Shown here: positions 1-64,000 of the stretch, one piece after another
How positions within the stretch are numbered: position 1 is the stretch's first letter
Layout: each line of letters starts with the position of its first letter
Assembly: GCA_019637585.1 (NCBI GenBank)
Contig: JAHBVL010000002.1
Location: 568,023-632,022 of the forward strand
From: Thermomicrobiales bacterium
GTDB lineage: Bacteria; Chloroflexota; Chloroflexia; Thermomicrobiales; UBA6265
Length of the DNA: 64,000 nucleotides
Direction of reading: 5' to 3'
Notes under the pieces: model-generated
Databases searched by the model: none
What the model saw: the letters and a program-made list of their open reading frames with translations, nothing else
What the model was told of the DNA's origin: nothing
Program-made: the position numbers and the translations under genes

Positions 1-1
1 G

Positions 2-397
2 GCAAGGGTTGTGGAAGCGGACGAACGGGAAGCCGGTATCCGCGCATTTCTGAATTTCGGTCACACGCTCGGTCACGCGATCGAAGCCAGCGACTACGCT
101 CTCTTGCATGGAGAAGCGGTCGCGCTCGGTTTGCGAGCGGCGGGACGACTCTCCGTCGCAGTCAATGGCGCCGACCAGCGCATCGTCGACCGCATGGAAG
201 CGCTGCTCGATGCATGGTCACTGCCACGTACGACCTCCATCGATGTCGACCGCACACTCGGTCTCCTGCAGAGTGACAAAAAGCGGGTCGCCGGCGAACA
301 ACGCTGGGTTCTGATGAAGGCAGGTGGTGGAGTCGAGATTCGCACCGGTGTCTCCGACGACGCCGTTCTCGCCGCGCTCCGTTCGGTAGCGACCTGA
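2..397 (+). CDS. aroB: 3-dehydroquinate synthase, C-terminal part
   Basis: The last 131 codons of AroB, the second enzyme of the shikimate pathway, which cyclises DAHP to 3-dehydroquinate using NAD and a divalent metal. The gene is cut by the left window edge, and the frame is open from base 2. The diagnostic metal-site stretch FLNFGHTLGHAIE is followed by HGEAVALG, both carrying metal-ligand histidines. The tail LQSDKKRVAGEQRWVLM matches the usual C-terminal region. The next gene starts 3 bases after the stop, so the two are probably co-transcribed. The role fits the trp operon a few kb away, since both feed on chorismate. Confidence 0.95.
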   Translation, partial: ARVVEADEREAGIRAFLNFGHTLGHAIEASDYALLHGEAVALGLRAAGRLSVAVNGADQRIVDRMEALLDAWSLPRTTSIDVDRTLGLLQSDKKRVAGEQRWVLMKAGGGVEIRTGVSDDAVLAALRSVAT

Positions 398-400
398 TCG

Positions 401-904
401 ATGAACGAAGATGTCGCTCCGGATCCCGCAGTCCTCAGATTCGAGGCGTTTGCCCGCGCCAACGGCATCGCCTACGACCTGGTCGACACCGGAACGCACA
501 CCCTCACCGTCTCGCAAGCGGCCGAAGCGGTGGGAGTCGATGAGGAGCAGGTGATCAAAACCCTCCTCTTCCACGACGGCGAGGGACAATGCGTCATCGC
601 CATCGCCAATGGGGCTCACCGGGTCGATGCGGCACTCCTGGCCCAGGAAGCGGGTTTCGGTCCGCTAAAGCTGGCCAAACCTCACGTCGTAGTCGAGCGA
701 CTTGGCTATCCCGCTGGTGGCGTTCCGCCAATATGCCTCCCACCCGACCTCCCGGTGATCGTCGACACCAAAGCGGCCACGTTGGAATGGTGTGTTGGCG
801 GCGCCGGTTCGATCACCCATCTCGCCCGCCTGTCAATGGCCGACATCATCCGCGCGAACAGCGCGAAAATCGCGCCGATCACAGGCCCCGAACCTTTACG
901 CTAA
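401..904 (+). CDS. YbaK/EbsC-type aminoacyl-tRNA editing protein
   Basis: A 167-residue single-domain protein of the YbaK/ProX family, which hydrolyses mischarged aminoacyl-tRNA (for example Cys- or Ala-tRNA-Pro) in trans. Family signs are VIKTLLFHDG near residue 47, the loop GYPAGGVPPI near residue 103, IVDTKAA, and the late GGAGSITHLARLSMADII. Length is typical for a stand-alone editing domain. The ATG lies 3 bases after aroB. Its exact tRNA substrate cannot be told from sequence. Confidence 0.88.
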   Translation: MNEDVAPDPAVLRFEAFARANGIAYDLVDTGTHTLTVSQAAEAVGVDEEQVIKTLLFHDGEGQCVIAIANGAHRVDAALLAQEAGFGPLKLAKPHVVVERLGYPAGGVPPICLPPDLPVIVDTKAATLEWCVGGAGSITHLARLSMADIIRANSAKIAPITGPEPLR

Positions 905-911
905 CGCCACG

Positions 912-1018
912 CGTCATTTCGAGATTGCCGAGAAACCTCTCGTTTGGGACCGGCATCGTGATCCTTGACCTGCCGGCCAAAATGAACGAGAGATTTCTCC
1001 ACTTTGGTCGAAATGACG
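912..1018. repeat. Palindromic dispersed repeat (MITE/REP-like)
   Basis: A 107-bp inverted-repeat element fills most of the 239-bp gap before ychF. CGTCATTTCGA at 912-922 pairs exactly with TCGAAATGACG at 1008-1018. An inner pair, GAGAAACCTCTCGTT at 930-944 and AACGAGAGATTTCTC at 985-999, matches at 14 of 15 positions. It has no coding capacity. The design resembles, but is not the same as, the 104-bp elements at 3110 and 45568. Confidence 0.85.
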
Positions 1019-1143
1019 TTGCCTTTATTGGGGCTCATCCTCCCCTTTCCGCCTTTCGCCTTCCGCCTCGTCCCCTTTTCGACGATAATCGCTGGCTGGC
1101 CCGGCGATGGGTCGCAAACGCGCTTCCAGCACAGGATGATTTC

Positions 1144-2253
1144 GTGACAACCAAACTTGTGATCGTTGGTCTGCCCGGATCCGGCAAGACGACCGTCTTC
1201 AACGCACTGACGCAATCAGACGTCGCCACCGGTGGATTCAGCGGTCAGGACGAAGCGCACGTCGCCGTCGTGAAAGTGCCGGACGAGCGCCTCGATCTCC
1301 TGACCGAGATGTTCAATCCGCAGCGCAAGGTACCTGCCGATATCCACTACGTCGACGTCGGCGGTCTGAGCAAGGGCATGGCGGAAAAGGGATTGAGCGG
1401 CCAGCTGCTCGGCAATCTCAGCCAGGGAGACGCGCTCGTCCACGTCGTCCGCGCGTTCGAAGACGACAACCTCCCACATCCGGATGGCTCGGTCGATGCC
1501 GTTCGCGATATCGAAACGATCAACCTCGAGTTGATGTTCAGCGATCTCGGAATCGTGGAAAAACGGATTGAACGTCTCACCGCCCAGATTCCGAAGTTCA
1601 AGGGGACCGAGCGGGAGGTCAACGAGCGCGAATTGGCGTTGATGCACCTGTTGAAGGAAAAGCTGGAAGCCGATATTCCCCTGCGTGAAGTCGTGGGCGA
1701 CCTCGAACCCGAAGACCAGAAAACGCTCCGTGGCTTCGCTCTCCTCACCTCCAAACCGCTGCTGATCCTGCTCAATGTCAGCGAATCACAGCTTGGCGAG
1801 GAATCGGCAGCGCTCGTGGAACGAGCCAGGGACCAGTTCGCCCGGCCGGGTGTGGAAGTCGACGCGCTCTGCGGACAAATCGAGATGGAGATCGGTCAGC
1901 TCTCCGACGAAGACGCGGCTGTCTTCCTGGCCGACCTTGGTATCGACGAGTCGAGCCGGGCGCGGGTGATCCGGTTGTCGTTCGGCCTGCTCGGTCTGAT
2001 CCCATTCTTCACCGTCGGACCGGACGAATGTCGCGCCTGGACGATTACCCGCGGCACCGTCGCGGTCGACGCCGCAGCCGAGATCCATACCGACATCTCG
2101 CGCGGTTTCATTCGCGCCGAAGTCGTTTCGTACGACGACATGATCGCCGCCGGCAGCATGGCTGAAGTCAAAAAAGCCGGGAAATTCCGTCGCGAAGGGA
2201 AGACCTATGTGGTCGAGTCGGGCGACATCATCAATTACCTGTTCAACGTCTAG
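1144..2253 (+). CDS. ychF: YchF/Obg-family nucleotide-binding protein
   Basis: A 369-residue YchF-type P-loop protein, a family that binds ATP more readily than GTP and associates with ribosomes. The P-loop is GLPGSGKTT at residues 8-16, where the family usually has a GxPNVGKS form. DVGGLSKG is the G3 region. The NVSE stretch occupies the G4 position, consistent with loss of GTP specificity. A coiled region and a C-terminal TGS domain (ending SGDIINYLFNV) complete the architecture. The GTG at 1144 is chosen because AGGAT lies 6 bases upstream and homology begins there; the open frame extends upstream through the repeat at 912-1018 without meaning. Confidence 0.93.
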   Translation: MTTKLVIVGLPGSGKTTVFNALTQSDVATGGFSGQDEAHVAVVKVPDERLDLLTEMFNPQRKVPADIHYVDVGGLSKGMAEKGLSGQLLGNLSQGDALVHVVRAFEDDNLPHPDGSVDAVRDIETINLELMFSDLGIVEKRIERLTAQIPKFKGTEREVNERELALMHLLKEKLEADIPLREVVGDLEPEDQKTLRGFALLTSKPLLILLNVSESQLGEESAALVERARDQFARPGVEVDALCGQIEMEIGQLSDEDAAVFLADLGIDESSRARVIRLSFGLLGLIPFFTVGPDECRAWTITRGTVAVDAAAEIHTDISRGFIRAEVVSYDDMIAAGSMAEVKKAGKFRREGKTYVVESGDIINYLFNV

Positions 2254-2261
2254 CTGATCTG

Positions 2262-2975
2262 GTGATGGACGAATTCCTCGACATCAACGTCAGGTCTGCC
2301 GGCGAGGTCGCTGCCCGCATTCTGATCCTCTTCGCCCTCAACCAGCGATTAATCGTCGAGGATCTGGCGGCCCAGGAGGAAATCGACGAGGAAGACGATC
2401 CCGACGAGCTCCATTTCGATCTGGGCGTTTTTCTCGATGCGTCCGGCGCGCGTTCCTGGCTCACACCGGCTGAAGCAAGCTGGCTCGAACGATCGCCCGG
2501 CGAGCTCTCTGAAACCGAAATGGAGGAGCTCACCGACTCCGCCACCAGTTTTCGGCCGCTCCTCTCAGCGTCATTGCCAAACGATGCCGAGCATGTGGTC
2601 GATTTGGGCGAAGCGAATGTGCGGTCCCTTTCCCAGAAACTGGCCCTGCCCACCGACGAACGAGCCGCCGAGTTGAGAGAGATTGCGGAAATCCTTCTTT
2701 GGCGGGCGGAGGTGGAAGTCGAGCTGCGGGAATCCGCGCCTGCCGCACGCGCGGAACTGATCGCCGCCATCAACGAGACCGCGGCCGAGGCCAGCAAAGC
2801 CGGACTGATCAGCCTCACGCCCCGAGGCGACTTCGACACCGGCGGCAAGCCACTGAGCGAGCTGGACAAGGTCGAGCTCACCGTCCACCTGCTCGAAGCG
2901 ACCGCCCGGCTAAAGGCGATGAATTGGCTCTGCGGGTTCGGGTCGACCTGGGACGATGTCCCACTAGATCTGTAA
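2262..2975 (+). CDS. DUF4272-like protein of unknown function
   Basis: A 237-residue acidic, cytoplasmic-looking protein 8 bases downstream of ychF and probably in the same transcript. The opening VRSAGEVAARILILFALNQR and the later EIAEILLWRAEVEVEL resemble the DUF4272 family, in which a leading helix is followed by LSP-type and W-R-x-E motifs. There is no signal peptide or membrane segment. The start is GTG at 2262 followed directly by ATG at 2265; either could be used. Function is unknown, and the family assignment rests on pattern memory rather than alignment. Confidence 0.6.
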   Translation: MMDEFLDINVRSAGEVAARILILFALNQRLIVEDLAAQEEIDEEDDPDELHFDLGVFLDASGARSWLTPAEASWLERSPGELSETEMEELTDSATSFRPLLSASLPNDAEHVVDLGEANVRSLSQKLALPTDERAAELREIAEILLWRAEVEVELRESAPAARAELIAAINETAAEASKAGLISLTPRGDFDTGGKPLSELDKVELTVHLLEATARLKAMNWLCGFGSTWDDVPLDL

Positions 2976-3058
2976 CGATCAAAAACCCAAATGGACACGT
3001 ATCCTCGCCATTCATGGCGCATTCTCCGCCCGCACCCAGCAGCAAAAAAAGAGAGATG

Positions 3059-3097
3059 TGTAGCGTCGCCATTTATGGCGCTCTTCCTCGCGCTACA
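3059..3097. repeat. Short inverted repeat TGTAGCG...CGCTACA
   Basis: A 39-bp inverted repeat with 7-bp arms encloses CGCCATTTATGGCG, itself a near-palindrome. A related CGCCATTCATGGCG lies about 55 bases upstream, near 3007. These sit between two convergent genes and next to the 104-bp element at 3110, so this gap consists largely of repeats. Confidence 0.6.
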
Positions 3098-3109
3098 TGA
3101 AACGGACCT

Positions 3110-3213
3110 GTCATCCTGAGCGAAGCGAAGGATCTCTCCGTCGTCTCCTGCCACGACCGTCGTCTCCCTGAGAACTGCTGCGGCAGGGGATTCTTCACTT
3201 CGTTCAGAATGAC
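3110..3213. repeat. 104-bp palindromic dispersed repeat, copy A
   Basis: Starts GTCATCCTGAGCGAAGCGAA and ends TTCACTTCGTTCAGAATGAC; the ends are imperfect reverse complements. Copy B at 45568-45671 has exactly the same length and about 90% identity by eye. It lies directly against the trpF stop codon and may form the 3' structure of the trp transcript. Confidence 0.9.
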
Positions 3214-3214
3214 G

Positions 3215-3928
3215 CTAGGGGGTGGGCACCCGTGGGCGCTGTTGCGCGAAGGCGGCTTTCGCGGCGTGGACGAACGCCTCAATCTTTGAAAAATCCTTCA
3301 TGCCGTCGGTCTCTACACCGCTGCTGACATCGACACCCAGCGGCCGGACCACGCGGATCGCATCGGCAACGCTTTCTGGATCAAGGCCACCGGCCAGCAG
3401 AAAAGGAGTCGTTGCCGCCAGTTCCGCCGCCATCGACCAGTCCGCACGCTTCCCGCTCCCCCCCCGATTGACCGGGTCCCAGGCATCAACAACCCACAGC
3501 GCGGGACGCTTCTCATCGAGCCGAAGAACGTCGATCTGCCGCTGGACCTCCGTGGCGACTGAGCCCGGTGGCGGACCAACCGCGCGGATCACCGGACACG
3601 AAAACAAACCGAGCACTTCGGCAGAATCGGAGCCGTTCAACTGCACGACATCGAGGCCGACTTCTTCGACAACCGCGTTGACATTCTCGACTGACTCGTC
3701 AACGAAAACGCCCACAACCGGAGGCGTACGGGCGCCGAGTTCCTTCCGAAGAAGATCGACCATGATCTTTGCCGCCACTGGGGCGACTCGCCGGCGGGAC
3801 GGGGCGAATATGATTCCGACAAGGTCAGCACCAGCCTCCGCCGCAATCACAGCATGGGCCGCCGACATCAGACCGTCGATCTTGACAATTCCACCGCGAC
3901 GCTTATATTCACTCAGCCTATCCAGCAT
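3215..3928 (-). CDS. trpF: Phosphoribosylanthranilate isomerase-like protein
   Basis: TrpF converts phosphoribosylanthranilate to CdRP, the third committed step to tryptophan. The (beta/alpha)8 family is clear from GADLVGIIFAPSRRRV, VVGVFVDE, VVDAWDPVNRGGSGKRADW (with the acid Asp) and LLAGGLDPESV, and it is the last gene of the trp operon. Oddly, the normal KICG motif with the catalytic Cys reads KIDG here, and QLHG reads QLNG. Activity is therefore uncertain. ATG 3928 overlaps the end of trpC by 11 bp; a GTG at 3940 is an alternative, but its Shine-Dalgarno-like AGAGGG abuts it with no spacing. A dispersed repeat follows the stop codon. Confidence 0.88.
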   Translation of the reverse strand: MLDRLSEYKRRGGIVKIDGLMSAAHAVIAAEAGADLVGIIFAPSRRRVAPVAAKIMVDLLRKELGARTPPVVGVFVDESVENVNAVVEEVGLDVVQLNGSDSAEVLGLFSCPVIRAVGPPPGSVATEVQRQIDVLRLDEKRPALWVVDAWDPVNRGGSGKRADWSMAAELAATTPFLLAGGLDPESVADAIRVVRPLGVDVSSGVETDGMKDFSKIEAFVHAAKAAFAQQRPRVPTP

Positions 3929-4754
3929 GGCAGACGCCACCCCTCTTTAGTTCAGCGATCGCACGTTCTCGGTCGTTCGTGGTGACCAGCGATTCCCCCA
4001 CCAAGATGCCGTCCATTCCGGCGGTCGCCATGCGGTGAGCGTCCGATTCGGTGAAGATGCCGCTCTCCCCGATCATCAATGTGCCGGCAGGCTTCAAAGC
4101 GGCCAGTCTCTCTGAGACGGCCAGATCGACAGCAAAATCATGCAGATTGCGGTTGTTCACGCCGATCAACGGCGCGCCGGTGTTCAGTGCGATGTCCAGT
4201 TCACGTTCGTCATGCACTTCGACCAGCGTTTCCAATCCACGCTCGGTCGCGGCGGCCATCAGCTCCGCCAGTTTGCCGGGTTCAAGCGCGGAGACGATGA
4301 GCAATACGGCACTGGCGCCACGAGTCCTGGCTTCCAGCAGCTGATAGTCATCGAGGAGGAAGTCCTTGCGCAAGACAGGCACGGGCCGGGATCGCCCGGC
4401 GACCGCGCCGGCCACGGCCTCCATATCGTCGAGCGATCCCTGGAAAAAGGGTTCATCCGTGAGCACCGAAATGGCGTCCGTGCCCCCTTCGGCATACTCG
4501 ATGGCAAGTGCAGGCGCGTCGATCTCGACCGGGAATCTTCCCTTCGACGGAGAACCCCGCTTGATCTCGGCAATGAGGGAGAGACCCGGTCGGGCCATTG
4601 CCTCGATCAGACTTGGCGGCGCAGGCAGAGCAGCCAGTCGCCCCTCCAACTCGCTCGCCGGCAGGACCGCCGACCGGGCCGCGACATCCGCCGCCGTTCG
4701 CTCCAGAATGCGGTCGAGAATCGTTCCAGTCGTGACGACTCCATGGACAGTCAC
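3918..4754 (-). CDS. trpC: Indole-3-glycerol-phosphate synthase
   Basis: A 278-residue TIM-barrel enzyme that closes the indole ring from CdRP. All family motifs are present: AEIKRGSPSKG, VLTDEPFFQGS, VLRKDFLLDDYQ, LVEVHDERELD, IGVNNRNLHDF and IGESGI, so the catalytic lysines, Glu and Asn are retained. The start is GTG at 4754, forming a GTGA overlap with the trpD stop, which implies translational coupling. This is a monofunctional enzyme, unlike the TrpC-TrpF fusion of enterobacteria. Confidence 0.97.
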   Translation of the reverse strand: MTVHGVVTTGTILDRILERTAADVAARSAVLPASELEGRLAALPAPPSLIEAMARPGLSLIAEIKRGSPSKGRFPVEIDAPALAIEYAEGGTDAISVLTDEPFFQGSLDDMEAVAGAVAGRSRPVPVLRKDFLLDDYQLLEARTRGASAVLLIVSALEPGKLAELMAAATERGLETLVEVHDERELDIALNTGAPLIGVNNRNLHDFAVDLAVSERLAALKPAGTLMIGESGIFTESDAHRMATAGMDGILVGESLVTTNDRERAIAELKRGGVCHAG

Positions 4755-5824
4755 GCGTCGGTCCTCCCCCCAGCGTGCTGGCTCGTGGCCGCCACGAACC
4801 GTTCGAGCGCTTCGGCAGCCTGGCCGCTGTCGATCGTTGCGGCAGCGAGTTCGACACCCTGGGCAATGCTGTCCACCACCCCGGCCGCATAGAGACCGGC
4901 TCCGGCGTTGAAAAGGACGACATCCCGCATCGATCCCTGCTCGCCGGCCAGAATGCGGCGGGTGATCCCGGCATTATGTGCCGCGTCACCACCGGCCAAC
5001 GCAGCGGCACTGGCTCGTTTCAGTCCAACAGCCTCCGGTCCGATCGTGTACTCGGTGGCGCCGCCTCGATCCGCGTCGAACTCGACAACGTGCGACTCCT
5101 CGCCCAGACCGAGCTCATCGAGCCCCTCGGGCGAATAGACGATCAGCACCCGCTCACTGCCGAGACGTCCCAACGCCTGGGCCATCATCGCCGCGGCGGC
5201 GGGGGTGCTGACACCGATGATCTGACGCCGCAGACCAGCCGGATTGGTCATCGGCCCCAGAAAGTTGAATACGGTGCGCACGCCGATTTCCCGGCGCGTC
5301 GGTCCGGCATGCCGGAAACCCGGGTGATATGACGGCGCAAACATGAACCCGATTCCGGCGTCCCGGATCGACGCCGCAACGGCATCGGGAGGCAGGTCGA
5401 TCGTCACCCCCAGCGCTTCCAGCACATCGGCGGAACCGCTCTGGCTGGTGACCGACCGGTTGCCATGCTTGGCCACCCGCACACCGGCGCCGGCGATCAC
5501 GAGCGCGGCCGTTGTCGAGATGTTGAACGTGCCGCCGCCGTCACCGCCGGTGCCGCAGGTATCGACGATCGGCCGGTCGTCCGGCGCCGCAACCCGCTGG
5601 ACGTGCGACCGCAGCGCACGGGCGAAACCGGTCAGTTCATCGACGGTTTCACCGCGCACCCGCAGCGCCGTGATGATCGAGGCGATCTGGGAGGGAGTCG
5701 CCTCTCCCTGCATGATCGCGTCCATCACGTCGGCTGCCTGTTCTTCGGTCAGGACGCCACCTTCGACGATCGTTTTGATCGCCTCCCGGGCATCGAGCCG
5801 GGATCTGGATTCGGTATCGGTCAT
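4751..5824 (-). CDS. trpD: Anthranilate phosphoribosyltransferase
   Basis: A 357-residue enzyme joining anthranilate to PRPP. The PRPP site DTCGTGGDGGGTFNIST (about residues 88-104), AKHGNRSVTSQSGSADVLEALG and FNFLGPMTNPAGLRRQIIGV are diagnostic. Length is standard for the stand-alone form, with no fused glutaminase. It starts 3 bases after the trpG stop and overlaps trpC by 4 bases. Confidence 0.97.
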   Translation of the reverse strand: MTDTESRSRLDAREAIKTIVEGGVLTEEQAADVMDAIMQGEATPSQIASIITALRVRGETVDELTGFARALRSHVQRVAAPDDRPIVDTCGTGGDGGGTFNISTTAALVIAGAGVRVAKHGNRSVTSQSGSADVLEALGVTIDLPPDAVAASIRDAGIGFMFAPSYHPGFRHAGPTRREIGVRTVFNFLGPMTNPAGLRRQIIGVSTPAAAAMMAQALGRLGSERVLIVYSPEGLDELGLGEESHVVEFDADRGGATEYTIGPEAVGLKRASAAALAGGDAAHNAGITRRILAGEQGSMRDVVLFNAGAGLYAAGVVDSIAQGVELAAATIDSGQAAEALERFVAATSQHAGGRTDA

Positions 5825-5827
5825 GAT

Positions 5828-6445
5828 CTAGTACCCCACCAGTGCGGGCGCGGCCCGGCGCACGTTCGGTTCGGCCGTCTTCGAGAGGAAATTGGCCAGA
5901 AGGTCCTTGCCCACCGGCGTCAGGATCGACTCAGGATGGAACTGCACGCCTTCGACCTCCAACTCCCGGTGCCGCAGTCCCATGATGATCCCGTCATCGG
6001 TCTCGGCGGTGATCTCCAGGACCTCCGGCAGTGTCTCCCGATCGATGATCAGCGAGTGGTAGCGCGTCGCGATGAACGGATTGGGCAGATTCTCGAAGAC
6101 ACCCACATTGGTGTGGTGGATGGCCGAGACCTTGCCGTGCATCAACTGGGGCGCCTTGAGAATCGTGCCCCCGAATGCGGCGCCGATCGATTGATGGCCA
6201 AGGCAAACACCGAGAATCGGCACCCTCCCCGCGAAGTGCTCGACCACCGGCACCGAGATTCCCGCTTCGGCGGGCGTACAGGGGCCGGGGGACACGACGA
6301 TCCCCTGCAGGTCATCCATCGTCGCCTCGATCGCGTCGATATCGATGGCGTCGTTGCGAACGACGGTGACCTCGGGGCCGAGCTCGGAGAGGAACTGGTA
6401 GAGGTTGAACGTGAATGAATCGTAGTTGTCGACCAGCAGAATCAT
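5828..6445 (-). CDS. trpG: Anthranilate synthase glutamine amidotransferase subunit
   Basis: A 205-residue class I glutaminase supplying ammonia to TrpE. The N-terminus [14 protein letters not shown] and VVSPGPCTP are typical. [15 protein letters not shown] carries the nucleophile Cys, and [10 protein letters not shown] carries the catalytic His-Glu. ATGA overlap with trpE supports 1:1 coupled translation. No pabB lies nearby, although a dual role in folate synthesis cannot be excluded from sequence. Confidence 0.96.
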
Positions 6446-8031
6446 GACTGCGCCTCCACGGAATCTGGCCCGAATTCTTCGTATTCGATGCGCTCGGCGA
6501 ATTCGATGGCCCGCATCAGTGCCCGCATTTTGTGGAAGGTCTCCGCGTACTCCCCATCGACCGTGCTGTCGGCCACTACGCCGCCGCCCGCTTGCAGCGA
6601 CGCCACCCCCTCCTTGTGGACCAGCGTGCGCAGTGCGATGCAGGTGTCCATCCCACCCGCGAAGTCCATATAGCCGACAGCGCCGGAATAGGGACCGCGC
6701 CGGTCGATCTCCAGCTCGGTGATGATCTCCATGGCCCGCACTTTCGGCGCTCCGGAGACCGTGCCAGCCGGGAAACAGGCGCGCAAGGCATCGAAGCAGT
6801 CGAGTTCCGGTTTCAGGTCTCCTTCGACATGGGTCACGATGTGCATCACATGCGAATAGCGATCGATCTCCATGAACCGGGGCACGCGCACCGTGCCTGG
6901 TGTCGACACCCGGCCGATGTCGTTGCGACCCAGATCGACCAGCATGACATGTTCGGCCCGTTCCTTTTCATCGGCGAGAAGCTCGATGGCCAGGGCTGCG
7001 TCATGCTCGGGTGTTTGCCCGCGGGGCCGGGTTCCGGCGATGGGATGGTTCGTCACAACCCCATCCTCCAGTCGGACCAGCAATTCCGGCGACGCACCCA
7101 CGATATGGTGATCGACGAAATCGAGATAGAACATGTAGGGCGAGGGATTCACTGCCCGGAGCGCCCGGTAGATCGTGAAGGGATGGACGGGCGTCGGCAC
7201 ATCGACCCGGTGCGACAACACCACCTGGAAGATATCCCCTTCCAGAATGTAGTTCTTCGCCTTTTCGATCATGAAATCGTAGTGCGACCGGGGCGTGTTG
7301 AGTTGCAGACGGTCGTCGAGCGGCCGGGGCAGCTCAGGAGCGCCATGAGGAAGTCCCGGCAGTGGCGCTCGCAACTTGCGGATTGTCGCGTCGATCCGCC
7401 CTGTCGCCGCTTCGTAGGCCGACCGGAGCGAACCGCCGCTTCTGGTGTCGACATGGCTGACCACTTTGATGGTTCGCTCGAGGTTGTCGAACACCAGCAA
7501 CCCGTCGACGATCATGAACGAGCCATCCGGCAAGCCCCGTCCCGGTCCCGACGCTTCGCCGACCCGCGGTTCGAAGGCGTTGACCGATTCGAAGGAGAGG
7601 TACCCCACCGCGCCGCCCAGGAAGCGGGGCAACGGCATGCCCGGCAGACGGCTCGATTGGTACTCGGCCAGCAGATCGCGCAGCACATCGAGCGGATCGG
7701 CATATGCCGTTGAGGTCGTCTCGCCATCCCGCGTCAGTTCGGCAAGGCCATGCTGGAACGTGAGGGTGGCGACCGGGTGGGACCCGACGAAGGAGTAGCG
7801 GGCTACGCGTTCGCCGCCTTCGATGCTTTCGAGAACGAAGCAGGGCGATTCATCGCGCAGCTTGACCAGCGCCGAAACGGGAGTCTCTGTATCGGCCATC
7901 ACCTCACGGAAAACCGGAACCAGCCGCGGCGGCGTCTTCTCACTGGCCAACCAGTGCTCCAGCTCGTCGAGCGAGGGCGAGAAGCTGCCCCGCTGCGCGA
8001 CCGCTGGCTTCGGTGAAACTGCTGTGACCAT
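6442..8031 (-). CDS. trpE: Anthranilate synthase component I
   Basis: A 529-residue chorismate-utilising enzyme. The C-terminal catalytic half has [45 protein letters not shown] and [18 protein letters not shown], the usual chorismate and Mg sites. The N-terminal half has [19 protein letters not shown], matching the allosteric Trp pocket, so feedback inhibition is likely in addition to T-box control. The start ATG 8031 has AGGAGG about 6 bases upstream. It is the first gene of the trpEGDCF operon. Confidence 0.97.
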
Positions 8032-8061
8032 TCTGGTTCCTCCTGGGTCGTCGCGCCGGGC

Positions 8062-8359
8062 AACAAAAAACCCCCGTCCCTGAAGGGACGGAGGCGAAAT
8101 GCCTGCCGCGGTACCACCCTTGTTGGGAATCTCACGATTCCCCGCTCGACAAGTACGGGCCGGTACATCCGGCCGATACCCCGCTCCCGCTAACGGTGGA
8201 GAAACCGGCGACGCCTACTCGGTCATCGACCTTTCGGGTCACGACTCACGGATCCATTCAGCGCCCACCCGGCGTCGGGCTTTCACCATCCCCGACTCGC
8301 TCTGCCCGGTGTTTCCCGGCGCGTACTCGTTCCGATCACAGTCAGTGCGATCTTCAACT
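8062..8359 (-). promoter_or_regulatory. T-box riboswitch with Trp specifier (TGG)
   Basis: The trpE leader carries the T-box core AAGGGTGGTACCGCG (minus strand, complement of about 8108-8122), the segment that pairs with the tRNA acceptor end in the antiterminator. Further upstream, the Stem I distal loop reads GGTGAAA, fitting the GGNGNRA consensus, and the specifier-loop side reads GAATGGA, placing TGG (Trp) at 8254-8256. Uncharged tRNA-Trp should stabilise the antiterminator and allow trpEGDCF transcription. The leader ends in the terminator at 8064-8091. The 5' limit is set from the promoter at 8366-8395. Confidence 0.93.
8064..8091 (-). terminator. Intrinsic terminator of the Trp T-box leader
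   Basis: On the minus strand, CCGTCCC-TTCA-GGGACGG runs into GGG and six T. It lies just after the T-box consensus and 33 bases before the trpE start, where a regulated leader terminator is expected. Confidence 0.93.
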
Positions 8360-8365
8360 GGGAGG

Positions 8366-8395
8366 AATCTAGCACTGGGAAGGTGCGGACGTCAA
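8366..8395 (-). promoter_or_regulatory. Predicted sigma-70 promoter of the trp operon
   Basis: On the minus strand, TTGACG (8390-8395), an 18-base spacer, then TAGATT (8366-8371). A start near 8359 would place the T-box Stem I at the very 5' end of the transcript, as is usual for this riboswitch class. Confidence 0.7.
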
Positions 8396-8401
8396 CGGAC
8401 G

Positions 8402-8513
8402 GAGCGGGCAGCCGGCGGCGAGCAGCGGGCAGGAGCGGTTGCAGGGCGAGCTCCACGGACCTCACTTTCTGCTGACGCCTTGCTGCCAGCTGCCTGCCGC
8501 CTGCTGCCCGCTC
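8402..8513. repeat. Inverted repeat between trp and hyuA
   Basis: An 18-bp arm starting GAGCGGGCAGC at 8402-8419 matches the reverse complement of 8496-8513 (ending CTGCTGCCCGCTC) with one mismatch. The roughly 112-bp element contains further GCTGCC/GGCAGC repeats. It separates the divergent trp and hyuA transcripts and resembles the other dispersed palindromes here. Confidence 0.7.
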
Positions 8514-8573
8514 ATGATCGCGTACCATCCCTACCATGATTCGATCATCTCTTTTCCTATCGAGGGCGGGAAC

Positions 8574-10673
8574 GTGACACAACAGGCGAATTTGCGGGCC
8601 GGCATCGATATCGGGGGCACGTTTACGGACATGCTCCTGTTCGATGAGGCATCGGGGACGTTCACTATCGGCAAGACACTGACCACCCCGGGCGAGCCGT
8701 CCGAGGGGGTGATGAACGCCATCCGCGAGGTCAACGCGCTGACCAGCACCGCGCCGTCCGATATCGCCCAGATCGTGCACGGCACAACGCTGGTGACCAA
8801 CGCATTGATCGAGCGCAAAGGAGCGCGGACCGCTCTCATCACCACCAAGGGGTTTCGCGACGCCCTGGAGATCGCCCGGGAACATCGCTACGACCTCTAC
8901 GATCTGATGATCGAGCTGCCCGAACCTCTCGCGCCGCGAGAGCTCCGGTTCGAACTCGACGAGCGAGTCCTCAGCGACGGATCGGTCCTCAAGGCAATCG
9001 ACGACGGCGAGATTCGGGCGCTCGTCGACCGTCTCAAAGCCGAAGAGATCGAAGCGGTGGCGGTTTGCCTGATCCATAGTTACGTCAATCCGGACCATGA
9101 GCGGCAGATTGGCGCGGCATTCGCTGACCTGGCGCCGGACATGACCGTGTCGCTCAGTTCCGACGTGGTGCCCGAGATTCGGGAATACGAGCGAACCAGC
9201 ACGACGGTGGCGAATGTCTACGTCCGTCCGTTGACCGAGCGTTATCTGCAGAATTTGGTCGAAGCGTTCGCCGCTGCGGGTTTCGATGGCAGCGTTTTCA
9301 TCATGCTCTCGTCAGGAGGCCTCAGCTCAGTCGAAGCGGCGCAGCGCTATCCCATCAGACTCGTCGAGTCGGGACCCGCCGCCGGCGCTCTCGCTGCGGC
9401 CCACATGGGCAAGATCAGCGGCCGTCCCCGGCTCCTCTCGTTCGACATGGGCGGCACGACAGCAAAATGCTGTCTCATCGACGAAACCGGCCCAACCCAC
9501 AGCGCCGACTTCGAGGTCGGGCGCGTCTACCGCTTCAAGCAGGGGAGTGGCTTTCCGGTTTCGGTGCCGGTCATCGAGCTGATCGAAATCGGCGCCGGCG
9601 GCGGGTCGATCGCCCGTATCGACAATCTCGGTTTGCTCAAGGTCGGCCCGGACAGCTCCGGTGCCGACCCAGGTCCAGCCTGCTACGGACGGGGCGGTAC
9701 GCAACCGACCGTCACCGATGCCGATCTGGTGCTCGGCTATCTCGATCCGGATCACTTTCTGGGCGGCGCGATGCAGCTCGACGTCGAAGCCGCCCGCACA
9801 GCCATCGGAAACCTCGGATCGCAGCTGGGCATGACGGTCGAGCAAACCGCCTGGGGCATCCACCAGATCGTCAACGAGCAGATGGCCAGCGCGGCCCGAA
9901 TCCATGCCATCGAGCGAGGTGAAGACGCCCGCCTCTACCCGATGTTCGCCTTTGGCGGAGCGGGACCGGTACATGCCTACGGCGTCGCCGAGATTCTTCG
10001 CTCGCCGGAAGTCATCGTGCCCTTCGGAGCGGGTGTGGGCAGCACCATTGGCTTCCTCGTCGCACCGATCGCTTTCGATTTCGTTCGCACTGTTGTGGGC
10101 AGACTCGAATCACTCGACTGGAGCGACATCGAACGGAAGTTCGCCGAAATGATGGCGGAAGGCACGGACATGGTCGTGGCCGCTGGCGCAGATCCGGCGC
10201 AGGTAACCGCCCAACGGTCCGCCGAGATGCGCTATGTCGGTCAGGGTCATCAGGTGCGGGTCGATCTGCCAGACGGCGAACTTTCGGCGGCCACGATCCC
10301 GGCACTGATCGAAGCCTTCGAGCGCACCTACCAGCGCCTCTACGGCCGCGTTGCGGAGGGAAACCCGATCGAAGCGATCAACTGGCGCGTCATCGTCTCC
10401 GCCGCAGCACCCGATCTTGCGCTGGAGAGTTTCGGCAAACATGCCGTCGACGGAGCCAACCCACTACGGGGAGAGCGGCGCGTCTATATCCCCGCGATGG
10501 GCGACTACGAAACCGTTCCCGTGTACGACCGGTATGCACTCGACCGAACCTTCCGCGCCACCGGCCCGATGATCATCGAAGAGCGGGAATCGACGATCGT
10601 CGTCGGGCCCGGCGCTGCAGTGTCGGTCGACGCGTTCGCCAGCATCGTGATCGAACTGCCGCAATCCGCCTGA
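8574..10673 (+). CDS. hyuA: Hydantoinase/oxoprolinase subunit A
   Basis: A 699-residue protein of the HyuA/N-methylhydantoinase A family, which with subunit B performs ATP-dependent opening of 5-membered cyclic amides such as 5-oxoproline or hydantoins. The N-terminal actin-like nucleotide motif GIDIGGTFTDMLLFD, the middle LLSFDMGGTTAKCCLID, IGAGGGSIARID and FAFGGAGPVHAYGVAE are all present. GTG 8574 is chosen because GAGGGCGGG precedes it by a few bases and homology begins just after; the longer open frame upstream runs through the repeat at 8402-8513. Its usual partner hyuB lies 1.5 kb downstream, with an unrelated gene between. Substrate cannot be assigned. Confidence 0.93.
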   Translation: MTQQANLRAGIDIGGTFTDMLLFDEASGTFTIGKTLTTPGEPSEGVMNAIREVNALTSTAPSDIAQIVHGTTLVTNALIERKGARTALITTKGFRDALEIAREHRYDLYDLMIELPEPLAPRELRFELDERVLSDGSVLKAIDDGEIRALVDRLKAEEIEAVAVCLIHSYVNPDHERQIGAAFADLAPDMTVSLSSDVVPEIREYERTSTTVANVYVRPLTERYLQNLVEAFAAAGFDGSVFIMLSSGGLSSVEAAQRYPIRLVESGPAAGALAAAHMGKISGRPRLLSFDMGGTTAKCCLIDETGPTHSADFEVGRVYRFKQGSGFPVSVPVIELIEIGAGGGSIARIDNLGLLKVGPDSSGADPGPACYGRGGTQPTVTDADLVLGYLDPDHFLGGAMQLDVEAARTAIGNLGSQLGMTVEQTAWGIHQIVNEQMASAARIHAIERGEDARLYPMFAFGGAGPVHAYGVAEILRSPEVIVPFGAGVGSTIGFLVAPIAFDFVRTVVGRLESLDWSDIERKFAEMMAEGTDMVVAAGADPAQVTAQRSAEMRYVGQGHQVRVDLPDGELSAATIPALIEAFERTYQRLYGRVAEGNPIEAINWRVIVSAAAPDLALESFGKHAVDGANPLRGERRVYIPAMGDYETVPVYDRYALDRTFRATGPMIIEERESTIVVGPGAAVSVDAFASIVIELPQSA

Positions 10674-10838
10674 TTGGCGCCGGACACTGTTGGACAACGC
10701 CCGGGTTGTGCGCTCTGCCCAGTTGTCACATCGGCATCCTCACGGTACGATTTGGTAGTAATCTGATGCCGCACAGCGATGTGGTCTTGAATGTGCATCC
10801 TCCGAATTCGTGCACCGCAGCGACCGAAGGGAGCTTCC

Positions 10839-12119
10839 ATGGCGTCTCGACGACCATTCCAGCGAATGAGCATCCTCATGTTCACCGCGCTGCTTGCCGT
10901 GATTGTCCTGGCAGCTTGCGGGCGAGATGAAGATGAGAAACCGACGCCAACCCCTTCGATAGACGCGGCTGCCGAGGCGAGTCCTGAAACCGAGGGATCG
11001 CCTGTCACGGAATTGCCGGCAGGCTCGCCAGAGGCTGAGGCGTCGCCAGAAGTCGAAGTTGCCAGTTCTCCCGACACGGCTGCATCGCCGGAGGTCGTGG
11101 AAGTTGCCGGTGAGGCATCGCCGGAAGCCGAAGCTGCGGGCTCCCCGGAAGCGGTTGCATCGCCAGAGGTTGCTGCGGTCGCCAGTGAGGCGTCGCCGGA
11201 GGTCGAAGCGGCAGCTTCTCCTGAAGCCATCGCGTCACCCGAGATTGAGGCAGCAGCGTCGCCTGAAGTCATCTCCGCGCTTGCGTCTCCCGAGGCTGAG
11301 GAAGCCACCCCGTCCATCGAGGCAGCGGGGACCCCGATTGCCACTGCTGATGAAGGCACGCCAGTGGCTGAGGAAGCGTCTCCGGAAGCTTCCCCCGAGG
11401 TGACATCGGAGGGTCCGAGTATCGTCGCCGCGGCGGCGAGCCCGGAGTCGACGGCGACTGAAGAACCCGCCCCGACCGCAACGGAAGTCCCACCGACTGA
11501 GACACCCGAGCCAACGGCGACCGAAGTCCCACCAACGGAGACGCCAGAGCCAACAGCGACCGAAGTTCCACCAACGGAGACGCCAGAGCCAACAGCGACC
11601 GAAGTTCCACCAACGGAGACGCCAGAGCCAACCGCGACTGAGGTTCCGCCAACGGAGACGCCGGAACCGACCGCAACCGAGGTTCCGCCAACCGAAACAC
11701 CGGAGCCGACGGCGACTGAGGTCCCGCCGACCGAGACACCCGAGCCGACGGCGACCGAGGTTCCGCCAACTGAGACGCCGGAACCGACCGCAACCGAGGT
11801 TCCGCCGACCGAGACGCCGGTTCCGACAGCAACGGCTGTGCCGCCGACCAACACGCCGGTACCGACGGCCACAGCAGTGCCTCCAACCGAGACTCCTGAG
11901 CCGACGGCGACGGAGGTTCCACCGACCGAAACACCGGAACCGACAGCCACGTCGTTGCCGACCTGTGTACCGAGCACCGATGGAACGCCGGAAGCGTCGC
12001 CAGAGGCAGGTTCGCCGGAAGCATCTCCAGTGGCGTCACCGATCGCATCTCCGATGGGCAGCCCGGTGGCCACCGATGGGTCGCCTGCTCCGGAAGTCGA
12101 AGTGATCGACTGCATCTAG
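10839..12119 (+). CDS. Repeat-rich secreted lipoprotein
   Basis: A 426-residue protein. Residues 1-26 form a lipoprotein signal with lipobox VLAAC-G, so the mature N-terminus should be a lipidated Cys on the outer face of the membrane. The rest is low complexity: a region of SPEAEAA-type Ser-Pro-Glu-Ala repeats (about residues 45-210), 12 exact-length 13-residue PTATEVPPTETPE repeats (residues about 212-367), then another SPEAS-rich tail. No catalytic domain is seen. Such Thr/Pro-rich stalks are often glycosylated spacers, which is inference. ATG 10839 has GAAGGGA upstream. It is followed by its own terminator. A long antisense open frame is only a by-product of the repeats. Confidence 0.85.
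   Translation: MASRRPFQRMSILMFTALLAVIVLAACGRDEDEKPTPTPSIDAAAEASPETEGSPVTELPAGSPEAEASPEVEVASSPDTAASPEVVEVAGEASPEAEAAGSPEAVASPEVAAVASEASPEVEAAASPEAIASPEIEAAASPEVISALASPEAEEATPSIEAAGTPIATADEGTPVAEEASPEASPEVTSEGPSIVAAAASPESTATEEPAPTATEVPPTETPEPTATEVPPTETPEPTATEVPPTETPEPTATEVPPTETPEPTATEVPPTETPEPTATEVPPTETPEPTATEVPPTETPEPTATEVPPTETPEPTATEVPPTETPVPTATAVPPTNTPVPTATAVPPTETPEPTATEVPPTETPEPTATSLPTCVPSTDGTPEASPEAGSPEASPVASPIASPMGSPVATDGSPAPEVEVIDCI
11472..11939 (+). repeat. Twelve tandem 39-bp repeats in lipoprotein gene
   Basis: Twelve units of 39 bp encode the 13-residue unit PTATEVPPTETPE. Units 9 and 10 vary (VPTATAVPPTNTP type). Synonymous differences between units show the array is not newly expanded, although it should still be prone to slippage. 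Confidence 0.92.
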
Positions 12120-12144
12120 CGAGGATTCGCTATCGAAATGAAGA

Positions 12145-12175
12145 AGAGACCGGAGCGATTGCTCCGGTCTCTTTT
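12145..12175 (+). terminator. Intrinsic terminator after lipoprotein gene
   Basis: AGAGACCGGAGC-GATT-GCTCCGGTCTCT followed by TTT forms a perfect 12-bp stem, starting 26 bases after the lipoprotein stop. It should isolate the lipoprotein transcript from hyuB. Confidence 0.93.
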
Positions 12176-12235
12176 CGCGATCCATACGACAATAGGGGCA
12201 TCCTGGCGATTCAGGATTTGGAAAGGTGCAACCTG

Positions 12236-13873
12236 GTGCAGCAAATCGATGCAGTACGACTCGAAGTCATGTGGAACCGGCTCATCTCGGTGGTCAACGA
12301 GCAAGCCGCCGCACTGATGCGGACCAGCTTCACTTCCATCGTGCGTGAAGCGGGCGATCTTTCAGCAGGTGTCTTCGATGCCCGCGGCAACATGATCGCC
12401 CAGGCGGTTACCGGCACGCCGGGGCACATCAACGCCATGGCCACCTGCATTCACCATTTCCTGCACGTCTTCCCGGCAGCAACGCTGCGTCCCGGCGATG
12501 TGCTGGTGACCAACGATCCGCAGAAGACCTCTGGGCACTTGCACGATTTCACCGTCATCACACCCGTTTTTCTCGAGGAGCAGCTGGTCGGGTTTTTCGG
12601 CAACACCTGCCATGTCCTGGATATCGGCGGGATCGGTCTGAGCACCGATGCGCGCTCCGTTTTTGAGGAAGGGCTCTTCGTCCCCATCACCAAGCTCTAC
12701 GACGCCGGAGCGCCGAACACCGAGCTGCTCAAAATTCTGGCGGCCAATGTCCGCACACCGGAACCCGTGCTCGGCGACATCCATGCCCAGGCCGCCGGCA
12801 ACGATGTCGGCGCCAACCGGCTGATCGAATTCATGCGCGAGTTCGAGCTGACCACGCTCGAACCCCTTGCCGACGAGATCATCGCCCGATCCGAGCGGGC
12901 CATGCGGCAAGCCATCGCCACACTTCCCGATGGCGTCTATCAGAACGAAGTCTGGTCGGATGGCCACGAGGAACCGGTTCGCCTGCGGGTTTCGATCACC
13001 AAGAAAGGTGACGAGCTCGATGTCGATTGGGCGGGGAGCTCTCCGGAAAGCAAGCGCGGCATCAATGTCGTGTTGAACTACACCCACGCCTATTCCACCT
13101 ACGCGCTCAAGTGCGCGCTGGCGCCCGACGTGCCCAACAATGAGGGAAGTTTCCGGCCGGTCAGAGTCACCGCGCCCGAGCGGTCGATTCTCAACGCGCT
13201 CCCGCCTGCGGCCGTGGGCGCCCGCCACATCCTGGGCCACTTTTTGCCGGGCGCGATTTTTGGGGCTTTGGCCGAGGTGATTCCGCAACGGATCATGGCC
13301 GAAGGAGCCGCCAATATCTGGAATCTGCAGTTCATGGGTCACGACCTGAACGACGACCCCTTCGCCTATGTCTGGTTCTCCTGCGGCGGAACTGGCGCCC
13401 GGGCGACCAAAGACGGTCTGCATGCCACCGCTTTTCCCAGCGGGATTTCGGGTGTGCCGGCGGAAGTCATCGAACAGCTCTCCCCCGTGGTCATGTATGC
13501 CAGGGAGATCCGGCAAGACTCCGGCGGACCTGGGCAGTTCCGGGGCGGCTGTGGGCAGCGTCTCGTTCTCGGCGTCAGAACGACGCGTCCCTACACCTTC
13601 TCCGGTCTCTTCGATCGCCTCCACAATCCCGCCCAGGGGTTCGCCGGTGGCAACAACGGTGCAGCTGGGAGCATTCGGTTGTCGACGGGCGAGGTCATTC
13701 AGGGCAAGGGGAGTCTCGAACTCGATCCATCGACCCAAATCACCCTCGAACTGCCAGGAGGAGGAGGCTTCGGTCCAGTTGCCGACCGCGAACCTGCCGC
13801 GATCGAACGCGATCTCCGCACCGGAATCGTCTCTTCCGGGTCGGCAACGCGCGACTATGGCTGGTCTGGTTGA
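12236..13873 (+). CDS. hyuB: Hydantoinase/oxoprolinase subunit B
   Basis: A 545-residue HyuB-family protein, partner of HyuA in ATP-driven hydrolysis of cyclic amides. Family features are MWNRLISVVNEQAAALMR near the N-terminus, DLSAGVFDARGNMIAQ, TPGHINAM, GDVLVTNDPQKTSGHLHD, and the C-terminal DSGGPGQFRGGCGQRL and GGGGFG. The start is GTG 12236 with AAAGG 9 bases upstream; TTG 12218 is possible but lacks a ribosome site. It overlaps the next gene by one base (TGATG), so the two are coupled. Confidence 0.92.
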   Translation: MQQIDAVRLEVMWNRLISVVNEQAAALMRTSFTSIVREAGDLSAGVFDARGNMIAQAVTGTPGHINAMATCIHHFLHVFPAATLRPGDVLVTNDPQKTSGHLHDFTVITPVFLEEQLVGFFGNTCHVLDIGGIGLSTDARSVFEEGLFVPITKLYDAGAPNTELLKILAANVRTPEPVLGDIHAQAAGNDVGANRLIEFMREFELTTLEPLADEIIARSERAMRQAIATLPDGVYQNEVWSDGHEEPVRLRVSITKKGDELDVDWAGSSPESKRGINVVLNYTHAYSTYALKCALAPDVPNNEGSFRPVRVTAPERSILNALPPAAVGARHILGHFLPGAIFGALAEVIPQRIMAEGAANIWNLQFMGHDLNDDPFAYVWFSCGGTGARATKDGLHATAFPSGISGVPAEVIEQLSPVVMYAREIRQDSGGPGQFRGGCGQRLVLGVRTTRPYTFSGLFDRLHNPAQGFAGGNNGAAGSIRLSTGEVIQGKGSLELDPSTQITLELPGGGGFGPVADREPAAIERDLRTGIVSSGSATRDYGWSG

Positions 13874-14724
13874 TGCCTGACGCCATACCGTCGGTCACCA
13901 TCGTCGAGGTCAGTCCGCGCGACGGTCTGCAGAACCATCCGCGCGACATCTCCACCGCCGCGAAGATCGGGTTCATCGATGCGTTGTCGGCGGCTGGACC
14001 GCGCGTCATCGAAACCACCAGCTTCGTCAATCCAAAGGCCGTGCCCAAAATGGCCGATGCCGCGGAGGTCATGGCCGGAATCGAGCGCCATCCGGGCGTC
14101 CGGTATATGGTGCTGGTTCCCAATGTCCGGGGTTTGGAGCGAGCGCTTGCTGCCGGCGTCGACGCGATTGGACTCTTTGCCGCCGCCACCGAGGAGTTCA
14201 GCCGGGCGAACCTCAACGCCTCGATCGATGAGACATTCGTGCGCTTCGCTGAGACTGCCCAGCTGGCCAAAGCCAACGATGTCTGGGTGCGCGGCTACAT
14301 TTCCGTGGCATTTCACTGCCCCTACTCGGGAGTAGTCGCGCCGGAACGCGTTCTGCCCGTTCTGGAACGGCTGGTGGAGCTTGGCTGCGACGAGTTCTCG
14401 CTTGCCGATACAACCGGGCACGCGACGCCCGGCGACGTCACCGCACTCGTCACGACGGCCCTGGATGTCGCGCCCGTTGAGCGACTGGGGCTTCATCTTC
14501 ACGACACTCGCGGGATGGCCATCGACAATGTCGCCGCAGGCTATGATGCCGGCATCAAGATATTCGACGGCTCCTCCGGCGGCATTGGCGGCTGCCCGTT
14601 TTCACCGGGCGCACCCGGCAATGTGTCCACCGAATCGGTCGTCGACTTTTTCGAACGGCAAGGCATCGCCACCGGAATCGACTCAGGAGCCGTTCGCCTG
14701 GCACATGACACCTGGATTGCCTGA
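13873..14724 (+). CDS. Hydroxymethylglutaryl-CoA lyase family protein
   Basis: A 283-residue DRE-TIM metallolyase. The N-terminal VEVSPRDGLQNHP carries the metal Asp and catalytic Arg, LHLHDTRGMA carries the two metal histidines, and GGIGGCPFSPGAPGNVSTE contains the active-site Cys loop of HMG-CoA lyase. The family cleaves HMG-CoA to acetoacetate and acetyl-CoA in leucine breakdown, though related citramalyl-type lyases share these motifs. Tight coupling to hyuB suggests a shared catabolic route, possibly of a cyclic or branched acid, but this is inference. Confidence 0.88.
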   Translation: MPDAIPSVTIVEVSPRDGLQNHPRDISTAAKIGFIDALSAAGPRVIETTSFVNPKAVPKMADAAEVMAGIERHPGVRYMVLVPNVRGLERALAAGVDAIGLFAAATEEFSRANLNASIDETFVRFAETAQLAKANDVWVRGYISVAFHCPYSGVVAPERVLPVLERLVELGCDEFSLADTTGHATPGDVTALVTTALDVAPVERLGLHLHDTRGMAIDNVAAGYDAGIKIFDGSSGGIGGCPFSPGAPGNVSTESVVDFFERQGIATGIDSGAVRLAHDTWIA

Positions 14725-14754
14725 TCAACCGCTTGTATTGGCTGGAGAACCACT

Positions 14755-15813
14755 GTGAACGATCGATCTCTTGATTTTCTGCATCAGCTTCTGGATAGCC
14801 CGGGTCCCTCTGGCTTCGAGGAACGACCGTCCCGCGTATGGCGAACCCGCGCTGCCGAGATCGGCGCCACGGTGACCCATGACGTGCTGGGCAATTCCTA
14901 CGCGAATCTGCCGAACAAAGGTCAGCCGGTCGTGGTGATCGAGGGTCATATCGACGAAATCGGTCTGATGATCACCCACGTCGATGACGAGGGCTACTGC
15001 TGGATCGACCAGATCGGCGGATGGGACGTTCCCGTGCTCCTCGGTCAACGCGTGCTGGTGATGGGCGAATCGGGCGACGTCAACGGCGTTATCGGCCGCA
15101 AAGCGGCGCACCTGCTCGAAGCCGAGGACCGCAAAGCCACCCCGGAGCTTCGACACCTCTGGATCGACATCGGCGCCGCTAACCGCGAAGAGGCACTGCA
15201 GCGCGTCCAGGTCGGCGATCCCGTCGTCGTCGACGCCGGATTCCGCCAGCTTTCCGAAGATCGCATCGTCTCTCGCAGTCTCGACAACCGGGTGGGCGCA
15301 TTTGTCGCTTTGGAAGCGCTGCGACTCCTGGCCGAGTCACCATCGAATGTCGACGCGTTTGCCCTGGCCGCCACCCGCGAGGAAGTCAACTTCGCCGGCG
15401 CGTTTGCCGCGGCCTTCGCGGTGAAAGCGGATGTGACGATCGTCATCGACGTGACCCACACCGCCGACTATCCCGATTCGGACAAGCGTCGCCAGGGTGA
15501 TGTGAAGATCGGGGGCGGACCGGTGCTGTCTCGGGGCGCCGCGATGAATGATGTCGCCTACAAGCGGATGAAGTCGGTTGCGGAGTCCGAGGGGATTCCG
15601 TATCAGCTGCAGGCATCACCCGGCGACAGTCACACCGACGCCGACGCGATCGTGACAGTGGCCGGTGGCTCGGCCACGATGCTAGTGTCGATTCCCAACC
15701 GCTACATGCACAGCCCGAACGAGCTGGTCAGTCTGACCGATCTGGAGAATGCGGCGAAATTGATTGCGGCCTTCGTCCGGTCGATCGACGCATCAACCGA
15801 TTTCCGTCCCTGA
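14755..15813 (+). CDS. M42 family metallo-aminopeptidase
   Basis: A 352-residue M42 (glutamyl aminopeptidase/FrvX/YsdC) cytosolic enzyme with two metal ions that trims peptides. Metal and catalytic residues are seen in EGHIDEIGLM, SRSLDNRVGA, ATREEVNFAGA, IDVTH and YMHSPNE. It starts with GTG 14755, 30 bases after the HMG-lyase gene and on the same strand, so it may complete a small catabolic operon with hyuB. Its last 21 bases overlap the convergent mutM gene. Confidence 0.92.
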   Translation: MNDRSLDFLHQLLDSPGPSGFEERPSRVWRTRAAEIGATVTHDVLGNSYANLPNKGQPVVVIEGHIDEIGLMITHVDDEGYCWIDQIGGWDVPVLLGQRVLVMGESGDVNGVIGRKAAHLLEAEDRKATPELRHLWIDIGAANREEALQRVQVGDPVVVDAGFRQLSEDRIVSRSLDNRVGAFVALEALRLLAESPSNVDAFALAATREEVNFAGAFAAAFAVKADVTIVIDVTHTADYPDSDKRRQGDVKIGGGPVLSRGAAMNDVAYKRMKSVAESEGIPYQLQASPGDSHTDADAIVTVAGGSATMLVSIPNRYMHSPNELVSLTDLENAAKLIAAFVRSIDASTDFRP

Positions 15814-16695
15814 GGCGGATCCGCCGTTTTTCGGGCGGGGGCGCTTCTGGCATTTGGGGCAGAAGTAGGTGCCGCGCGTGCCGATTTCGATTTTCTGGAT
15901 TGGTGTGCCACACCGCGGGCATGGCTCCCCTTCGCGTCCATGGACTGCCGGAAACCCGTCAACTGGATAGGCTTTCTGGTGGATGATCGTGGCGCCACCC
16001 TGGGCGAGTCCCTGGATGAGCGCGTGGTCGATTCCCTCCCAGAGCCGCCGAACGGCGACGGCGGAAAGCTGATTGGCGGGCGTGCCGGGAAAGATGCGGG
16101 CAAACCAGAGTGCTTCGTCCGCATAGATGTTGCCGACACCGGCAACGAGGCTCTGGTCGAGAATGGCGGTTTTGACCGGTATCGAACGCCTGCTGAGCGC
16201 TTTTTTCAGTGCTTCGAGTGAGATCCGTTCGTCGCCGGTACCTTCCGGCCCGAATCCAAACGCGTCGATGGCGGCGTCGACGTTTTCACTCGGCATGAGC
16301 CGGAACCAGCCGAACTGCCGGATATCGCTGAAGTAGGCAACGGTCCCATCGTCGAACCAGATTTCCACATGAGTCGCCTTGTGCGGATACTCCCCGTCTG
16401 GTTTGGGAACCGGGTGTCCGGCAGTGGCGCGGCGGCCATCAGGATGGTGAACGGAAAGCTGACCGGCGAGCTTGAAATGGACCATCAGCGTCAGATCGCC
16501 GGAAAAGTCGATCATCAGCACTTTGGCCCGGCGGCGGGCGCCGATGACTGTATGGCCGATCAGGCTCTCGGCCGATGGAATTTCTGAAGAGCGGAAAAGC
16601 TTCGGAAGCCGAACGACAACGCGCTCGACCGTGTGGCCCTCGAGGTCTGTCAGAACGATGCGGCGACTTGTTTCGACTTCTGGGAGCTCAGGCAT
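15793..16695 (-). CDS. mutM: Formamidopyrimidine-DNA glycosylase
   Basis: A 300-residue Fpg/MutM, the bifunctional glycosylase/AP lyase that removes 8-oxoguanine and formamidopyrimidines. The N-terminal MPELPEVE gives the catalytic Pro2 and Glu3, RRRAKVLMI carries the conserved Lys near residue 57, and GVGNIYADEALW is typical. The C-terminal zinc finger has CPRC and CPKC pairs around TRGTYF. A short Lys/Arg-rich tail follows. The gene converges on the M42 peptidase with a 21-bp coding overlap. Confidence 0.96.
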   Translation of the reverse strand: MPELPEVETSRRIVLTDLEGHTVERVVVRLPKLFRSSEIPSAESLIGHTVIGARRRAKVLMIDFSGDLTLMVHFKLAGQLSVHHPDGRRATAGHPVPKPDGEYPHKATHVEIWFDDGTVAYFSDIRQFGWFRLMPSENVDAAIDAFGFGPEGTGDERISLEALKKALSRRSIPVKTAILDQSLVAGVGNIYADEALWFARIFPGTPANQLSAVAVRRLWEGIDHALIQGLAQGGATIIHQKAYPVDGFPAVHGREGEPCPRCGTPIQKIEIGTRGTYFCPKCQKRPRPKNGGSASGTEIG

Positions 16696-16727
16696 CGAAT
16701 GACACGAGTGGTTCTCCGGCCCTCAAG

Positions 16728-17018
16728 CTACCGAGGAGCCAGCTGAACGGAATCGTCTGTCCACATCACCGACTTCATCCATCGTGCCGCCATCGATCCC
16801 ACACGCACACCCTCTTCGTCATCACGCGTGGCGCGAGTGACCCGGGTGAGCACATCCCAGGCGGCATGTGTCGGCAACCGGTGCCTGGCTTCATATGTCA
16901 CCACATCGGGACCATATAGCGGACTGGCCGACCGGCAGATCACTGCCCATGAATCGCCATCCTGCGTCAACGTGAGATTGAATCGATCACTGGACCAGAC
17001 GAATTCATCGTCGCTCAT
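16728..17018 (-). CDS. Small hypothetical protein, 96 residues
   Basis: Unrecognised. It begins MSDDEFVWSSDRFNLTLTQD, is soluble and Trp-rich in its first half, and ends in a basic VGSMAARWMKSVMW segment. ATG 17018 has GGCGGGG just upstream; the open frame extends to 17069 without a better site. Codon use resembles its neighbours. It lies 32 bases upstream of mutM on the same strand and could share its transcript. Confidence 0.5.
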   Translation of the reverse strand: MSDDEFVWSSDRFNLTLTQDGDSWAVICRSASPLYGPDVVTYEARHRLPTHAAWDVLTRVTRATRDDEEGVRVGSMAARWMKSVMWTDDSVQLAPR

Positions 17019-17325
17019 GCGCACCCCGCCTGACACTCCGGCACTTCCCATCCGCTCGCGCACGAACACACATCATCACGATGTGATGACACCTCGTCAA
17101 ACCCTGAAGCCTGTCTGCATTGCGACAGCTGGCTCCCCACCCCGGTTTGCTACGAGAACGCCGCTTTTGCGGAACACTGCTCGAAGCTGTGCTCTGAGAG
17201 TTTACCGCAAAACATTCCTTTCGTGTCGAATTGTCACGGGTCTCTTGCTGGAACTCATTCCTGAGAGAAGCAAATTTGTTCCGCGCCGGTGCAGATACTG
17301 ACCGTAGTTGCCGCCAGATCACCGG
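17019..17325. other. 307-bp intergenic stretch
   Basis: Lies between the MMPL gene stop and the small hypothetical gene, both on the minus strand. It is slightly richer in A+T than its surroundings, with no convincing ORF. It holds the palindrome at 17073-17089 and a weak CCGC-TTTT-GCGG hairpin near 17161. No confident promoter or terminator was found. Confidence 0.5.
17073..17089. promoter_or_regulatory. Perfect palindrome, possible operator
   Basis: TCATCAC-GAT-GTGATGA is a perfect 7-bp inverted repeat with a 3-base centre, located 55 bases upstream of the ATG of the small hypothetical gene. The size and spacing suit a dimeric repressor. No regulator is encoded next to it, so this is only a candidate. 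Confidence 0.35.
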
Positions 17326-19587
17326 CTACTCCTGGACAATGGCATCCGGAGCCGTGCCTTCGTGACCAGTTTCCGGGATGATCCGATCGAGCCAGCCGGG
17401 CATCCACCAGTTCCAGTCGCCCATCAGTCTCATCATCGCCGGAACGAGCAAAGCGCGGATAACTGTCGCATCCAGAAAGACGGCGATGGCAATCCCGACA
17501 CCCAGCGCCTTGATCAGAATGACCTCAGCCGAGGCGAACGACAGCGTCACCACCACGACGATCAGCGCGGCACTGGTGATGATCCTGCCGCTCCGCTGCA
17601 GACCGATGGCGATCGCCGCCGTATTGTCGCCATGCTGCTCCCACTCTTCACGAATCCGGCTGAGCAGAAAAACCTCGTAGTCCATGCTCAATCCGAACAG
17701 CACGCAGAACATGATGATCGGCAGCGACGCTTCCACATAGCCTTGCGGATCGAACCGGAGCAATCTGGTCAGGTGGCCATCCTGGAAGATGAACACGAGC
17801 GCTCCGTACGACGCCAGGATCGACAGCGTGTTCAGGATGATCGCTTTGAGCGGTAGAAGCAGGGACCGGAAGAGTAGCAGCAGCACGAGGTAGGTCACCA
17901 GCAGGACAAAGAGAACGGCATACGGAAACTGCCCATACATCTTGTCGACGACATCGACGATCTCCGCTGTCGCGCCACCGGCCAGCAACTCCACATCGGC
18001 ACCCTCCGGCGGCTGCCACCCTCGAATGTCGCTGAGCAACGACTTGTTCTCATCGGCGATGGCATAGTCGTTGCCAAATGCCAAGATCAGCGCGGCCGTT
18101 TCGCTGATGAACCGGTCGGACTGGTCGATCAACCCCAGCTCGGCCAGCCTGGGTTGCAGTTTCATCAGCTCGATCGCCTGCTCTCTTCCGATCCCCTCCG
18201 CTATTGGCGCAATGCTCTGAACGTGATCGACTCGCGGATCCTGATCCAGCATCGCGGTCAGATCGAAAATCGCCCCCAGGTTGCCGTCCGAGTACATGTC
18301 CGAGTCCGAGGTGAGGACCACGACAAACGGCGAGATCTCGCCCGCTCCGAACTCCTCGACCATCAGGTCGAACGCCTGGCGAGACGGCAATCCCGTCGGC
18401 AGGATGGTGGCATCGGGCGACGAGATCACCACATGGCGAAAGGGCAAGCCGAAACTGATCAGCAACAGGGCGGACGGAATCGCGACCAGCAGCGGTCGTT
18501 TCATCACCCAGTGAGAAAGCCGGTACCAGAACCCTCGCGACTCCCCGGTTTCCTCCATACGCCGGCGGGAGAAGAGACTCAAACGATCGATCCGCGTCCC
18601 CACGATTCCGAGCACCGCGGGCAAGAGCGTCAGAGCGGCGCCGACGGCAAAGGTCACCACAAGCACCCCGGCGATGCCGACGGAGCGCAGGAACATGAAA
18701 TCGAACATCACCAAACCGGAGAGTCCGATCAGCACGGTGAATCCGGAAAAGAAGATCGCCCGCCCGGCTGTGGCTTGGGTCCGGACGACCGCCGCGTGAA
18801 CTTGCCCATCCGTCCGGTCGAGCTCTTCCCGAAAACGGCTGGTGATGAACAGGGAATAGTCGACGGCCAATCCGAGACCGAGCATCGTGGCCAGATTCAT
18901 GACAAAGATAGAGAGATCGGTGACATGCGCCAGTGCAAAGAGAGAAGCGAGCACGCCGGCGACGCTCAATCCACCGGTGATCAACGGCACTCCTGCCGCC
19001 ACCACCGATCCGAACACCAGCAGAAGCGCCACCAGCGCCACAGGCAACGCGATCAGCTCGGCGCGGCGCAAATCCGACTGGCTGACCGTTTCGATGTCGG
19101 CATAGAACGCCGGAGCGCCCGCGACGAGAACCTCCAGGTCTGGCGGATCACGCAGCGCCTCCTTGAACGCTCCCATACGCTGTTGCGCTTCATGTGTGGG
19201 CAGATCAATGCCGACGATGGCGTAGGCGGTGCGGCCATCGTCCGAGATGAGATGCTCGTCATCTGACGGAAAGATGATCGAATCGACATACGCCAGTTCT
19301 TCGATCGGCTGCAGGGTGTACCGGACTTCCGCGTCGAACAACCGGTCGGATGCCTGCAGATTGTCGGCATGGAAGAGGACCACCACCGTCGATTGCGAGC
19401 TGGTCAGATGGCGCTGGACGGCCGCCGAAGCGCGGGAAGATTCGATACCTGGTGAGGTGAACCCGCCGACCTTGAGCGGCTCTTCCACTCGCAGCAGAAT
19501 CGGGACGGCCAGGACGAATCCGGTCAACCAGATCGCAACGACGAGCCACCGCCGTCGATAGGCAAAATCACCGAGCGCCGCGAACAC
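17326..19587 (-). CDS. MMPL/RND-family membrane transporter
   Basis: A 753-residue protein with the MMPL duplicated layout: TM1 (about residues 12-31), a roughly 140-residue outer domain, then a five- to six-helix bundle, and the same pattern again. LGLGLAVDYSLFITSRFREE in the first half and FGLSMDYEVFLLSRIREEW in the second are the paired proton-relay and helix motifs. MMPL proteins export lipids or hydrophobic compounds using the proton gradient. The substrate is unknown and no lipid-synthesis gene is adjacent. The start is GTG 19587. Confidence 0.9.
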   Translation of the reverse strand: MFAALGDFAYRRRWLVVAIWLTGFVLAVPILLRVEEPLKVGGFTSPGIESSRASAAVQRHLTSSQSTVVVLFHADNLQASDRLFDAEVRYTLQPIEELAYVDSIIFPSDDEHLISDDGRTAYAIVGIDLPTHEAQQRMGAFKEALRDPPDLEVLVAGAPAFYADIETVSQSDLRRAELIALPVALVALLLVFGSVVAAGVPLITGGLSVAGVLASLFALAHVTDLSIFVMNLATMLGLGLAVDYSLFITSRFREELDRTDGQVHAAVVRTQATAGRAIFFSGFTVLIGLSGLVMFDFMFLRSVGIAGVLVVTFAVGAALTLLPAVLGIVGTRIDRLSLFSRRRMEETGESRGFWYRLSHWVMKRPLLVAIPSALLLISFGLPFRHVVISSPDATILPTGLPSRQAFDLMVEEFGAGEISPFVVVLTSDSDMYSDGNLGAIFDLTAMLDQDPRVDHVQSIAPIAEGIGREQAIELMKLQPRLAELGLIDQSDRFISETAALILAFGNDYAIADENKSLLSDIRGWQPPEGADVELLAGGATAEIVDVVDKMYGQFPYAVLFVLLVTYLVLLLLFRSLLLPLKAIILNTLSILASYGALVFIFQDGHLTRLLRFDPQGYVEASLPIIMFCVLFGLSMDYEVFLLSRIREEWEQHGDNTAAIAIGLQRSGRIITSAALIVVVVTLSFASAEVILIKALGVGIAIAVFLDATVIRALLVPAMMRLMGDWNWWMPGWLDRIIPETGHEGTAPDAIVQE

Positions 19588-19607
19588 GAATCAGCCAGAC
19601 TCTCCGC

Positions 19608-19985
19608 TCAATCCACGTTCTCTCGCGCCCCAACGGCCACGAACGAACCTCGTTGATCCCTGACCAGCCCGATTGTGCCGGTTACGGCCTGTAAGGGCAG
19701 GTCACCGTAGATGTGTGGGAAAAGCCGGGCGGCATCTTCATAGACGACCGGATCGCTGATGCGATCGCAGTCGATGTGGACTGCCAGCCAGGGGCGCGGA
19801 TCGTCGCGGTAGTAACGATTGCCAACCGCCAACAACTCCTCGAGGTCGTCGGTACAGTGGATGAACCCATCCTCCGCCCACGCTTCCGGCCGGTAGACTG
19901 CACTGCCCTTCTGGGCTTCCCAGACGTCCACCGCTGTCATGTGCCAGGTCTGATGTTCGGGAGGAACGGGGATGCGATGCGTCAT
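19608..19985 (-). CDS. DUF952 family protein
   Basis: A 125-residue DUF952 protein, with DGFIHCTDDLEELLAVGNR, LAVHIDCDRI and LFPHIYGDLPLQAV matching the family core (FIHCT, then the FPHIYG loop). The fold is thought to relate to ADP-ribosyl-transfer-like barrels, but no biochemical role is established. It is divergent from selD with a 117-bp gap and lies 20 bases upstream of the MMPL gene. Confidence 0.85.
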   Translation of the reverse strand: MTHRIPVPPEHQTWHMTAVDVWEAQKGSAVYRPEAWAEDGFIHCTDDLEELLAVGNRYYRDDPRPWLAVHIDCDRISDPVVYEDAARLFPHIYGDLPLQAVTGTIGLVRDQRGSFVAVGARENVD

Positions 19986-20102
19986 GCGGTATGCTCAGGT
20001 CGATGAATGCGAATCTGCCGGGCATCTGACCGGCGCGTTCTCTATCATCGCTCTTCCCCTTCGGACTGTCGAACCTCGACTTCATCCATAGACGACGAGA
20101 TC

Positions 20103-21146
20103 ATGACTGACACCACCACGATCCGCATGACCAGTCTGGCCACGTGCGCCGGATGCGCCGCCAAAATCTCTCCTGAAGCACTCTCGGGCATCCTGCCGTC
20201 GTTTGCTGCTCACACGGACGACCGCCTCATCGTAGGTCTGCAAACCAGTGACGATGCCGCCGTCTATCGCATGACGCCCGATCTCGCCGTGGTGCAGACA
20301 ACCGATTTCTTCACCCCCATCGTTGACGATCCATGGACATTCGGCGCCATTGCGGCAGCCAATGCCATGAGCGACGTCTATGCCATGGGTGGCGATGTGC
20401 GATTCGCCCTGAACATCGCCGCCTTTCCCGACTCGCTTCCTGCTGATGCGCTGAATGCCATTCTGGCCGGCGGCGCAGCCAAAGTGAGCGAAGCGGGCGG
20501 GGTGATCGCCGGAGGACATACGATCACCACCCTTGAACCGATCTATGGTCTGAGCGTGACCGGCGAGGTCCATCCAAACCGGGTCTGGACCAAAGCCGGA
20601 GCCAGACCGGGTGATGTCCTCTTTCTGAGCAAGCGAATCGGCGCCGGCGTGATTTCCACCACGCTCAAGAATCAGGCAGCCGCTCCTTCCTTCGGCGCCG
20701 CCGCGATCGAATCGATGCTGACGCTGAATCGCGTCGCGTCGGAGTTCGCCCGAGCCTGGGAGATCTCATCCTGCACCGATGTAACCGGATACAGCCTGGC
20801 TGGCCACGCCCACGAGGTCGCGGTGCGCAGCGGCGTCCGCATCGCCATCGACGCCGGGAAGATTCCCCTCCTGGACGGCGCCATCGAAGCGGTCGAACTT
20901 GGCCAGATTCCCGGCGGTCTGACCCGCAATCAGCGATACTTCACCGGTCAGGGTGTTCGAATGGCATCAGAGGTCCCGGCGGAACTGGCAACGCTCTGCT
21001 TCGATCCGCAGACTTCCGGTGGTTTGCTCTTCACCATTTCCGGCGCCGAAGCAACCCGGTTCGAAGAAGCAGCGGCCCGGCAGTCGATTGCACTCTGGCG
21101 CATTGGCATTGTCACCGAGGGCGAGGGTGTCGAGATCCTCGCCTGA
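20103..21146 (+). CDS. selD: Selenide, water dikinase
   Basis: A 347-residue enzyme, the same length as E. coli SelD, making selenophosphate from selenide and ATP. The N-terminal TCAGCAAKISP aligns with the E. coli GAGCGCK loop: the catalytic Cys and Lys are kept, while the second Cys is Ala. TSDDAAVY, TTDFFTPIVDDP, NAMSDVYAMGG, AGGHTI and CFDPQTSGGLLF complete the PurM-like ATP site. ATG 20103 is selected by homology. No selA, selB, selC or selU gene is in this window, so the selenium pathway served is unknown. Confidence 0.96.
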   Translation: MTDTTTIRMTSLATCAGCAAKISPEALSGILPSFAAHTDDRLIVGLQTSDDAAVYRMTPDLAVVQTTDFFTPIVDDPWTFGAIAAANAMSDVYAMGGDVRFALNIAAFPDSLPADALNAILAGGAAKVSEAGGVIAGGHTITTLEPIYGLSVTGEVHPNRVWTKAGARPGDVLFLSKRIGAGVISTTLKNQAAAPSFGAAAIESMLTLNRVASEFARAWEISSCTDVTGYSLAGHAHEVAVRSGVRIAIDAGKIPLLDGAIEAVELGQIPGGLTRNQRYFTGQGVRMASEVPAELATLCFDPQTSGGLLFTISGAEATRFEEAAARQSIALWRIGIVTEGEGVEILA

Positions 21147-21165
21147 TCGCGGGATTGGGTGTGGG

Positions 21166-22065
21166 ATGCAAGCGGGCGATATCGGCGTCATCGTCAATCC
21201 CAATGCAGCGGGCGGCCGCACGGCAAAAGCGATTCCACGGGTCACCAATGCCCTGCGGAGTATTGGCGCGCCGTTCGATCTCATCACCACCGCCGGACCA
21301 AACGACGCCAACCGCCTTGCCACCGCCATGGCCAACAATGGCGCGGAGCGGATCATCGCCGTTGGCGGCGACGGCACATTCAACGAAGTCGCCAATGGCC
21401 TGATGGCGGCCGACATCCCCATTCCGATGGGAATCGTGCCGGCTGGCACCGGATGCGACCTGCCGCGCACGCTGGCATTGCCCACATCGTCGATCGAAGA
21501 AGCCACCGTATTCGCGGCCACGCGCGGTCCCCGCATCATCGATCTCGGATTCGCTCGTTGCGATTCGGGAGCGGAGCGGTATTTCATCAATGTCGCGGGG
21601 CTGGGGTTCGACGCCACGGTGGCCGAACGAGCAGCGCGGGTGAAGCTGCCGGGAGCCAAAGTCTCGTATCTGGCCGCGACTGCCATCAGTCTCGCCAACT
21701 ACAAGAACATTCCGGTGACCATCGTCGCCGACGGCGTCACGCTGGAGAGCCGGGCCGTCTTCGTGACCATCGCCAACGCGCAGTTCTTCGGAGGCGGGTT
21801 CAACATCACGCCGATGGCCGACATCACCGACGGGATGCTCGACCTGGCGATCATCGGCGATCTGGGCATCCTGGAGCTCCTGACCAATATCCCCAGCGTC
21901 TATCGAGGCAAACACACCGGGCACAGCAAGTTCACGCACATGCCGGTCAAACAGGTGCGCATCTCCTCCAGCGCCAGCGCTTTGGTGCAGGTCGATGGCG
22001 AGCTGATCGGGTCAGCGCCCGTGGAGTTCTCGATCAAACCTTCGGCTCTGGCTGTCATCGCCTAA
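21166..22065 (+). CDS. Diacylglycerol kinase/YegS-like lipid kinase
   Basis: A 299-residue soluble lipid kinase. The nucleotide site is VIVNPNAAGGR near residue 9 and AVGGDGTFNEVANGL near residue 68, followed by GIVPAGTGCDLPRTL. The second domain carries AGLGFDATVAE and VQVDGELIGSAPVEF. Family members phosphorylate diacylglycerol or related lipids at the membrane surface. ATG 21166 lies 20 bases after selD, and the stop overlaps the rsmA start (TAATG). Confidence 0.92.
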   Translation: MQAGDIGVIVNPNAAGGRTAKAIPRVTNALRSIGAPFDLITTAGPNDANRLATAMANNGAERIIAVGGDGTFNEVANGLMAADIPIPMGIVPAGTGCDLPRTLALPTSSIEEATVFAATRGPRIIDLGFARCDSGAERYFINVAGLGFDATVAERAARVKLPGAKVSYLAATAISLANYKNIPVTIVADGVTLESRAVFVTIANAQFFGGGFNITPMADITDGMLDLAIIGDLGILELLTNIPSVYRGKHTGHSKFTHMPVKQVRISSSASALVQVDGELIGSAPVEFSIKPSALAVIA

Positions 22066-22925
22066 TGTCCCATCCGGAGGGCAGAACGCCCGATTTGGAT
22101 GCCCGCAGGGTCGCTTCGTCGTTGCGGGCGATCGACGTTCGCCCCTCCAAGGGCCGGGGGCAGAATTTTCTAACGTCTCAAGCTGTGGTCGACCGAATAG
22201 CCGCGCTGACCGGAGCCGGGCGGAACGACACCATTGTGGAAATTGGCCCCGGTCTGGGAGCACTCACCGGAGCGCTGACCGAGCTGGCGGGTCAGGTGAC
22301 CGCGATCGAGATCGACGAGCGCCTCGCGGAGCATCTGATGAGCGCGGATCCTCCCGGCAACCTGTCCGTCGTCACCGGCGATGCGCTGACGTTGCCGGAG
22401 GAGACGTTCGTGCCGGAAAGCGGCGAGTACGTCGTCGCCGCAAACCTCCCCTATTCGGTTGGCGCGGCGATCGTCCGGCGATTTCTCGAACTGGCTCAAC
22501 CGCCCCGCCGCATGGTGGTCATGTTGCAGCGCGAAGTTGCCGAGCGGATGGCTGCCAAACCGGGCGATCTCTCCCTGCTGGGTGTGGCAGTGCAGCTCTA
22601 CGCCCATCCGACCCTGGCCTTTCACGTTCCACCGTCGGCATTCAAACCACGACCCAAAGTCGAATCGACCGTGCTCGTCCTGGAACCGCACGCCCATCCC
22701 CTCCTGGAAGAAGCAGAACGGGCCGCATTCTTCGAGGTGCTGCACGCCGGTTTCCACCAGAAACGCAAACAGCTGGCGAACACGCTCTCCTCGGGGCTCG
22801 ACTTGCCCAAGGCAGCGACCATCGTCTGGCTGGAGGAAAACGGCATCGATCCTACCCGTCGGGCCGAATCACTCTCCGTTGAGGAATGGCTGACCCTCGT
22901 TCGGTCGAGACCCGGTCATGGATGA
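22065..22925 (+). CDS. rsmA: 16S rRNA (adenine1518-N6/adenine1519-N6)-dimethyltransferase
   Basis: A 286-residue RsmA/KsgA, which dimethylates two adjacent adenines in helix 45 of 16S rRNA late in 30S assembly. The SAM pocket IVEIGPGLGALTGAL, acidic AIEIDERL, VTGDAL and catalytic NLPYSVGAA are present, with FKPRPKVEST and GFHQKRKQLANTL in the C-terminal domain. It begins by TAATG overlap with the lipid kinase and overlaps ispE by 8 bases; rsmA-ispE pairing is common in bacteria. Confidence 0.96.
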   Translation: MSHPEGRTPDLDARRVASSLRAIDVRPSKGRGQNFLTSQAVVDRIAALTGAGRNDTIVEIGPGLGALTGALTELAGQVTAIEIDERLAEHLMSADPPGNLSVVTGDALTLPEETFVPESGEYVVAANLPYSVGAAIVRRFLELAQPPRRMVVMLQREVAERMAAKPGDLSLLGVAVQLYAHPTLAFHVPPSAFKPRPKVESTVLVLEPHAHPLLEEAERAAFFEVLHAGFHQKRKQLANTLSSGLDLPKAATIVWLEENGIDPTRRAESLSVEEWLTLVRSRPGHG

Positions 22926-23796
22926 GTCGCGACATCCAGCCGGCGTTGGCCTGTCGCCGGCCAAGGTCAATCTCGGGCTTCACATCCTGGGGAAACGCGC
23001 CGACGGATTCCACGACATCGATACGGTCATGCAAGCGATCACCCTCTTCGACCGGATCGCCATCTATGCGAACGGCTCTGGAACCATATCCAGCACTGAC
23101 TCCGCGTTGAATGGCGAGGGCAACCTCATTGCCAGAGCCGTGCGCGAACTGGCTCAGCGCTGCGGCAAGGAGGTCGATGTCGATTTCCATCTGGACAAGC
23201 GCATCCCGGTCGCTGCCGGTCTGGGAGGCGGGAGCAGCAACGCCGCCACGGCGATCCGTCTGCTGGCAAGGCACTGGAGTCTCGATCCGGACGAACCGGC
23301 CTTGTACGACGCGGCGATCGCGACGGGAAGCGATGTCCCCTTTTTCCTTCGCGGCGGAACGGCGCGGGCCACTGGCCGGGGCGAGATCCTGGATCCCCTT
23401 GCGCCCCGGAGAACAACATGGTTCGTCGTCGTGGTTCCCTCCATGGTCATCGAAGGAAAAACGGCCCGGCTCTATTCCGCGCTGACGCCTGTGGACTTTT
23501 CGATCCCCTCCAGTGCCCATATGAACCTGCACAATGCGTTCGAGCGACCGTTGTACGACAATTTCCCATCGGCGCGGGCTATCCCGGAGGCGCTTCGCTC
23601 GTTGACCACCGCGCCGGTCGCTCTCTCCGGAGCGGGACCGGCCCATTTCGCCGCGATGCCCGATCTGCGGGCCGCAACCGAGTTGCTGGTCAGCGCCCAC
23701 CGGGATGCTCGTTTGGCCGGTTGCCGGATTCATCTGGCGCGATCGATCCCGGGCGCCGCGCCGATTGCCATGATCCGGAACGAACCGGGCGTATGA
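22918..23796 (+). CDS. ispE: 4-diphosphocytidyl-2-C-methyl-D-erythritol kinase
   Basis: A 292-residue GHMP kinase of the MEP isoprenoid pathway. AKVNLGLHILGKRADGFHDI is the family N-terminus, IPVAAGLGGGSSNAATAIRL the ATP-binding glycine loop, GSDVPFF contains the catalytic Asp, and LSGAGPAHFA is the third motif. The ATG lies inside the rsmA 3' end. The extended C-terminus (LARSIPGAAP) is usual. Confidence 0.96.
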   Translation: MDESRHPAGVGLSPAKVNLGLHILGKRADGFHDIDTVMQAITLFDRIAIYANGSGTISSTDSALNGEGNLIARAVRELAQRCGKEVDVDFHLDKRIPVAAGLGGGSSNAATAIRLLARHWSLDPDEPALYDAAIATGSDVPFFLRGGTARATGRGEILDPLAPRRTTWFVVVVPSMVIEGKTARLYSALTPVDFSIPSSAHMNLHNAFERPLYDNFPSARAIPEALRSLTTAPVALSGAGPAHFAAMPDLRAATELLVSAHRDARLAGCRIHLARSIPGAAPIAMIRNEPGV

Positions 23797-23847
23797 GGCG
23801 TTGATGATGCATGATCTGAGAAACGCTCCGGCGAGGGAAAGGATGTC

Positions 23848-24918
23848 ATTCTGAGAACCAACACCGTTCTCAACCGGCGTTACCGTCTGGACAAACGGAC
23901 GCGCGTTTCCCAGGAGAGTGAATCGTTTCTGGCATTCGATGCGCTCCTGCAGCGTTCCGTGACGCTCGAGGTACCCAATCCCACCCGCCAGGCTCCCGAC
24001 ATCTTTGTCTATCGCCGTCAGGTGGCCTCAGCGCTCCATCATCGCAACATCCTGGCCACGCTGGACATCGGAGAGGACGGCGGAACGCCCTACGTCGTTT
24101 CCGAGTACTTTGCCGGCGACACGCTCCGGTCGATCATCAACAGTGAAGCGCCGTTCGACGTCGACGACGTGGCGATTTTGATCGAGCAGCTGGCGCAGGG
24201 ACTCACCTACGCGCACAATCGCGGCATTGTGCACGGATCGCTCTCGCCGGACTCGATCATCGTCGACTCATCTGGTCTGGCCAAAATCACCAGTTTCGGC
24301 ATGATCGAAGGACAAATGGTCAGCGAGTCGGGAAGCCGCGCCGCTCTCCCCCCCGATGCCTACCTTCCACCGAATCTGCGCGGTAATTCCCTGATCACCC
24401 GGGCGCTCGATGTCCATGCCCTCGCCGCTATCGCTTTCGAGATGCTCACCGGCGCCAGACCAGCGCCGGATCAGGGATTCGTTACCCCAACAGTTCTCAA
24501 TCCACAGGTGCCGCCTCGAGCAGGCGATACCATCCTGATCGGATTGCGGGCCTTCGAAGATCGATCCGGATTGACGGCAAACCAGCTCTCGCACGCGCTG
24601 ACCAACTGGCGATCGTGGGCCATGCAGCAATCCCCGACCCGGCCCCATATCCCGCCCGCTTCACACACGTCGGCATTGCCGGCCGCTCCGTTGCCGCCCG
24701 CCTTCAGCTGGCCCGATGCAAGTGAGTCGCCATTGCAGCGCGTTTCGGCGCCTGCCCAGCAACGACCTCCCCTGCTTCGCTGGCTGGCCGCGGGAGTTCT
24801 GGTTCTCGCGATCGCCACGGCTGTCGTGCTCACCCGGACGGGTGATGATGGGGCATTGGCGGGTATTGTCGATATTCCGGCCGAGCTGACGCAGATGATC
24901 AGCGCTCTCTCCAGTTGA
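23848..24918 (+). CDS. Membrane-anchored Ser/Thr pseudokinase
   Basis: A Ser/Thr-kinase-fold protein of about 356 residues that has lost its catalytic residues. The N-lobe starts TNTVLNRRYRLDKR, as in bacterial Hanks kinases, but the VAIK position reads VTLE. The catalytic loop HRDLKPEN reads HGSLSPDS, and DFG reads SFG. ALDVHALAAIAFEMLTG is the usual C-lobe helix. A Pro-rich linker follows, then one TM helix (LLRWLAAGVLVLAIATAVVL) and a short outer tail. No in-frame ATG, GTG or TTG exists before the N-lobe: AAGGA precedes ATT 23848 and CTG 23851, so a rare start codon is proposed. GTG 23959 would delete half the N-lobe. A regulatory or scaffold role is inferred. Confidence 0.75.
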   Translation: MLRTNTVLNRRYRLDKRTRVSQESESFLAFDALLQRSVTLEVPNPTRQAPDIFVYRRQVASALHHRNILATLDIGEDGGTPYVVSEYFAGDTLRSIINSEAPFDVDDVAILIEQLAQGLTYAHNRGIVHGSLSPDSIIVDSSGLAKITSFGMIEGQMVSESGSRAALPPDAYLPPNLRGNSLITRALDVHALAAIAFEMLTGARPAPDQGFVTPTVLNPQVPPRAGDTILIGLRAFEDRSGLTANQLSHALTNWRSWAMQQSPTRPHIPPASHTSALPAAPLPPAFSWPDASESPLQRVSAPAQQRPPLLRWLAAGVLVLAIATAVVLTRTGDDGALAGIVDIPAELTQMISALSS

Positions 24919-24921
24919 TTC

Positions 24922-25665
24922 GTGATCTCGCTCGATCGCCGCAACTTCACCATCGGAGCGGCTGGTCTGGCCAGTGGGCTCCTTCTTGGCGGCGGAGTCT
25001 CGGCGATGCTCCTCCGGGAGGACGGCAAGGCGTCGTTGACCCTGCTCGGCAGCGGTCAGTCGCTCTCGGCATTGATCTCATCCGAACGCGCTCGCGTCGC
25101 TCTGCTGCACGGCACCGATCCCGCTGATTTCGGCAACGCGCTCCGTCAGGCTCGCGTGCCGCTGCTTGCCCACACCGACATCACGCTCGTTCCCGACCCG
25201 GTCAACACCGGTCGCACGTTTATCAGCACTGCGTTGACACAACTGGGCAAAACCAGGGTCTACGTCTCGGGCAATGCAACGCCTCTGCTCGACGCGGGCA
25301 TCGCGGTCGATGAGGTCCTGGTGGCGAAGACATCGATCGCTCTGCCCGGCGATGTGACACTGGAGATCGAAGAACCGGATGAAGCGTCCTGGCGGGCCAG
25401 GCTCACGGCCACCAGTAGCGATGTGGCAATCGTTGTTGGCGACGGGACGTCATCGATCGGGGCCGGGCCTTTTACGGTCTGGGTTCAGCTGCAGGGCGCC
25501 CTTCCAGCCTCCGACCAGTTTGCCGGCAATGGTCCGGAAACGATCGTCATACCGGCGTCGGCGATGAGCGGCGCGGCCGTCCGGGAGTATCAGGACGCGG
25601 CGATCTGGAACCCCACGATCGTGCGAGTCCATGCCGGCGAAGCGAAAAGCATCGACCTGGCTTAG
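24922..25665 (+). CDS. Membrane-anchored protein of unknown function
   Basis: A 247-residue protein. Residues 5-28 (LDRRNFTIGAAGLASGLLLG) form a hydrophobic anchor or Tat-like signal preceded by an Arg pair. The rest looks like a secreted beta-rich domain, with LTLLGSGQSLSALISSERAR, VALLHGTDPADFGNAL and a late ETIVIPASAMSGAAVREY. The order of these blocks is reminiscent of the metallo-beta-lactamase domain of ComEC, but no metal-ligand motif (HxHxDH) is present. The start is GTG 24922, 3 bases after the pseudokinase stop; the two genes are almost certainly co-transcribed and may work as a pair. Its stop region overlaps the convergent CvpA-like gene by 4 bases. Confidence 0.6.
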   Translation: MISLDRRNFTIGAAGLASGLLLGGGVSAMLLREDGKASLTLLGSGQSLSALISSERARVALLHGTDPADFGNALRQARVPLLAHTDITLVPDPVNTGRTFISTALTQLGKTRVYVSGNATPLLDAGIAVDEVLVAKTSIALPGDVTLEIEEPDEASWRARLTATSSDVAIVVGDGTSSIGAGPFTVWVQLQGALPASDQFAGNGPETIVIPASAMSGAAVREYQDAAIWNPTIVRVHAGEAKSIDLA

Positions 25666-26657
25666 TCCGGAGCTGGGAATCCGCAGTCGGGACAGAACGC
25701 GTCACCCTTGCGCAGCAGCATGCCGCAGTTGGGACAAATCCCGGCGCTTTCCCGCCGCTCGGCGACGCCTTCGGTCGCATAGGTCACCGCTTCGGTTGCG
25801 GCGGATCGCTGGAATCCATAGTCAGGGTTGTCGCGAAGGGTATTGGCGATCAGATAGTCACTGTCCGACGGGTCAAGGGCATCGTCGTGACGACTCCTGG
25901 CGGATTCTTCGGCGTCCGGACCATTGTTCGACGCGTTCTGCTGACCAGGGAGCGGGGAGGGCGGTTCGGGATTGGGAACGACCGGGGCCGGGCGATAGGT
26001 CGCACCCAAGTCGGGAGATGGGGACGATGCCACGGGCGCATAGGGATCCATATCGAATCGCGGCGCCTCTGCTCGTGGGGAAGAGGAGGCCGGTGCACTC
26101 CGGCGAACCGGCGCAGCATAGTCGGGTCCTCCTCGCTCAGGCTCCGGCGCGCCCATCACCCACCCGACGATCACCATCAGACCAAGAGCGAGCGCCGCGA
26201 TGAGCACGACCAGGTGAAAATCCTGCCAGAGGCGGACGGCGAACCGCGTGTCACCCAGTGCGGACTGAGCCTCACTCTGCAGAAAGAGGAAGTAGTAGCG
26301 GAGTATGAGTCCCAGTGTGATCGCGCCGAGTGCTGTGCCGGCGATGAAACCACCCAGCCGGTTGCGCCACTGTTTCGGGTAGCGCCAGATCAGCGGACTG
26401 AATCCCGCCCCCACGACGATCAACGAGGCAACGATCATCGCCGTCGCCGCCACGAACCGACCGGTTGGGTCGGCGAGTGGCAGAAAGTCGGACAGCACAT
26501 CGCCCAGATTGTCCGCCCACCAGAGCGCCAGTTCGGAACCCAGAAACGTTCCGCAGAGATAGAGGAGCGTGCGCCCAATTCCCTGCCACAGCCCGATGAG
26601 CGCGATCAACAGGATGATGGCGCCAATCAGGATGTCGAGAAGATCACTCTGCGTCAT
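25662..26657 (-). CDS. CvpA-like membrane protein with C-terminal zinc ribbon
   Basis: A 331-residue protein. The first roughly 170 residues hold about four TM helices starting LLDILIGAIILLIALIGLWQ, with the G-x-x-R-x-L-L-Y-L pattern of CvpA/colicin V production proteins. A disordered Pro/Ser-rich linker follows (about residues 170-300). The end is a zinc ribbon with CPNCG and CPDCG separated by about 10 residues. The ribbon and linker should be cytosolic. The CvpA family is linked to envelope homeostasis without a known mechanism. The CvpA assignment is by helix pattern and is moderate; the ribbon is certain. Confidence 0.65.
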   Translation of the reverse strand: MTQSDLLDILIGAIILLIALIGLWQGIGRTLLYLCGTFLGSELALWWADNLGDVLSDFLPLADPTGRFVAATAMIVASLIVVGAGFSPLIWRYPKQWRNRLGGFIAGTALGAITLGLILRYYFLFLQSEAQSALGDTRFAVRLWQDFHLVVLIAALALGLMVIVGWVMGAPEPERGGPDYAAPVRRSAPASSSPRAEAPRFDMDPYAPVASSPSPDLGATYRPAPVVPNPEPPSPLPGQQNASNNGPDAEESARSRHDDALDPSDSDYLIANTLRDNPDYGFQRSAATEAVTYATEGVAERRESAGICPNCGMLLRKGDAFCPDCGFPAPD

Positions 26658-26801
26658 CGAGACATGTCCAATCGATCGATCGCGTCACGCCACGTGACCG
26701 GAGATATCCACAGTTGGTCATGTCCCGAAGGTCGATATCGTCATTCATACCGCGATTTTACGCGGATCGGAGAATTCGGGCAGTGCGTCGGCAGCAAATG
26801 A

Positions 26802-26833
26802 CCCCGAATCCGGCGATGTGGCCGGATTCGGGG
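26802..26833 (-). terminator. Hairpin after peptide-binding protein gene
   Basis: CCCCGAATCCGG and CCGGATTCGGGG form a perfect 12-bp stem with an 8-base loop, 23 bases past the stop of the binding-protein gene. The sequence after it on the minus strand (TCATTTGC) is only weakly T-rich, so it may stabilise the 3' end rather than terminate. Confidence 0.55.
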
Positions 26834-26856
26834 CCAGGGAAAAACGCGCCTGGCGA

Positions 26857-28692
26857 TCAGGCTTCGTCGTGCGGAAGGACAACGACGTCGGCGTCGAACT
26901 TGACCGGTAGACGTCCAGTCCATGGTCCCTGACGCGTTCCCTGAATATATGGCTTCTGCACGAACATCTGGATCCAGTACCCAAGCGGAATGTAGACCGC
27001 GTTGTTTAGCAACAGCTCTTCCGCCTGCCGGTAGGTCTCATTTCGGGAGGCTTCGTCGCCGTCGACATCGGCATCGTCCGTGATCGATTCGAATGTCGCG
27101 GCGTCAGCGCCCGGATCGAAGTCGCCGGCCGGCTCGATTCCCTCGTGCCAGTTGAAGATGCCGCGCATGTACTGGGAATCAGGGGATGCGACCTCGTTCA
27201 GGATGCGCGGCGTTTCCCAGAGATTCCACCAGCCGATGATGTCGAACTGCCGGCCGCCAACATCGGCATCCATATCGACGATCTGCTGCCGGGTCATCGA
27301 CGTGTCGTGCTCGATGACCACGCCGATGTTGTCAGCAATCATCTGGAGCAGAGCGGCGTTCCGCGCCTTGTCGGCATCGGAATCCTCGGCCGGTTGCCGG
27401 TAGACGATCTCCGGCAAATCTTCGCGATTCTCGTAACCAGCATCAGTCAACGCCTGATTCGCGGCATCGACATCGAATCCGAGCCCGTCAGGAGCCTCAT
27501 AGTTCGCAATCAGACCGAGGACAGGGGGAGTGAACGACGTGGCCGGCGTCCAGGTGCCTTCCCAAATCTCATTGGCCAGGGCGTCCTTGTCGATCGCCTG
27601 CGCGATCGCCCGGCGCACTCGCACATCGTTGAACGGTTCCTGATTGAAGTCCATCCCGATCGCGGTGACATTCCCCTCAGGATTCACTTTGACCAGTTCG
27701 GCGGAGAGCGTGTCGTCACCCTCGACCTGCGATTTCAGCGACAGTGGGACGTCCGCCGAGATCACTTCGTCGGCGACATACATGTCCAGCGCCGTGCTGG
27801 CCGCTTCCGGTCCGGTGAGGAAGGTCCAGACGATACTGGAGATCGACGGCGAGTTGCCGCCGTAGTGATTGGTGTTCGGCGTCATCACCAGCTGCGTTGC
27901 GGCGTCGAACTCGCTGAACTGCCACGGACCGGTGCCCGCGCCGTTCAGCATGAACTCGTCATCGCCGAACTCTTCCAGCACCGCCGGATCGATGACGCTC
28001 CAGACGAAGGACGCCATCAGCGACGGGAAGAAGGAGTACGGCTTGTCGAGCGTGACGGTCACCGTGCGCTCATCCGGATTGTCAAAGCCGATCACGTCGC
28101 TGCGCTCGGTGACGTACCGCCGGTAACCCGACACGAGATACATGAAATTGGACATCGGGGAGAGATTGCCGGGGTCGAGGGCCCGCATCCAGGACGCGAT
28201 GACTGCGTCGGAGGTGACCGGGTTGCCGCTGGCGAACGCCGCTCCCTCCCTGATGGTGAAGGTGTAGACGAGTCCATCATCGCTGAGCGACATATCCTCG
28301 GCCAGATCGAGAACGACCTTGCCGTTTTCGTCATAACCAAGCAGACCGCCCCAGACATTGGGAAACATGACCCAGAATGGTCCCCAGTTGACCGTTCGAT
28401 GCGGATCGAGCGTCACCGGCTGGCCATACGGATCGAACGGCACCGTGATCGTGACATCAGTCGCGACATCCCCGTCCTGAGCGGCCAGCGAGCGCGATCC
28501 GGCGCCGGAGGGCGCCGCAAGCACCGAGCCGCCCCGGGCCATCGCCGCGGCGCCGCCAGCCAGAGCGGCCAGCCGAAACAGCTCGCGCCGGTTCATGCCG
28601 GGCATGCCCGATTTCAGAACGTTGAGCAGCTCACTCAGCTCTCGTCGCTCCTCACATGTCATCGAGCTCTCCCGATTCGACTGCGTCGTCAT
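26857..28692 (-). CDS. ABC transporter substrate-binding protein, family 5
   Basis: A 611-residue extracytoplasmic peptide/nickel-type binding protein (SBP_bac_5). After a roughly 32-residue cytoplasmic lead, NRRELFRLAALAGGAAAMA is a Tat-type signal. The mature protein shows VTLDPHRTVNWG, WGGLLGYDENGKVV, YTFTIREGAAFASGNPVTS and NDVRVRRAIAQAIDKDALA, all standard landmarks. No permease or ATPase is adjacent; it may use the OppBCDF system at 56.7-60.8 kb or one elsewhere. A hairpin follows. Confidence 0.92.
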   Translation of the reverse strand: MTTQSNRESSMTCEERRELSELLNVLKSGMPGMNRRELFRLAALAGGAAAMARGGSVLAAPSGAGSRSLAAQDGDVATDVTITVPFDPYGQPVTLDPHRTVNWGPFWVMFPNVWGGLLGYDENGKVVLDLAEDMSLSDDGLVYTFTIREGAAFASGNPVTSDAVIASWMRALDPGNLSPMSNFMYLVSGYRRYVTERSDVIGFDNPDERTVTVTLDKPYSFFPSLMASFVWSVIDPAVLEEFGDDEFMLNGAGTGPWQFSEFDAATQLVMTPNTNHYGGNSPSISSIVWTFLTGPEAASTALDMYVADEVISADVPLSLKSQVEGDDTLSAELVKVNPEGNVTAIGMDFNQEPFNDVRVRRAIAQAIDKDALANEIWEGTWTPATSFTPPVLGLIANYEAPDGLGFDVDAANQALTDAGYENREDLPEIVYRQPAEDSDADKARNAALLQMIADNIGVVIEHDTSMTRQQIVDMDADVGGRQFDIIGWWNLWETPRILNEVASPDSQYMRGIFNWHEGIEPAGDFDPGADAATFESITDDADVDGDEASRNETYRQAEELLLNNAVYIPLGYWIQMFVQKPYIQGTRQGPWTGRLPVKFDADVVVLPHDEA

Positions 28693-28853
28693 TCACTGGC
28701 TCCCTTCGCTGCTCGAACGTTCTGTCCCTTCGAGGGATGCTTCACCATCAATGTTGAAGACCGGGGAGTGCGTTCCCAATCCACAGAACCGATTTTCAAG
28801 GCAAGCATAGCCGCCTCGCACCTTCGGCGCATCGTTCTCTTCCCATAAACGAC

Positions 28854-28887
28854 CAATGCGCCACGCCGGTTTCGGCGAGGCGCATTG
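28854..28887 (-). terminator. Terminator-like hairpin after DUF3352-like gene
   Basis: CAATGCGCC-A-CGCCG-GTTT-CGGCG-A-GGCGCATTG makes a 14-bp stem with one symmetrical A mismatch, 12 bases beyond the stop. The minus-strand continuation GTCGTTTATG has only a short T run. Confidence 0.7.
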
Positions 28888-28899
28888 CCTGGTCTCAGA

Positions 28900-30951
28900 T
28901 CACTCCCCGCCGGGGACGACCAGAATGCCGCTCATGCGGTGAATGTCCCCATCGTCATAGGTGACCATGGCCAACCCACCGATGTTGACCTCGAATCCCA
29001 TGGTCAGGTCGCCGAAGAGATCATCCGACGTCCCGGCGTCATCCGAGTCGTCGTCCCACAGTCCAATGTCGAAGTAGTCGTCGCACGCCTCGCCATCGAA
29101 ATCGAAGTCGAGGTCGAAATTGGCGATTGGATCGTCGTCGTACGCTGCCTGCGCTTCCTCCTGGCTTGCGTAGTCGGCGCATCGGTCCGATGCGTCGATC
29201 ATGCCGCCGTCATCATCCAGGAAGGATCCGGAGCTCGACTGGACATCGATCGCGAAGAGTGCCGCTCCCAGCATCGCCAGATCGACGATTTCCGGGACGT
29301 TGATGAAATATGCGCCCGACTGTGGGTCGGGAAGGTAGCCCATGGCTTCCGAGTAGACCGGGTTGTCCGCCAGACTCTGCGATCCACCAAGAATGAAGTT
29401 GGAGAGCGCCGCGCCGACGCCGATCAGCATCTGGCCGTCGACAACGCCGAACTGCAGCGGGAGCTGCATCCCGTCGACATCGAACTCCATCTGACTCAAC
29501 TGGGCGTCCCCGATCGTCACCGAAACGACCGGCGGAACATCGTCGCCGATGACGCCTGACAGCAACGCCAACTGGCGAAGGGAGGCTTCGACGGCGGCGG
29601 GATCGGTCACGTCTGAAACGAAGAGAACCCCAAAACCAGCTGGGTCCATCAGGTCGATCGAGCTCACCGCCAGACCGTACTGGCCGGTCAGCTGCTGGAT
29701 CAGATCTGTCTGCGGATTGAACCCGAGGAGCATTTCCAGCCCGGCGTACTGCTGCGCGATAGTCGCTTCCGTGAATGCCGTCATGGGCGCATCCGGGTCG
29801 CCTTCCACACCCTGCAGCACGAGCAGAATCAGCTGTTCCGCGGTTCGCATGAACTGCGACGCACCGAGGTCGAAACCGGTGGCGAAGATCATGGTGTCGG
29901 CCTGAACGTGCCCGGCGAGATCGAGTGTGCCACCCGATGCCGAAGCCGAACTGCCAGTGGTGATGGTTGCCGACTCGATTCGGAAACCCTCATTCGCGGC
30001 CACCACCGCAAACCCGGTCGGCCCCGTCACATCGATCATCAACTCGAGCGAAACAGGCAATCCTGAGCTGTCCATGAGCGATTGAAGCTCGGCGATTTGA
30101 TCCGCGGTCATGCCAGGCGTGTACCCACCAAAGAGCACATCTGCCGGCAGCGCTGCCATCGCGGCCTGATATCCCGGATCGTCAGCAAGGGATGGTGTTT
30201 CGCCCTCGGCCGTTGTTACAAACGGCATCACGCTCTCTTCCGAGAAACCGAGAATCACCGCGCCGTCGACCTGCGCCACAGCCCGGAAACCGGGCTCATC
30301 CGCCTGGCGGGGATCGGAAATCTCCAGTGATGTGACGATCGATCCACCGGTGGTCTCCGATGTCGTCACAGGGTCGCCATACACCGCGGCTTCCTCGTTC
30401 AGCTCTGCGAGGAACTGCTCACCGACCGCGTCGATGTTGTCTGCCGTATTGACGACTGCGAACGCTTGCAGGTCGTCGGGGGAAATGGACTCAGCCACCT
30501 CAAATGCATCGACCGGTTGTGACCCTTCGAGCGCATCCTCGATCGTCCCGGGACCGACGCCGGAACCAGCCATCAATGCCTGCAGATCTAGCCGCTGGGC
30601 CACCACCGCCGCCTGCCCATTTTCGAGTCCCGGGAGATCACCAAGCTCTTCGGGAAGCATCGATTGCAGCGACGCATCGTCGGTCATTTCGGTGAGATCA
30701 GCGCCGGTGATGCGCGAAAGGAGCACTTGTGCCTGGGCGACCTGCGCGTCGGATGGGTCGAGGGGTATGGCCACGAAGGTGGCGACATCCGCCGGCGTCA
30801 CCGCTGCCCCGGCGAAGTCGAGCGGCGCCACGGCGCGGACCGTCGACGCGCCAAACGTCAAACTGGCAACGCTGGATAGCAAAAGCGCCAGCGTGGCAAA
30901 CGTTCGCGCCAGGTTGCGACGGCCGAGAACGCGCGAATCTCCAAGATGCAT
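28900..30951 (-). CDS. Secreted DUF3352-like protein with Excalibur-like motif
   Basis: A 683-residue exported protein. Residues 10-40 form a signal peptide (RRNLARTFATLALLLSSVAS, then a VRAVA cleavage-type site). The body resembles DUF3352, with repeated 'residual' domains such as VATFVAIPLD, LFVSDVTDPAAVEASLRQLA and a late MLIGVGAALSNFILGG. Near residues 575-615 a Cys-flanked acidic loop DLDFDFDGEACDD looks like an Excalibur calcium-binding motif (DxDxDGxxC), preceded by CADYASQEEAQAAY. A final segment returns to the main fold. ATG 30951 follows GGAAAG; the open frame continues to 31008 with no better site. The 44-residue membrane protein lies 80 bases upstream. Confidence 0.7.
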   Translation of the reverse strand: MHLGDSRVLGRRNLARTFATLALLLSSVASLTFGASTVRAVAPLDFAGAAVTPADVATFVAIPLDPSDAQVAQAQVLLSRITGADLTEMTDDASLQSMLPEELGDLPGLENGQAAVVAQRLDLQALMAGSGVGPGTIEDALEGSQPVDAFEVAESISPDDLQAFAVVNTADNIDAVGEQFLAELNEEAAVYGDPVTTSETTGGSIVTSLEISDPRQADEPGFRAVAQVDGAVILGFSEESVMPFVTTAEGETPSLADDPGYQAAMAALPADVLFGGYTPGMTADQIAELQSLMDSSGLPVSLELMIDVTGPTGFAVVAANEGFRIESATITTGSSASASGGTLDLAGHVQADTMIFATGFDLGASQFMRTAEQLILLVLQGVEGDPDAPMTAFTEATIAQQYAGLEMLLGFNPQTDLIQQLTGQYGLAVSSIDLMDPAGFGVLFVSDVTDPAAVEASLRQLALLSGVIGDDVPPVVSVTIGDAQLSQMEFDVDGMQLPLQFGVVDGQMLIGVGAALSNFILGGSQSLADNPVYSEAMGYLPDPQSGAYFINVPEIVDLAMLGAALFAIDVQSSSGSFLDDDGGMIDASDRCADYASQEEAQAAYDDDPIANFDLDFDFDGEACDDYFDIGLWDDDSDDAGTSDDLFGDLTMGFEVNIGGLAMVTYDDGDIHRMSGILVVPGGE

Positions 30952-31031
30952 ATCGTTCTTTCCATTCAAAGCACCATCAGCACATCCGCAACGACGCCGC
31001 GGCCGCACTCACGATGCCCGTAACCGGCTAG

Positions 31032-31166
31032 CTACTCCTGCAGATGCTCGTCGACTCCGGTGGCGATACTGAAAACGATCATGAACAGTCCCGCCAACAA
31101 ACCGATGATCACCGCCACTGCACCCATCATGAGCAGAAAAGACAGCAAGCTCTTCAGAACGTCCAC
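31032..31166 (-). CDS. Small single-span membrane protein, 44 residues
   Basis: A short gene with a strong ribosome site: GAGGAG lies 8 bases before GTG 31166. The product starts VDVLKSLLSF, has one long hydrophobic helix LLMMGAVAVIIGLLAGLFMI, and ends in an acidic tail GVDEHLQE with TAG. It sits 80 bases upstream of the DUF3352-like gene on the same strand, so the two may be expressed together. Function is unknown. It has no homologue that I recognise. Confidence 0.65.
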   Translation of the reverse strand: MDVLKSLLSFLLMMGAVAVIIGLLAGLFMIVFSIATGVDEHLQE

Positions 31167-31264
31167 GTTGCGGTCTCCTCAGTGACCAACCGACAAGCAG
31201 ACTCCATTATAGAACCCCCATCCGCAGGGAATGGTTCCGGTGGGGCGAGGCGGGCCGGCAACAC

Positions 31265-31571
31265 GTAGCGGCAACGCCTGCGTTGCCCCCCGACGGGCGA
31301 GGCGGGCCTCGCCGCTACACCGAACCAGCAAGACATCGCGGCAGCCAGATCGGCAAAATGTAGCCGCAACGCCTGCGTTGCCCCCCGACGGGCGAGGCGG
31401 GCCTCGCCGCTACACCGAACCAGCATGACATCGCGGCAGCCAGATCGGCAAAATGTAGCGGCAACGCCTGCGTTGCCCCCGACGGGCGAGGCAGGCCTCG
31501 CCGCTACACCGAACCAGCAAGACATCGCGGCAGCCAGATCGGCAAAATGTAGCGGCAACGCCTGCGTTGCT
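31265..31571. repeat. 95-bp tandem repeat array (3.2 copies)
   Basis: Units begin GTAGCGGCAACGCC at 31265, 31360, 31455 and 31549; the spacing is 95, 95 and 94 bp, with only single-base differences. Each unit holds GGCAACGC-CT-GCGTTGCC, then GGCGAGGC-G-GGCCTCGCC, all enclosed by GTAGCGGC...GCCGCTAC, followed by a unique linker containing AACCAGCA. The array fills the roughly 420-bp gap between clpB and the small membrane protein gene; nothing else was found there. Confidence 0.93.
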
Positions 31572-31584
31572 CGGCACCCCGGGG

Positions 31585-34188
31585 CTACGCCACGATCGGG
31601 GCTTCGGTCAGCTCGGCGTGGAACGTGAGCTGTCCATCCTGCTCGTCGACGATCACGACTTCGCCTTCGGCGATCTCGCCGCCGATCAACTTCATCGACA
31701 GCGGATCGAGCACCTGTTTCTGGATAACGCGCTTCAGTGGCCGCGCTCCGTAGACCGGGTCATATCCCAGCCTGGCAATCAGCGTCTTCGCCGCCGGCGT
31801 GATCGTCAGCGCGATATTGCGGTCGGTCAGCCGGTCGGAAACCCGATTCAGCTGAATCTCCACGATTTCGCCCAGCTCTTCCCGAGTCAATGGCGTGAAG
31901 ATGACGATCTCGTCGATCCGGTTGAGGAACTCCGGCCGGAACTCCGACCGCAGCACATCCATCACCTCTGTTCGCATCTCATCTTCGTTTCCGGCCAGCG
32001 CCGCGATCGATGCCGAACCAAGATTGCTGGTCATGATGACCACGGTGTTGCGAAAGTCGACGGTACGACCCTGTCCGTCCGTCAGGCGGCCATCATCCAG
32101 CAACTGCAGCAGGACGTTGAACACATCGGGGTGTGCTTTCTCGATCTCGTCGAGCAGAATCACGCTGTAGGGACGCCGGCGCGCCGCTTCGGTCAGCTGT
32201 CCGCCTTCCTCGTAACCGATGTATCCCGGAGGCGCGCCAATCAGGCGGCTGACCGAGTGCTTCTCCATGTACTCCGACATGTCGATGCGGATCATCGCCT
32301 CTTCTTCATCGAAAAGAACTTCGGCCAGGGCACGGGCCAGCTCGGTTTTGCCAACGCCGGTCGGACCCAGGAAGAGGAAGCTGCCGATCGGTTTGTTCGG
32401 ATCGGAAAGCCCGGCGCGTGACCGCCGGATCGCCGAGGCGACGGCATCCACCGCTTCGTCCTGACCGACAACGCGGTCATGCAGACGTTCTTCCAGATGG
32501 AGGAGTTTTTCGATTTCCCCTTCCATCATCCGGGAAACCGGCACACCGGTCCAGCGACTCACCACTTCAGCGATATCGTCGGCATCGACCTCCTCTTTGA
32601 GAAGCTTGCCCGCCTCCTGCAATTCGGCCAGATGGCGCTCTGCGTCGGCGATCTGCTTCTCCAGCTGGACCTGCTTGCCATACTGCAGCTCGGCCGCCTT
32701 GTTCAGGTCGTAGCTTCGCTGCGCCTGTTCGATTTCGAGGCGAGTCTGATCGAGCTCGTTCCGCAGCTCGGCAATGGTCTGCAGGGAGGTTTTCTCCTGC
32801 TCCCACTTGCTGCGCAGCGCGTTGCGTTCTTCTTTCAGATCCGCGAGCTCGGCTTCGATACCATCGAGGCGCTGTTTGCTGGCGTCGTCCTTCTCCTTGC
32901 GCAACGCTTCGCGCTCGATTTCGAGCTGCATGATGCGCCGCTCGATCTCGTCCAGCTCGACCGGCATGGAGGTGATCTCCATCCGCAACCCTGACGCAGC
33001 TTCGTCGACCAGGTCGATCGCCTTGTCCGGCAGGAAACGATCGGAGATATAGCGATTGGAGAGCACCGCCGCCGCAACCAACGCCGCATCGAGGATCTTC
33101 ACGTTGTGATGAACCTCGTAGCGTTCCCGCAGACCGCGCAGGATCGAGATCGTATCCTCGACCGATGGTTCGCCGACCATCACCGGCTGGAAGCGGCGTT
33201 CGAGCGCCGCATCCTTTTCGATGTACTTGCGGTACTCATCGAGAGTCGTGGCGCCGATCGCGTTCAACTCGCCACGAGCCAGCATCGGCTTGAGCAGATT
33301 GGCGGCATCCATCGACCCTTCCGCCTTGCCGGCGCCAACGACCGTGTGGAGCTCGTCGATGAAGAGGATGATCTGACCTTCCGCCTGTTCGATCTCTTTC
33401 AAAACCGCTTTCAGCCGTTCCTCGAACTCTCCCCTGAACTTCGCACCGGCGATCAACGCTCCCATGTCGAGCGCAACGACCTTCTTGTCCTTCAGCCCCT
33501 CGGGGACATCACCCCGCACAATGCGCTGGGCCAGACCTTCGGCGATAGCGGTTTTGCCAACGCCCGGTTCACCGATCAGCACGGGGTTGTTCTTCGTCCG
33601 GCGGGAAAGAACCTGAATGACGCGGCGGATCTCCTCGTCGCGACCGATCACCGGATCGAGCTTGCCGCGGTCGGCGAGTTCGGTCAGATCTCGTCCATAT
33701 TTCTCCAGCGCCTGGTATTTGTCCTCGGGATTCTGGTCGGTCACCCGCTGCCCTCCCCGGATCTCCTTCAATGTTTCCCGCACGGCATCCACCGTCGCGC
33801 CAGCGCCGCGCAGGAGAGTGGCGGCCGTGCTGTTTCCCTCCAGAATGCCCAGCAGGAGGTGTTCAGCGCTCAGATACTCGTCTCCGAACTGCTGAGCCGC
33901 GCGCTCGGCGGCATCGAGCGCCGACTGCATGGATGGCGCCACCCGGGCATCAGATTCGTACTGCAACCGGGGCAGCGCCTCGACCGCGCTGGCGAGCTGC
34001 CGGTCGATGTCCGACGGGCGGATACCGAGCTTCTGCAGAACCTGCGGAACAACGCCATTCTCCTGGGCAATCAGCGCCTGCAGGAGCAGCTCAGGCTCGA
34101 GCTGGGCCAGTCGCTTTTCTCTGGTGGTTCGCTGAGCAGCCAGGATGGCCTGTTGCGCTTTTTCGGTGAATCCCTGTGTGTGTGCCAT
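31585..34188 (-). CDS. clpB: ATP-dependent chaperone ClpB
   Basis: A full-length 867-residue ClpB disaggregase. The N-domain ([13 protein letters not shown]) is followed by AAA1 with [15 protein letters not shown] and the arginine-finger region ALERRFQPV. The middle coiled coil (about residues 410-525) is rich in E/K/R/Q, consistent with ClpB rather than ClpA or ClpC. AAA2 has [16 protein letters not shown] and [16 protein letters not shown]. No ClpP-binding loop is expected. AAGGA lies about 9 bases before ATG. The gene follows hspR by 61 bases and should be repressed by it. Confidence 0.97.
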
Positions 34189-34249
34189 GTAGTAACATCC
34201 TTATGTCTAGTTATAGAAGAGTCAATCGCTGCTTTGACAGAAGAACGGA

Positions 34250-34663
34250 TTAGCGGCGGTTTCGGGGATTGCTCTGTGGTTCCTCTTCGATGAAACCGAG
34301 TTCGCCGAGCGTTGTTTCGAGCTCCGCATAGATCTGGCCAAGCACCCCAGCTCCCACGCCCCGTCCCGACTGCGACGCCGCGGCGCTGACCTGGCCAACC
34401 TGGTCCTGGAGCTGCCGCAGTCGCTGCGTCAGCTCGAGCGCCAGCTGCACCCCCGCCAGGTTGAGCCCCCGGTGTTCCACCAGATACTTCACCTGGCGAA
34501 GACGCTCGATATCCTGATCGGAATAGAGCCGCAAATTGCCGTGGGTCCGCGATGGCGCGATCAACCCCTCGCGCTCATACTTGCGCAGGGTTTGCGGGTG
34601 CATTTCGACGAGCCGTGCGGCAACGCTGATCACAAAGAGCGGTTCATCCATGCGTGCGGCCAT
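34250..34663 (-). CDS. hspR: MerR-family heat-shock repressor HspR
   Basis: A 137-residue MerR/HspR-type regulator. The helix-turn-helix VISVAARLVEMHPQTLRKYE, the wing LIAPSRTHGNLRLYS and RLRQVKYLVEHRGLNLAGV match HspR, which represses chaperone operons until DnaK is titrated by misfolded protein. A C-terminal helix is likely for dimerisation. Here it pairs with clpB rather than dnaK-grpE-dnaJ. AGGAGG precedes the ATG. A consensus promoter with an overlapping inverted repeat lies upstream, implying autoregulation. Confidence 0.9.
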   Translation of the reverse strand: MAARMDEPLFVISVAARLVEMHPQTLRKYEREGLIAPSRTHGNLRLYSDQDIERLRQVKYLVEHRGLNLAGVQLALELTQRLRQLQDQVGQVSAAASQSGRGVGAGVLGQIYAELETTLGELGFIEEEPQSNPRNRR

Positions 34664-34689
34664 GCGCCAGTCCTCCTTATCGAGAATGA

Positions 34690-34718
34690 ATTATAAATAT
34701 TGATACGCTCCGTGTCAA
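34690..34718 (-). promoter_or_regulatory. Consensus promoter with putative HspR operator
   Basis: On the minus strand, TTGACA (34713-34718), exactly 17 bases, then TATAAT (34690-34695): a perfect sigma-70 consensus. An inverted repeat TTGACAC-GGAGC-GTATCAA (34700-34718) covers the -35 box and spacer. Its TTGA...TCAA arms resemble the HspR (HAIR) operator, though the spacer is 5 rather than 7 bases. A repressor bound here would block RNA polymerase. Confidence 0.8.
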
Positions 34719-34749
34719 TGTCAGTGCGCTGAAAAGGGGTATGTTGGGG

Positions 34750-35463
34750 ATGTTGATCTACGCTCACCGGGGCGCCTCGCTCGACGCACCAGAGAACACA
34801 CTCGCCGCTTTCAAAGCGGCGATCGACGCCGGCGCCGACGGGATCGAGCTGGACATCCAGGCGAGCCAGGATCGCGTTCCCGTGGTCATCCACGATCGCC
34901 TGCTGAAGCGGACCACCGGCGCCCCAGGGAACACCGACGATCTCCCTCTGGAGGAGCTGCAGAAACTCGATGCGGGCAAGGGGGAGAAGATCCCCTCGCT
35001 CGCCGACGTGCTCGACGCGGTGCCGGAATCAGTCCATCTGGACATCGAAGTCAAGTGCAAGGGCATCGAACCGGAGATTCTGGCAACCCTGAAGGATCGC
35101 TCGAAATCGAGCTACGCCTTTTCGTCGTTCGACTGGTCCGTTCTTGAGACGATTCGCTCACTGGATGGCGATGTCGAGCTCTGGTTGCTGATGGCAGCCA
35201 TGTCCGACATGGCGATCGCGAAGGCACAGGCGCTCGGCGCGACAGCGCTGGCCGTTCACAACGACGGCATCAACGCCAAGACGATGAAAGTGGCATCTGA
35301 TGCCGGTTTGAAGGTTGTCTCCTGGACGGTCAATGAACCAGACGAAGCGAAGCGGGTTCGCGAACTCGGTGTCATCGGTATGTGCACCGACGCACCGGCC
35401 CGGGTCATCGCTGGTCTGGTCGCGCGCGACGCGGTTGCGACGAGCGAGAACACCGCCTCCTGA
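34750..35463 (+). CDS. Glycerophosphodiester phosphodiesterase
   Basis: A GDPD-family TIM barrel that hydrolyses deacylated phospholipids to glycerol 3-phosphate and an alcohol. IYAHRGASLDAPENTLAAF carries the catalytic His-Arg and Glu, GIELDIQASQDRVPVVIHD carries the metal Glu/Asp and second His, and DIEVKCKG gives a further Glu. About 237 residues, cytoplasmic (no signal), like UgpQ. ATG 34750 is preferred since AAGGGG ends 10 bases upstream; ATG 34741 is too close to it. It is divergent from hspR. Confidence 0.93.
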   Translation: MLIYAHRGASLDAPENTLAAFKAAIDAGADGIELDIQASQDRVPVVIHDRLLKRTTGAPGNTDDLPLEELQKLDAGKGEKIPSLADVLDAVPESVHLDIEVKCKGIEPEILATLKDRSKSSYAFSSFDWSVLETIRSLDGDVELWLLMAAMSDMAIAKAQALGATALAVHNDGINAKTMKVASDAGLKVVSWTVNEPDEAKRVRELGVIGMCTDAPARVIAGLVARDAVATSENTAS

Positions 35464-35484
35464 GACTGCTCCGCAGCCAACGCA

Positions 35485-35511
35485 AAAGGAGACGGACGAG
35501 CCGTCTCCTTT
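35485..35511 (+). terminator. Intrinsic terminator after GDPD gene
   Basis: AAAGGAGACGG-ACGAG-CCGTCTCCTTT forms a perfect 11-bp stem with terminal A/T pairs, 21 bases past the stop. The flanking A and T runs allow action in either direction. Confidence 0.88.
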
Positions 35512-35532
35512 CGAATCAGTCTGAAGAGCACT

Positions 35533-35825
35533 TAGCCCGGATTATTCAATAGGGTCTTGGCGGTGATGACTTGTGACCACGCTTCGCGTCGTAGCGGCGA
35601 TCCCTTGTGGTCGCCGATGGCCCGGAGGGCCATAAACTGCCGCCATATGCAACGTCGTTGGCAATGGACGGCAATTGTGGCTCCACTCCGCTTCGCTCCG
35701 TTCCGCCACCGGCGAGGACAAGCCATCGCCGCTACGCCGGTTTGGGGACGCGCTCACTTCCCTATCCATGATGATGAGATCGCTGTCCAAGGTCGTTTTT
35801 GTCGCCCGATGAATGATTCGGGTTG
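35533..35825. mobile_element. MITE-like nested palindromic element 1
   Basis: A 293-bp non-coding element. The left end TAGCCCGGATTATTCA matches the reverse complement of the right end (TGAATGATTCGGGTTG) at 12 of 16 positions. Inside lies a second palindrome with arms GTAGCGGCGAT (35591-35601) and ATCGCCGCTAC (35725-35735). The outer ends are shared with element 2 at 41360-41623, including about 38 bp next to the right end. No transposase is encoded. Confidence 0.75.
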
Positions 35826-35871
35826 GGCCGCCCTCAGGCCATTGCCCTCTATGAGCGGCGTGTTTGTGAAA

Positions 35872-36726
35872 TCAGAGCGCCGCTCGCGTGAGCGCTCGGC
35901 GGGTCAGCACCTTCACCAGATGAGCGCGGTACTCGGCCGAGGCGTAGACGTCGCCATTCAGTTCGCCGAGACCTTCAGTCGCTTTTTCCGCAGCAGCTGC
36001 GATGGTTTCCGCGGTGAGTTCCTTGCCAACCAGCGCGTCTTCCGCGGCGGTGGCTCGCATGGCGTATTCAGGCGCTCCGGTGACGCCGATCCTGGCCGAC
36101 GTGCAGGTTGTTCCATCGACCTGCAGCGCCACGGCAACACCCGCCACGGCATACCCGGACGCCGGGTGCGAGTGCTTCTCGTATGCCTGCTTCGTTCCAG
36201 CCGAGGAAGCCGGCAGTGAGATCGACGTGATGATCTCGTCTGGTTCGAGCGTTGTCGTCAGCAACCCGACGAAGAGATCGTCGATGCCAATCGTTCGCGC
36301 GCCATTCGGTCCCGTCGCGGTGACCGAGGCGCCCAGCGCCAGCATGACCGCGGTCAGGTCGGCAGCTGGATCGACGTGCGCCAGCGAACCACCAAGCGTT
36401 CCTCTCGATCGCACAGCCGGGTCGCCGACTTTGTCGCAGGTCTCAGCGACTACCGGATAGGCGGCAGCCAGCGCTGCATCGTCCATGAGCTCTCGGTAGG
36501 TAGCTCCCGCGCCGATGGTCGCACCATCGCCGGAGGCCGAAATCCCTTTCAACTCGGGAATACGGGCAATGTCGACCAGCGCAGCCGGCGCCGCAAGTCG
36601 CATCTTCATCGCGGGAAGCAACGAATGGCCGCCGGCAATGATCTTGGCGTCGGGATTGGCTGTCAGCAGACCGATGGCTTCACTGACGGACGATGGCCGC
36701 TGATACTCGAACTGCTCTGGGTACAC
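35872..36726 (-). CDS. FAD-binding (M) subunit of xanthine-dehydrogenase-family enzyme
   Basis: A 284-residue CoxM/CutM-type flavin subunit. IIAGGHSLLPAMKMR and GTLGGSLAHVDPAADLTAV are the two FAD pyrophosphate-binding loops; EIITSISLPAS is the third landmark. GTG 36726 is chosen because AGGAGGAG precedes it by about 5 bases. It is the last gene of the S-L-M operon, starting 48 bases after the large-subunit stop. It passes electrons from the 2Fe-2S subunit to FAD. Confidence 0.93.
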   Translation of the reverse strand: MYPEQFEYQRPSSVSEAIGLLTANPDAKIIAGGHSLLPAMKMRLAAPAALVDIARIPELKGISASGDGATIGAGATYRELMDDAALAAAYPVVAETCDKVGDPAVRSRGTLGGSLAHVDPAADLTAVMLALGASVTATGPNGARTIGIDDLFVGLLTTTLEPDEIITSISLPASSAGTKQAYEKHSHPASGYAVAGVAVALQVDGTTCTSARIGVTGAPEYAMRATAAEDALVGKELTAETIAAAAEKATEGLGELNGDVYASAEYRAHLVKVLTRRALTRAAL

Positions 36727-36774
36727 GCTGCTCCTCCTTAACAAGCCCTCACGGGTGTGCTGCTCGACATCTCG

Positions 36775-39159
36775 TTAGTGCGCATTGATTGCTCGCCAGA
36801 CCCGCTCCGGCGTGAATGGCATCGCAATTTCGCCTGAAATCAGGTGGCCGACCGCGTCGTTCACGGCGTTGGCCACTGCCGGTGTCGATGCAATTGTACC
36901 GGCCTCTCCGGCTCCCTTGACTCCCATTGGATTCACGCTCGTCGGGGTGACGGTGCGGTCGAGCTCGTACCAGGGAAGCTGGCTCGCCTTGGGAATCGCG
37001 TAGTCGCTCAGCGTGCCGGTCAGCAACTGGCCATCGTCATCGTAGACAGCCCCCTCGAACATCGCCTGAGCGAGACCCTGCGCGATGCCGCCATGAATCT
37101 GCCCATCGACGATCAGCGGATTGACGACGTTGCCGACGTCGTCGACCGCCAGGTAGCGGAGCATGTCGATACCGCCCGTCTCCGTATCGACTTCGACCAC
37201 GCAGACATGCGTGCCGAAGGGGAAGGTGCAGTTCGGCGGGTCGTAGTAAGTCGTTTCGTCGAGGAATGGCTCCATCCCTTCCGGCAGGTCGTAGCCGACA
37301 TGTGCCGCCAGCGCCACCTCCTGGATGGTCTTGGACGATTCGGAAGACCCCTTCACCGAAAAGACGCCATTCTCGAACGTGATGTCATCTTCCGCGGCTT
37401 CGAGCATATGCGCGGCGAGCTTCATCGCTTTGGTTACGACCTTGTCCACCGACTTGTAGATCGCGGTACCACCGACCGAAAGAGACCGGCTTCCGTAGCT
37501 GCCGAAGCCGAACGGCGCGGCCTGCGTGTCCGAATGCTCGATCTCGATATCGTCGTACGGAATGCCGAGGCGATCGGACACCAGCTGCGCGAAGCTCGTT
37601 TCGTGCCCCTGGCCATGCGGCAGCGAACCCGTCGTGACAACGACCTTGCCGGTCAGGTGCACCTTGACGTTTGCGCTTTCCCACAGACCGGCGCCCCAGC
37701 CTTCACCGGGCAGGCCGATCCATTTCGACGGCGCGACGCCACAGACTTCCACATAGGAGGAGAGTCCGATACCGAGCAGTTTTCTCTCCCCGGCTCCGCG
37801 ACGCCGCTTCTGCTCCTGGCGAAGACCGGTGTAGCCAACTTGCTCGAGCGCTTTGTCCAGCGTCAGCTCATAGTTGCCACTGTCATACGGCAGCATGCCA
37901 ACACCGGTGTCGTACGGGAAATCCTCTGGCTGAATGAAGTTGCGCCGGCGCACCTCGGCGGGATCAACCCCGGTTGCCTGGGCGACGAGATCGCAGACTC
38001 GCTCGATCACGTACGCGGCTTCCGGCCGGCCGGCGCCCCGGTAGGCGTCGACCATCGCCGTATTGGTGTACGCCGCCACCACGTCGACCCGAATGTTCGG
38101 GATCTTGTAGCAACCAGCCACCATGCGGCCATAGAGTGTCGTCGGGATACCGGCCGCGATGGTGGAGAAATAGGCGCCGAGATTGGCCCAGGTCTTCACT
38201 TTCAGCGCGGTGATCGATCCATCCTTGCCGGCGCCGATTTCCAGATCGGTAATGTGGTCACGACCATGCGTGGTCGTCATGTAATTCTCGGAGCGATCCT
38301 CCCAGAACTTGACCGGGCGGCCGCCGAGTTTCTTCGACAGCGCCATCGTGGCCGCCATGTCGTAGTAGACGAAGATCTTGGCTCCGAAACCGCCACCCAT
38401 GTCGGGCGCGATCACTCTGATCTTCTGCTCGGGGATGCCAAAGACAAACGCCGCCAGCAGGAGACGGTGCACGTGCGGCGCCTGGCTCGTCGCCCAGAGG
38501 GTGTAGTCGCCAGTGGCCGGATCGAAACGGGCAATCGACCCGCGTGGCTCCATAGGCGTGGGAATGAGGCGTTGATTGATCAGGTGGTGCGAAATGCGAA
38601 CGTCGGCGGCAGCGAGCGCGGCATCGACCCGATCCGCTTCTTTGCCACACGACCATTCGAGCACGATGTTGTTCGGCGCTTCTTCGTGGAGCTGCGGCGC
38701 GCCGGCTTCAGTGGCCTTCTTTGCGTCGACAACGGCAGGCAACGGATCCCATGTCACTATCACAGCCTGTGCGGCGTCGCGCGCCTGATAGGCATCTTCC
38801 GCGACAACAACCGCGACCGGATCACCAACCTGGTGCACTTCGCCGACCGCCAGAACGCGCGGCGTGACCGGATGGTTCGTAACGCCTCCGGCCTGCCAGG
38901 CCGCCGGCAGTGGGTTGAGATCCATGAAATCGTCGCCGGCGAAGACACCGAGCACGCCCGGCATGGACGACGCGGCGGATGCATCGATCGAAGCGATGCG
39001 CGCGTGCGCATGAGGCGAGCGCACGAATGCCGCATGCGTCATCCCCGGCAACTTGACATCGTCGAGAAACTGGGCGCCGCCGGTGATCAATCGTGGATCT
39101 TCGCGGCGTTTGAGCGCCTTGCCTACCATCCTTTCCGGAGCTTCGGGAGCTGCGACCAT
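36775..39159 (-). CDS. Molybdopterin-binding large subunit, form II CO-dehydrogenase type
   Basis: A 794-residue catalytic subunit of the xanthine oxidase family. GGGFGAKIF is a molybdopterin-contact loop, GQGHETSFAQL another, and the late GVKGAGEAGTI holds the catalytic Glu. The active-site loop reads AYRGAGR rather than the AYxCSFR of proven CO dehydrogenase, so this is form II: it may oxidise CO poorly or act on another substrate. GGAGG lies 7 bases before ATG 39159. No coxD/E/F/G maturation genes follow. Confidence 0.93.
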   Translation of the reverse strand: MVAAPEAPERMVGKALKRREDPRLITGGAQFLDDVKLPGMTHAAFVRSPHAHARIASIDASAASSMPGVLGVFAGDDFMDLNPLPAAWQAGGVTNHPVTPRVLAVGEVHQVGDPVAVVVAEDAYQARDAAQAVIVTWDPLPAVVDAKKATEAGAPQLHEEAPNNIVLEWSCGKEADRVDAALAAADVRISHHLINQRLIPTPMEPRGSIARFDPATGDYTLWATSQAPHVHRLLLAAFVFGIPEQKIRVIAPDMGGGFGAKIFVYYDMAATMALSKKLGGRPVKFWEDRSENYMTTTHGRDHITDLEIGAGKDGSITALKVKTWANLGAYFSTIAAGIPTTLYGRMVAGCYKIPNIRVDVVAAYTNTAMVDAYRGAGRPEAAYVIERVCDLVAQATGVDPAEVRRRNFIQPEDFPYDTGVGMLPYDSGNYELTLDKALEQVGYTGLRQEQKRRRGAGERKLLGIGLSSYVEVCGVAPSKWIGLPGEGWGAGLWESANVKVHLTGKVVVTTGSLPHGQGHETSFAQLVSDRLGIPYDDIEIEHSDTQAAPFGFGSYGSRSLSVGGTAIYKSVDKVVTKAMKLAAHMLEAAEDDITFENGVFSVKGSSESSKTIQEVALAAHVGYDLPEGMEPFLDETTYYDPPNCTFPFGTHVCVVEVDTETGGIDMLRYLAVDDVGNVVNPLIVDGQIHGGIAQGLAQAMFEGAVYDDDGQLLTGTLSDYAIPKASQLPWYELDRTVTPTSVNPMGVKGAGEAGTIASTPAVANAVNDAVGHLISGEIAMPFTPERVWRAINAH

Positions 39160-39207
39160 GGTCTTTCCCTCCGGGTGATGCCGGGGCATCCGTGGCCCCG
39201 ACAGCGA

Positions 39208-39699
39208 TCAGGACGACTGTTCAGCAGCGAACTGGATGGCTCGAACGATGTTCTGGTAGCCGGTGCACCGGCAGAGGTTTCCTTCGAGCTCGTGGCGAAT
39301 CTGTTCTTCGGTCGGGTGTGGGTTGCGCTCGAGCAGGGCCGCTCCGGTCATGATCATCCCGGGGGTGCAGTATCCGCACTGCAGACCATGCTTCTCCCAG
39401 AACCCCTCCTGCACCGGATGGAGCGAGCCATCCTCGCCGGCCAGACCCTCGATAGTGGTGATCGACGCCCCATCGGCCTGCACGGCCAGGACGGTGCAGC
39501 TCTTCACCGGGTCGCCATCCAGATGAACGACGCAGGCGCCACAGGAGCTGGTGTCGCAACCGATGTGCGTGCCCGTCAGACCGAGCGCGTCGCGAAGAAA
39601 GTGAACCAGCAATGTGCGAGGCTCCACCTCGGCGGAGTGCTCCTTGCCATTGACGGTCATGCTGATCGCCGTGACCGGCGCGGAAGCTGTTGCACTCAT
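39208..39699 (-). CDS. 2Fe-2S (S) subunit of xanthine-dehydrogenase-family enzyme
   Basis: A 163-residue iron-sulfur subunit. The plant-type cluster motif [16 protein letters not shown] and a following SC give four cysteines; the second cluster uses [10 protein letters not shown] and [12 protein letters not shown]. Length is typical for CoxS/CutS. First gene of the operon; ATG 39699 with GAGAGGG close upstream. The open frame continues further upstream without a ribosome site. Confidence 0.95.
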
Positions 39700-40072
39700 C
39701 CCTCTCTGATCTCCTTTCTCCGATACCACCACGCACAACCGGCCCGTCCGGCCGATTCAGGATTCGAATTCACGTGCTGTGGCCTGAACCCTTCCAGCCA
39801 CCTGATGCGCCGCAGGTGTCGCATCGCTTCGCCCGTGTTTGCTCATCCATGCGCGACTCTCGCCAGCATCGCTCGCATTATCAAGACTCCGCGAAGTATA
39901 TCCGTTCGATCGCAATGGTGCGGAGCAGGCGCCCCCTTTGGCCGGGAGAAGAAGGGTGCGCACGCTACATCAGCACCCCTCCCATGCGTCGCACTCGGCG
40001 CCGGAATGGCATGTGCTACGCTAGCACGCTCCCGGGACTGCCGGGCTCGCTCGCTGGCTGGCGAACCAACGC
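39700..40072. other. 373-bp divergent intergenic region
   Basis: Separates the minus-strand coxS-type operon from the plus-strand MFS gene and so should hold both promoters. I see no convincing -35/-10 pair. The clearest element is the palindrome at 40011-40025. No ORF in it looks coding. Confidence 0.5.
40011..40025. promoter_or_regulatory. Palindrome upstream of MFS gene, possible operator
   Basis: GTGCTA-CGC-TAGCAC is a perfect 6-bp inverted repeat with a 3-base centre, 47 bases before the MFS start codon. Position and symmetry suit a TetR/MarR-size repressor site, but no regulator gene is adjacent. Confidence 0.4.
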
Positions 40073-41362
40073 ATGTCCATCATCAGCAAATCACCCAGCA
40101 ACAGGCTGCGAGGAGCCGGCGAGCCACCCTTGCCTCCGCCCCAGGAGGATCCCCTGGTGCGCCGCGGCAGCATGTTCGCCGTCGTTGCCGAGTCCAAACC
40201 ATTCCGCCGCCTCATCCTGGCCTCGGTCATGCTGGCATTGGGACAGTGGATGCAGGGGACCGCACTGGGCTGGCTGGCGCTCGAGCTTACCGACAGCGAG
40301 TCGTTCGTCGGTTTGGTCGCATTCTGCGGCGGATTGCCCTTTCTGCTGGTGTCGATTCCCGGCGGTCTGATCATCGACCGCTTCGACCGCCGAAACGTGA
40401 TCATCGCTTGCCAGATCCTGGTGGCAATCCTCTCAGCAACAGTGGCGATCGACGTGCTGACTGGCACCGTCCGCCCTTGGCATCTGCCGATCGCCGTCTT
40501 CATCAATGGCTCGCTGCAGGCTGTGCTGGGACCGGCCCAGCAGTCGATTCTGCCGAATCTGGTGCCCGCTCACCGGCTGACGAATGCCATCGGGTTGATG
40601 TCGGCTGGCCAGAACATGACCCGAATCGTCGGCCCGACCATTGCCGGCGCGGTCATTGGGTTCGCCGGCACCGGTCAGGCGATCTCGTTGCAGGTCGTCA
40701 CGGTATCGATCGCCCTGGTGCTGATCGTGATCACTGAATTCCCGGCCAGACTGGCCGCCAGAACAACCGCCTCCCTCTCATCCCTGTTGGAAGGCGCTCG
40801 TGTGGTGGCCAACCGGCCAGACTTGCGGATGCTCTTCCTGCTGGTCTCGATCCCCACGCTTCTCGTTTTCCCCTATCTCTCATTCATGTCGATTTTTGCC
40901 AGAGACGTCCTGGAGATTGGTCCGCAGGGTCTTGGCGTGCTGATGGCGGCATCCGGGATCGGCGCTGTATGCGGGTCGCTCTTCGTGGCTTCTCGCGCCA
41001 CCATGCCATCCGGCCGAAATCAGGCCATCCAGAGCATCATGTATGGATTGTCCGTCGCCGGTTTCGCGTTCACGACCTTTTTGCCGCTGACGCTCCTCTT
41101 TCTCTCCGCCGCAGGATTCCTGGCCTCCAGTTTCATGAGCGCCAACAACGCGATTCTGCAGCACCGCGTCGACGACAGCATTCGCGGCCGCATTTTCGGT
41201 ATCTACATGTTGACCTTTGGGTTGATGCCAATCGGCACATTGCCGATTGGATGGGTCAGCTCGGCAATCAGCGCACCGGTGGCCGTGGGAGGAGCGGCGC
41301 TCATTTCCGCAGCGTTGACGACGGTTCTCTTCTTCACCTCGAAGTCACTGCGAGATCTCTAG
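40073..41362 (+). CDS. MFS transporter (EntS/MFS_3-like)
   Basis: A 429-residue major facilitator with about 12 TM helices after a 45-residue polar N-terminus. SIPGGLIIDRFDRRNVIIAC is the loop 2-3 motif (GxxxDRFDRR) and AVLGPAQQSILPNLVP is typical of the EntS/macrolide-efflux-like MFS_3 group, which exports small molecules. ATG 40073. Its TAG stop is the first three bases of the mobile element at 41360, so the element inserted at, or supplied, the stop codon. Confidence 0.88.
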   Translation: MSIISKSPSNRLRGAGEPPLPPPQEDPLVRRGSMFAVVAESKPFRRLILASVMLALGQWMQGTALGWLALELTDSESFVGLVAFCGGLPFLLVSIPGGLIIDRFDRRNVIIACQILVAILSATVAIDVLTGTVRPWHLPIAVFINGSLQAVLGPAQQSILPNLVPAHRLTNAIGLMSAGQNMTRIVGPTIAGAVIGFAGTGQAISLQVVTVSIALVLIVITEFPARLAARTTASLSSLLEGARVVANRPDLRMLFLLVSIPTLLVFPYLSFMSIFARDVLEIGPQGLGVLMAASGIGAVCGSLFVASRATMPSGRNQAIQSIMYGLSVAGFAFTTFLPLTLLFLSAAGFLASSFMSANNAILQHRVDDSIRGRIFGIYMLTFGLMPIGTLPIGWVSSAISAPVAVGGAALISAALTTVLFFTSKSLRDL

Positions 41363-41623
41363 CCCAGATTTTCCAGCAGGACACCCCTCTGTGTTTGTCT
41401 GTAGTCGCAGACCCCCGTGTCTGCTTTCTCAGGGGGCACAACGCATCCACCGGCGGCGGCTTCTCGTCACTTGGCGATGCGGGGTCGCTGTTCTTGCGCA
41501 TGCGGATCGTGGCGAGTGATCGCACCGTCTCCCATACGAGTGCAGACACGGGGGTCTGCGGCTACCTGGCGATGAGATCGCGGTCAAGGATCGTGTTTAT
41601 CGCCTGATGAATAATCCGGGCTA
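41360..41623. mobile_element. MITE-like nested palindromic element 2
   Basis: A 264-bp element. The left end TAGCCCAGATTTTCCA and the right end TGAATAATCCGGGCTA are inverted repeats (13 of 16). Inside, GTAGTCGCAGACCC... at 41401-41424 pairs with 41542-41565 at 23 of 24 positions, giving a second enclosed palindrome. The right-terminal 38 bp resembles element 1 at 35533-35825. It is non-coding and fills the gap after the MFS gene. Confidence 0.8.
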
Positions 41624-41635
41624 GACAGCCCGGGT

Positions 41636-42856
41636 TCACACAGCAGCGTCGTCTCGCTCAGCCGACTCTGCCTCATCGGCTCCGGTCGGCTGTTCAGCGA
41701 TCAGGCGGGCGACGATCGCCGCGCACTGGGGTCTCAAGAGCGGCGTGAGGTCCCGGGAGAGACGTCCGATATCGTCCAGCAATGCGCCGATATCCGGGCA
41801 TGGCGGCATGACGGGTCCGAGCTGCTCCCGCAGCTGGGCGCGATGCCAACCGCCCAGCCGCCGCCGCACCTGGTTCACCGAGGGCGCTTCTCCGCCGGCG
41901 GCTTTAGCATCCTGCTCGATCCACTCCCGGAGATCTTTGCCGGTCACCGGCAATCCCGCGACCCGGTCGATCGCCGACCGTTGCCGGTTGACGCTCTCCG
42001 CTTCACCGATCCAGTCGTTGACCAATCGCCAGGCCGTTGCCGATGCCGGGAGGCGAGTCGTCGTTTCGGCGCAGATGACGGCGATGTCGGGTTCGCAGCG
42101 ATCGTCATAGGCCAGCAGGGGTCGGTGCATATCGACATACGCCGCAACCGCAATCCGTGAAAGCCGGAAGTAGTAGAGACCCGCCAGGAGATTGCTGAAA
42201 GGATCGACCGGCAGGCAATCGGCAGTGCTGAGTGACGACATCAGCTCGCGCTCCTCGCCACAACCGAACATCTCCGCGGCGGAGATGTCCATGAGCACGA
42301 CTTCACTGGGATCGACCGTCAGTTTGGTGATGCCCCGGCCCCTGCGAATCACGTACCGGGTGATCTCGCTATCGGGGCTGATGAAGAGACCGGGCAACAC
42401 CTGAGAGCCGTCGTCGAATCCACCCACGGCCTCGTCCAGCATCGGCCCGAGGGTGCGCAGCGACTCCATCATCTCCACGCTGACCTGTTTCGATTTGGCG
42501 GTTTCGATGGAGAATTTGGCGTCGACCGCCTGAATCGTCGGTGTGCCGTTCATCCTGCCCGTGAAGATCAGATCCGGATTCTGGAGACCGAGCCGCGAGG
42601 CACGCCGCGCGATGCGAGGATCGGAATCGAGTCTGGCCACACGCTCGATGTGATGCACCTTCGGGGAGCCGGGTATCGGCGCGCTGCCGCCCACGAACTG
42701 GTCGGCGTGCGCCGCGGCGAGATCGGCCCATCGTGCCCCAACGATGCCGCTCGATCCTCCCCGGTCGGCCAGTCCCATCACATTTCGGTTGAGCGCTGCC
42801 GACAGCAGGCTGCCACCGGGCAATCGATCGGATTGAATGTCACGTTCTGGAGACAC
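41636..42856 (-). CDS. Uncharacterised protein, possible PD-(D/E)XK nuclease fold
   Basis: About 406 residues, no signal or TM helix. In the first third, NPDLIFTGRMNG followed 11 residues later by AVDAKFS fits a PD...DxK nuclease core; SIETAKSKQVS follows as the usual helix. The middle holds LVNDWIGEAE and a Cys-containing VICAETTTRLP. The C-terminal half is helical and Arg-rich. The start is unclear: GTG 42856 has GAGG 13 bases upstream; GTG 42781 and a frame running back to 43003 are alternatives. No known family was recognised. It is divergent from the TPP-enzyme gene. Confidence 0.5.
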   Translation of the reverse strand: MSPERDIQSDRLPGGSLLSAALNRNVMGLADRGGSSGIVGARWADLAAAHADQFVGGSAPIPGSPKVHHIERVARLDSDPRIARRASRLGLQNPDLIFTGRMNGTPTIQAVDAKFSIETAKSKQVSVEMMESLRTLGPMLDEAVGGFDDGSQVLPGLFISPDSEITRYVIRRGRGITKLTVDPSEVVLMDISAAEMFGCGEERELMSSLSTADCLPVDPFSNLLAGLYYFRLSRIAVAAYVDMHRPLLAYDDRCEPDIAVICAETTTRLPASATAWRLVNDWIGEAESVNRQRSAIDRVAGLPVTGKDLREWIEQDAKAAGGEAPSVNQVRRRLGGWHRAQLREQLGPVMPPCPDIGALLDDIGRLSRDLTPLLRPQCAAIVARLIAEQPTGADEAESAERDDAAV

Positions 42857-43001
42857 GGATTCGGGGCGACCTCGTTCTGAACCGGCGCGAATCGCCCGCT
42901 GGCCGTGTTCCAGGAAGTCTGGTACAAGGTGCCGGACGCTCTTCGCATTGCAACGAGGATTGACTGTAGCACACCACCTCTGAAGGAATCTGTACGGAAC
43001 C

Positions 43002-44648
43002 ATGACGACCGAAACCCTCACCTCCACCCTTCCCGCCACGGCCACCGGCGCCGAGGCGGTGATCCGGACCCTCGAAGCCAACGATGTCGACGTCCTTTTC
43101 GGCATCCCCGGCGTCCACACGCTGGCGCTCTACGATGCCCTGCGCGACTCTTCGATCCGCCACGTGCTGGCCCGCCACGAACAGGGTGTCGGATTCATGA
43201 CCGACGGGTACGCGCGGGTCTCCGGCAAAGCGGGCGTGGCCCTGGTGATCACCGGTCCCGGGGTGACGAATCTGGCGACGGCGCTGGGAGAGGCGTATAC
43301 CGACTCCTCCCCGATTCTGGCGATTTCCTCGAACGTCGAACGAGCCTGGATCGACGACATGCGAGGCAACCTGCACGACCTCAAAGACCAGCTCGGCGTC
43401 ACGGCCGCTGTGACCAAATGGAATGGCCGGGCGATGAGCGCGTCGAGCGCCGGATCGCTTGTGGAAACTGCCTTCTGGCACCTCAGAACGGGACGTCCCC
43501 GCCCAGTGCATGTCGAGTTCCCGCTCGATGTGCTCGACGAACCACTCGGACAGGAGACGCCGGTCGCCTCCATCCAGCCAGGTCGACTGGCGCCCGGCAT
43601 GGCCGAGATCAACGCCGCGGCCGAAGCGATCGAGCGGTCCCACCGCCCGGTTCTCTACTGCGGTGGAGGCGCTGTGTCGTCAGGAGCCTCAGCCGCCGTT
43701 ACCCAACTGGCCGAACGACTCGGCGCGCCGGTGATCACGTCGATCATGGGGAAGGGAGCGATTCGGGAGGACCATCCCCTCTCGCTCGGCGCTCTCTGGA
43801 GCAACGGCAACGCGGTCGACGAGGTGCTTCGCCAGTCGGACTGCCTGATCGTGATTGGATCGAAGCTCGGCTACCAGGAGACTGGGCTGAACCTGCCGAT
43901 TCCCGGCACCCTGATCAGAATCGACATCGATCCCCGCGAAATGCATCTCAACGCCCGCCCCGACATCGCAATCGAGGCCGATGCCAGGTTGAGTACCGAG
44001 GCGCTGCTCGAACGACTAGGCGACATCGATCGAGGCACGACCGGATTCGGAGCCGATGCGATCACGTCGGCGCGACAGCGGGCCGAGGCGAGCGCCTATG
44101 GGGCCGACCGCCGGGCGCTGGTCGATGCGCTTCGCCGCGCGATTCCGCGCGATGGCATTTTGAGCACCGACATGACGCAGCTCGCCTATGTGGCGACCTA
44201 CCTCTACCCCGTTTACGAACCGCGCACATTCCTCTTTCCGATGGGCTACGGCACACTCGGGTTTGCGCTCCCTGCTGCCATCGGCGCGAAAATCGCCCGG
44301 CCGGAAGCAACTGTCGTGGCGATGGTGGGGGATGGTGGATTCCAGTACACCATGGGCGAACTCGGGTGTGCGGTCCAGGAGCGCCTCGGGGTCCCGATCG
44401 TCATCTTCAACGATTCGACCTATTCCGCGGTCAAGTCGTCGCAGGAACGGACACGCGGCGGCCGCTACATCGGCGTCGATCTGGTCAATCCCGATTACGT
44501 CGAGCTGGCAAGAGCCTACGGTATTCCCGGAGTGCGGGTCGAAACACCAGATGCCCTGGAACGAGAAGTCCGACTGGCAGCAGACCGCGACCTGCCGACC
44601 ATCATCGACGTACCGATCCCTGGCTGGGTGTCAACTCCGGATCACTAG
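43002..44648 (+). CDS. Thiamine-diphosphate-dependent enzyme, acetolactate-synthase-like
   Basis: A 548-residue TPP enzyme of the acetolactate synthase/2-oxoacid decarboxylase group. The N-terminal pyrimidine domain holds RHEQGVGFMTDGYARVSGK with the catalytic Glu; the C-terminal domain has MVGDGGFQYTMGELG and NDSTYSAVK, the Mg-TPP motif. There is no adjacent regulatory subunit (ilvN) and no ketol-acid reductoisomerase, so anabolic IlvB is less likely. The HEQGxGFM-GYARVSGK region resembles 5-guanidino-2-oxopentanoate decarboxylase-type enzymes. AAGGAA precedes ATG 43002. The last 47 bases overlap the convergent membrane-protein gene. Confidence 0.85.
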   Translation: MTTETLTSTLPATATGAEAVIRTLEANDVDVLFGIPGVHTLALYDALRDSSIRHVLARHEQGVGFMTDGYARVSGKAGVALVITGPGVTNLATALGEAYTDSSPILAISSNVERAWIDDMRGNLHDLKDQLGVTAAVTKWNGRAMSASSAGSLVETAFWHLRTGRPRPVHVEFPLDVLDEPLGQETPVASIQPGRLAPGMAEINAAAEAIERSHRPVLYCGGGAVSSGASAAVTQLAERLGAPVITSIMGKGAIREDHPLSLGALWSNGNAVDEVLRQSDCLIVIGSKLGYQETGLNLPIPGTLIRIDIDPREMHLNARPDIAIEADARLSTEALLERLGDIDRGTTGFGADAITSARQRAEASAYGADRRALVDALRRAIPRDGILSTDMTQLAYVATYLYPVYEPRTFLFPMGYGTLGFALPAAIGAKIARPEATVVAMVGDGGFQYTMGELGCAVQERLGVPIVIFNDSTYSAVKSSQERTRGGRYIGVDLVNPDYVELARAYGIPGVRVETPDALEREVRLAADRDLPTIIDVPIPGWVSTPDH

Positions 44649-46887
44649 GGGCAAGGCGCCGGCTGGACAGCAGCCACCGCTGCGGAACCAGCAACCACGC
44701 GACGCCGAGCAGACCGGCCACCAGCCCCAGCCGGCTCAGCCAGTCCCAGACGTCGGTGCGGTATGTCATGACGACCTTTGTACCGGGGTCGTCGCCGGTG
44801 ACAACCATGTAGCCCCGCTCATCCTTCTCGATCGAGGCGGCGTGGCCATCAATGGTCGCTTCCCAGCGTGGATACCAGTTGTGCCGGACGGTGAACGTGC
44901 TGGCTGGAGACCCGGTGCTGCCGGCAATCTGCCGGTCGTTGGCGGTAACATCCAGCTGCTGATCGTCATCGGTGGTGACGATCGTGACCGGGTCGTTCAC
45001 CAGAAAGATCGACCAAAGCCCGGCCCGCTCCAGCGTCAGCAAATCTGACGCGGCCGCGGCCGGAGCCGCTTCTCCAGTCACGATGACCGCGCCAATGCCA
45101 TGTTGCCGAAGGTATGCGGCATCGAGCGCCGATGCGTCGTCGTCGTAGGCATGCGACGTTTCGGGGTCGTAGGCGCCGTAGTGGTCGGTTTGCCAGTACC
45201 AGAGCCAGTCATCGTAGAAGAAGCGCCGGTCACTCCACTGTGGCGACCAGAGTTGATCGTGCCACGAAACAGCCGTTCCCAGCACCAGAATCGCGGTGCC
45301 GGGTGGAGCCGTCTCGTCGGCCAGCCTCACCTGCGCTTCCAGTTCGGCAATAGCCGCGGACGCCGTCGTCACCAGTCCATCGGCCGCCCGGTCGCTCTCT
45401 GGAATGCCCGGCAGCCAGGCGCCGACATAGCCGGCCAGGAAGAGGAGCGCTGTCACGGCCATGACCGCATCTGCGAAGACACCATGGCTTTCTGGGAGTC
45501 GGTCAGTGCTACCGTCATCCTGAACGAATATGCCTGGGACGGCACCCGTGCCGCGTGAAAAGGCACCGTCATCCTGAACGAAGTGAAGGATCTCTCCGTC
45601 GTCTCCCGCCACGACCGTCGTCTCCCTGGAAACTGCTGCGGCAGGAGATCCTTCGCTGCGCTCAGGATGACGGTACCCTTCATGCCGCACTAGTGCCGGC
45701 TCCCGGCTTGTTGGCTCAGAATGACGGGTCCGTGTGAGGAGGACGTCGACAGTCGCCCAGACCCCGTAGGCCGCTAGGTAGATGACGAGCAGACGCTGAA
45801 AGGGCATCAGTCGCGTGGCCTCGAGCTGGCTGACCAGATTCGCCGCGCTCGTTGAAAGAACCGTCGACGCGGTTCCCGCCACATAAAGCGCCAGGACGAT
45901 CAACACCGTCCGGCCGCCATCATCCTCTCGCCTCAGGATCGCCGCCAGCGCACCAACAACCGCCAGCACCATCGCCGGCGTCGAGACCGCCTGCAGACTC
46001 GAGCGCCAGTACTCTCCCAGATCGGCATACGAGGAGTACCGAACGAATACGTAGAGATCACCAAAGCGCATCAATGCTCCAGCCAGGGGAGCCACCAGGA
46101 GGAACGTGAGCAGAACGATCTCGATCGAGCGCTTGCCGATGGTGCGAGCGGATCGAGCGGTCGGGTTGTCGATCAGTGCAGCCAGTCCGCACCCGACCAG
46201 AATGGCGGCCAATGGCAACACCGACCGGACATTGGTGTAGACCGCAATCGCCGCGACAATCGCTCCAGCCGCCAGCAACCACCGGCTGGCGTCGCGCAGA
46301 TAGCCGCGGTGTAGCGCCAGGACTAATGGCAGGAGCGCTGCCGACGCGACATTGGTCAGCAATCCCCATTCGAGGAGCTCCATGGCGCCGCCCGACCACC
46401 ACCAGCCCCGCACGCAGACGTGCATCACGATCGCAAGGACCGGCACGCTCCACGGCAGACGCCCGAATCGAGCCAGCGCCGCAAACCCCACAACCGGGAG
46501 GAGAAACACACCGATGACCACCAGTTTGTGCACGACCATGATCGGCCAGATACCCAGGGTCACCGCCCAGACGATGACCTCGATCCATGCCGCTCCCAGG
46601 GGATAGAACTCGACCGGGTACCCGCCCTGATGGTTGCCGATCCAGCGGAGGAGCTCGCCATCGGCGAGCGAGCGGCGCAGGATCTCCGCCCGCGTGGCGT
46701 GGAAGGGGTGGTCGACCGTGGCGAAAGTGTTGGGAAAGCGCAGCGACGATCCATCCGGCAGGGTGACTGTCGCCCACAGATCGAACCCACCGAGTCGCCA
46801 GAACGTCCAAAGCGCAAAGAGCAGGAAGAACCCGAGCCAGAACACCCCAGCCAGGCGGCGAGTCGAAGCGCGCTCCTGGGAGTCCAT
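44602..46887 (-). CDS. Polytopic membrane protein, GT-C/YfhO-like, with inserted repeat
   Basis: A 761-residue membrane protein with roughly 11-12 TM helices in the first 530 residues and a large outer C-terminal domain ending in a last helix (LSRLGLVAGLLGVAWLLVP). FPNTFATVDHPFHATRAEIL and NHQGGYPVEFYPLG fit the first outer loop of GT-C-type glycosyltransferases; FTVRHNWYPRWEATIDG resembles YfhO-type proteins. Residues about 388-460 are translated from dispersed repeat DNA (including RHPERSEGS and ILHFVQDDG) and lie between two TM helices. It is the last gene of the glycan cluster, with one-base overlap (TGATG) to the upstream gene. Confidence 0.75.
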   Translation of the reverse strand: MDSQERASTRRLAGVFWLGFFLLFALWTFWRLGGFDLWATVTLPDGSSLRFPNTFATVDHPFHATRAEILRRSLADGELLRWIGNHQGGYPVEFYPLGAAWIEVIVWAVTLGIWPIMVVHKLVVIGVFLLPVVGFAALARFGRLPWSVPVLAIVMHVCVRGWWWSGGAMELLEWGLLTNVASAALLPLVLALHRGYLRDASRWLLAAGAIVAAIAVYTNVRSVLPLAAILVGCGLAALIDNPTARSARTIGKRSIEIVLLTFLLVAPLAGALMRFGDLYVFVRYSSYADLGEYWRSSLQAVSTPAMVLAVVGALAAILRREDDGGRTVLIVLALYVAGTASTVLSTSAANLVSQLEATRLMPFQRLLVIYLAAYGVWATVDVLLTRTRHSEPTSREPALVRHEGYRHPERSEGSPAAAVSRETTVVAGDDGEILHFVQDDGAFSRGTGAVPGIFVQDDGSTDRLPESHGVFADAVMAVTALLFLAGYVGAWLPGIPESDRAADGLVTTASAAIAELEAQVRLADETAPPGTAILVLGTAVSWHDQLWSPQWSDRRFFYDDWLWYWQTDHYGAYDPETSHAYDDDASALDAAYLRQHGIGAVIVTGEAAPAAAASDLLTLERAGLWSIFLVNDPVTIVTTDDDQQLDVTANDRQIAGSTGSPASTFTVRHNWYPRWEATIDGHAASIEKDERGYMVVTGDDPGTKVVMTYRTDVWDWLSRLGLVAGLLGVAWLLVPQRWLLSSRRLAPSDPELTPSQGSVRR
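45568..45671. repeat. 104-bp palindromic dispersed repeat, copy B, inside a gene
   Basis: The same length as copy A at 3110-3213 and about 90% identical, with ends GTCATCCTGAACGAAG and CTGCGCTCAGGATGAC. Fragments of the same family flank it: CCGTCATCCTGAACGAA near 45512 and CTCAGAATGACGG near 45715. The composite is read in frame by the membrane-protein gene. Confidence 0.92.
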
Positions 46888-47225
46888 CAGGAGGGCAGGT
46901 CGCTCTCAGCGTGGTCGAGTGGATCAGATCGATTGGCGTTCGCTTCCCCCGCATCCGCCAGCGCCAGCCAGACGAGCCAGAGCGCACCGGCCACGAACGC
47001 GACGCATCCCGCCCAGAAGAGGGCTTCCAGAATGATCTGTGGACCGATCCCCGGCAAGCTCTCGGCCATGCGTTTCCAGATCGATCCGGCCATGTGCCGC
47101 TCGATCACGGCCCGATCGAGCCGGGCCCGCACTGGCCAGAAGATGGCGTAGATCGCCAGCGGCAGACCGAGCAGGCACCAGGCAACCACCCGGCCACGGT
47201 TGGAGTCATCGAGACGGCCGCTCAT
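46887..47225 (-). CDS. Small two-helix membrane protein
   Basis: 112 residues starting MSGRLDDSNRGRVVAW. Two TM helices are seen: VAWCLLGLPLAIYAIFWPV and IILEALFWAGCVAFVAGALW, separated by a basic loop (RARLDRAVIERHMAGSIWKR), with an acidic tail. ATG 47225 overlaps the upstream stop (ATGA), and its stop overlaps the next ATG (TGATG), so it is coupled on both sides. A longer frame upstream is only the shadow of the GT-C gene. Function is unknown; it is probably an accessory of the flanking glycosyl-transfer proteins. Confidence 0.75.
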   Translation of the reverse strand: MSGRLDDSNRGRVVAWCLLGLPLAIYAIFWPVRARLDRAVIERHMAGSIWKRMAESLPGIGPQIILEALFWAGCVAFVAGALWLVWLALADAGEANANRSDPLDHAESDLPS

Positions 47226-48757
47226 TGGAGATCCCAATCGGTCAGATGCCAGTAGGGGATGACGAATTTCGTGTAGATGACCAGTGTCAACAGGATGAGG
47301 GCGCTGACGATCGCCCCTTGAGCGTAGGGGCGCAGCCGTGGCGGCACAAGCGTCCGGGCGCCGAGAGCGAGTCCGATCGCCACCGCATTGACCGTCGGAA
47401 AGAGATAGCGCGACTGGGTCAGGCGGAATCGGGTGCCGAATTGGATGATGGCCAGATAGGAGATGACGAACAGGACCGTATAGAGCACGATCGTTTGGAC
47501 CTGGAGACGGTTGAGCGGTTCGTATCCTCTCAACCAGGAAAGGAAATCGCTCCCGCGGCGACGGGCCAGACCGCGCAGGGCCAGGAGAAGAAGTCCCACC
47601 AGGGCGAGGATGACCGGAATGGCGATCAGCCAGAGGAGCCAGTCGGTCAGCTGGATGCGCCGCCACCCGAACGCGCCCCACGACTCCTGCCAGCGAGCCC
47701 AGACGTAGCTGCGATTGAACAGCTGGTCGGTGAACGTCCCTGCCGGGAAATTCCAGGGACGTTGCATCTCCTCGACCTGATCGAGTGCATCGAGACTGCC
47801 GTAGGTTCGCCAGAGAAAAAGGTACCAGGGAGCAGCGAGAAGACCGCCCAAACCGGCGACGACCGCTCCCTTGCAGACCCACTCCGAGACATTGCGCCAG
47901 CCAATTGCCATGATCATCGCCAGCGCGATGATCGGCGCCACGATCGACGTGTTCCCCTTGATCAGCATGGCGATACCGAGCGCGAGACCGAGCACCACAC
48001 AATCCCAAAGCAGAAAACGGGAGCGCATTCCCCGGGCCAGGAGGCAGAGGATCAGGCTGATCGCGGCGATTCCCAGAATATCGTGGTTGACCATCGACGC
48101 CTCATACGAGATCTGCGGCTGAAAGGCCACGAACGTCGATGCGACGATAGCGATGAACCGGTCTCCGGGGAAGACGAGCCGGGCGGTCAGAAAAGCAAGG
48201 AACACCGTGAGCAGACCGAACGGGATCGAGAGCATCCTGATCAGGTACTGCTGCGTCTCGATCGACGTGAAATCGCTGATCAGATAAAGCGGCGCACCCA
48301 ACAGGTAGTAGAGCGGCGGATGATTGGCCACATACTGTTCGCCCGCGTCGAAATTGCCAGCCGCTCCCCAGGAGAAGACTCGCGGTGGCCCGTCTGCCCA
48401 CCGCGGGTCATCGGTTCCGCAGGGATCGTATGTCCAGTCGAGAATGTACTGGCAATAGCGGTAAAACTCGTCGGGAATGTCATCGACCAGCAGTTCTGGA
48501 ACGCGTCCTTCGGTGGCCACCGTCTGGATATAGGTGAAGTGCGCGACTTCATCATGACCCGTGAAGGGCGGAAAGATCACCACCAGCAGGAGCTGCTTGA
48601 TCAGAAAGACGAACAGCAGCACCGCCAGGAAGCGCCAGGCGGCATCCTGCCGGAGATGCGCCCTGAGCGTCGCTTTCCAGCCAGACGCCGTCGCCGGCGA
48701 GCTGTCGCCCGCGACGCTGGCCATCTCACCGTCCGGAGCTGCTTCAGCCGACTCCAT
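47222..48757 (-). CDS. GT-C superfamily membrane glycosyltransferase-like protein
   Basis: 511 residues, about 12 TM helices. The first outer loop has FPPFTGHDEVAHFTYIQTV, with the acidic pair expected of GT-C enzymes (PMT/ArnT/DUF2142 type), and later ANHPPLYYLLGAPLY. Such proteins transfer sugars from polyprenyl phosphate on the outer face of the membrane. A roughly 35-residue polar N-terminus precedes TM1. It starts 13 bases after the flavoenzyme stop. The donor and acceptor cannot be inferred. Confidence 0.8.
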   Translation of the reverse strand: MESAEAAPDGEMASVAGDSSPATASGWKATLRAHLRQDAAWRFLAVLLFVFLIKQLLLVVIFPPFTGHDEVAHFTYIQTVATEGRVPELLVDDIPDEFYRYCQYILDWTYDPCGTDDPRWADGPPRVFSWGAAGNFDAGEQYVANHPPLYYLLGAPLYLISDFTSIETQQYLIRMLSIPFGLLTVFLAFLTARLVFPGDRFIAIVASTFVAFQPQISYEASMVNHDILGIAAISLILCLLARGMRSRFLLWDCVVLGLALGIAMLIKGNTSIVAPIIALAMIMAIGWRNVSEWVCKGAVVAGLGGLLAAPWYLFLWRTYGSLDALDQVEEMQRPWNFPAGTFTDQLFNRSYVWARWQESWGAFGWRRIQLTDWLLWLIAIPVILALVGLLLLALRGLARRRGSDFLSWLRGYEPLNRLQVQTIVLYTVLFVISYLAIIQFGTRFRLTQSRYLFPTVNAVAIGLALGARTLVPPRLRPYAQGAIVSALILLTLVIYTKFVIPYWHLTDWDLQ

Positions 48758-48770
48758 CGCCGCGGCTCAG

Positions 48771-50258
48771 CTAACGGCCAGCAGCGACCGGTGATTCGAC
48801 CCGTTTGATCTCGTGATATTCCTTTTCGGCGTTCACCTGATCGAGATCGTGATGCTCGCCCAGGATGTTCTTCGCCGCCAGCAGACCGGTTTCGATCGAG
48901 TGGTCGGTGTTGTTGTACCGGAACGTGCCGTAGCGGCCAATGATCTGCAGGTTCTCGAAGGTGTCGATGAAATCCTTGATCTTCTTCAGCGGTTCCTCGT
49001 AGCCGATGACATACGACGGATACGCCCGGGGCGCCCGAATGATGAAACCGTCGATGACTTCCGACCGGTCGATGAAGGTGAGATCGTTGACCAGGTGATC
49101 GACCGTCTGCTTGACGAACTCCTCCTCGGTCATGTTCCAGATGGCATCGCCGGGCGAGCAGAAGTACTCGACGACCAGCGACGTGAAGTCATCCCCCGGC
49201 ACCATCGCCGCGCTCCAGTTTTTCGGCTCGTGGAACCGGCCAAACAGGATGTTCTTGTCATGCACATAGAGCCAGGTGTCAGGGGTGACCTGACGCCGCT
49301 TGAGCAGAATGTTCACGGTCACGATGTTGCGGAAAGTCAATGCGTCGGCGGCGGCCAGCACCTCCGCGGGGGCGGCTGGTTCCATGATCTTGGCCAGCAC
49401 AGTCAGGGGAATCGATGAAATGTAGTTGGCGGCGGTCACCAGCTCCGGACCCCGTTCGGTTTCCACGGTGACGCCGGTGACTTTGGAGCCCTCCCGGTGC
49501 ACCTTCGTCACCCCGGCGCCGAGCCGGACCTCGTTGCCCATCCGCTGGATGCCATCGGCCATACGCTCGGAAAGCCGTCCGAAACCGTATTTCGGGTACA
49601 TGAACTCGTCGATGAGACTGACGACCTTCCCCTTCGAGGGAACGACGGCATCCTTCACGGCGGTGACCAGCGACATCCCCTTGGAGCGTTGGGCCACCCA
49701 GTCGCCGCTCATCTGGTCGCAGGGCAATCCCCAGACTTTCTCTGAATAGCGTTTGAAAAAGAGCTCATAGAGGGTTGGGCCGAACTGATCGATGTAGGCA
49801 TCTTCCATGGAGACGATCTCGACCGGTCTGGCCTTGTGCACCGCCCGGGTGCGCGCGTAATCGGCCATCGCCTGGGCCGATTTGACCGGTCCCACCGCTT
49901 TCAGCGCATTGGAGATCTTGAGCGGGTAATCGACGTACTTGCCATCGAAATAGATGCGGCTGACGCGATTCACCCAGAGGAGCTCTTCGGCAATCACCTC
50001 CTTGAAGAGGTCATTGAGCTCGTCGATCTTGGTGAACCAGCGATGCCCGCCGATATCGAAACGAAACTCGCCATATTCGGTGTCACGGGTGATGGTGCGG
50101 GCCAGACCGCCCACGAATGGAGCGCGTTCCACGACGGTTGCCGGCACCCCGGCTTTGCTCAGCACGTAGGCCGAGCACAATCCACCGGGACCGGCTCCCA
50201 TGATCAGCGTCGACTGATCGTGGACGGCGCCGTTCGTCGATCCGTTACCTGACTGCAT
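48771..50258 (-). CDS. FAD-dependent oxidoreductase, UDP-galactopyranose-mutase-like
   Basis: A 495-residue flavoprotein. LIMGAGPGGLCSAYVLSKAG is the FAD-binding loop, VERAPFVGGLARTI and FDIGGHRWFTK the next contacts, and GRYGTFRYNNTDHSIETGLL the C-terminal FAD motif. This layout occurs in UDP-galactopyranose-mutase-like and protoporphyrinogen-oxidase-like amine oxidases of sugar clusters. The neighbours (GT-C proteins, GtrA) suggest a nucleotide-sugar or polyprenyl-sugar substrate; a true mutase role is not proven. First gene of the run down to 44.6 kb. Confidence 0.82.
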   Translation of the reverse strand: MQSGNGSTNGAVHDQSTLIMGAGPGGLCSAYVLSKAGVPATVVERAPFVGGLARTITRDTEYGEFRFDIGGHRWFTKIDELNDLFKEVIAEELLWVNRVSRIYFDGKYVDYPLKISNALKAVGPVKSAQAMADYARTRAVHKARPVEIVSMEDAYIDQFGPTLYELFFKRYSEKVWGLPCDQMSGDWVAQRSKGMSLVTAVKDAVVPSKGKVVSLIDEFMYPKYGFGRLSERMADGIQRMGNEVRLGAGVTKVHREGSKVTGVTVETERGPELVTAANYISSIPLTVLAKIMEPAAPAEVLAAADALTFRNIVTVNILLKRRQVTPDTWLYVHDKNILFGRFHEPKNWSAAMVPGDDFTSLVVEYFCSPGDAIWNMTEEEFVKQTVDHLVNDLTFIDRSEVIDGFIIRAPRAYPSYVIGYEEPLKKIKDFIDTFENLQIIGRYGTFRYNNTDHSIETGLLAAKNILGEHHDLDQVNAEKEYHEIKRVESPVAAGR

Positions 50259-50495
50259 TGATGAGGAGTCCTTCCAGCATGAAGTGCTGAGTCATTTGCG
50301 CGTTTACGCGGTCGAGTTTCATCTGCAAGAAACGTTCCAAGGGCCGGGAAACTACCACGCAGGCGGATCGCGCTATCGCGATCGCTTCGATCTACTGTAC
50401 CAGCAACAGTCGCGGCTGCACCCACGACTGGCCACCAAGTTTACTGATAGCGCGGCCGTCGTCGAGTCAAATCCCGAGCGAACGATGCGATCGAT

Positions 50496-50921
50496 CTACT
50501 CTCGCCAGGTCACATGATGGTTGACCAGGAAATTCCAGACGGCAGCCACGCCAGCGCCAAAGAGGTTGGCGATCAGGTAGTGGACGCCGAACTCGTGGAC
50601 CAGGAGGGAAAGGATGCCGAAGTTGATGAGCAGACCCACCAGATTGATGGGAAAGTACATCCCCATTCGGTGCAGCATCGGCCCGGTTCCACGGTCGTGC
50701 CAGGTCCACCGCTCGTTGAGCGTGAACGTGACGATCATCGACAGGAAAATCGCCAGCGGAGAGGCGAATCCCAGCCGCAGATGGACGATGTCGTGAAAAA
50801 GAAAGAGGAGTCCCTGATTGACGGCGAGACCAACAGCTCCCACCACCAGGAACTTCTGAAATCGGTGAGCGAGCTTCCAGGCTCTGACTGCGGGCTCCGG
50901 CCAGCTCTCGACCGACAACAT
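50496..50921 (-). CDS. GtrA family flippase-like membrane protein
   Basis: 141 residues with four TM helices, first FLVVGAVGLAVNQGLLFLFH and then FLSMIVTFTLNERWTWHD, with the conserved N-x-x-W-T/F-W ending each half (also FLVNHHVTWRE). GtrA-type proteins are thought to flip undecaprenyl-phosphate-linked sugars. ATG 50921 is chosen near the start of homology; the frame extends to 51038. It lies 237 bases upstream of the flavoenzyme gene on the same strand and fits the glycan cluster. Confidence 0.88.
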   Translation of the reverse strand: MLSVESWPEPAVRAWKLAHRFQKFLVVGAVGLAVNQGLLFLFHDIVHLRLGFASPLAIFLSMIVTFTLNERWTWHDRGTGPMLHRMGMYFPINLVGLLINFGILSLLVHEFGVHYLIANLFGAGVAAVWNFLVNHHVTWRE

Positions 50922-51051
50922 GGATGACCGCACCCCTTGCCGGTTCCCTGCCGGGCCGGTCGAGTCCCCTTGGCGCCAGGCGGCGTCAGCGGGGAACGAT
51001 ACCACGTCGGTGACCGGCTTCCGAGCGTGACGATTCACGCTTCACCTTCGT

Positions 51052-52323
51052 TCACGCCGCTTCCAGACTGGGCGACTCAGCATTCATCAGCAGGTCCAGC
51101 GCGGCGCCAAGCTGCGCGTCGCCGACCAGCTCAATGTCGCGCTCCGACATCCGCTCACCACTGTCGAATTCGAGCATCGCCCCATCCAGCGGCATCGACA
51201 CGACAATCGACGGCTCGATCCCGACATTGCGCGCGCTCTCGCCGGCCGGGGTGGTCCAGATCGCCGTGCCGATCGCCGCGATCGAGCCATCATCCAGGTC
51301 GAACGAGCTGACGACCGTGCCTGTTCCAAACGTTCGCACGCCAACCACTTCGGCCCGGCCATGATCCCGCAATGCCGCGGCGACGATTTCCGACGACGAC
51401 GCAGAGTTCTCGTCGACCAGAACAACCAGCGGGATCTCCTGGGCGCGTCCCGCATCCCGATTGATCACATAGTCTTCCGGCTCACCGTTGCGTCCCTGCT
51501 GGACATAGAGCACCGTACCGGTGGGGAGAAATTGCGATGCCACTCGCTCGGCTTCGTAGACATATCCGCCCGGATTGCCCCGCAAATCGAGAATGATGCC
51601 GGCGCCTCCTGCATCGAGTGCGGTGTCGATCGCCTCTTCGAGCGCCTGTCCGGCCCCATCCGAGAACTCGTTCAGGCGGATCAGGTAGATGCCGCCGGGA
51701 AGCGCTGCCCATTCCACTGGATCGATGTCGATTCTCGCCCGGTAGATCGTTAGATCGAGCACCTCGTCCTGTCCGGACCGCTCGATCGTCAGCGAAACCG
51801 GGGCCCCTTCCTCGCCACGAAGGAGCGTGCCCACCTCAGTGGATGTCATGCGGCCGGTGTCCCGTCCCTCGATTTCCACAATGAGATCGCCTGCTTCGAT
51901 CCCGGCCGCTTCAGCGGGTGAACCCTTGATCGGCGACACCACCTCCGGGTGCTGACCCCTGAACACCAGACGGACGCCGATGCCAATCAGCTCGCCATTC
52001 AGAGACGCCCGAAACGCCTGCGCTTCGACGGGATCGAGAAACGCGGAATGACCGACGTCGCCGACCGCCTCGACCATGCCCCGCGCAGCGCCATACATCA
52101 GCTCCGTATCGTCCAGCTCGTCCGGCAGCACATAGTGATCCTGAACCAGATCCCATGTCTGCTGGAAGATGGCAAATGCCGGCGTGTCGGTAGCGGACGA
52201 CGAAGCGCCAAGGCGCCCGCCTCCCCCAATCAGCACACCAGCGAGCATGCCCAGCGAGAACACCATGGCCAGCGCGATCGGCACTTTCGCTCCATCGCGC
52301 TTGCCCCTCTTCGATGAAATCAT
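51052..52323 (-). CDS. S41 C-terminal-processing-peptidase-like protein
   Basis: 423 residues: an N-terminal signal anchor (IALAMVFSLGMLAGVLIGGG), a PDZ domain (GIGVRLVFRG...PAEAAGIEAGDLI) and an S41 core. The Ser motif is intact (ENSASSSEIVAAALRDHG). The family TFGKGTVQ, whose Lys is the general base, reads TFGTGTVV here. The fold should sit outside the membrane. ATG 52323 has GGAG about 9 bases upstream. It is divergent from the VOC gene. It may be inactive, or use another base. Confidence 0.88.
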   Translation of the reverse strand: MISSKRGKRDGAKVPIALAMVFSLGMLAGVLIGGGGRLGASSSATDTPAFAIFQQTWDLVQDHYVLPDELDDTELMYGAARGMVEAVGDVGHSAFLDPVEAQAFRASLNGELIGIGVRLVFRGQHPEVVSPIKGSPAEAAGIEAGDLIVEIEGRDTGRMTSTEVGTLLRGEEGAPVSLTIERSGQDEVLDLTIYRARIDIDPVEWAALPGGIYLIRLNEFSDGAGQALEEAIDTALDAGGAGIILDLRGNPGGYVYEAERVASQFLPTGTVLYVQQGRNGEPEDYVINRDAGRAQEIPLVVLVDENSASSSEIVAAALRDHGRAEVVGVRTFGTGTVVSSFDLDDGSIAAIGTAIWTTPAGESARNVGIEPSIVVSMPLDGAMLEFDSGERMSERDIELVGDAQLGAALDLLMNAESPSLEAA

Positions 52324-52482
52324 CAACGCGACTCCAGAAGGATTTACCTGACGGGACGATGCGAAAACGGGACGCCCTTCGACCGGGCAAACATCCCTCA
52401 CACGAGTGTACGCTTGACACCAATCAGTTGGGCTGGGAATCGGTGCCCGGTTCATCCATCTCTAGAACAGCGGAGAACATAC

Positions 52483-53268
52483 ATGGCCGTCCGGAATCCC
52501 GAACTTCCCCAGGAATTCACCATTCATCTCGATGGCCAGGACTACACCGGCGTCCTCTCCCGGGGCACGATCGTGCATGAAGCGTTCCACAAACTCCTGC
52601 CAAAGGAAGCGGTCTCCGGCAACCGGCTCGTCTTCCGAACCGAGCAGGGCGACGAAATCTATCCTGACAACTTTCTTGGCGATATCGACGACCATCTCGG
52701 CGTGAGGCGGATCGTCGCCACCTCCACACCGATCCCGGCCAGCGACGGTGCATGGCGAAACATCGGATTCGATCACCTGGCGATCACCGTGGCCGACCGG
52801 TCGGGAGCGCGGGACTTCCTGACCGACGTCATTCAGATGCAATGCGTCCGGGACGACGCCCATCTCACCTGCCTGACCACGGGTCCGACCACGATCATGC
52901 TCTTCGATGCCGGTCAGGCGGCTCCGCTGTCCGACGGGCGGCCGTCGAGCTGGCACCACATCGGATTTGTCGTTTCAGATCTGGCGGCCGCCTATGCCCA
53001 TCTGCAGAAGCACGCCGACCGGATTTCGAGCGACTTCGCCATGCTGGAACGGGACGAGCGCTGGAGTCTCTACTTCTTCTACCGGAATGGCGAGACGACC
53101 CTGATGTTCCAGTTCTCCGAAGTGAAACCCGAACACCAGGGGATCACCGATCCCAGCCGGTCGGACTTCTCCAGCTACCTCTATGACTACGCCAAGAAAC
53201 CGTATGGCATCGACTGGGAGATGGCCGCGGCGCAACATGGCGTGCGCGAAACAGCGGGAGTGCAGTGA
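52483..53268 (+). CDS. VOC-domain (glyoxalase/dioxygenase superfamily) protein
   Basis: 261 residues. The first 90 are a separate small domain (FTIHLDGQDYTGVLSRG, then EIYPDNFLGDIDDHLG) that I do not recognise. From about residue 93, NIGFDHLAITVADRSGARDF starts a vicinal-oxygen-chelate domain, with the second module at SWHHIGFVVSDLAAAYAHL and a final Glu-containing region. His-His-Glu metal ligands are plausible (FDHLA, WHHIG). GGAGA lies 6 bases before ATG 52483. It overlaps the RidA-like gene by one base (TGATG), suggesting joint action on a small organic acid. Confidence 0.8.
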   Translation: MAVRNPELPQEFTIHLDGQDYTGVLSRGTIVHEAFHKLLPKEAVSGNRLVFRTEQGDEIYPDNFLGDIDDHLGVRRIVATSTPIPASDGAWRNIGFDHLAITVADRSGARDFLTDVIQMQCVRDDAHLTCLTTGPTTIMLFDAGQAAPLSDGRPSSWHHIGFVVSDLAAAYAHLQKHADRISSDFAMLERDERWSLYFFYRNGETTLMFQFSEVKPEHQGITDPSRSDFSSYLYDYAKKPYGIDWEMAAAQHGVRETAGVQ

Positions 53269-53696
53269 TGATTGGAGCCACAGCACCCGGACGCCTCCGC
53301 CACTACTCGGGCGGCCCGCTCGAGCTCAAGGTCGGCTACTGCCGGGGAACCAGGATTGGCGACATGGTCGCGATCTCAGGGTCGACGGCGCTGAAAGATG
53401 GTCAGGTGGTGGGAGTGAACGACGCTGCCGCCCAGACGCGCCAAACGCTGCAGACTATCACCGAAGCGCTGGAGGCGCTCGGCTCGTCGATCGACGACGT
53501 CTATCGCTATCGGGTGTTCATCACCCGGGTCGAGGATGGCGACGCCGTTTTCGGCGTCCTGTCAGAGTTTTTCGGTGCCGTGCACCCGACGGCGACACTG
53601 GTCGTGATCGCCGCGCTGGTCCACCCCGATCTGGTCGTCGAAATCGAAGCGGACGCGATCGTCGGCAGCGCCAGCCCCCTTCCGATCAGGCCGTGA
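53268..53696 (+). CDS. RidA/YjgF-family protein
   Basis: 142 residues. The family core is clear: GYCRGTRIGDMVAISGS, AAQTRQTLQTITEALEALG, VYRYRVFITRVED and PTATLVVIAALVHPDLVVEIEA. In true RidA the stretch PARxxVEV contributes the Arg that binds the imine carboxylate; here it is PTATLVVI, so enamine deaminase activity by the normal mechanism is doubtful. It overlaps ilvE by 11 bases on the opposite strand. Confidence 0.85.
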   Translation: MIGATAPGRLRHYSGGPLELKVGYCRGTRIGDMVAISGSTALKDGQVVGVNDAAAQTRQTLQTITEALEALGSSIDDVYRYRVFITRVEDGDAVFGVLSEFFGAVHPTATLVVIAALVHPDLVVEIEADAIVGSASPLPIRP

Positions 53697-54633
53697 CGGC
53701 CGATCGCAACCCCACCGGCGTTCGCCATTCGGCGTAGTCCGGCGTCGCGCCGCGCAATACGTCCTCGAACAAGCGCTCCAGCTTTCTGGTGACCGGACCG
53801 GTTTCGCCGTTGCCGACCGTCAGTTTGTCAACGGACACCACAGGCGAGATCTCGGCGGCGGTTCCGCACAGGAAGACCTCGTCGGCGAGATAAAGCTCGG
53901 TCCGGTCGACCGACCGCTCCTCGACTTCCAGACCCAGCGTCTGCCGCGCCATAACGATCAGAGCGTCTCTGGTGATGCTCTCCAGCACGCTGCTGGTCAG
54001 GTCCGGCGTGATCAGCTTGCCGTCCCGGACGAACATCACGCAGGCGCCGGGCGCTTCGGCAACCTTCCCCTGCGTGTTCAGCAGAATCGCGGTGTCGTAC
54101 CCATCGAGCATCGCCTCGCTGCGGGCCAGCTGCCCGTTGCGATAGTTGGCGATGTTCTTCACCCTGGGCGGCATGACGTCTTCCGAAATACGCCGCCACG
54201 AGCTGATGCGCCCGGTCATCGTCATCCCGGTGTTCAGGTGCGTGGGCATGGCCCGGGTAAGAATCTGCAGTTCCGTTTTCAGCTGCGAGCTGTGCCGAGC
54301 ATTGTACGAATCATGAACATACGCGAGCGGGAAAATGTACGTATCTTCCCGGCAATCGTTGCGCTTGAGGAGCTCATTGGTCGCATCGATCAGCTCATCG
54401 ACGGAAAAGTCGATCGGCAGGCGGACCAGCTTCATCGAGCGATGCAGCCGCTCCATATGCTCCCGCAGCCGGAAAACGTACAGCTCTTCCTGCTCCGCGT
54501 TCCAGTAGCCGCGAATCCCTTCGAACACGGCGCCGATACCCGCCCAGGCGATTTCAGAGACATGAACCGTTGCGTCGTCCCACGCCGTGAATTCACCATT
54601 GAGCCAGAGATATGCAGGATTCGGCGTCGCCAC
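53686..54633 (-). CDS. ilvE: Branched-chain amino acid aminotransferase
   Basis: A 315-residue class IV PLP enzyme (fold IV). LWLNGEFTAWDDATVHVSE and GAVFEGIRGY form the N-terminal half. VKNIANYRNGQLARSEA contains the Schiff-base Lys, LNTQGKVAEAPGACVMFV the cofactor Glu, and FLCGTAAEISPVVSVD the phosphate loop. The normal GENIF is GACVM here, a variant also seen in some distant homologues. It starts with GTG 54633 after GAGG. It makes or degrades Val/Leu/Ile; a D-amino-acid transaminase is less likely given the length. Confidence 0.9.
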   Translation of the reverse strand: MATPNPAYLWLNGEFTAWDDATVHVSEIAWAGIGAVFEGIRGYWNAEQEELYVFRLREHMERLHRSMKLVRLPIDFSVDELIDATNELLKRNDCREDTYIFPLAYVHDSYNARHSSQLKTELQILTRAMPTHLNTGMTMTGRISSWRRISEDVMPPRVKNIANYRNGQLARSEAMLDGYDTAILLNTQGKVAEAPGACVMFVRDGKLITPDLTSSVLESITRDALIVMARQTLGLEVEERSVDRTELYLADEVFLCGTAAEISPVVSVDKLTVGNGETGPVTRKLERLFEDVLRGATPDYAEWRTPVGLRSAVTA

Positions 54634-54730
54634 GATTCACCTCGATACCGGTTGATCCGAAAGGGCTTGATCGGCGCGTCGGACGCGCCCCCGGCGAGTA
54701 TCGCATGCGCTCAGCGGTTGGGAAAAGGAA

Positions 54731-54759
54731 AACCGGGACGCGCCAGGCGCGTCCCGGTT
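54731..54759 (-). terminator. Intrinsic terminator of the opp operon
   Basis: AACCGGGACGCGCC and GGCGCGTCCCGGTT form a perfect inverted repeat with a one-base centre (in practice a 12-bp stem and 5-base loop). The minus strand then reads TTCCTTTTCC. It lies 21 bases after the oppA stop. Confidence 0.9.
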
Positions 54760-54780
54760 CCCTGACGTACGAGCTGCCGG

Positions 54781-56589
54781 CTAGTTCTCGCGGCCCTCGA
54801 TGGACGTCAGACGATTCATGCCGATGTAGATGTTGCCATCCGGAACCTGGTATCCCTGATCGTTGACCGGGACGCCCTTGACCCATGGCTTGAAGACGTA
54901 CTGGTCGAGGCGGAAGACCAGCGGCATGTACCCGACATCTCCCTGAATGACCTTCTCGGCTTCCAGGTAGATCTCCAGTCGCTTGGCTGGATCGGCTTCT
55001 GCCTTGCCATCGAGGACCAGATCGTCGAACTGGTCATTCGACCATGCCTGGCGGCGGCCGGTCGCCTTGCGGCTGTAGAACATGTCGCTGTAGACGTTGT
55101 TCGGGTCGGGATAGTCGAGCCACCAGCGAATGAAGACCAGCTGCCACTGGTTCTCATACAACTGACCGCTGAAGCTGTCCAGCGGCACCGGCTGAATGGA
55201 CACGGTCATGCCGAGAACCTGCTGCAGCTGATCGGCGATGTCGTTCGCCATGACGTCAGCGTTGTAGATCTCTTCATTGGCCCGCATCCACATCGTGATT
55301 TCCGGCCAGTTCTGCCCGCCCTCGAACTCCGTGCCAGCCAATGCGGCAACCGCCGCTTCCGGATCGTAGTTCTGAATCTCCTGCAGGGCAGGATCATCGA
55401 GGAAGCCGAACACACCCTGCGGCACCATGCAGTAGCCAGGCGTGACAAGGCCGTTGGTGATGGTCACCAAACGCTCGCGGTCGATGGCATGGCTGACGGC
55501 CTGGCGCACTTCCAGCAGGTCGAATGGCGGAATGCCGTTCGATGGGAGGAGCATCCACAGTCCAGGATAGACATATGGCGAGAGCTGCGCGCTCAGTTCC
55601 GGATCGTCCAGATAGCGCTGGTAGTCGGCCCCGGAAAGAGGCGTCCAGTCGAGCCGGGCGTCGCCAGATCCCTCTTCGAAGGCCAGGACGGCATTCGCGG
55701 TTGGGGTGATCGGGCAGACAACGCGATCCATCTTGATGTTGGCCGCGTCCCAGAAGTTCTCGTTCTTGGACATCTCGATCTTGACGTCGTATTCCCAGTT
55801 ATCCAGCTTGAATGGGCCGTTGCTGACCAGCGGGACATCGCCACCGAGCGCCCACGCGGTTCCATGCTCCTCGACCATCCAGCGTGGCGAGGGGAAGGAT
55901 GCCGTGTAACCGAGCACCTGGGGCAGGAATCCACGCGGACCCTCACAGGTGATCTCCAGCGTCCAGTCGTCGAGCGCCTTGACGCCGAGGTCATCGGCCG
56001 TCGGAATCTGCCCTTCGAGTGGATCACCTTCGACGGCGTATTCGGTCTGCTGGTTGAAGGCCTCGGCGTACTTGATGTCGAACAGGAATCCGGCATACGG
56101 AGCGGCCGAAGCTGGATCGAGCTGACGAGTCCACGACCAGACGAAGTCGTGGGCAGTCACCGGGTTGCCATCCGACCAGCCGGTGTTGTTCTGGCGGATG
56201 TTGAAGGTCCACACCGACGCATCTTCGTTCGGTGTGAACGTCTCGGCCCAGTCGCCGACGGCGTTGAGGTTTTCGTCGAACTGGACGACGCCAGCCCAGA
56301 CAGTCTCCTCAGCACCGCAGTAGAGGTCGAGATTGAAGTCAAATGACGTCGGGTTGAACGAAATGCCGTAGTGGAAAATCACCTGCTCGTCGGTATCTTG
56401 GAACTTCTGCAGGGAATACCGGCCCGATCCGGCGGACGCGCTGGCGCTCTTGGCGCCGGCGACAGAGAGTCCCGCTCCGGCGGCCGCGGCCGCGGCCACC
56501 TTCATCACATCACGCCGGTTCATTCCAGCGGTCAGAAGACGCTCTTTCATGATGCCGAGCTGCTGTTCCAGAGAGATCTTTTCCTTCAC
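54781..56589 (-). CDS. oppA: Peptide ABC transporter substrate-binding protein
   Basis: A 602-residue family-5 binding protein. NRRDVMKVAAAAAAGAGLSVAG is a Tat signal after a roughly 19-residue lead. Mature landmarks are WTFNIRQNNTGWSDGNPVTA, DFVWSWTRQLDPASA and EVRQAVSHAIDRERLVTI, plus WWLDYPDPNNVYSDMF in the C-terminal half. It captures oligopeptides (or a related solute) outside the membrane for OppBCDF. It is the last gene of the operon, 156 bases after oppF, and probably has a separate upstream promoter or processing for higher expression. Confidence 0.94.
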   Translation of the reverse strand: MKEKISLEQQLGIMKERLLTAGMNRRDVMKVAAAAAAGAGLSVAGAKSASASAGSGRYSLQKFQDTDEQVIFHYGISFNPTSFDFNLDLYCGAEETVWAGVVQFDENLNAVGDWAETFTPNEDASVWTFNIRQNNTGWSDGNPVTAHDFVWSWTRQLDPASAAPYAGFLFDIKYAEAFNQQTEYAVEGDPLEGQIPTADDLGVKALDDWTLEITCEGPRGFLPQVLGYTASFPSPRWMVEEHGTAWALGGDVPLVSNGPFKLDNWEYDVKIEMSKNENFWDAANIKMDRVVCPITPTANAVLAFEEGSGDARLDWTPLSGADYQRYLDDPELSAQLSPYVYPGLWMLLPSNGIPPFDLLEVRQAVSHAIDRERLVTITNGLVTPGYCMVPQGVFGFLDDPALQEIQNYDPEAAVAALAGTEFEGGQNWPEITMWMRANEEIYNADVMANDIADQLQQVLGMTVSIQPVPLDSFSGQLYENQWQLVFIRWWLDYPDPNNVYSDMFYSRKATGRRQAWSNDQFDDLVLDGKAEADPAKRLEIYLEAEKVIQGDVGYMPLVFRLDQYVFKPWVKGVPVNDQGYQVPDGNIYIGMNRLTSIEGREN

Positions 56590-56745
56590 GCTCTTCTCCT
56601 CCGGTTCATACTGATGACCGTTGCGACGGCACGCACGCCAGACCGCGTCTGAGTCCCGAGGTCTCTCTTCGATGTGGCACTGGATCAGAATCCTACCAGT
56701 ATTGCCGCCAGATGCCTAATCCGAACCCGCTCCTCCTTCGTCCAC

Positions 56746-57762
56746 TCAGGCGTAGTGACACGCCACCCAATGGTTCTGGTATTTCTCCTCCAGGACTGGT
56801 TCGTCCTCGGAGCACTTCGATTGTGCGATCGGGCAACGGGGGTGAAAGCGGCAGCCGCGCGGCGGGTTGGCCGGACTGGGAACGTCGCCATGCAGCAGGA
56901 TCCGTTCTCGCTTTCGTCCCGGTTCTGGAATCGGAATCGCGGAGATCAGGGCTTTGGTGTACGGGTGCCTCGGCCGCTCGATGACCTCCTGTGAGGCTCC
57001 GACCTCGACAACCTTGCCCAGGTACATCACCCCGATCCGGTCGGCGATATGGGCGACAACGGCCAGATTGTGGGCGATGAACAGATAGGTCAGGTCGAAC
57101 TGCTCCTGCAGATGCCGAAGGAGATTCAAGACCTGCGCCTGAATCGAGACGTCGAGCGCCGACACCGGCTCGTCGCAGACCACCAGCTCGGGGTTGACCG
57201 CCAGCGCCCGGGCAATGCCAATTCGCTGCCGTTGACCACCGGAGAACTCGTGCGGATACCGGTTGGCAAAGTAGGAGTTCAGTCCCACAACCCGCAGGAG
57301 ATCCTGCACCTGCTCCTTGCGTTCCTGTTTCGTGCCGATCTTGGCTACGTTGAGTGGTTCGGCAATGATCGACGACACGGTCATCCGCGGATCGAGTGAG
57401 GCGGAGGGATCCTGGAAGATCATCTGGATATGCTGGCGATAGGGCCGCATCTTGGCCGGGGAGAGATGACTGATATCGTCCCCTTTGAAAACGATCCGGC
57501 CCTCGGTTGGCTCGTACAACCGGACAATCGTCTGGCCAAGGGTGGTCTTGCCGCAGCCAGACTCGCCAACCAGCCCGAACGTTTCGCCTTTGCGAATCGA
57601 CAGCGAGACGCCATCGACGGCGTGGATCGTCAGCGGATTGCCCTGCAGGAACCCGCCGCCGATCCTGAAGTACTTCTTGAGATGCTCGATGCGGAGTATC
57701 TCTTCGGAGCTCGCCACCGCCCCGGGCATGGTGTCGGTTTGCTGATCTGCTGCCACGGTCAT
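56746..57762 (-). CDS. oppF: Oligopeptide ABC transporter ATP-binding protein F
   Basis: A 338-residue ABC ATPase. Walker [11 protein letters not shown]-loop [14 protein letters not shown], signature [16 protein letters not shown] and Walker [18 protein letters not shown] are all intact. The C-terminal Cys-rich segment ([15 protein letters not shown]) is the peptide-transporter oligo_HPY extension with four cysteines, which can bind a 4Fe-4S cluster in relatives. ATG 57762 overlaps the oppD stop (ATGA). Confidence 0.96.
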
Positions 57763-58817
57763 GTGCCTGCTTCCAATTGCGCTGCTCTGGCCGCCCCGGG
57801 GTACCAGCACGCCGCGAAGTGACCGGGTCCCTGCTCCGTGAGCGCGGGTTCCTCCAGGCACTTGCTCGTGCTGCAGGTGCACCGTGGACGGAAATTGCAG
57901 CCCTGCGGTGGGTTGACCAGATCGGGGGGCAAGCCGCCGATCGGCACAAGCCGGTTCTTGACTGTTTCTCCGAGCTGAGGAACCGAGTTCAGCAATCCCA
58001 CGGTGTAGGGATGCTGGGGCCGGTTGAAGATGTCGTCAGCCGTCCCCTGTTCCACGACTTTTCCGGCGTACATCACGATCACCCGCTGGCAGACTTCGGC
58101 GACGACGCCGAGATCGTGGGTGATCATCACGATGGCGGTTCCATAGTCCCGGTTGAGTCCATTCATCAGCTCGAGAATCTGGGCCTGAATCGTCACATCG
58201 AGCGCTGTGGTCGGTTCGTCCGCAATCAAAACCGCCGGATTGCAGGCCAGGGCGATGGCGATCATGACCCGCTGCCGCATCCCACCGGAAAACTGATGGG
58301 GGAATGCGTGAAACCGTTCCTCGGCGGCCGGAATGCCAACCCGTTCCAGGAGCTCGACTGCCCGCTCCTCAGCCTGTTTCCGGCCCAGACCCAAATGAAG
58401 CTGAAGTGATTCGCAAATCTGATCGCCGACGGAATAGACCGGGTTGAGGGAGGTCATCGGGTCCTGAAAAATCATGGCAATGTCGTTGCCGCGGACCCGC
58501 CGCATCTGGGATTCGGAGAGCTTCACCAGATCCCTGGTCTGCCCCTTCACATTGAGCAGAATCTCGCCGGAAACGATCTTCCCCGGCGGACTCTGAATGA
58601 GCCGCATGATGCTCAGCGATGTCACGCTCTTGCCGCAACCCGATTCGCCGACGATGCCGATCGTTTCGCCCTGGTTGACGTCGAACGAGACGTCGTCAAC
58701 CGCGTAGACCACACCGGCCCGGGTGAAGAAGTGCGTCTTCAGGTTGCGCACCTGGAGCACCGGCGCGCCATTGGCGGCGGGGAGGAGAGCGTCGCTTGTC
58801 GCGGCTTGCGCGGTCAT
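57759..58817 (-). CDS. oppD: Oligopeptide ABC transporter ATP-binding protein D
   Basis: A 352-residue ABC ATPase. Walker [11 protein letters not shown]-loop [20 protein letters not shown], signature [18 protein letters not shown] and Walker [16 protein letters not shown] are present, with a C-terminal Cys cluster ([15 protein letters not shown]). It starts 3 bases after the oppC stop and is coupled to oppF. It forms the ATPase heterodimer with OppF. Confidence 0.96.
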
Positions 58818-58820
58818 CGT

Positions 58821-59807
58821 CTAGTCATTTCCCTTCGGATCGAGGGCGTCGCGCAGGCCATCTCCCAGGAAGGTGAAGCCAAGCATGATCAATCCAACCG
58901 CCACCACCGGGAAGACCAGCATGTGCGGGTATTGCATGATCATGGCGGGATTCGCCGCTTCGCCGATCATCTGTCCCCAGCTGGCCTGCGGCGGACGGAT
59001 TCCGATACCGATGAAGCTCAGCGCCGACTCGATGAAGATCGCCGTCGGGATGCCGAATGTGGCGGCGACGATGATCGGCGTCATCGAATTCGGCAGTAAG
59101 TGGCGCCCAATGATGTAGCGCCCGCCGGCGCCGGCAACGCGCGACGCCTTCACGTACTCCTGCTCCCGCAGGGTCAGGAACTGCGCGCGGATCAGGCGCG
59201 CTTCGGTCACCCAGCCGATCAACCCGATACCGAGGATGATGTTCAGCAGGCCAGGTCCCCGGGCATTGACGAAGAGCATGACCAGAAGCACCTGGGGGAT
59301 GGTGTAGACGACGTCGACAAGGCGCATGAGCACCGTGTCGATCTTCCCCCCGTAATACCCGGCAATCGAACCGATGGGAATGGCAATCAGCAGAATCACG
59401 AAGTAGGACGACAACCCCACCACCATCGAAACGCGAGCGCCATACATCAGCCGGCTGAAGATGTCCCGGGCGTTGCGGTCCAGACCCATGGGGAAGGTCC
59501 AGTTCGGCGTCATCCGGGCCAGGCGGACGTCGACCACTTCGCTCTCACCGTACGGCGCCAGCACCGGGGCGAAGATGGCCAGGAAGACGAACAGGATGAC
59601 GATGACCAGCCCAAAGAGCGCCAGTTTGTTCCGGGAGAGACGCCGCCATGCATCGATCCAGAGATTCGAGTGCGGCCGATTCCACTGTTCGGCTTCCTGA
59701 CCCAGCTCCGCCAGCACGCCCGGATCTGCAGGCTGCTCGATCCCCGGCACCGCTCCAGTCAGGGATCCGGAGCCCGGGACACTCGATTCTGCGGACGCTC
59801 TGACCAT
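58821..59807 (-). CDS. oppC: Oligopeptide ABC transporter permease C
   Basis: A 328-residue permease with six TM helices after a 60-residue cytoplasmic N-terminus that ends in RRLSRNKLALFGLVIV, the typical OppC lead. The EAA loop EYVKASRVAGAGGRYIIGRH couples to the ATPases. LDRNARDIFSRLMYGARVSM matches the outer gate region. It lies 15 bases after oppB. Confidence 0.95.
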   Translation of the reverse strand: MVRASAESSVPGSGSLTGAVPGIEQPADPGVLAELGQEAEQWNRPHSNLWIDAWRRLSRNKLALFGLVIVILFVFLAIFAPVLAPYGESEVVDVRLARMTPNWTFPMGLDRNARDIFSRLMYGARVSMVVGLSSYFVILLIAIPIGSIAGYYGGKIDTVLMRLVDVVYTIPQVLLVMLFVNARGPGLLNIILGIGLIGWVTEARLIRAQFLTLREQEYVKASRVAGAGGRYIIGRHLLPNSMTPIIVAATFGIPTAIFIESALSFIGIGIRPPQASWGQMIGEAANPAMIMQYPHMLVFPVVAVGLIMLGFTFLGDGLRDALDPKGND

Positions 59808-59822
59808 TGATCCCCTCGATAG

Positions 59823-60761
59823 CTAGTAACGGATCCTTGGGTCGATCAAGGCGTTCACGACGTCGACGAGAATGTTCATCATTGCCAGGAAGACGCCATA
59901 GACGAGAACCACGGCGAGAATGAGCGGTTGGTCCTTGTTCGTCATCGCGTCGACATAGAACCGGCCCATCCCTGGCACGTTGAATACCACCTCGACGAAG
60001 AACGTTCCTGTGCCAATTGCCGCAAAAATAGGCCCGATCAATGTGATCACCGGGATCAGGGCGTTCTTGAGCACATGCTTGGTCACGACCTTCCGTTCGG
60101 CCAGACCCTTCGCCCGCGCCGTGCGCACATAGTCCGACCGAATCACCTCGATCATACTGCCCCGCGTATAGCGAGCCAGCGCCGCCAGCGGAGCCGCGGC
60201 GAGCGCGATGGTGGGCAACACCTTGTCGATCGGCCGGTCCCATCCGGAAACATTGAAGCCCAGATCCAGTCCGTGATCGGGCAACCAGACGACGAATGTC
60301 AACAAGAGCAGATAGCCGAGAACGAAATTCGGCATGGCGTAAAAGAGAATCGCCAGGGTCATCGAGACATAGTCGCCCGGACCATTCTGATTGACCGCGG
60401 CAATGACCCCCAGGGTGACGCCGATCGTCACGGCGAGCAGGAGAGCCTGGAATCCCAGCTGGAGCGAAACCGGGAATGTTCGGCCGATGATGTCCCTGAT
60501 TTCCTGGCCCTTGTAGACATAGGACTCGCCGAAGTCACCCTTCAGCGAATTGCCGATGTACCGCCCAAACTGGACGACCTTCGGGTCGTTGAGGCCATAC
60601 ATGTCTTCCAGGCGTTCGCGCATTGCCGGGGTAACGCGCTCCATATTGCCCAGCATGAACGGGCTGCCCGGCGTGAGCTGCATGATGATGAAGGTGACGA
60701 GCGCGATAAGGAAAACGGTGGGGACGAGATAGATCAGTCTCAGAAAAACGTATCGGACCAT
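59823..60761 (-). CDS. oppB: Oligopeptide ABC transporter permease B
   Basis: A 312-residue permease with six TM helices. VRYVFLRLIYLVPTVFLIAL is the family N-terminal helix, and DYVRTARAKGLAERKVVTKH the EAA coupling loop. The outer loop PGSPFMLGNMERVTPAMRER is typical. ATG 60761 with GGGGAA upstream; the frame extends a little further. First gene of oppBCDF-A. Confidence 0.95.
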   Translation of the reverse strand: MVRYVFLRLIYLVPTVFLIALVTFIIMQLTPGSPFMLGNMERVTPAMRERLEDMYGLNDPKVVQFGRYIGNSLKGDFGESYVYKGQEIRDIIGRTFPVSLQLGFQALLLAVTIGVTLGVIAAVNQNGPGDYVSMTLAILFYAMPNFVLGYLLLLTFVVWLPDHGLDLGFNVSGWDRPIDKVLPTIALAAAPLAALARYTRGSMIEVIRSDYVRTARAKGLAERKVVTKHVLKNALIPVITLIGPIFAAIGTGTFFVEVVFNVPGMGRFYVDAMTNKDQPLILAVVLVYGVFLAMMNILVDVVNALIDPRIRY

Positions 60762-60882
60762 GGCTCGGTTCCCCAGATTCTGGGCTTCCCGCAACTCGAT
60801 CTCAAGAGTCGTCGTCGTTGCTTCGATTCACTGCGTCGCCGGAGTCTATCACCGCCAAAGGCAGGACGCAATTTTCGGACGC

Positions 60883-62376
60883 CTAGAGAATGAAGTTGGC
60901 CAGGTCGTCGTCCTCCGCGATATCCCCCACCCGTTCCGCCACCAGCTGGGCGTCGATCCTGATTCGCTCGCCCTGCCGTTCTGACGCGGTGAACGAGATT
61001 TCCTCGATCACTTTCTCGACAATGGTCTGGAGACGGCGAGCACCGATGTCCTCGGTTCTGCTGTTGACAATCGAGGCCAGCGCCGCCAGTTCCCTCAGCC
61101 CATCCTCGGAGAAATCGAGCTCGACCTCCTCCGTTCTGAGCAGCGCTTCGTACTGGCGCGTCAGGGCATTCTGGGGTTCGGTCAGGATGCGGTAGAGGTC
61201 GTCCTCGGTGAGACTGTCCAACTCGACACGGATCGGGAACCGGCCCTGCAGCTCGGGGATCAGATCGGCTGGTCTGGTGTTGTGAAACGATCCAGCGGCG
61301 ATGAAGAGGATGTGATCGGTTCGCACCGGACCGTACCGGGTCATCACCACGGCCCCTTCGACGATCGGCAACAGATCCCGTTGCACCCCTTCGCCCGAAA
61401 CCTCGCCCCCATAGTCGGCAGCGGAGGAGATGATCTTGTCGATCTCGTCGAGAAAAACCACGCCCGCTTCTTCGACGCGAATCACCGCATCGTCGATCAC
61501 CGAGTCGAGATCGATCATCCGGTTTGCTTCCTGCTGGGTCAGGATACGGCGCGCCTCGCGCACCGGAACCCGCCGCCGCAACGTCCGGCGCGGCATCAAC
61601 GTGTCGAGGAGATCGCGAAAACTGGGGGGCGTTTCGTCCAGACCGGCATCGTCCGGCCACTCACCACCGCTGAAGTCCTCGAACTCATCGAAATCGATCT
61701 CGATTTCCACCGTTTCCTCGTCCAGCCGGTGGTTGTCCAGCAATCGGGCGACGCGTTTTCGCTCCGCTTCCCGCAACCGCTCCTCGGACTCTTCCGATCC
61801 ACCGTCGAGACTTTCCGCCGACTCGGTTTCGGTGGCCTGCGGTCGTCTGCGTCCCCTGCGAGGGGGCACCCGGTCCTTCAGCTGAGCGATCGCCAGGTCG
61901 ACAAGCCGCTGGGTGGCGATCGTGGTGGCCTGGTCGGTCACCTGCTCCACCCGCTGGCTGTGGAGCTGGCTGATGGCCACTTCCACGAGATCGCGGACGA
62001 TCGATTCGACATCCCGGCCGACGTAGCCGACTTCGGTGAACTTTGTGGCCTCGACCTTGATGAACGGCGCATCGACCATTTTGGCCACGCGCCGGGCGAT
62101 CTCGGTTTTTCCGACCCCCGTGGGGCCGATCATCAGGATGTTCCGCGGCTGGACCTCTTCCCGCATCGCTTCCGGCAGCAGACTGCGCCGGTACCGATTG
62201 CGAAGCGCCACGGCAACGGCTCGCTTGGCGTCGGTCTGGCCGATGATGTAGCGGTCCAGCTCCGCCACGATCTGCGTCGGCGTCAGATTCTCTACCGGAA
62301 GCGGAGGGTCCGCCTGATCGCCGGGAGAACGTTTGCCGGTCTGTTTTCGTTCGTTTCTGGGCGCTGTTTCGACCAT
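60883..62376 (-). CDS. hslU: ATP-dependent protease ATPase subunit HslU
   Basis: A 497-residue AAA+ unfoldase. [13 protein letters not shown] is Walker A, with FTEVGYVGRDVESIVRDL, then the I domain (about residues 115-270, unusually acidic and Arg-rich, with PPRRGRRRPQ). GVVFLDEIDKI is Walker B. The C-terminus LANFIL matches the HslU tail that inserts into HslV. It starts 9 bases after hslV. The I domain is the part that recognises substrates, so its divergence may matter. Confidence 0.95.
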   Translation of the reverse strand: MVETAPRNERKQTGKRSPGDQADPPLPVENLTPTQIVAELDRYIIGQTDAKRAVAVALRNRYRRSLLPEAMREEVQPRNILMIGPTGVGKTEIARRVAKMVDAPFIKVEATKFTEVGYVGRDVESIVRDLVEVAISQLHSQRVEQVTDQATTIATQRLVDLAIAQLKDRVPPRRGRRRPQATETESAESLDGGSEESEERLREAERKRVARLLDNHRLDEETVEIEIDFDEFEDFSGGEWPDDAGLDETPPSFRDLLDTLMPRRTLRRRVPVREARRILTQQEANRMIDLDSVIDDAVIRVEEAGVVFLDEIDKIISSAADYGGEVSGEGVQRDLLPIVEGAVVMTRYGPVRTDHILFIAAGSFHNTRPADLIPELQGRFPIRVELDSLTEDDLYRILTEPQNALTRQYEALLRTEEVELDFSEDGLRELAALASIVNSRTEDIGARRLQTIVEKVIEEISFTASERQGERIRIDAQLVAERVGDIAEDDDLANFIL

Positions 62377-62385
62377 TGAGGGCTG

Positions 62386-63021
62386 CTAATCCTGCTGCGC
62401 GTCGCCATCGGCGATATCGACGATATCGCCTGTAGCGTCTTCCTGAGTTTCGTCGGGATCGACCTGAACGGTTTCAATCGAGATTCGGTCGTTGGTGAAG
62501 ATGCAGATCTCCGCGGCGATCAGCATCGCCGCTTCGACGATCGCCCGGGCATCGAGGTCGGTGTGCTGCATCAATGCCTTGGCCGCCGAGGTGGCATACG
62601 GCGCGCCGGTGCCGATAGCCACGATCCCGTCATCCGGTTCGATGACGTCACCTTCACCTGAGATGACGAGAATCGATTCGCCGTCGGCGACGATCAATTG
62701 CGCTTCGAGACGGCGCAGATAGCGGTCGGTGCGCCACTCCTTGGCCAGCTCCACCGCCGCCCGTCGCAGGTTGCCGTCCCATGCCTTCAGCTGCGTTTCG
62801 AATTTGCCAAAGAGGGTCAGCGCGTCGGCCACCGCACCGGCGAAACCAGCCACGATCTGGCCGTTGTGCATGAGGCGAATCTTCCGGGCTCCCGTTTTGA
62901 GTACAACATCCCCGAGCGTCACCTGACCGTCACCGGCCAGCGCGACGGTGTCGCCCCGTTTGACGCCGAGGATCGTCGTGGCGTGAATCTCGCCCCACCG
63001 GGGCACTGTCCCGTCTCTCAT
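62386..63021 (-). CDS. hslV: ATP-dependent protease peptidase subunit HslV
   Basis: A 211-residue N-terminal nucleophile hydrolase. [20 protein letters not shown] places the catalytic Thr after a roughly 14-residue pro-segment ([13 protein letters not shown]), to be removed to expose it. [18 protein letters not shown] and [20 protein letters not shown] follow the family closely. An acidic 20-residue tail is extra. It sits 7 bases after the topA stop, upstream of hslU. Confidence 0.95.
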
Positions 63022-63028
63022 GATGCGC

Positions 63029-64000
63029 CTAACTGGCGGCAGTGAGCGACGAGCCGACGTGCCCGCAGGAGGGACACTTCAGCTGACCCTTGCGACCCAT
63101 TTCGGTCATGTAGGGCGAACCACATCTCGGGCAAGACACCTCAACAGGCTTGTTCCAGGTGACAAAATCGCATTCCGGGAATCTGCTGCAGCCATAGAAG
63201 GTGCGGCCCTTCTTCGAACGCCGCTCGACAACGTCTCCCTCTTTGCAGGTGGGGCAGGTCATGCCGATTTTCAGCAGCAACGGCCGCGAATTTCGGCACT
63301 CAGGGAAGCCGCTGCAGGCCATGAACTTCCCGAACCTGCCCAGCTTGATCAGCATGGGCCGGCCGCACTTCTCGCAGTCTTCTCCCGCTGGCTCATCCTT
63401 AAGTTTGACCCGTTCGATCGTCTGCTCGGCCCGGTTGAGGGTGTCGTGAAATGGCCCGTAGAACTCCCGAATCGTCGGAACCCACTCCCGGTCGCCGGCA
63501 GCGATCTCGTCGAGCTCATCCTCCATCTGCGAGGTGAACCCGACTTCAAAGACATTCGGGAAGTGTTCGGCCAGCAAATCGCTGACCACGAACCCGAGCT
63601 CGGTGGGCACAAGCCGTTTCTCTTCCGTCGCGACATAGGATCTGGCCAGGAGAGTCGCGATCGTCGGCGCATAGGTGCTGGGCCGCCCGATTCCACATTC
63701 CTCGAGTTCCTTGACCAGCATCGCCTCGGAAAAGCGGGGCGGGGGCTGGGTAAAGTGCTGGGCTGGCGTCAGCGACTCCAGATCGAGCGATTCCTGCTCG
63801 GCAAGCGCCGGCAGCGCTCCCTTGTCCAGCTCGTCCTCGTCCCCGTCGTCCTTGCCCGCGGTGTAGACCGCCATGTAGCCCTTGAACTTGATCACCGATC
63901 CCGTGGCTCGCAAACCGAACGGCGCGTCACCACGCACCTGCTCCGGCGATCCGGCGTTGATGTCCACCGTCGTGCCATCGAGAACCGCCGGCCGCATCTG
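63029..64000 (-). CDS. topA: DNA topoisomerase I, C-terminal part
   Basis: The last 323 codons of type IA topoisomerase; the gene continues past the right edge. [14 protein letters not shown] is the usual junction into domain II, and [19 protein letters not shown] then [16 protein letters not shown] are diagnostic. Three zinc ribbons follow (CEKC, CPTC and CPRC pairs with [10 protein letters not shown] and [10 protein letters not shown] halves). The active-site Tyr is outside the window. Order topA-hslV-hslU is familiar from Gram-positive genomes, there with trmFO and xerC between, which are absent here. Confidence 0.95.

Follow-up and report, generated by a model that had tools for sequence, protein, structure and literature searches.

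The window analysed here, a stretch of 64,000 nucleotides from a Thermomicrobiales genome (assembly GCA_019637585.1, contig JAHBVL010000002.1), carries directly downstream of ispE a gene whose predicted product has the layout of a Hanks-type kinase and lacks the residues of its active site. The locus raises the question of what such a protein descends from, and whether its gene is decaying or is kept for something other than phosphorylation.

The gene and its predicted product

The frame (23848-24918, + strand) comprises 356 amino acids and is open up to the TGA at 24916-24918. The initial annotation took the whole of this span as the gene; its frame stands, and its start does not, as 23848 is an in-frame ATT. 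The ATG at 23843 lies in another frame, and no ATG, GTG or TTG opens the frame upstream of a GTG at 23959, which falls inside the kinase domain. The in-frame CTG at 23851 lines up with the ATG of the orthologue in a second genome (G002) and is probably the likelier start. Residue numbers below are counted from 23848, and the genome holding the window (96.6% complete) is called G000. The features used are as follows.

22918-23796, +: ispE, the syntenic marker immediately upstream (profile match and synteny)
23851-24918, +: pseudokinase gene (PSK), with a likely CTG start placed by alignment with G002, apparently derived from an ispE-linked PASTA kinase
23878-23880, +: Arg11, retained, matching PknB Arg10, an N-lobe dimer contact (alignment)
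23902-23925, +: degenerate glycine loop, residues 19-26, RVSQESES (alignment)
23947-23949, +: Leu34, retained, matching PknB Leu33 (alignment)
23968-23970, +: Glu41 in place of the VAIK Lys, with Thr in G002 and Val in G007 (alignment)
24064-24066, +: Asp73, retained, matching PknB Asp76 (alignment)
24232-24255, +: catalytic loop HGSLSPDS replacing HRDxKPxN (alignment)
24292-24300, +: SFG replacing DFG (alignment)
24409-24411, +: alphaF Asp188, retained (alignment)
24775-24837, +: transmembrane helix, residues about 310-330 (prediction and model)
24838-24915, +: short C-terminal tail, 26-28 amino acids past the transmembrane helix, with a helix at 345-355 (model)
24922-25665, +: DS protein gene with an N-terminal hydrophobic segment, 3 bases past the PSK stop

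Alignment bears out each substitution named in the initial annotation (VAIK Lys to Glu, HRD to HGS, metal Asn to Ser, DFG to SFG), and the loss extends beyond that list to the glycine loop, the alphaC Glu, the catalytic-loop Lys and the APE Glu. The VAIK Lys, HRD Asp and DFG Asp are all missing (E41, S131 and S149): HRD has become His129-Gly130-Ser131, the catalytic-loop Lys is Ser133, the metal Asn is Ser136, DFG reads Ser149-Phe-Gly and the APE Glu is Asn176. The alphaC Glu is Arg56 if the region is read ungapped and is deleted in gapped alignments. Asp188, which we take to be a fold-stabilising residue, is kept. Judging from this motif loss and established kinase chemistry, PSK is predicted with near certainty to be catalytically inactive, a conclusion we consider well supported, and residual catalysis would be absent as well.

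The Hanks-kinase layout and C-terminal transmembrane helix that had been read by eye were recovered by a Pfam Pkinase match (4.2e-20, residues 58-207), by the helix at about 310-330 and by structure prediction. The closest solved structures by sequence are those of M. tuberculosis PknB (about 1e-22). An AlphaFold2 model, for which the input was 17 divergent kinase-like relatives with canonical motifs in most, has pLDDT block means of 80-98 over residues 1-260, except for 60-68 at 151-170; its best PDB matches in Foldseek are S. aureus Stk1 and M. tuberculosis PknA and PknB (4e-15 to 4e-17). Structure prediction, which the initial annotation had proposed as a check, therefore returned a confident kinase fold nearest to these three proteins. 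Because the kinase model is of high confidence and a syntenic orthologue exists, we regard a chance match as excluded on the predicted structure and the alignments.

The adjacent DS gene encodes an uncharacterised secreted or membrane protein that had no match in Pfam, NCBIfam or PDB profile searches. It finds a match in 18 of 61 genomes, and seven residues (L42, S49, R58, G64, A73, D86 and W157) are invariant in 17 aligned sequences. We rejected the idea that it is a ComEC metallo-beta-lactamase part without metal ligands, which had no profile support in Pfam, NCBIfam or the PDB; the single-sequence fold reached a pLDDT of 35. Since its gene lies so close to the PSK stop and its homologues adjoin the kinase in relatives, mostly beside intact kinases, the DS protein is a candidate partner of PSK whose interaction would be phosphorylation-independent.

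Descent from an ispE-linked PASTA kinase

We compared the locus across 32 genomes of the family, including G000. An intact orthologue of PSK occurs in 17, in 15 of which it is contiguous with ispE at the same place as PSK; in the two others counted as intact (G019 and G027) it lies on a contig where ispE is not seen. No kinase was found in the stretch fetched past ispE in 9/32 (G001, G003, G006, G010, G020, G021, G023, G026 and G029), a stretch that in G026 and G029 covers 2-3 kb only, and ispE itself was not found in the searches of G008, G013 and G015. By NCBIfam, the intact orthologue in G025 is a Stk1-family PASTA kinase (NF033483, 479.8 bits against a cut-off of 450), and the same model is the best one for the G000 and G002 pseudokinases (113.9 and 118.7 bits, below the cut-off).

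The nearest protein to PSK among the 32 genomes is that of G002, which belongs to another genus. It is a 369-amino-acid frame with about 40-41% identity, its catalytic signatures are absent (VAVT, HGE, GLG), and both genomes have the gene order selD-ksgA-ispE-pseudokinase-DS-CvpA/zinc ribbon, where in G002 only the zinc-ribbon end of the CvpA gene finds a match and one further gene intervenes. A third dead copy lies past ispE in G007, with VDIV, GGM for HRD, a deletion at DFG and two PASTA domains kept. PASTA domains occur in 18 of the 32 genomes, namely the 17 with an intact kinase and G007, and profile searches found none anywhere in G000 or G002; the PSK tail, which is similar to that of G002, occupies the place of the PASTA domains in intact orthologues. 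The search for the same loss in orthologues that the initial annotation had suggested thus found it in G002, likewise without PASTA domains and in the same synteny. Taken together, PSK is the syntenic orthologue, and appears to be a descendant, of an ispE-linked PASTA Ser/Thr kinase of the Stk1/PknB type, and its lineage is traceable to active-type orthologues that sister genera still carry at this locus.

Two trees bear on how often catalysis was lost. In the kinase-domain tree (44 rows, 43 of them different), G000 and G002 are joined at 99/95 and the three pseudokinases at 79/90, the latter with a long-branch warning. The neighbour-gene tree, for which 30 rows were built with many under half filled, leaves out G008, G013, G015, G027, G028 and G030, and G004 was dropped by the program; it pairs G000 with G002 at 100 and groups G007 with the nine kinase-less genomes. 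This tree rejects a dead state that arose once in a clade made up solely of G000, G002 and G007 (p 4e-54). A single clade of these three plus the nine kinase-less genomes is not (p 0.114), so the tree is compatible with either one or two losses. Because G007 groups with genomes that have no kinase there, the dead state can precede loss of the gene.

The partner phosphatase and constraint on the frames

In genomes with an intact kinase, a PP2C phosphatase gene sits about 4-5 kb from two FHA genes. At this locus, which is outside the window and was compared in nine genomes, PP2C is intact in seven (G014, G018, G007, G009, G017, G011 and G001). The relatives in G000 and G002 are listed here.

L149 11501-12412: PP2C-like gene of G000, in place and open, with a C-terminal hydrophobic segment
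L150 10881-11783: PP2C-like gene of G002, in place and open, with a C-terminal hydrophobic segment

In both proteins the Asp residues of NED, ADGMGG, SDG and TDN, presumably the metal ligands of PP2C, are replaced at all four positions. With Pfam, the G000 copy gives no PP2C match and the G002 copy a sub-threshold PP2C trace (0.0015); the G000 copy still matches Stp1 in NCBIfam, weakly (3.1e-9), and the intact PP2C of G014 reaches 221.5, the cut-off being 230. A family-wide search with PP2C_2 gave a match in 29 of the 32 genomes and none in G002, G008 and G015, and the sole match in G000 is a different PP2C, beside ESX-like genes. We therefore read the two proteins as pseudophosphatases of Stp1/PstP-type origin, such that the active sites of kinase and phosphatase were lost in the same two genera. 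Like the missing ectodomain of PSK, this dead phosphatase outside the window did not figure in the initial annotation. As PP2C is kept in 9/9 genomes without the ispE-linked kinase, absence of that kinase does not by itself account for the loss of PP2C. The FHA domains of G000 and G002 retain the GR, S, H and NG residues, which we take to be the functional motif of the domain. Cell-wall synthesis has not been lost, because transpeptidases (4 and 4 in G000 and G002) and MurJ (2 and 2) remain. At L149 and L150, the MFS transporter, LppX/LprAFG lipoprotein and 317-amino-acid genes that lie between FHA and PP2C in relatives have no match.

The initial annotation suggested that the fold had been retained by selection for binding. 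The alternative is that PSK is a relict in slow decay, Ser/Thr phosphorylation having become dispensable and kinase and phosphatase genes slowly vanishing. Over 334 codons the G000 and G002 pseudokinases are 40.1% identical, with identities of 0.536, 0.629 and 0.335 at codon positions 1, 2 and 3, where the backgrounds are 0.26-0.30. Identity at fourfold sites (23/81) is near background, so synonymous sites are saturated, and under a crude neutral model 0/2000 copies stayed stop-free. For the phosphatase relative, the corresponding values are 0.467, 0.544 and 0.390 over 287 codons, with 7/2000 stop-free copies. Of the 94 sites that do not vary among the 17 intact kinases, both pseudokinases keep 33 and both lack 42, and 19 are lost in one; joint loss exceeds independence (42 observed, where 51 and 52 separate losses predict about 28; 6e-9). 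The jointly lost set includes the catalytic residues and the kept set includes Asp188, Arg11, Leu34 and Asp73.

There is, however, a counterpoint to this constraint, in that the kinase domain evolves fast. The stem of the G000/G002 pseudokinases is 2.45 times that of the species-gene tree and the tips are 1.84 and 1.88 times, against 0.19-1.24 times for 10 intact kinases. Branches 1.8-2.5 times those of the species genes show that constraint on the pseudokinases is relaxed, and they fit catalytic loss before the two genera split; part of the conservation between G000 and G002 may be older than that loss. Slow decay also draws on the genomes that group with G007, where no kinase is seen past ispE, on the second kinase of G000, whose VAIK Lys is Arg, and on the G002 copy of that kinase, whose N-lobe is broken. 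Against it stand frames open in two genera despite saturated synonymous sites, conserved second codon positions, a high-confidence predicted fold, unchanged gene order and the 33 invariant sites kept in both. We consider slow decay unlikely, though not negligible. Simple decay of PSK in particular is unlikely on the alignments because the loss is common to G002, synonymous sites are saturated and protein sites are conserved. Intact orthologues do stand at the same place, a finding that the initial annotation would have linked to decay, but with the loss common to G002 and the frame constrained they do not mark PSK as a decaying copy. Its claim that the fold was retained under selection without catalysis agrees with the model, the G002 copy and the codon test; selection for binding may be what this reflects.

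A proposed non-catalytic role and known systems

Our best explanation, which we hold with about even confidence, is that PSK acts as an ATP-independent, membrane-anchored dimeric scaffold left over from a former kinase/phosphatase switch. The ancestor would have been a PASTA-type Ser/Thr kinase located past ispE. In the G000/G002 lineage it would have given up the PASTA ectodomain together with ATP binding and phosphotransfer, while its fold, its anchoring in the membrane at the C-terminus and the N-lobe contact residues of PknB-type dimers were kept. The metal site of the partner PP2C is gone in these two genera, with the gene retained, and PSK may now hold envelope-control proteins through direct binding; first candidate partners are the retained FHA proteins, the dead phosphatase and the neighbouring DS protein. 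Dimerisation of PSK is suggested by the matches to PknB Arg10, Leu33 and Asp76 (numbered from the PDB chain in the alignment), which we take to be N-lobe dimer residues: they are kept in all three pseudokinases (G000, G002 and G007), although these are only three residues, picked from knowledge of PknB. A kinase of another type in G000 (L001) has His and Ala at the Arg10 and Leu33 positions, and PDB titles among the Foldseek matches name L33D and D76A mutants of PknB. More tentatively, and with somewhat less confidence, the whole Hanks-type pair of PASTA kinase and Stp1-type PP2C may have jointly become a selected pseudokinase and pseudophosphatase with the FHA readers kept, so that the cell-wall switch would now be a stoichiometric, non-catalytic membrane scaffold.

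A less probable reading is that another kinase, L001 or the ESX-linked L003, phosphorylates PSK and so makes it a docking site for FhaA, as reported for MviN and FhaA in M. tuberculosis (PMC12599244). In its favour, besides that precedent, both G000 and G002 encode FHA proteins with intact motif residues, and G000 still has kinase-like proteins, with two Pkinase matches above the cut-off, PSK and the 514-amino-acid L001 (G000:C29:277887-278636). However, the VAIK motif of L001 reads VALR, where all 6 relatives of its type have Lys, and its G002 orthologue has an N-lobe unreadable in one frame, with no Lys there; the ESX-linked L003 is a weak kinase match only (17.2 bits), and the FHA-linked PP2C is dead. 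We judge this reading improbable. The motif losses carry no claim that the organism is without Ser/Thr kinase activity. L003 (G000:C12:279096-282665) comprises a WXG100-like small gene followed by a 1239-amino-acid frame, with a PP2C gene just upstream; the region, about 310 kb from PSK, may be an ESX-like locus equipped with a kinase and a phosphatase of its own, a reading for which the kinase match is weak and WXG100 was read by eye.

Unconventional catalysis of the kind seen in SelO and SidJ, such as AMPylation or glutamylation, seems very improbable: other odd-motif kinase-fold proteins have turned out to be enzymes (PMC12599244), but here the Lys, the glycine loop, the HRD Asp, the Asn and the DFG Asp are gone, and as the replacements differ between G000 and G002 no conserved alternative active site is apparent. 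We give the least credence to an assembly or binning artefact, for which one could cite draft assemblies, PSK without a standard start codon and G002 frames that are broken in ispE (L034 10336-11159) and the second kinase (L188), possibly through assembly errors, since the same gene and order recur in two separate assemblies with no stop in either frame and the phosphatase shows the matching loss in both genomes.

Bacterial pseudokinases are already known. A review of their families covers MviN/ActPs3, EssB/YukC, ActPs1, ActPs2, GLW and others, and the string "Chloroflex" is absent from its text (PMC12599244). What would be new is that a likely cognate kinase and phosphatase lost catalysis jointly with both genes kept; in the literature excerpts retrieved on pseudokinases together with pseudophosphatases, PP2C, FHA or PASTA, we found no report of a matched bacterial pair. 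If true, this would be a natural experiment on what a PASTA-kinase system does without phosphorylation, and it raises the question of why FHA motif residues persist with the main kinase and phosphatase dead.

The initial annotation's comparison with MviN holds as an analogy, not as membership of one family. Like MviN/MurJ of M. tuberculosis (ActPs3), PSK is a membrane protein with all three motifs degraded and N-lobe dimer residues kept, in a genome that encodes an FhaA-type protein; in MviN the analogous Leu750 and Asp793 make the dimer contact (PMC12599244). Unlike MviN, PSK is a stand-alone protein of 356 amino acids not fused to MurJ, for which two genes lie elsewhere in G000, and it appears to have arisen in another lineage, from an ispE-linked PASTA kinase, with a phosphatase partner that is dead as well. 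In type VIIb secretion, EssB/YukC is likewise a membrane pseudokinase without the three motifs and has a scaffold role (PMC12599244), a role that PSK may share, whereas PSK is not at a secretion locus. With the PASTA kinases Stk1, PknB, PrkC and StkP (NF033483), PSK has orthology by synteny and sequence, a kinase domain with a C-terminal transmembrane helix and its best family match in common, and it differs in having neither catalytic motifs nor PASTA domains. For the phosphatase, TAB1 is a eukaryotic PP2C pseudophosphatase and PHLPP2 reportedly another. Set beside these two and the phosphatases Stp1, PstP and PrpC, the G000 and G002 proteins keep sequence similarity without the metal ligands; they differ in being bacterial, predicted to be membrane-bound and apparently inactivated together with the partner kinase.

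Follow-up and report, generated by a model that had tools for sequence, protein, structure and literature searches.

An in-frame REP-type palindromic insertion in a loop of a GT-C-fold membrane glycosyltransferase from a Thermomicrobiales bacterium

Introduction

CGTC-tagged REPs are short hairpins headed by CGTC or TGTC with A-T pairs at the stem base; they are dispersed, often arranged in inverted pairs, mostly intergenic and sometimes translated, and no dedicated transposase is found nearby (PMC3733652). Repair genes, uvrA among them, harbour some of the intragenic, translated copies (Di Nocera et al. 2013, PMC3733652). The element described here shares the head, the A-T pairs, the dispersal in often inverted pairs, the mostly intergenic location with some translated copies and the absence of a dedicated transposase nearby. 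It differs from CGTC REPs in its outward-pointing heads, in a conserved 52-bp spacer between the paired units and in an accessory module.

Other palindromes are also translated. As the first report on RPEs (Ogata 2000) is recounted in PMC2229807 and PMC10969869, these elements were translated in frame in 19 Rickettsia genes, and the gmk product carrying an RPE stays active. According to the same accounts, RPEs are palindromes of 100-150 bp in unrelated genes, and nearly half of their copies are genic. The likeness to our element is in the way of working, as both are palindromes that stay open in frame inside otherwise conserved genes (here the host gene and a PfkB kinase), but the taxon is different here and about 2 of 39 copies are genic. 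Like a REPIN (PMC3116915), the core of our element consists of two inverted REPs and a spacer that behave as one unit; unlike in the REPIN/RAYT system, it is not GTAG-headed, and no RAYT flanked by these REPs was found in its own genome or in the relatives examined. Small palindromes whose open frames are fused to host ORFs also occur among MITEs such as ERIC and Correia/Nemis (PMC2229807), but for our element neither terminal inverted repeats of a known IS nor a target duplication could be demonstrated.

In-frame translated REP and RPE insertions are therefore already published (PMC3733652, PMC2229807, PMC10969869), and the case reported here is a well-resolved example; our literature search found no paper matching the literal repeat or peptide strings. 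The DNA analysed, hereafter the window, is a stretch of 64,000 nucleotides of contig JAHBVL010000002.1 (positions 568,023 to 632,022) from the genome of a Thermomicrobiales bacterium (3.94 Mb in 33 contigs, 96.6% complete).

Results

A first-pass annotation of the window had proposed that a palindromic repeat lies in frame within a membrane-protein gene. The host ORF (44602-46887, minus strand) indeed runs uninterrupted through the repeat for 761 codons, and the 104-bp core (45568-45671, plus strand) is, as had been stated, 90% identical to an intergenic copy at 3110-3213 (plus strand), which aligns without an accessory module. The extent had to be redrawn: the insertion had been placed at 45500-45730 with about 73 residues added, whereas module mapping, orthologue alignment and hairpin z-scores delimited the complete palindromic insert to 45512-45727, which is 216 bp or 72 codons. 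The two fragments reported to flank the core are present, but flank alignment and module mapping identified them as opposite-orientation copies of the module that follows the core, not as debris.

The order of the insert is module'-core-module, with two 56-bp module copies inverted around the core. Within the core, one 26-nt REP hairpin unit (45568-45593, plus strand) is separated by the 52-bp spacer from an inverted one (45646-45671, minus strand). The inverted module copy (45512-45567, minus strand; L003:1445-1500) is 81% identical to the module consensus; the other (45672-45727, plus strand) has the orientation usual for genomic copies and about 90% identity. In most genomic copies the module, 57 bp in length (GGTGCTTTTTCATGCCGCGCTGGTGCCGGCGCCCGGCATGTTGGCTCAGGATGACGG), extends past the second REP, and in two (L025, L067) it is doubled in tandem; in the host-gene copy it stands on both sides of the core in opposite orientations. 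Compared with the consensus of the other genomic copies (~40), the core shows 97% identity, differing at 3 of 104 bases, and the modules differ by about 10-19%. The match of the core to the consensus suggests that its insertion is probably recent. When the window was scanned with the 26-mer allowing ≤3 mismatches, three sites were found (3110, 45568 and, inverted, 45646) against 0.00 expected; Rfam gave no match anywhere in the window.

The two REP hairpins of the core (GTCATYCTGARCGNAGYGAAGRATCT) point their heads outwards and show strong covariation. Among 43 distinct units of the genome, pair 6-22 is C-G (26) or T-A (10) and pair 11-17 is G-C (21) or A-T (19), a level not reached in 5000 permutations. 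The hairpin can be written as ATYCT - GA - RC - GNA - GY - GA - AGRAT, in which two tandem G-A mismatches separate a five-pair stem from two further pairs and the GNA triloop. An unpaired CGTC/TGTC/CCTC-type head is present, with C or T before GTC in 57 of 70 REP units, and the stem starts with complementary A and T (pair 4-24 is A-T in 33 and pair 5-23 is T-A in 39 of the 43 distinct units). Members of the CGTC superfamily have a stem of 8-9 bp and a loop of 4-5 nt, whereas this hairpin has 5 bp, the tandem G-A, 2 bp and a 3-nt loop. Because these sizes are unlike those stated for the four published families (PMC3733652), we call the REP CGTC-like and place it outside them.

The consensus core is free of stop codons in four of six frames. 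Four or more open frames were also obtained in 153 of 2000 mononucleotide shuffles, so the core exceeds shuffled sequence only modestly. On each REP strand two of the three frames are open, reading HPERSEGS / EILRFAQDD and VILSEAKDL / RSFASLRMT; the peptide stretches encoded by the insert are RHPERSEGSPAAAVSR and ETTVVAGDDGEILHFVQDDGAFSR.

The repeat family has about 40 copies in the genome, mostly intergenic, and the 26-mer has 77 near-matches there (G000). By a crude scan of gene context, 5 of 39 copies fell inside coding-like ORFs, and the case is convincing for two of them, namely the host gene and a gene for a PfkB-family sugar kinase (L074:1151-2284, minus strand). In the latter, core plus module adds about 53 codons in frame; matches to PfkB and TIGR04382 are found on either side of the insert, and the remaining kinase continues in frame. 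The kinase core is ~79-81% identical to the consensus and yet reads through; judged by this lower identity, the insertion is probably older. If 85% of the genome is assumed to be coding, chance would place far more than 2 of the 39 copies in genes; insertion into genes is either avoided or under strong counter-selection.

The other three coding-like cases were two ORFs of ~100 aa and a region upstream of a UDP-glucose dehydrogenase gene. At the latter (L084:3435-3595), a full core and module lie directly upstream of the gene in a continuous open frame. This copy was rejected as intragenic, since the conserved start of the dehydrogenase comes after the repeat, but an annotator could wrongly extend the enzyme with repeat-encoded residues. 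For ten more long ORFs that run through or next to repeat copies, Pfam gave no match, and they appear to be antisense or spurious; the same holds for a 704-aa open frame on C31 and for the frames through copies in other family members.

The window contains further repeats. At 31256-31571, directly downstream of a clpB-like gene (31585-34188, minus strand), three tandem 95-bp units of GTAGCGGC... hairpins form a GTAG-type REP array. A 39-bp tandem repeat occurs in eleven copies at 11374-11997 (13 codons per unit if coding). Two more pairs of inverted repeats, which have GTAG close to the outer ends, are located at 35587-35739 and 41401-41565 and apparently represent another palindromic repeat family of this genome.

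Beyond this genome, a scan of named genomes with a 37-mer gave no match, and the 26-mer was therefore used. It is present in 26 of 61 genomes, and the reversed control pattern had no match. Exact copies were found in at least 118 contigs, mostly MAGs, from Bacteroidota, Bacillota, Acidobacteriota, Nitrospirota, Planctomycetota, Gemmatimonadota, Alphaproteobacteria, Chloroflexota and others. Some lie in frame inside genes, namely uvrA (L114), mutS (L160), sufS (L123), atpH (L112) and an NRPS gene (L198). Two of these five are DNA-repair genes.

The host protein has no Pfam family at its threshold. An AlphaFold model built with 27 sequences (mean pLDDT 84.8, pTM 0.86) shows the multi-TM core and C-terminal soluble domain of a GT-C fold, and the best PDB matches found with Foldseek were AftD (E 4e-6), ArnT (1e-4) and AglB (2e-4), all GT-C glycosyltransferases. 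The insert occupies residues ~387-459. In the model, residues 391-460 have block mean pLDDT values of 40-53 and are positioned between confident helices at 357-389 and 466-488; the insert is thus modelled as a disordered linker between helices, in agreement with the first-pass placement in a loop between TM helices. The parts of the protein on either side of the insert are modelled with high confidence and retain the family-invariant residues. In GT-C enzymes the soluble C-terminal domain lies outside the cytoplasm, so the loop before the preceding helix should be cytoplasmic. Basic residues in the short orthologous loops and the basic C terminus both agree with this assignment. The insert is predicted to add a flexible linker of 72 residues on the cytoplasmic side. 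A convergent acetolactate-synthase-like gene (43002-44648, plus strand) and the host gene share 47 bp at their 3' ends (44602-44648).

The host protein is present in 30 of the 61 genomes searched, its own included. The alignment comprised 26 orthologues, drawn from the same family and order, that match on both sides of the insert. The first-pass annotation would have been refuted by orthologues all carrying the same segment; none of the 26 carries it. In the stretch bounded by host residues 370 and 500, which counts 131 residues in the host, 24 orthologues have 50-67 and the other two 87 and 100.

In the orthologue of G015 (L049; another genus), ~45 extra residues in the loop come from a 133-bp inverted repeat (DNA z -6.05) with 25 BLAST matches in G015, itself included. 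The other copies mostly start with GTAGGG and end with CCCTAC. By its sequence, this repeat is a dispersed GTAG-type REP pair unrelated to the CGTC-like element of the host. In the orthologue of G012 (L045; another genus), ~30 extra loop residues contain the perfect palindrome GGCCGTCACCCCG-CTA-CGGGGTGACGGCC; this one was rejected as a dispersed repeat, being single-copy in G012. Both palindromes lie in the loop after host residue 386. Palindromes have thus enlarged one loop independently at least twice, and perhaps a third time, in a small sample for which we give no probability.

Discussion

The repeat belongs to a dispersed family, is missing from the orthologues, has a length that is a multiple of three, and is open in frame on both sides. 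We conclude that a GT-C glycosyltransferase gene very probably acquired, in the part encoding the last cytoplasmic loop, a non-autonomous REP-type element (paired CGTC-like REP hairpins plus spacer and accessory modules), which is tolerated there as a near-neutral addition. The repeat peptide would be translated and most likely has no selected function.

The element may have arrived by mobilisation in trans (transposition) or by copying through a hairpin intermediate. The genome has six Y1_Tnp genes, and no REP was found within 1.5 kb of the Y1_Tnp loci examined. A role of a RAYT transposase is unsupported, as no RAYT examined carries these REPs. Some REP-rich relatives (G013, G017 and G028, two of which are incomplete genomes) gave no Y1_Tnp match, in line with the literature, where CGTC REPs are said to have no dedicated transposase. 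With regard to a MITE origin, palindromic ends exist, but no parent transposon was identified, and no close relative was found with an empty site near enough for nucleotide comparison. Persistence of the element would be favoured by the four stop-free frames of its core, a hydrophilic and disordered peptide, and a loop that tolerates length changes. Given these three properties, we propose that the enzyme stays functional and that the insertion is close to neutral.

The whole 216-bp insert folds as a single long hairpin (DNA z -8.6, RNA z -13.2; RNA folding energy -135 kcal/mol), and none of 200 shuffles was as stable. A structure of this strength could act as an mRNA hairpin or as extruded DNA that attenuates transcription or recruits RNase III or gyrase, with putative down-regulation of the gene, and regulatory functions of REPs have been proposed (PMC3733652). 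Other copies, however, are mostly intergenic, and there is no sign of selection for a position inside genes, which makes such a role improbable. Somewhat less credible still is inactivation of the enzyme by the insertion, the open frame being a lucky leftover. Because the core insertion looks recent, there may have been too little time for stops to arise; but the insert is a multiple of three in length and open in frame, both halves of the protein fold with high confidence and keep family-invariant residues, and even the diverged pfkB core still reads through.

GC by codon position is 0.76/0.53/0.54 in the insert vs 0.67/0.50/0.77 in the remaining gene, so the codon composition of the insert is so far not adjusted to the host gene. 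This speaks, together with a core that is nearly the genomic consensus, against a linker kept by selection because it regulates the glycosyltransferase or binds a partner. All 72 codons are open and the same loop was enlarged independently in two other genera, as such a use would have it, but the insert is predicted to be disordered, is missing from all other aligned orthologues and encodes whatever the repeat encodes in that frame; we therefore consider exaptation very unlikely. Dispersed repeats are classic sites of misassembly, yet an assembly or binning artefact, in which reads of another copy were stitched into the gene, hardly deserves belief when both flanks are the same gene in correct order and frame on a 705-kb contig and the inverted double-module layout was not seen in the other copies examined.

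With a tolerated, near-neutral REP-type insertion as the preferred reading, a broader proposal may be put forward tentatively, and with more doubt than confidence: that unrelated REP-type palindromes (CGTC-like here, GTAG-type in G015 and a further one in G012) land again and again in the last cytoplasmic loop of this glycosyltransferase family and repeatedly provide it with new sequence, and that a near-identical multi-phylum REP decorates genes across bacteria in the same tolerated frames. We found no description of the repeated enlargement of one loop in one gene family by differing palindromes, and this aspect is new here; a comparable coincidence, in recB from two species of Xanthomonas, is reported by Di Nocera et al. 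(2013, PMC3733652).

For annotators, peptides of the HPERSEGS / ILRFAQDD type signify a translated repeat and not a conserved domain. A single 26-bp REP sequence is exactly common to many phyla and is found in frame within uvrA, mutS and other genes. At the glycosyltransferase gene, the passage from non-coding repeat to protein can be traced stepwise, through the modules, the insert-free orthologues, the predicted disorder and the enlargement of the same loop by other palindromes. The old question of whether such insertions are merely tolerated or put to use thereby becomes testable.
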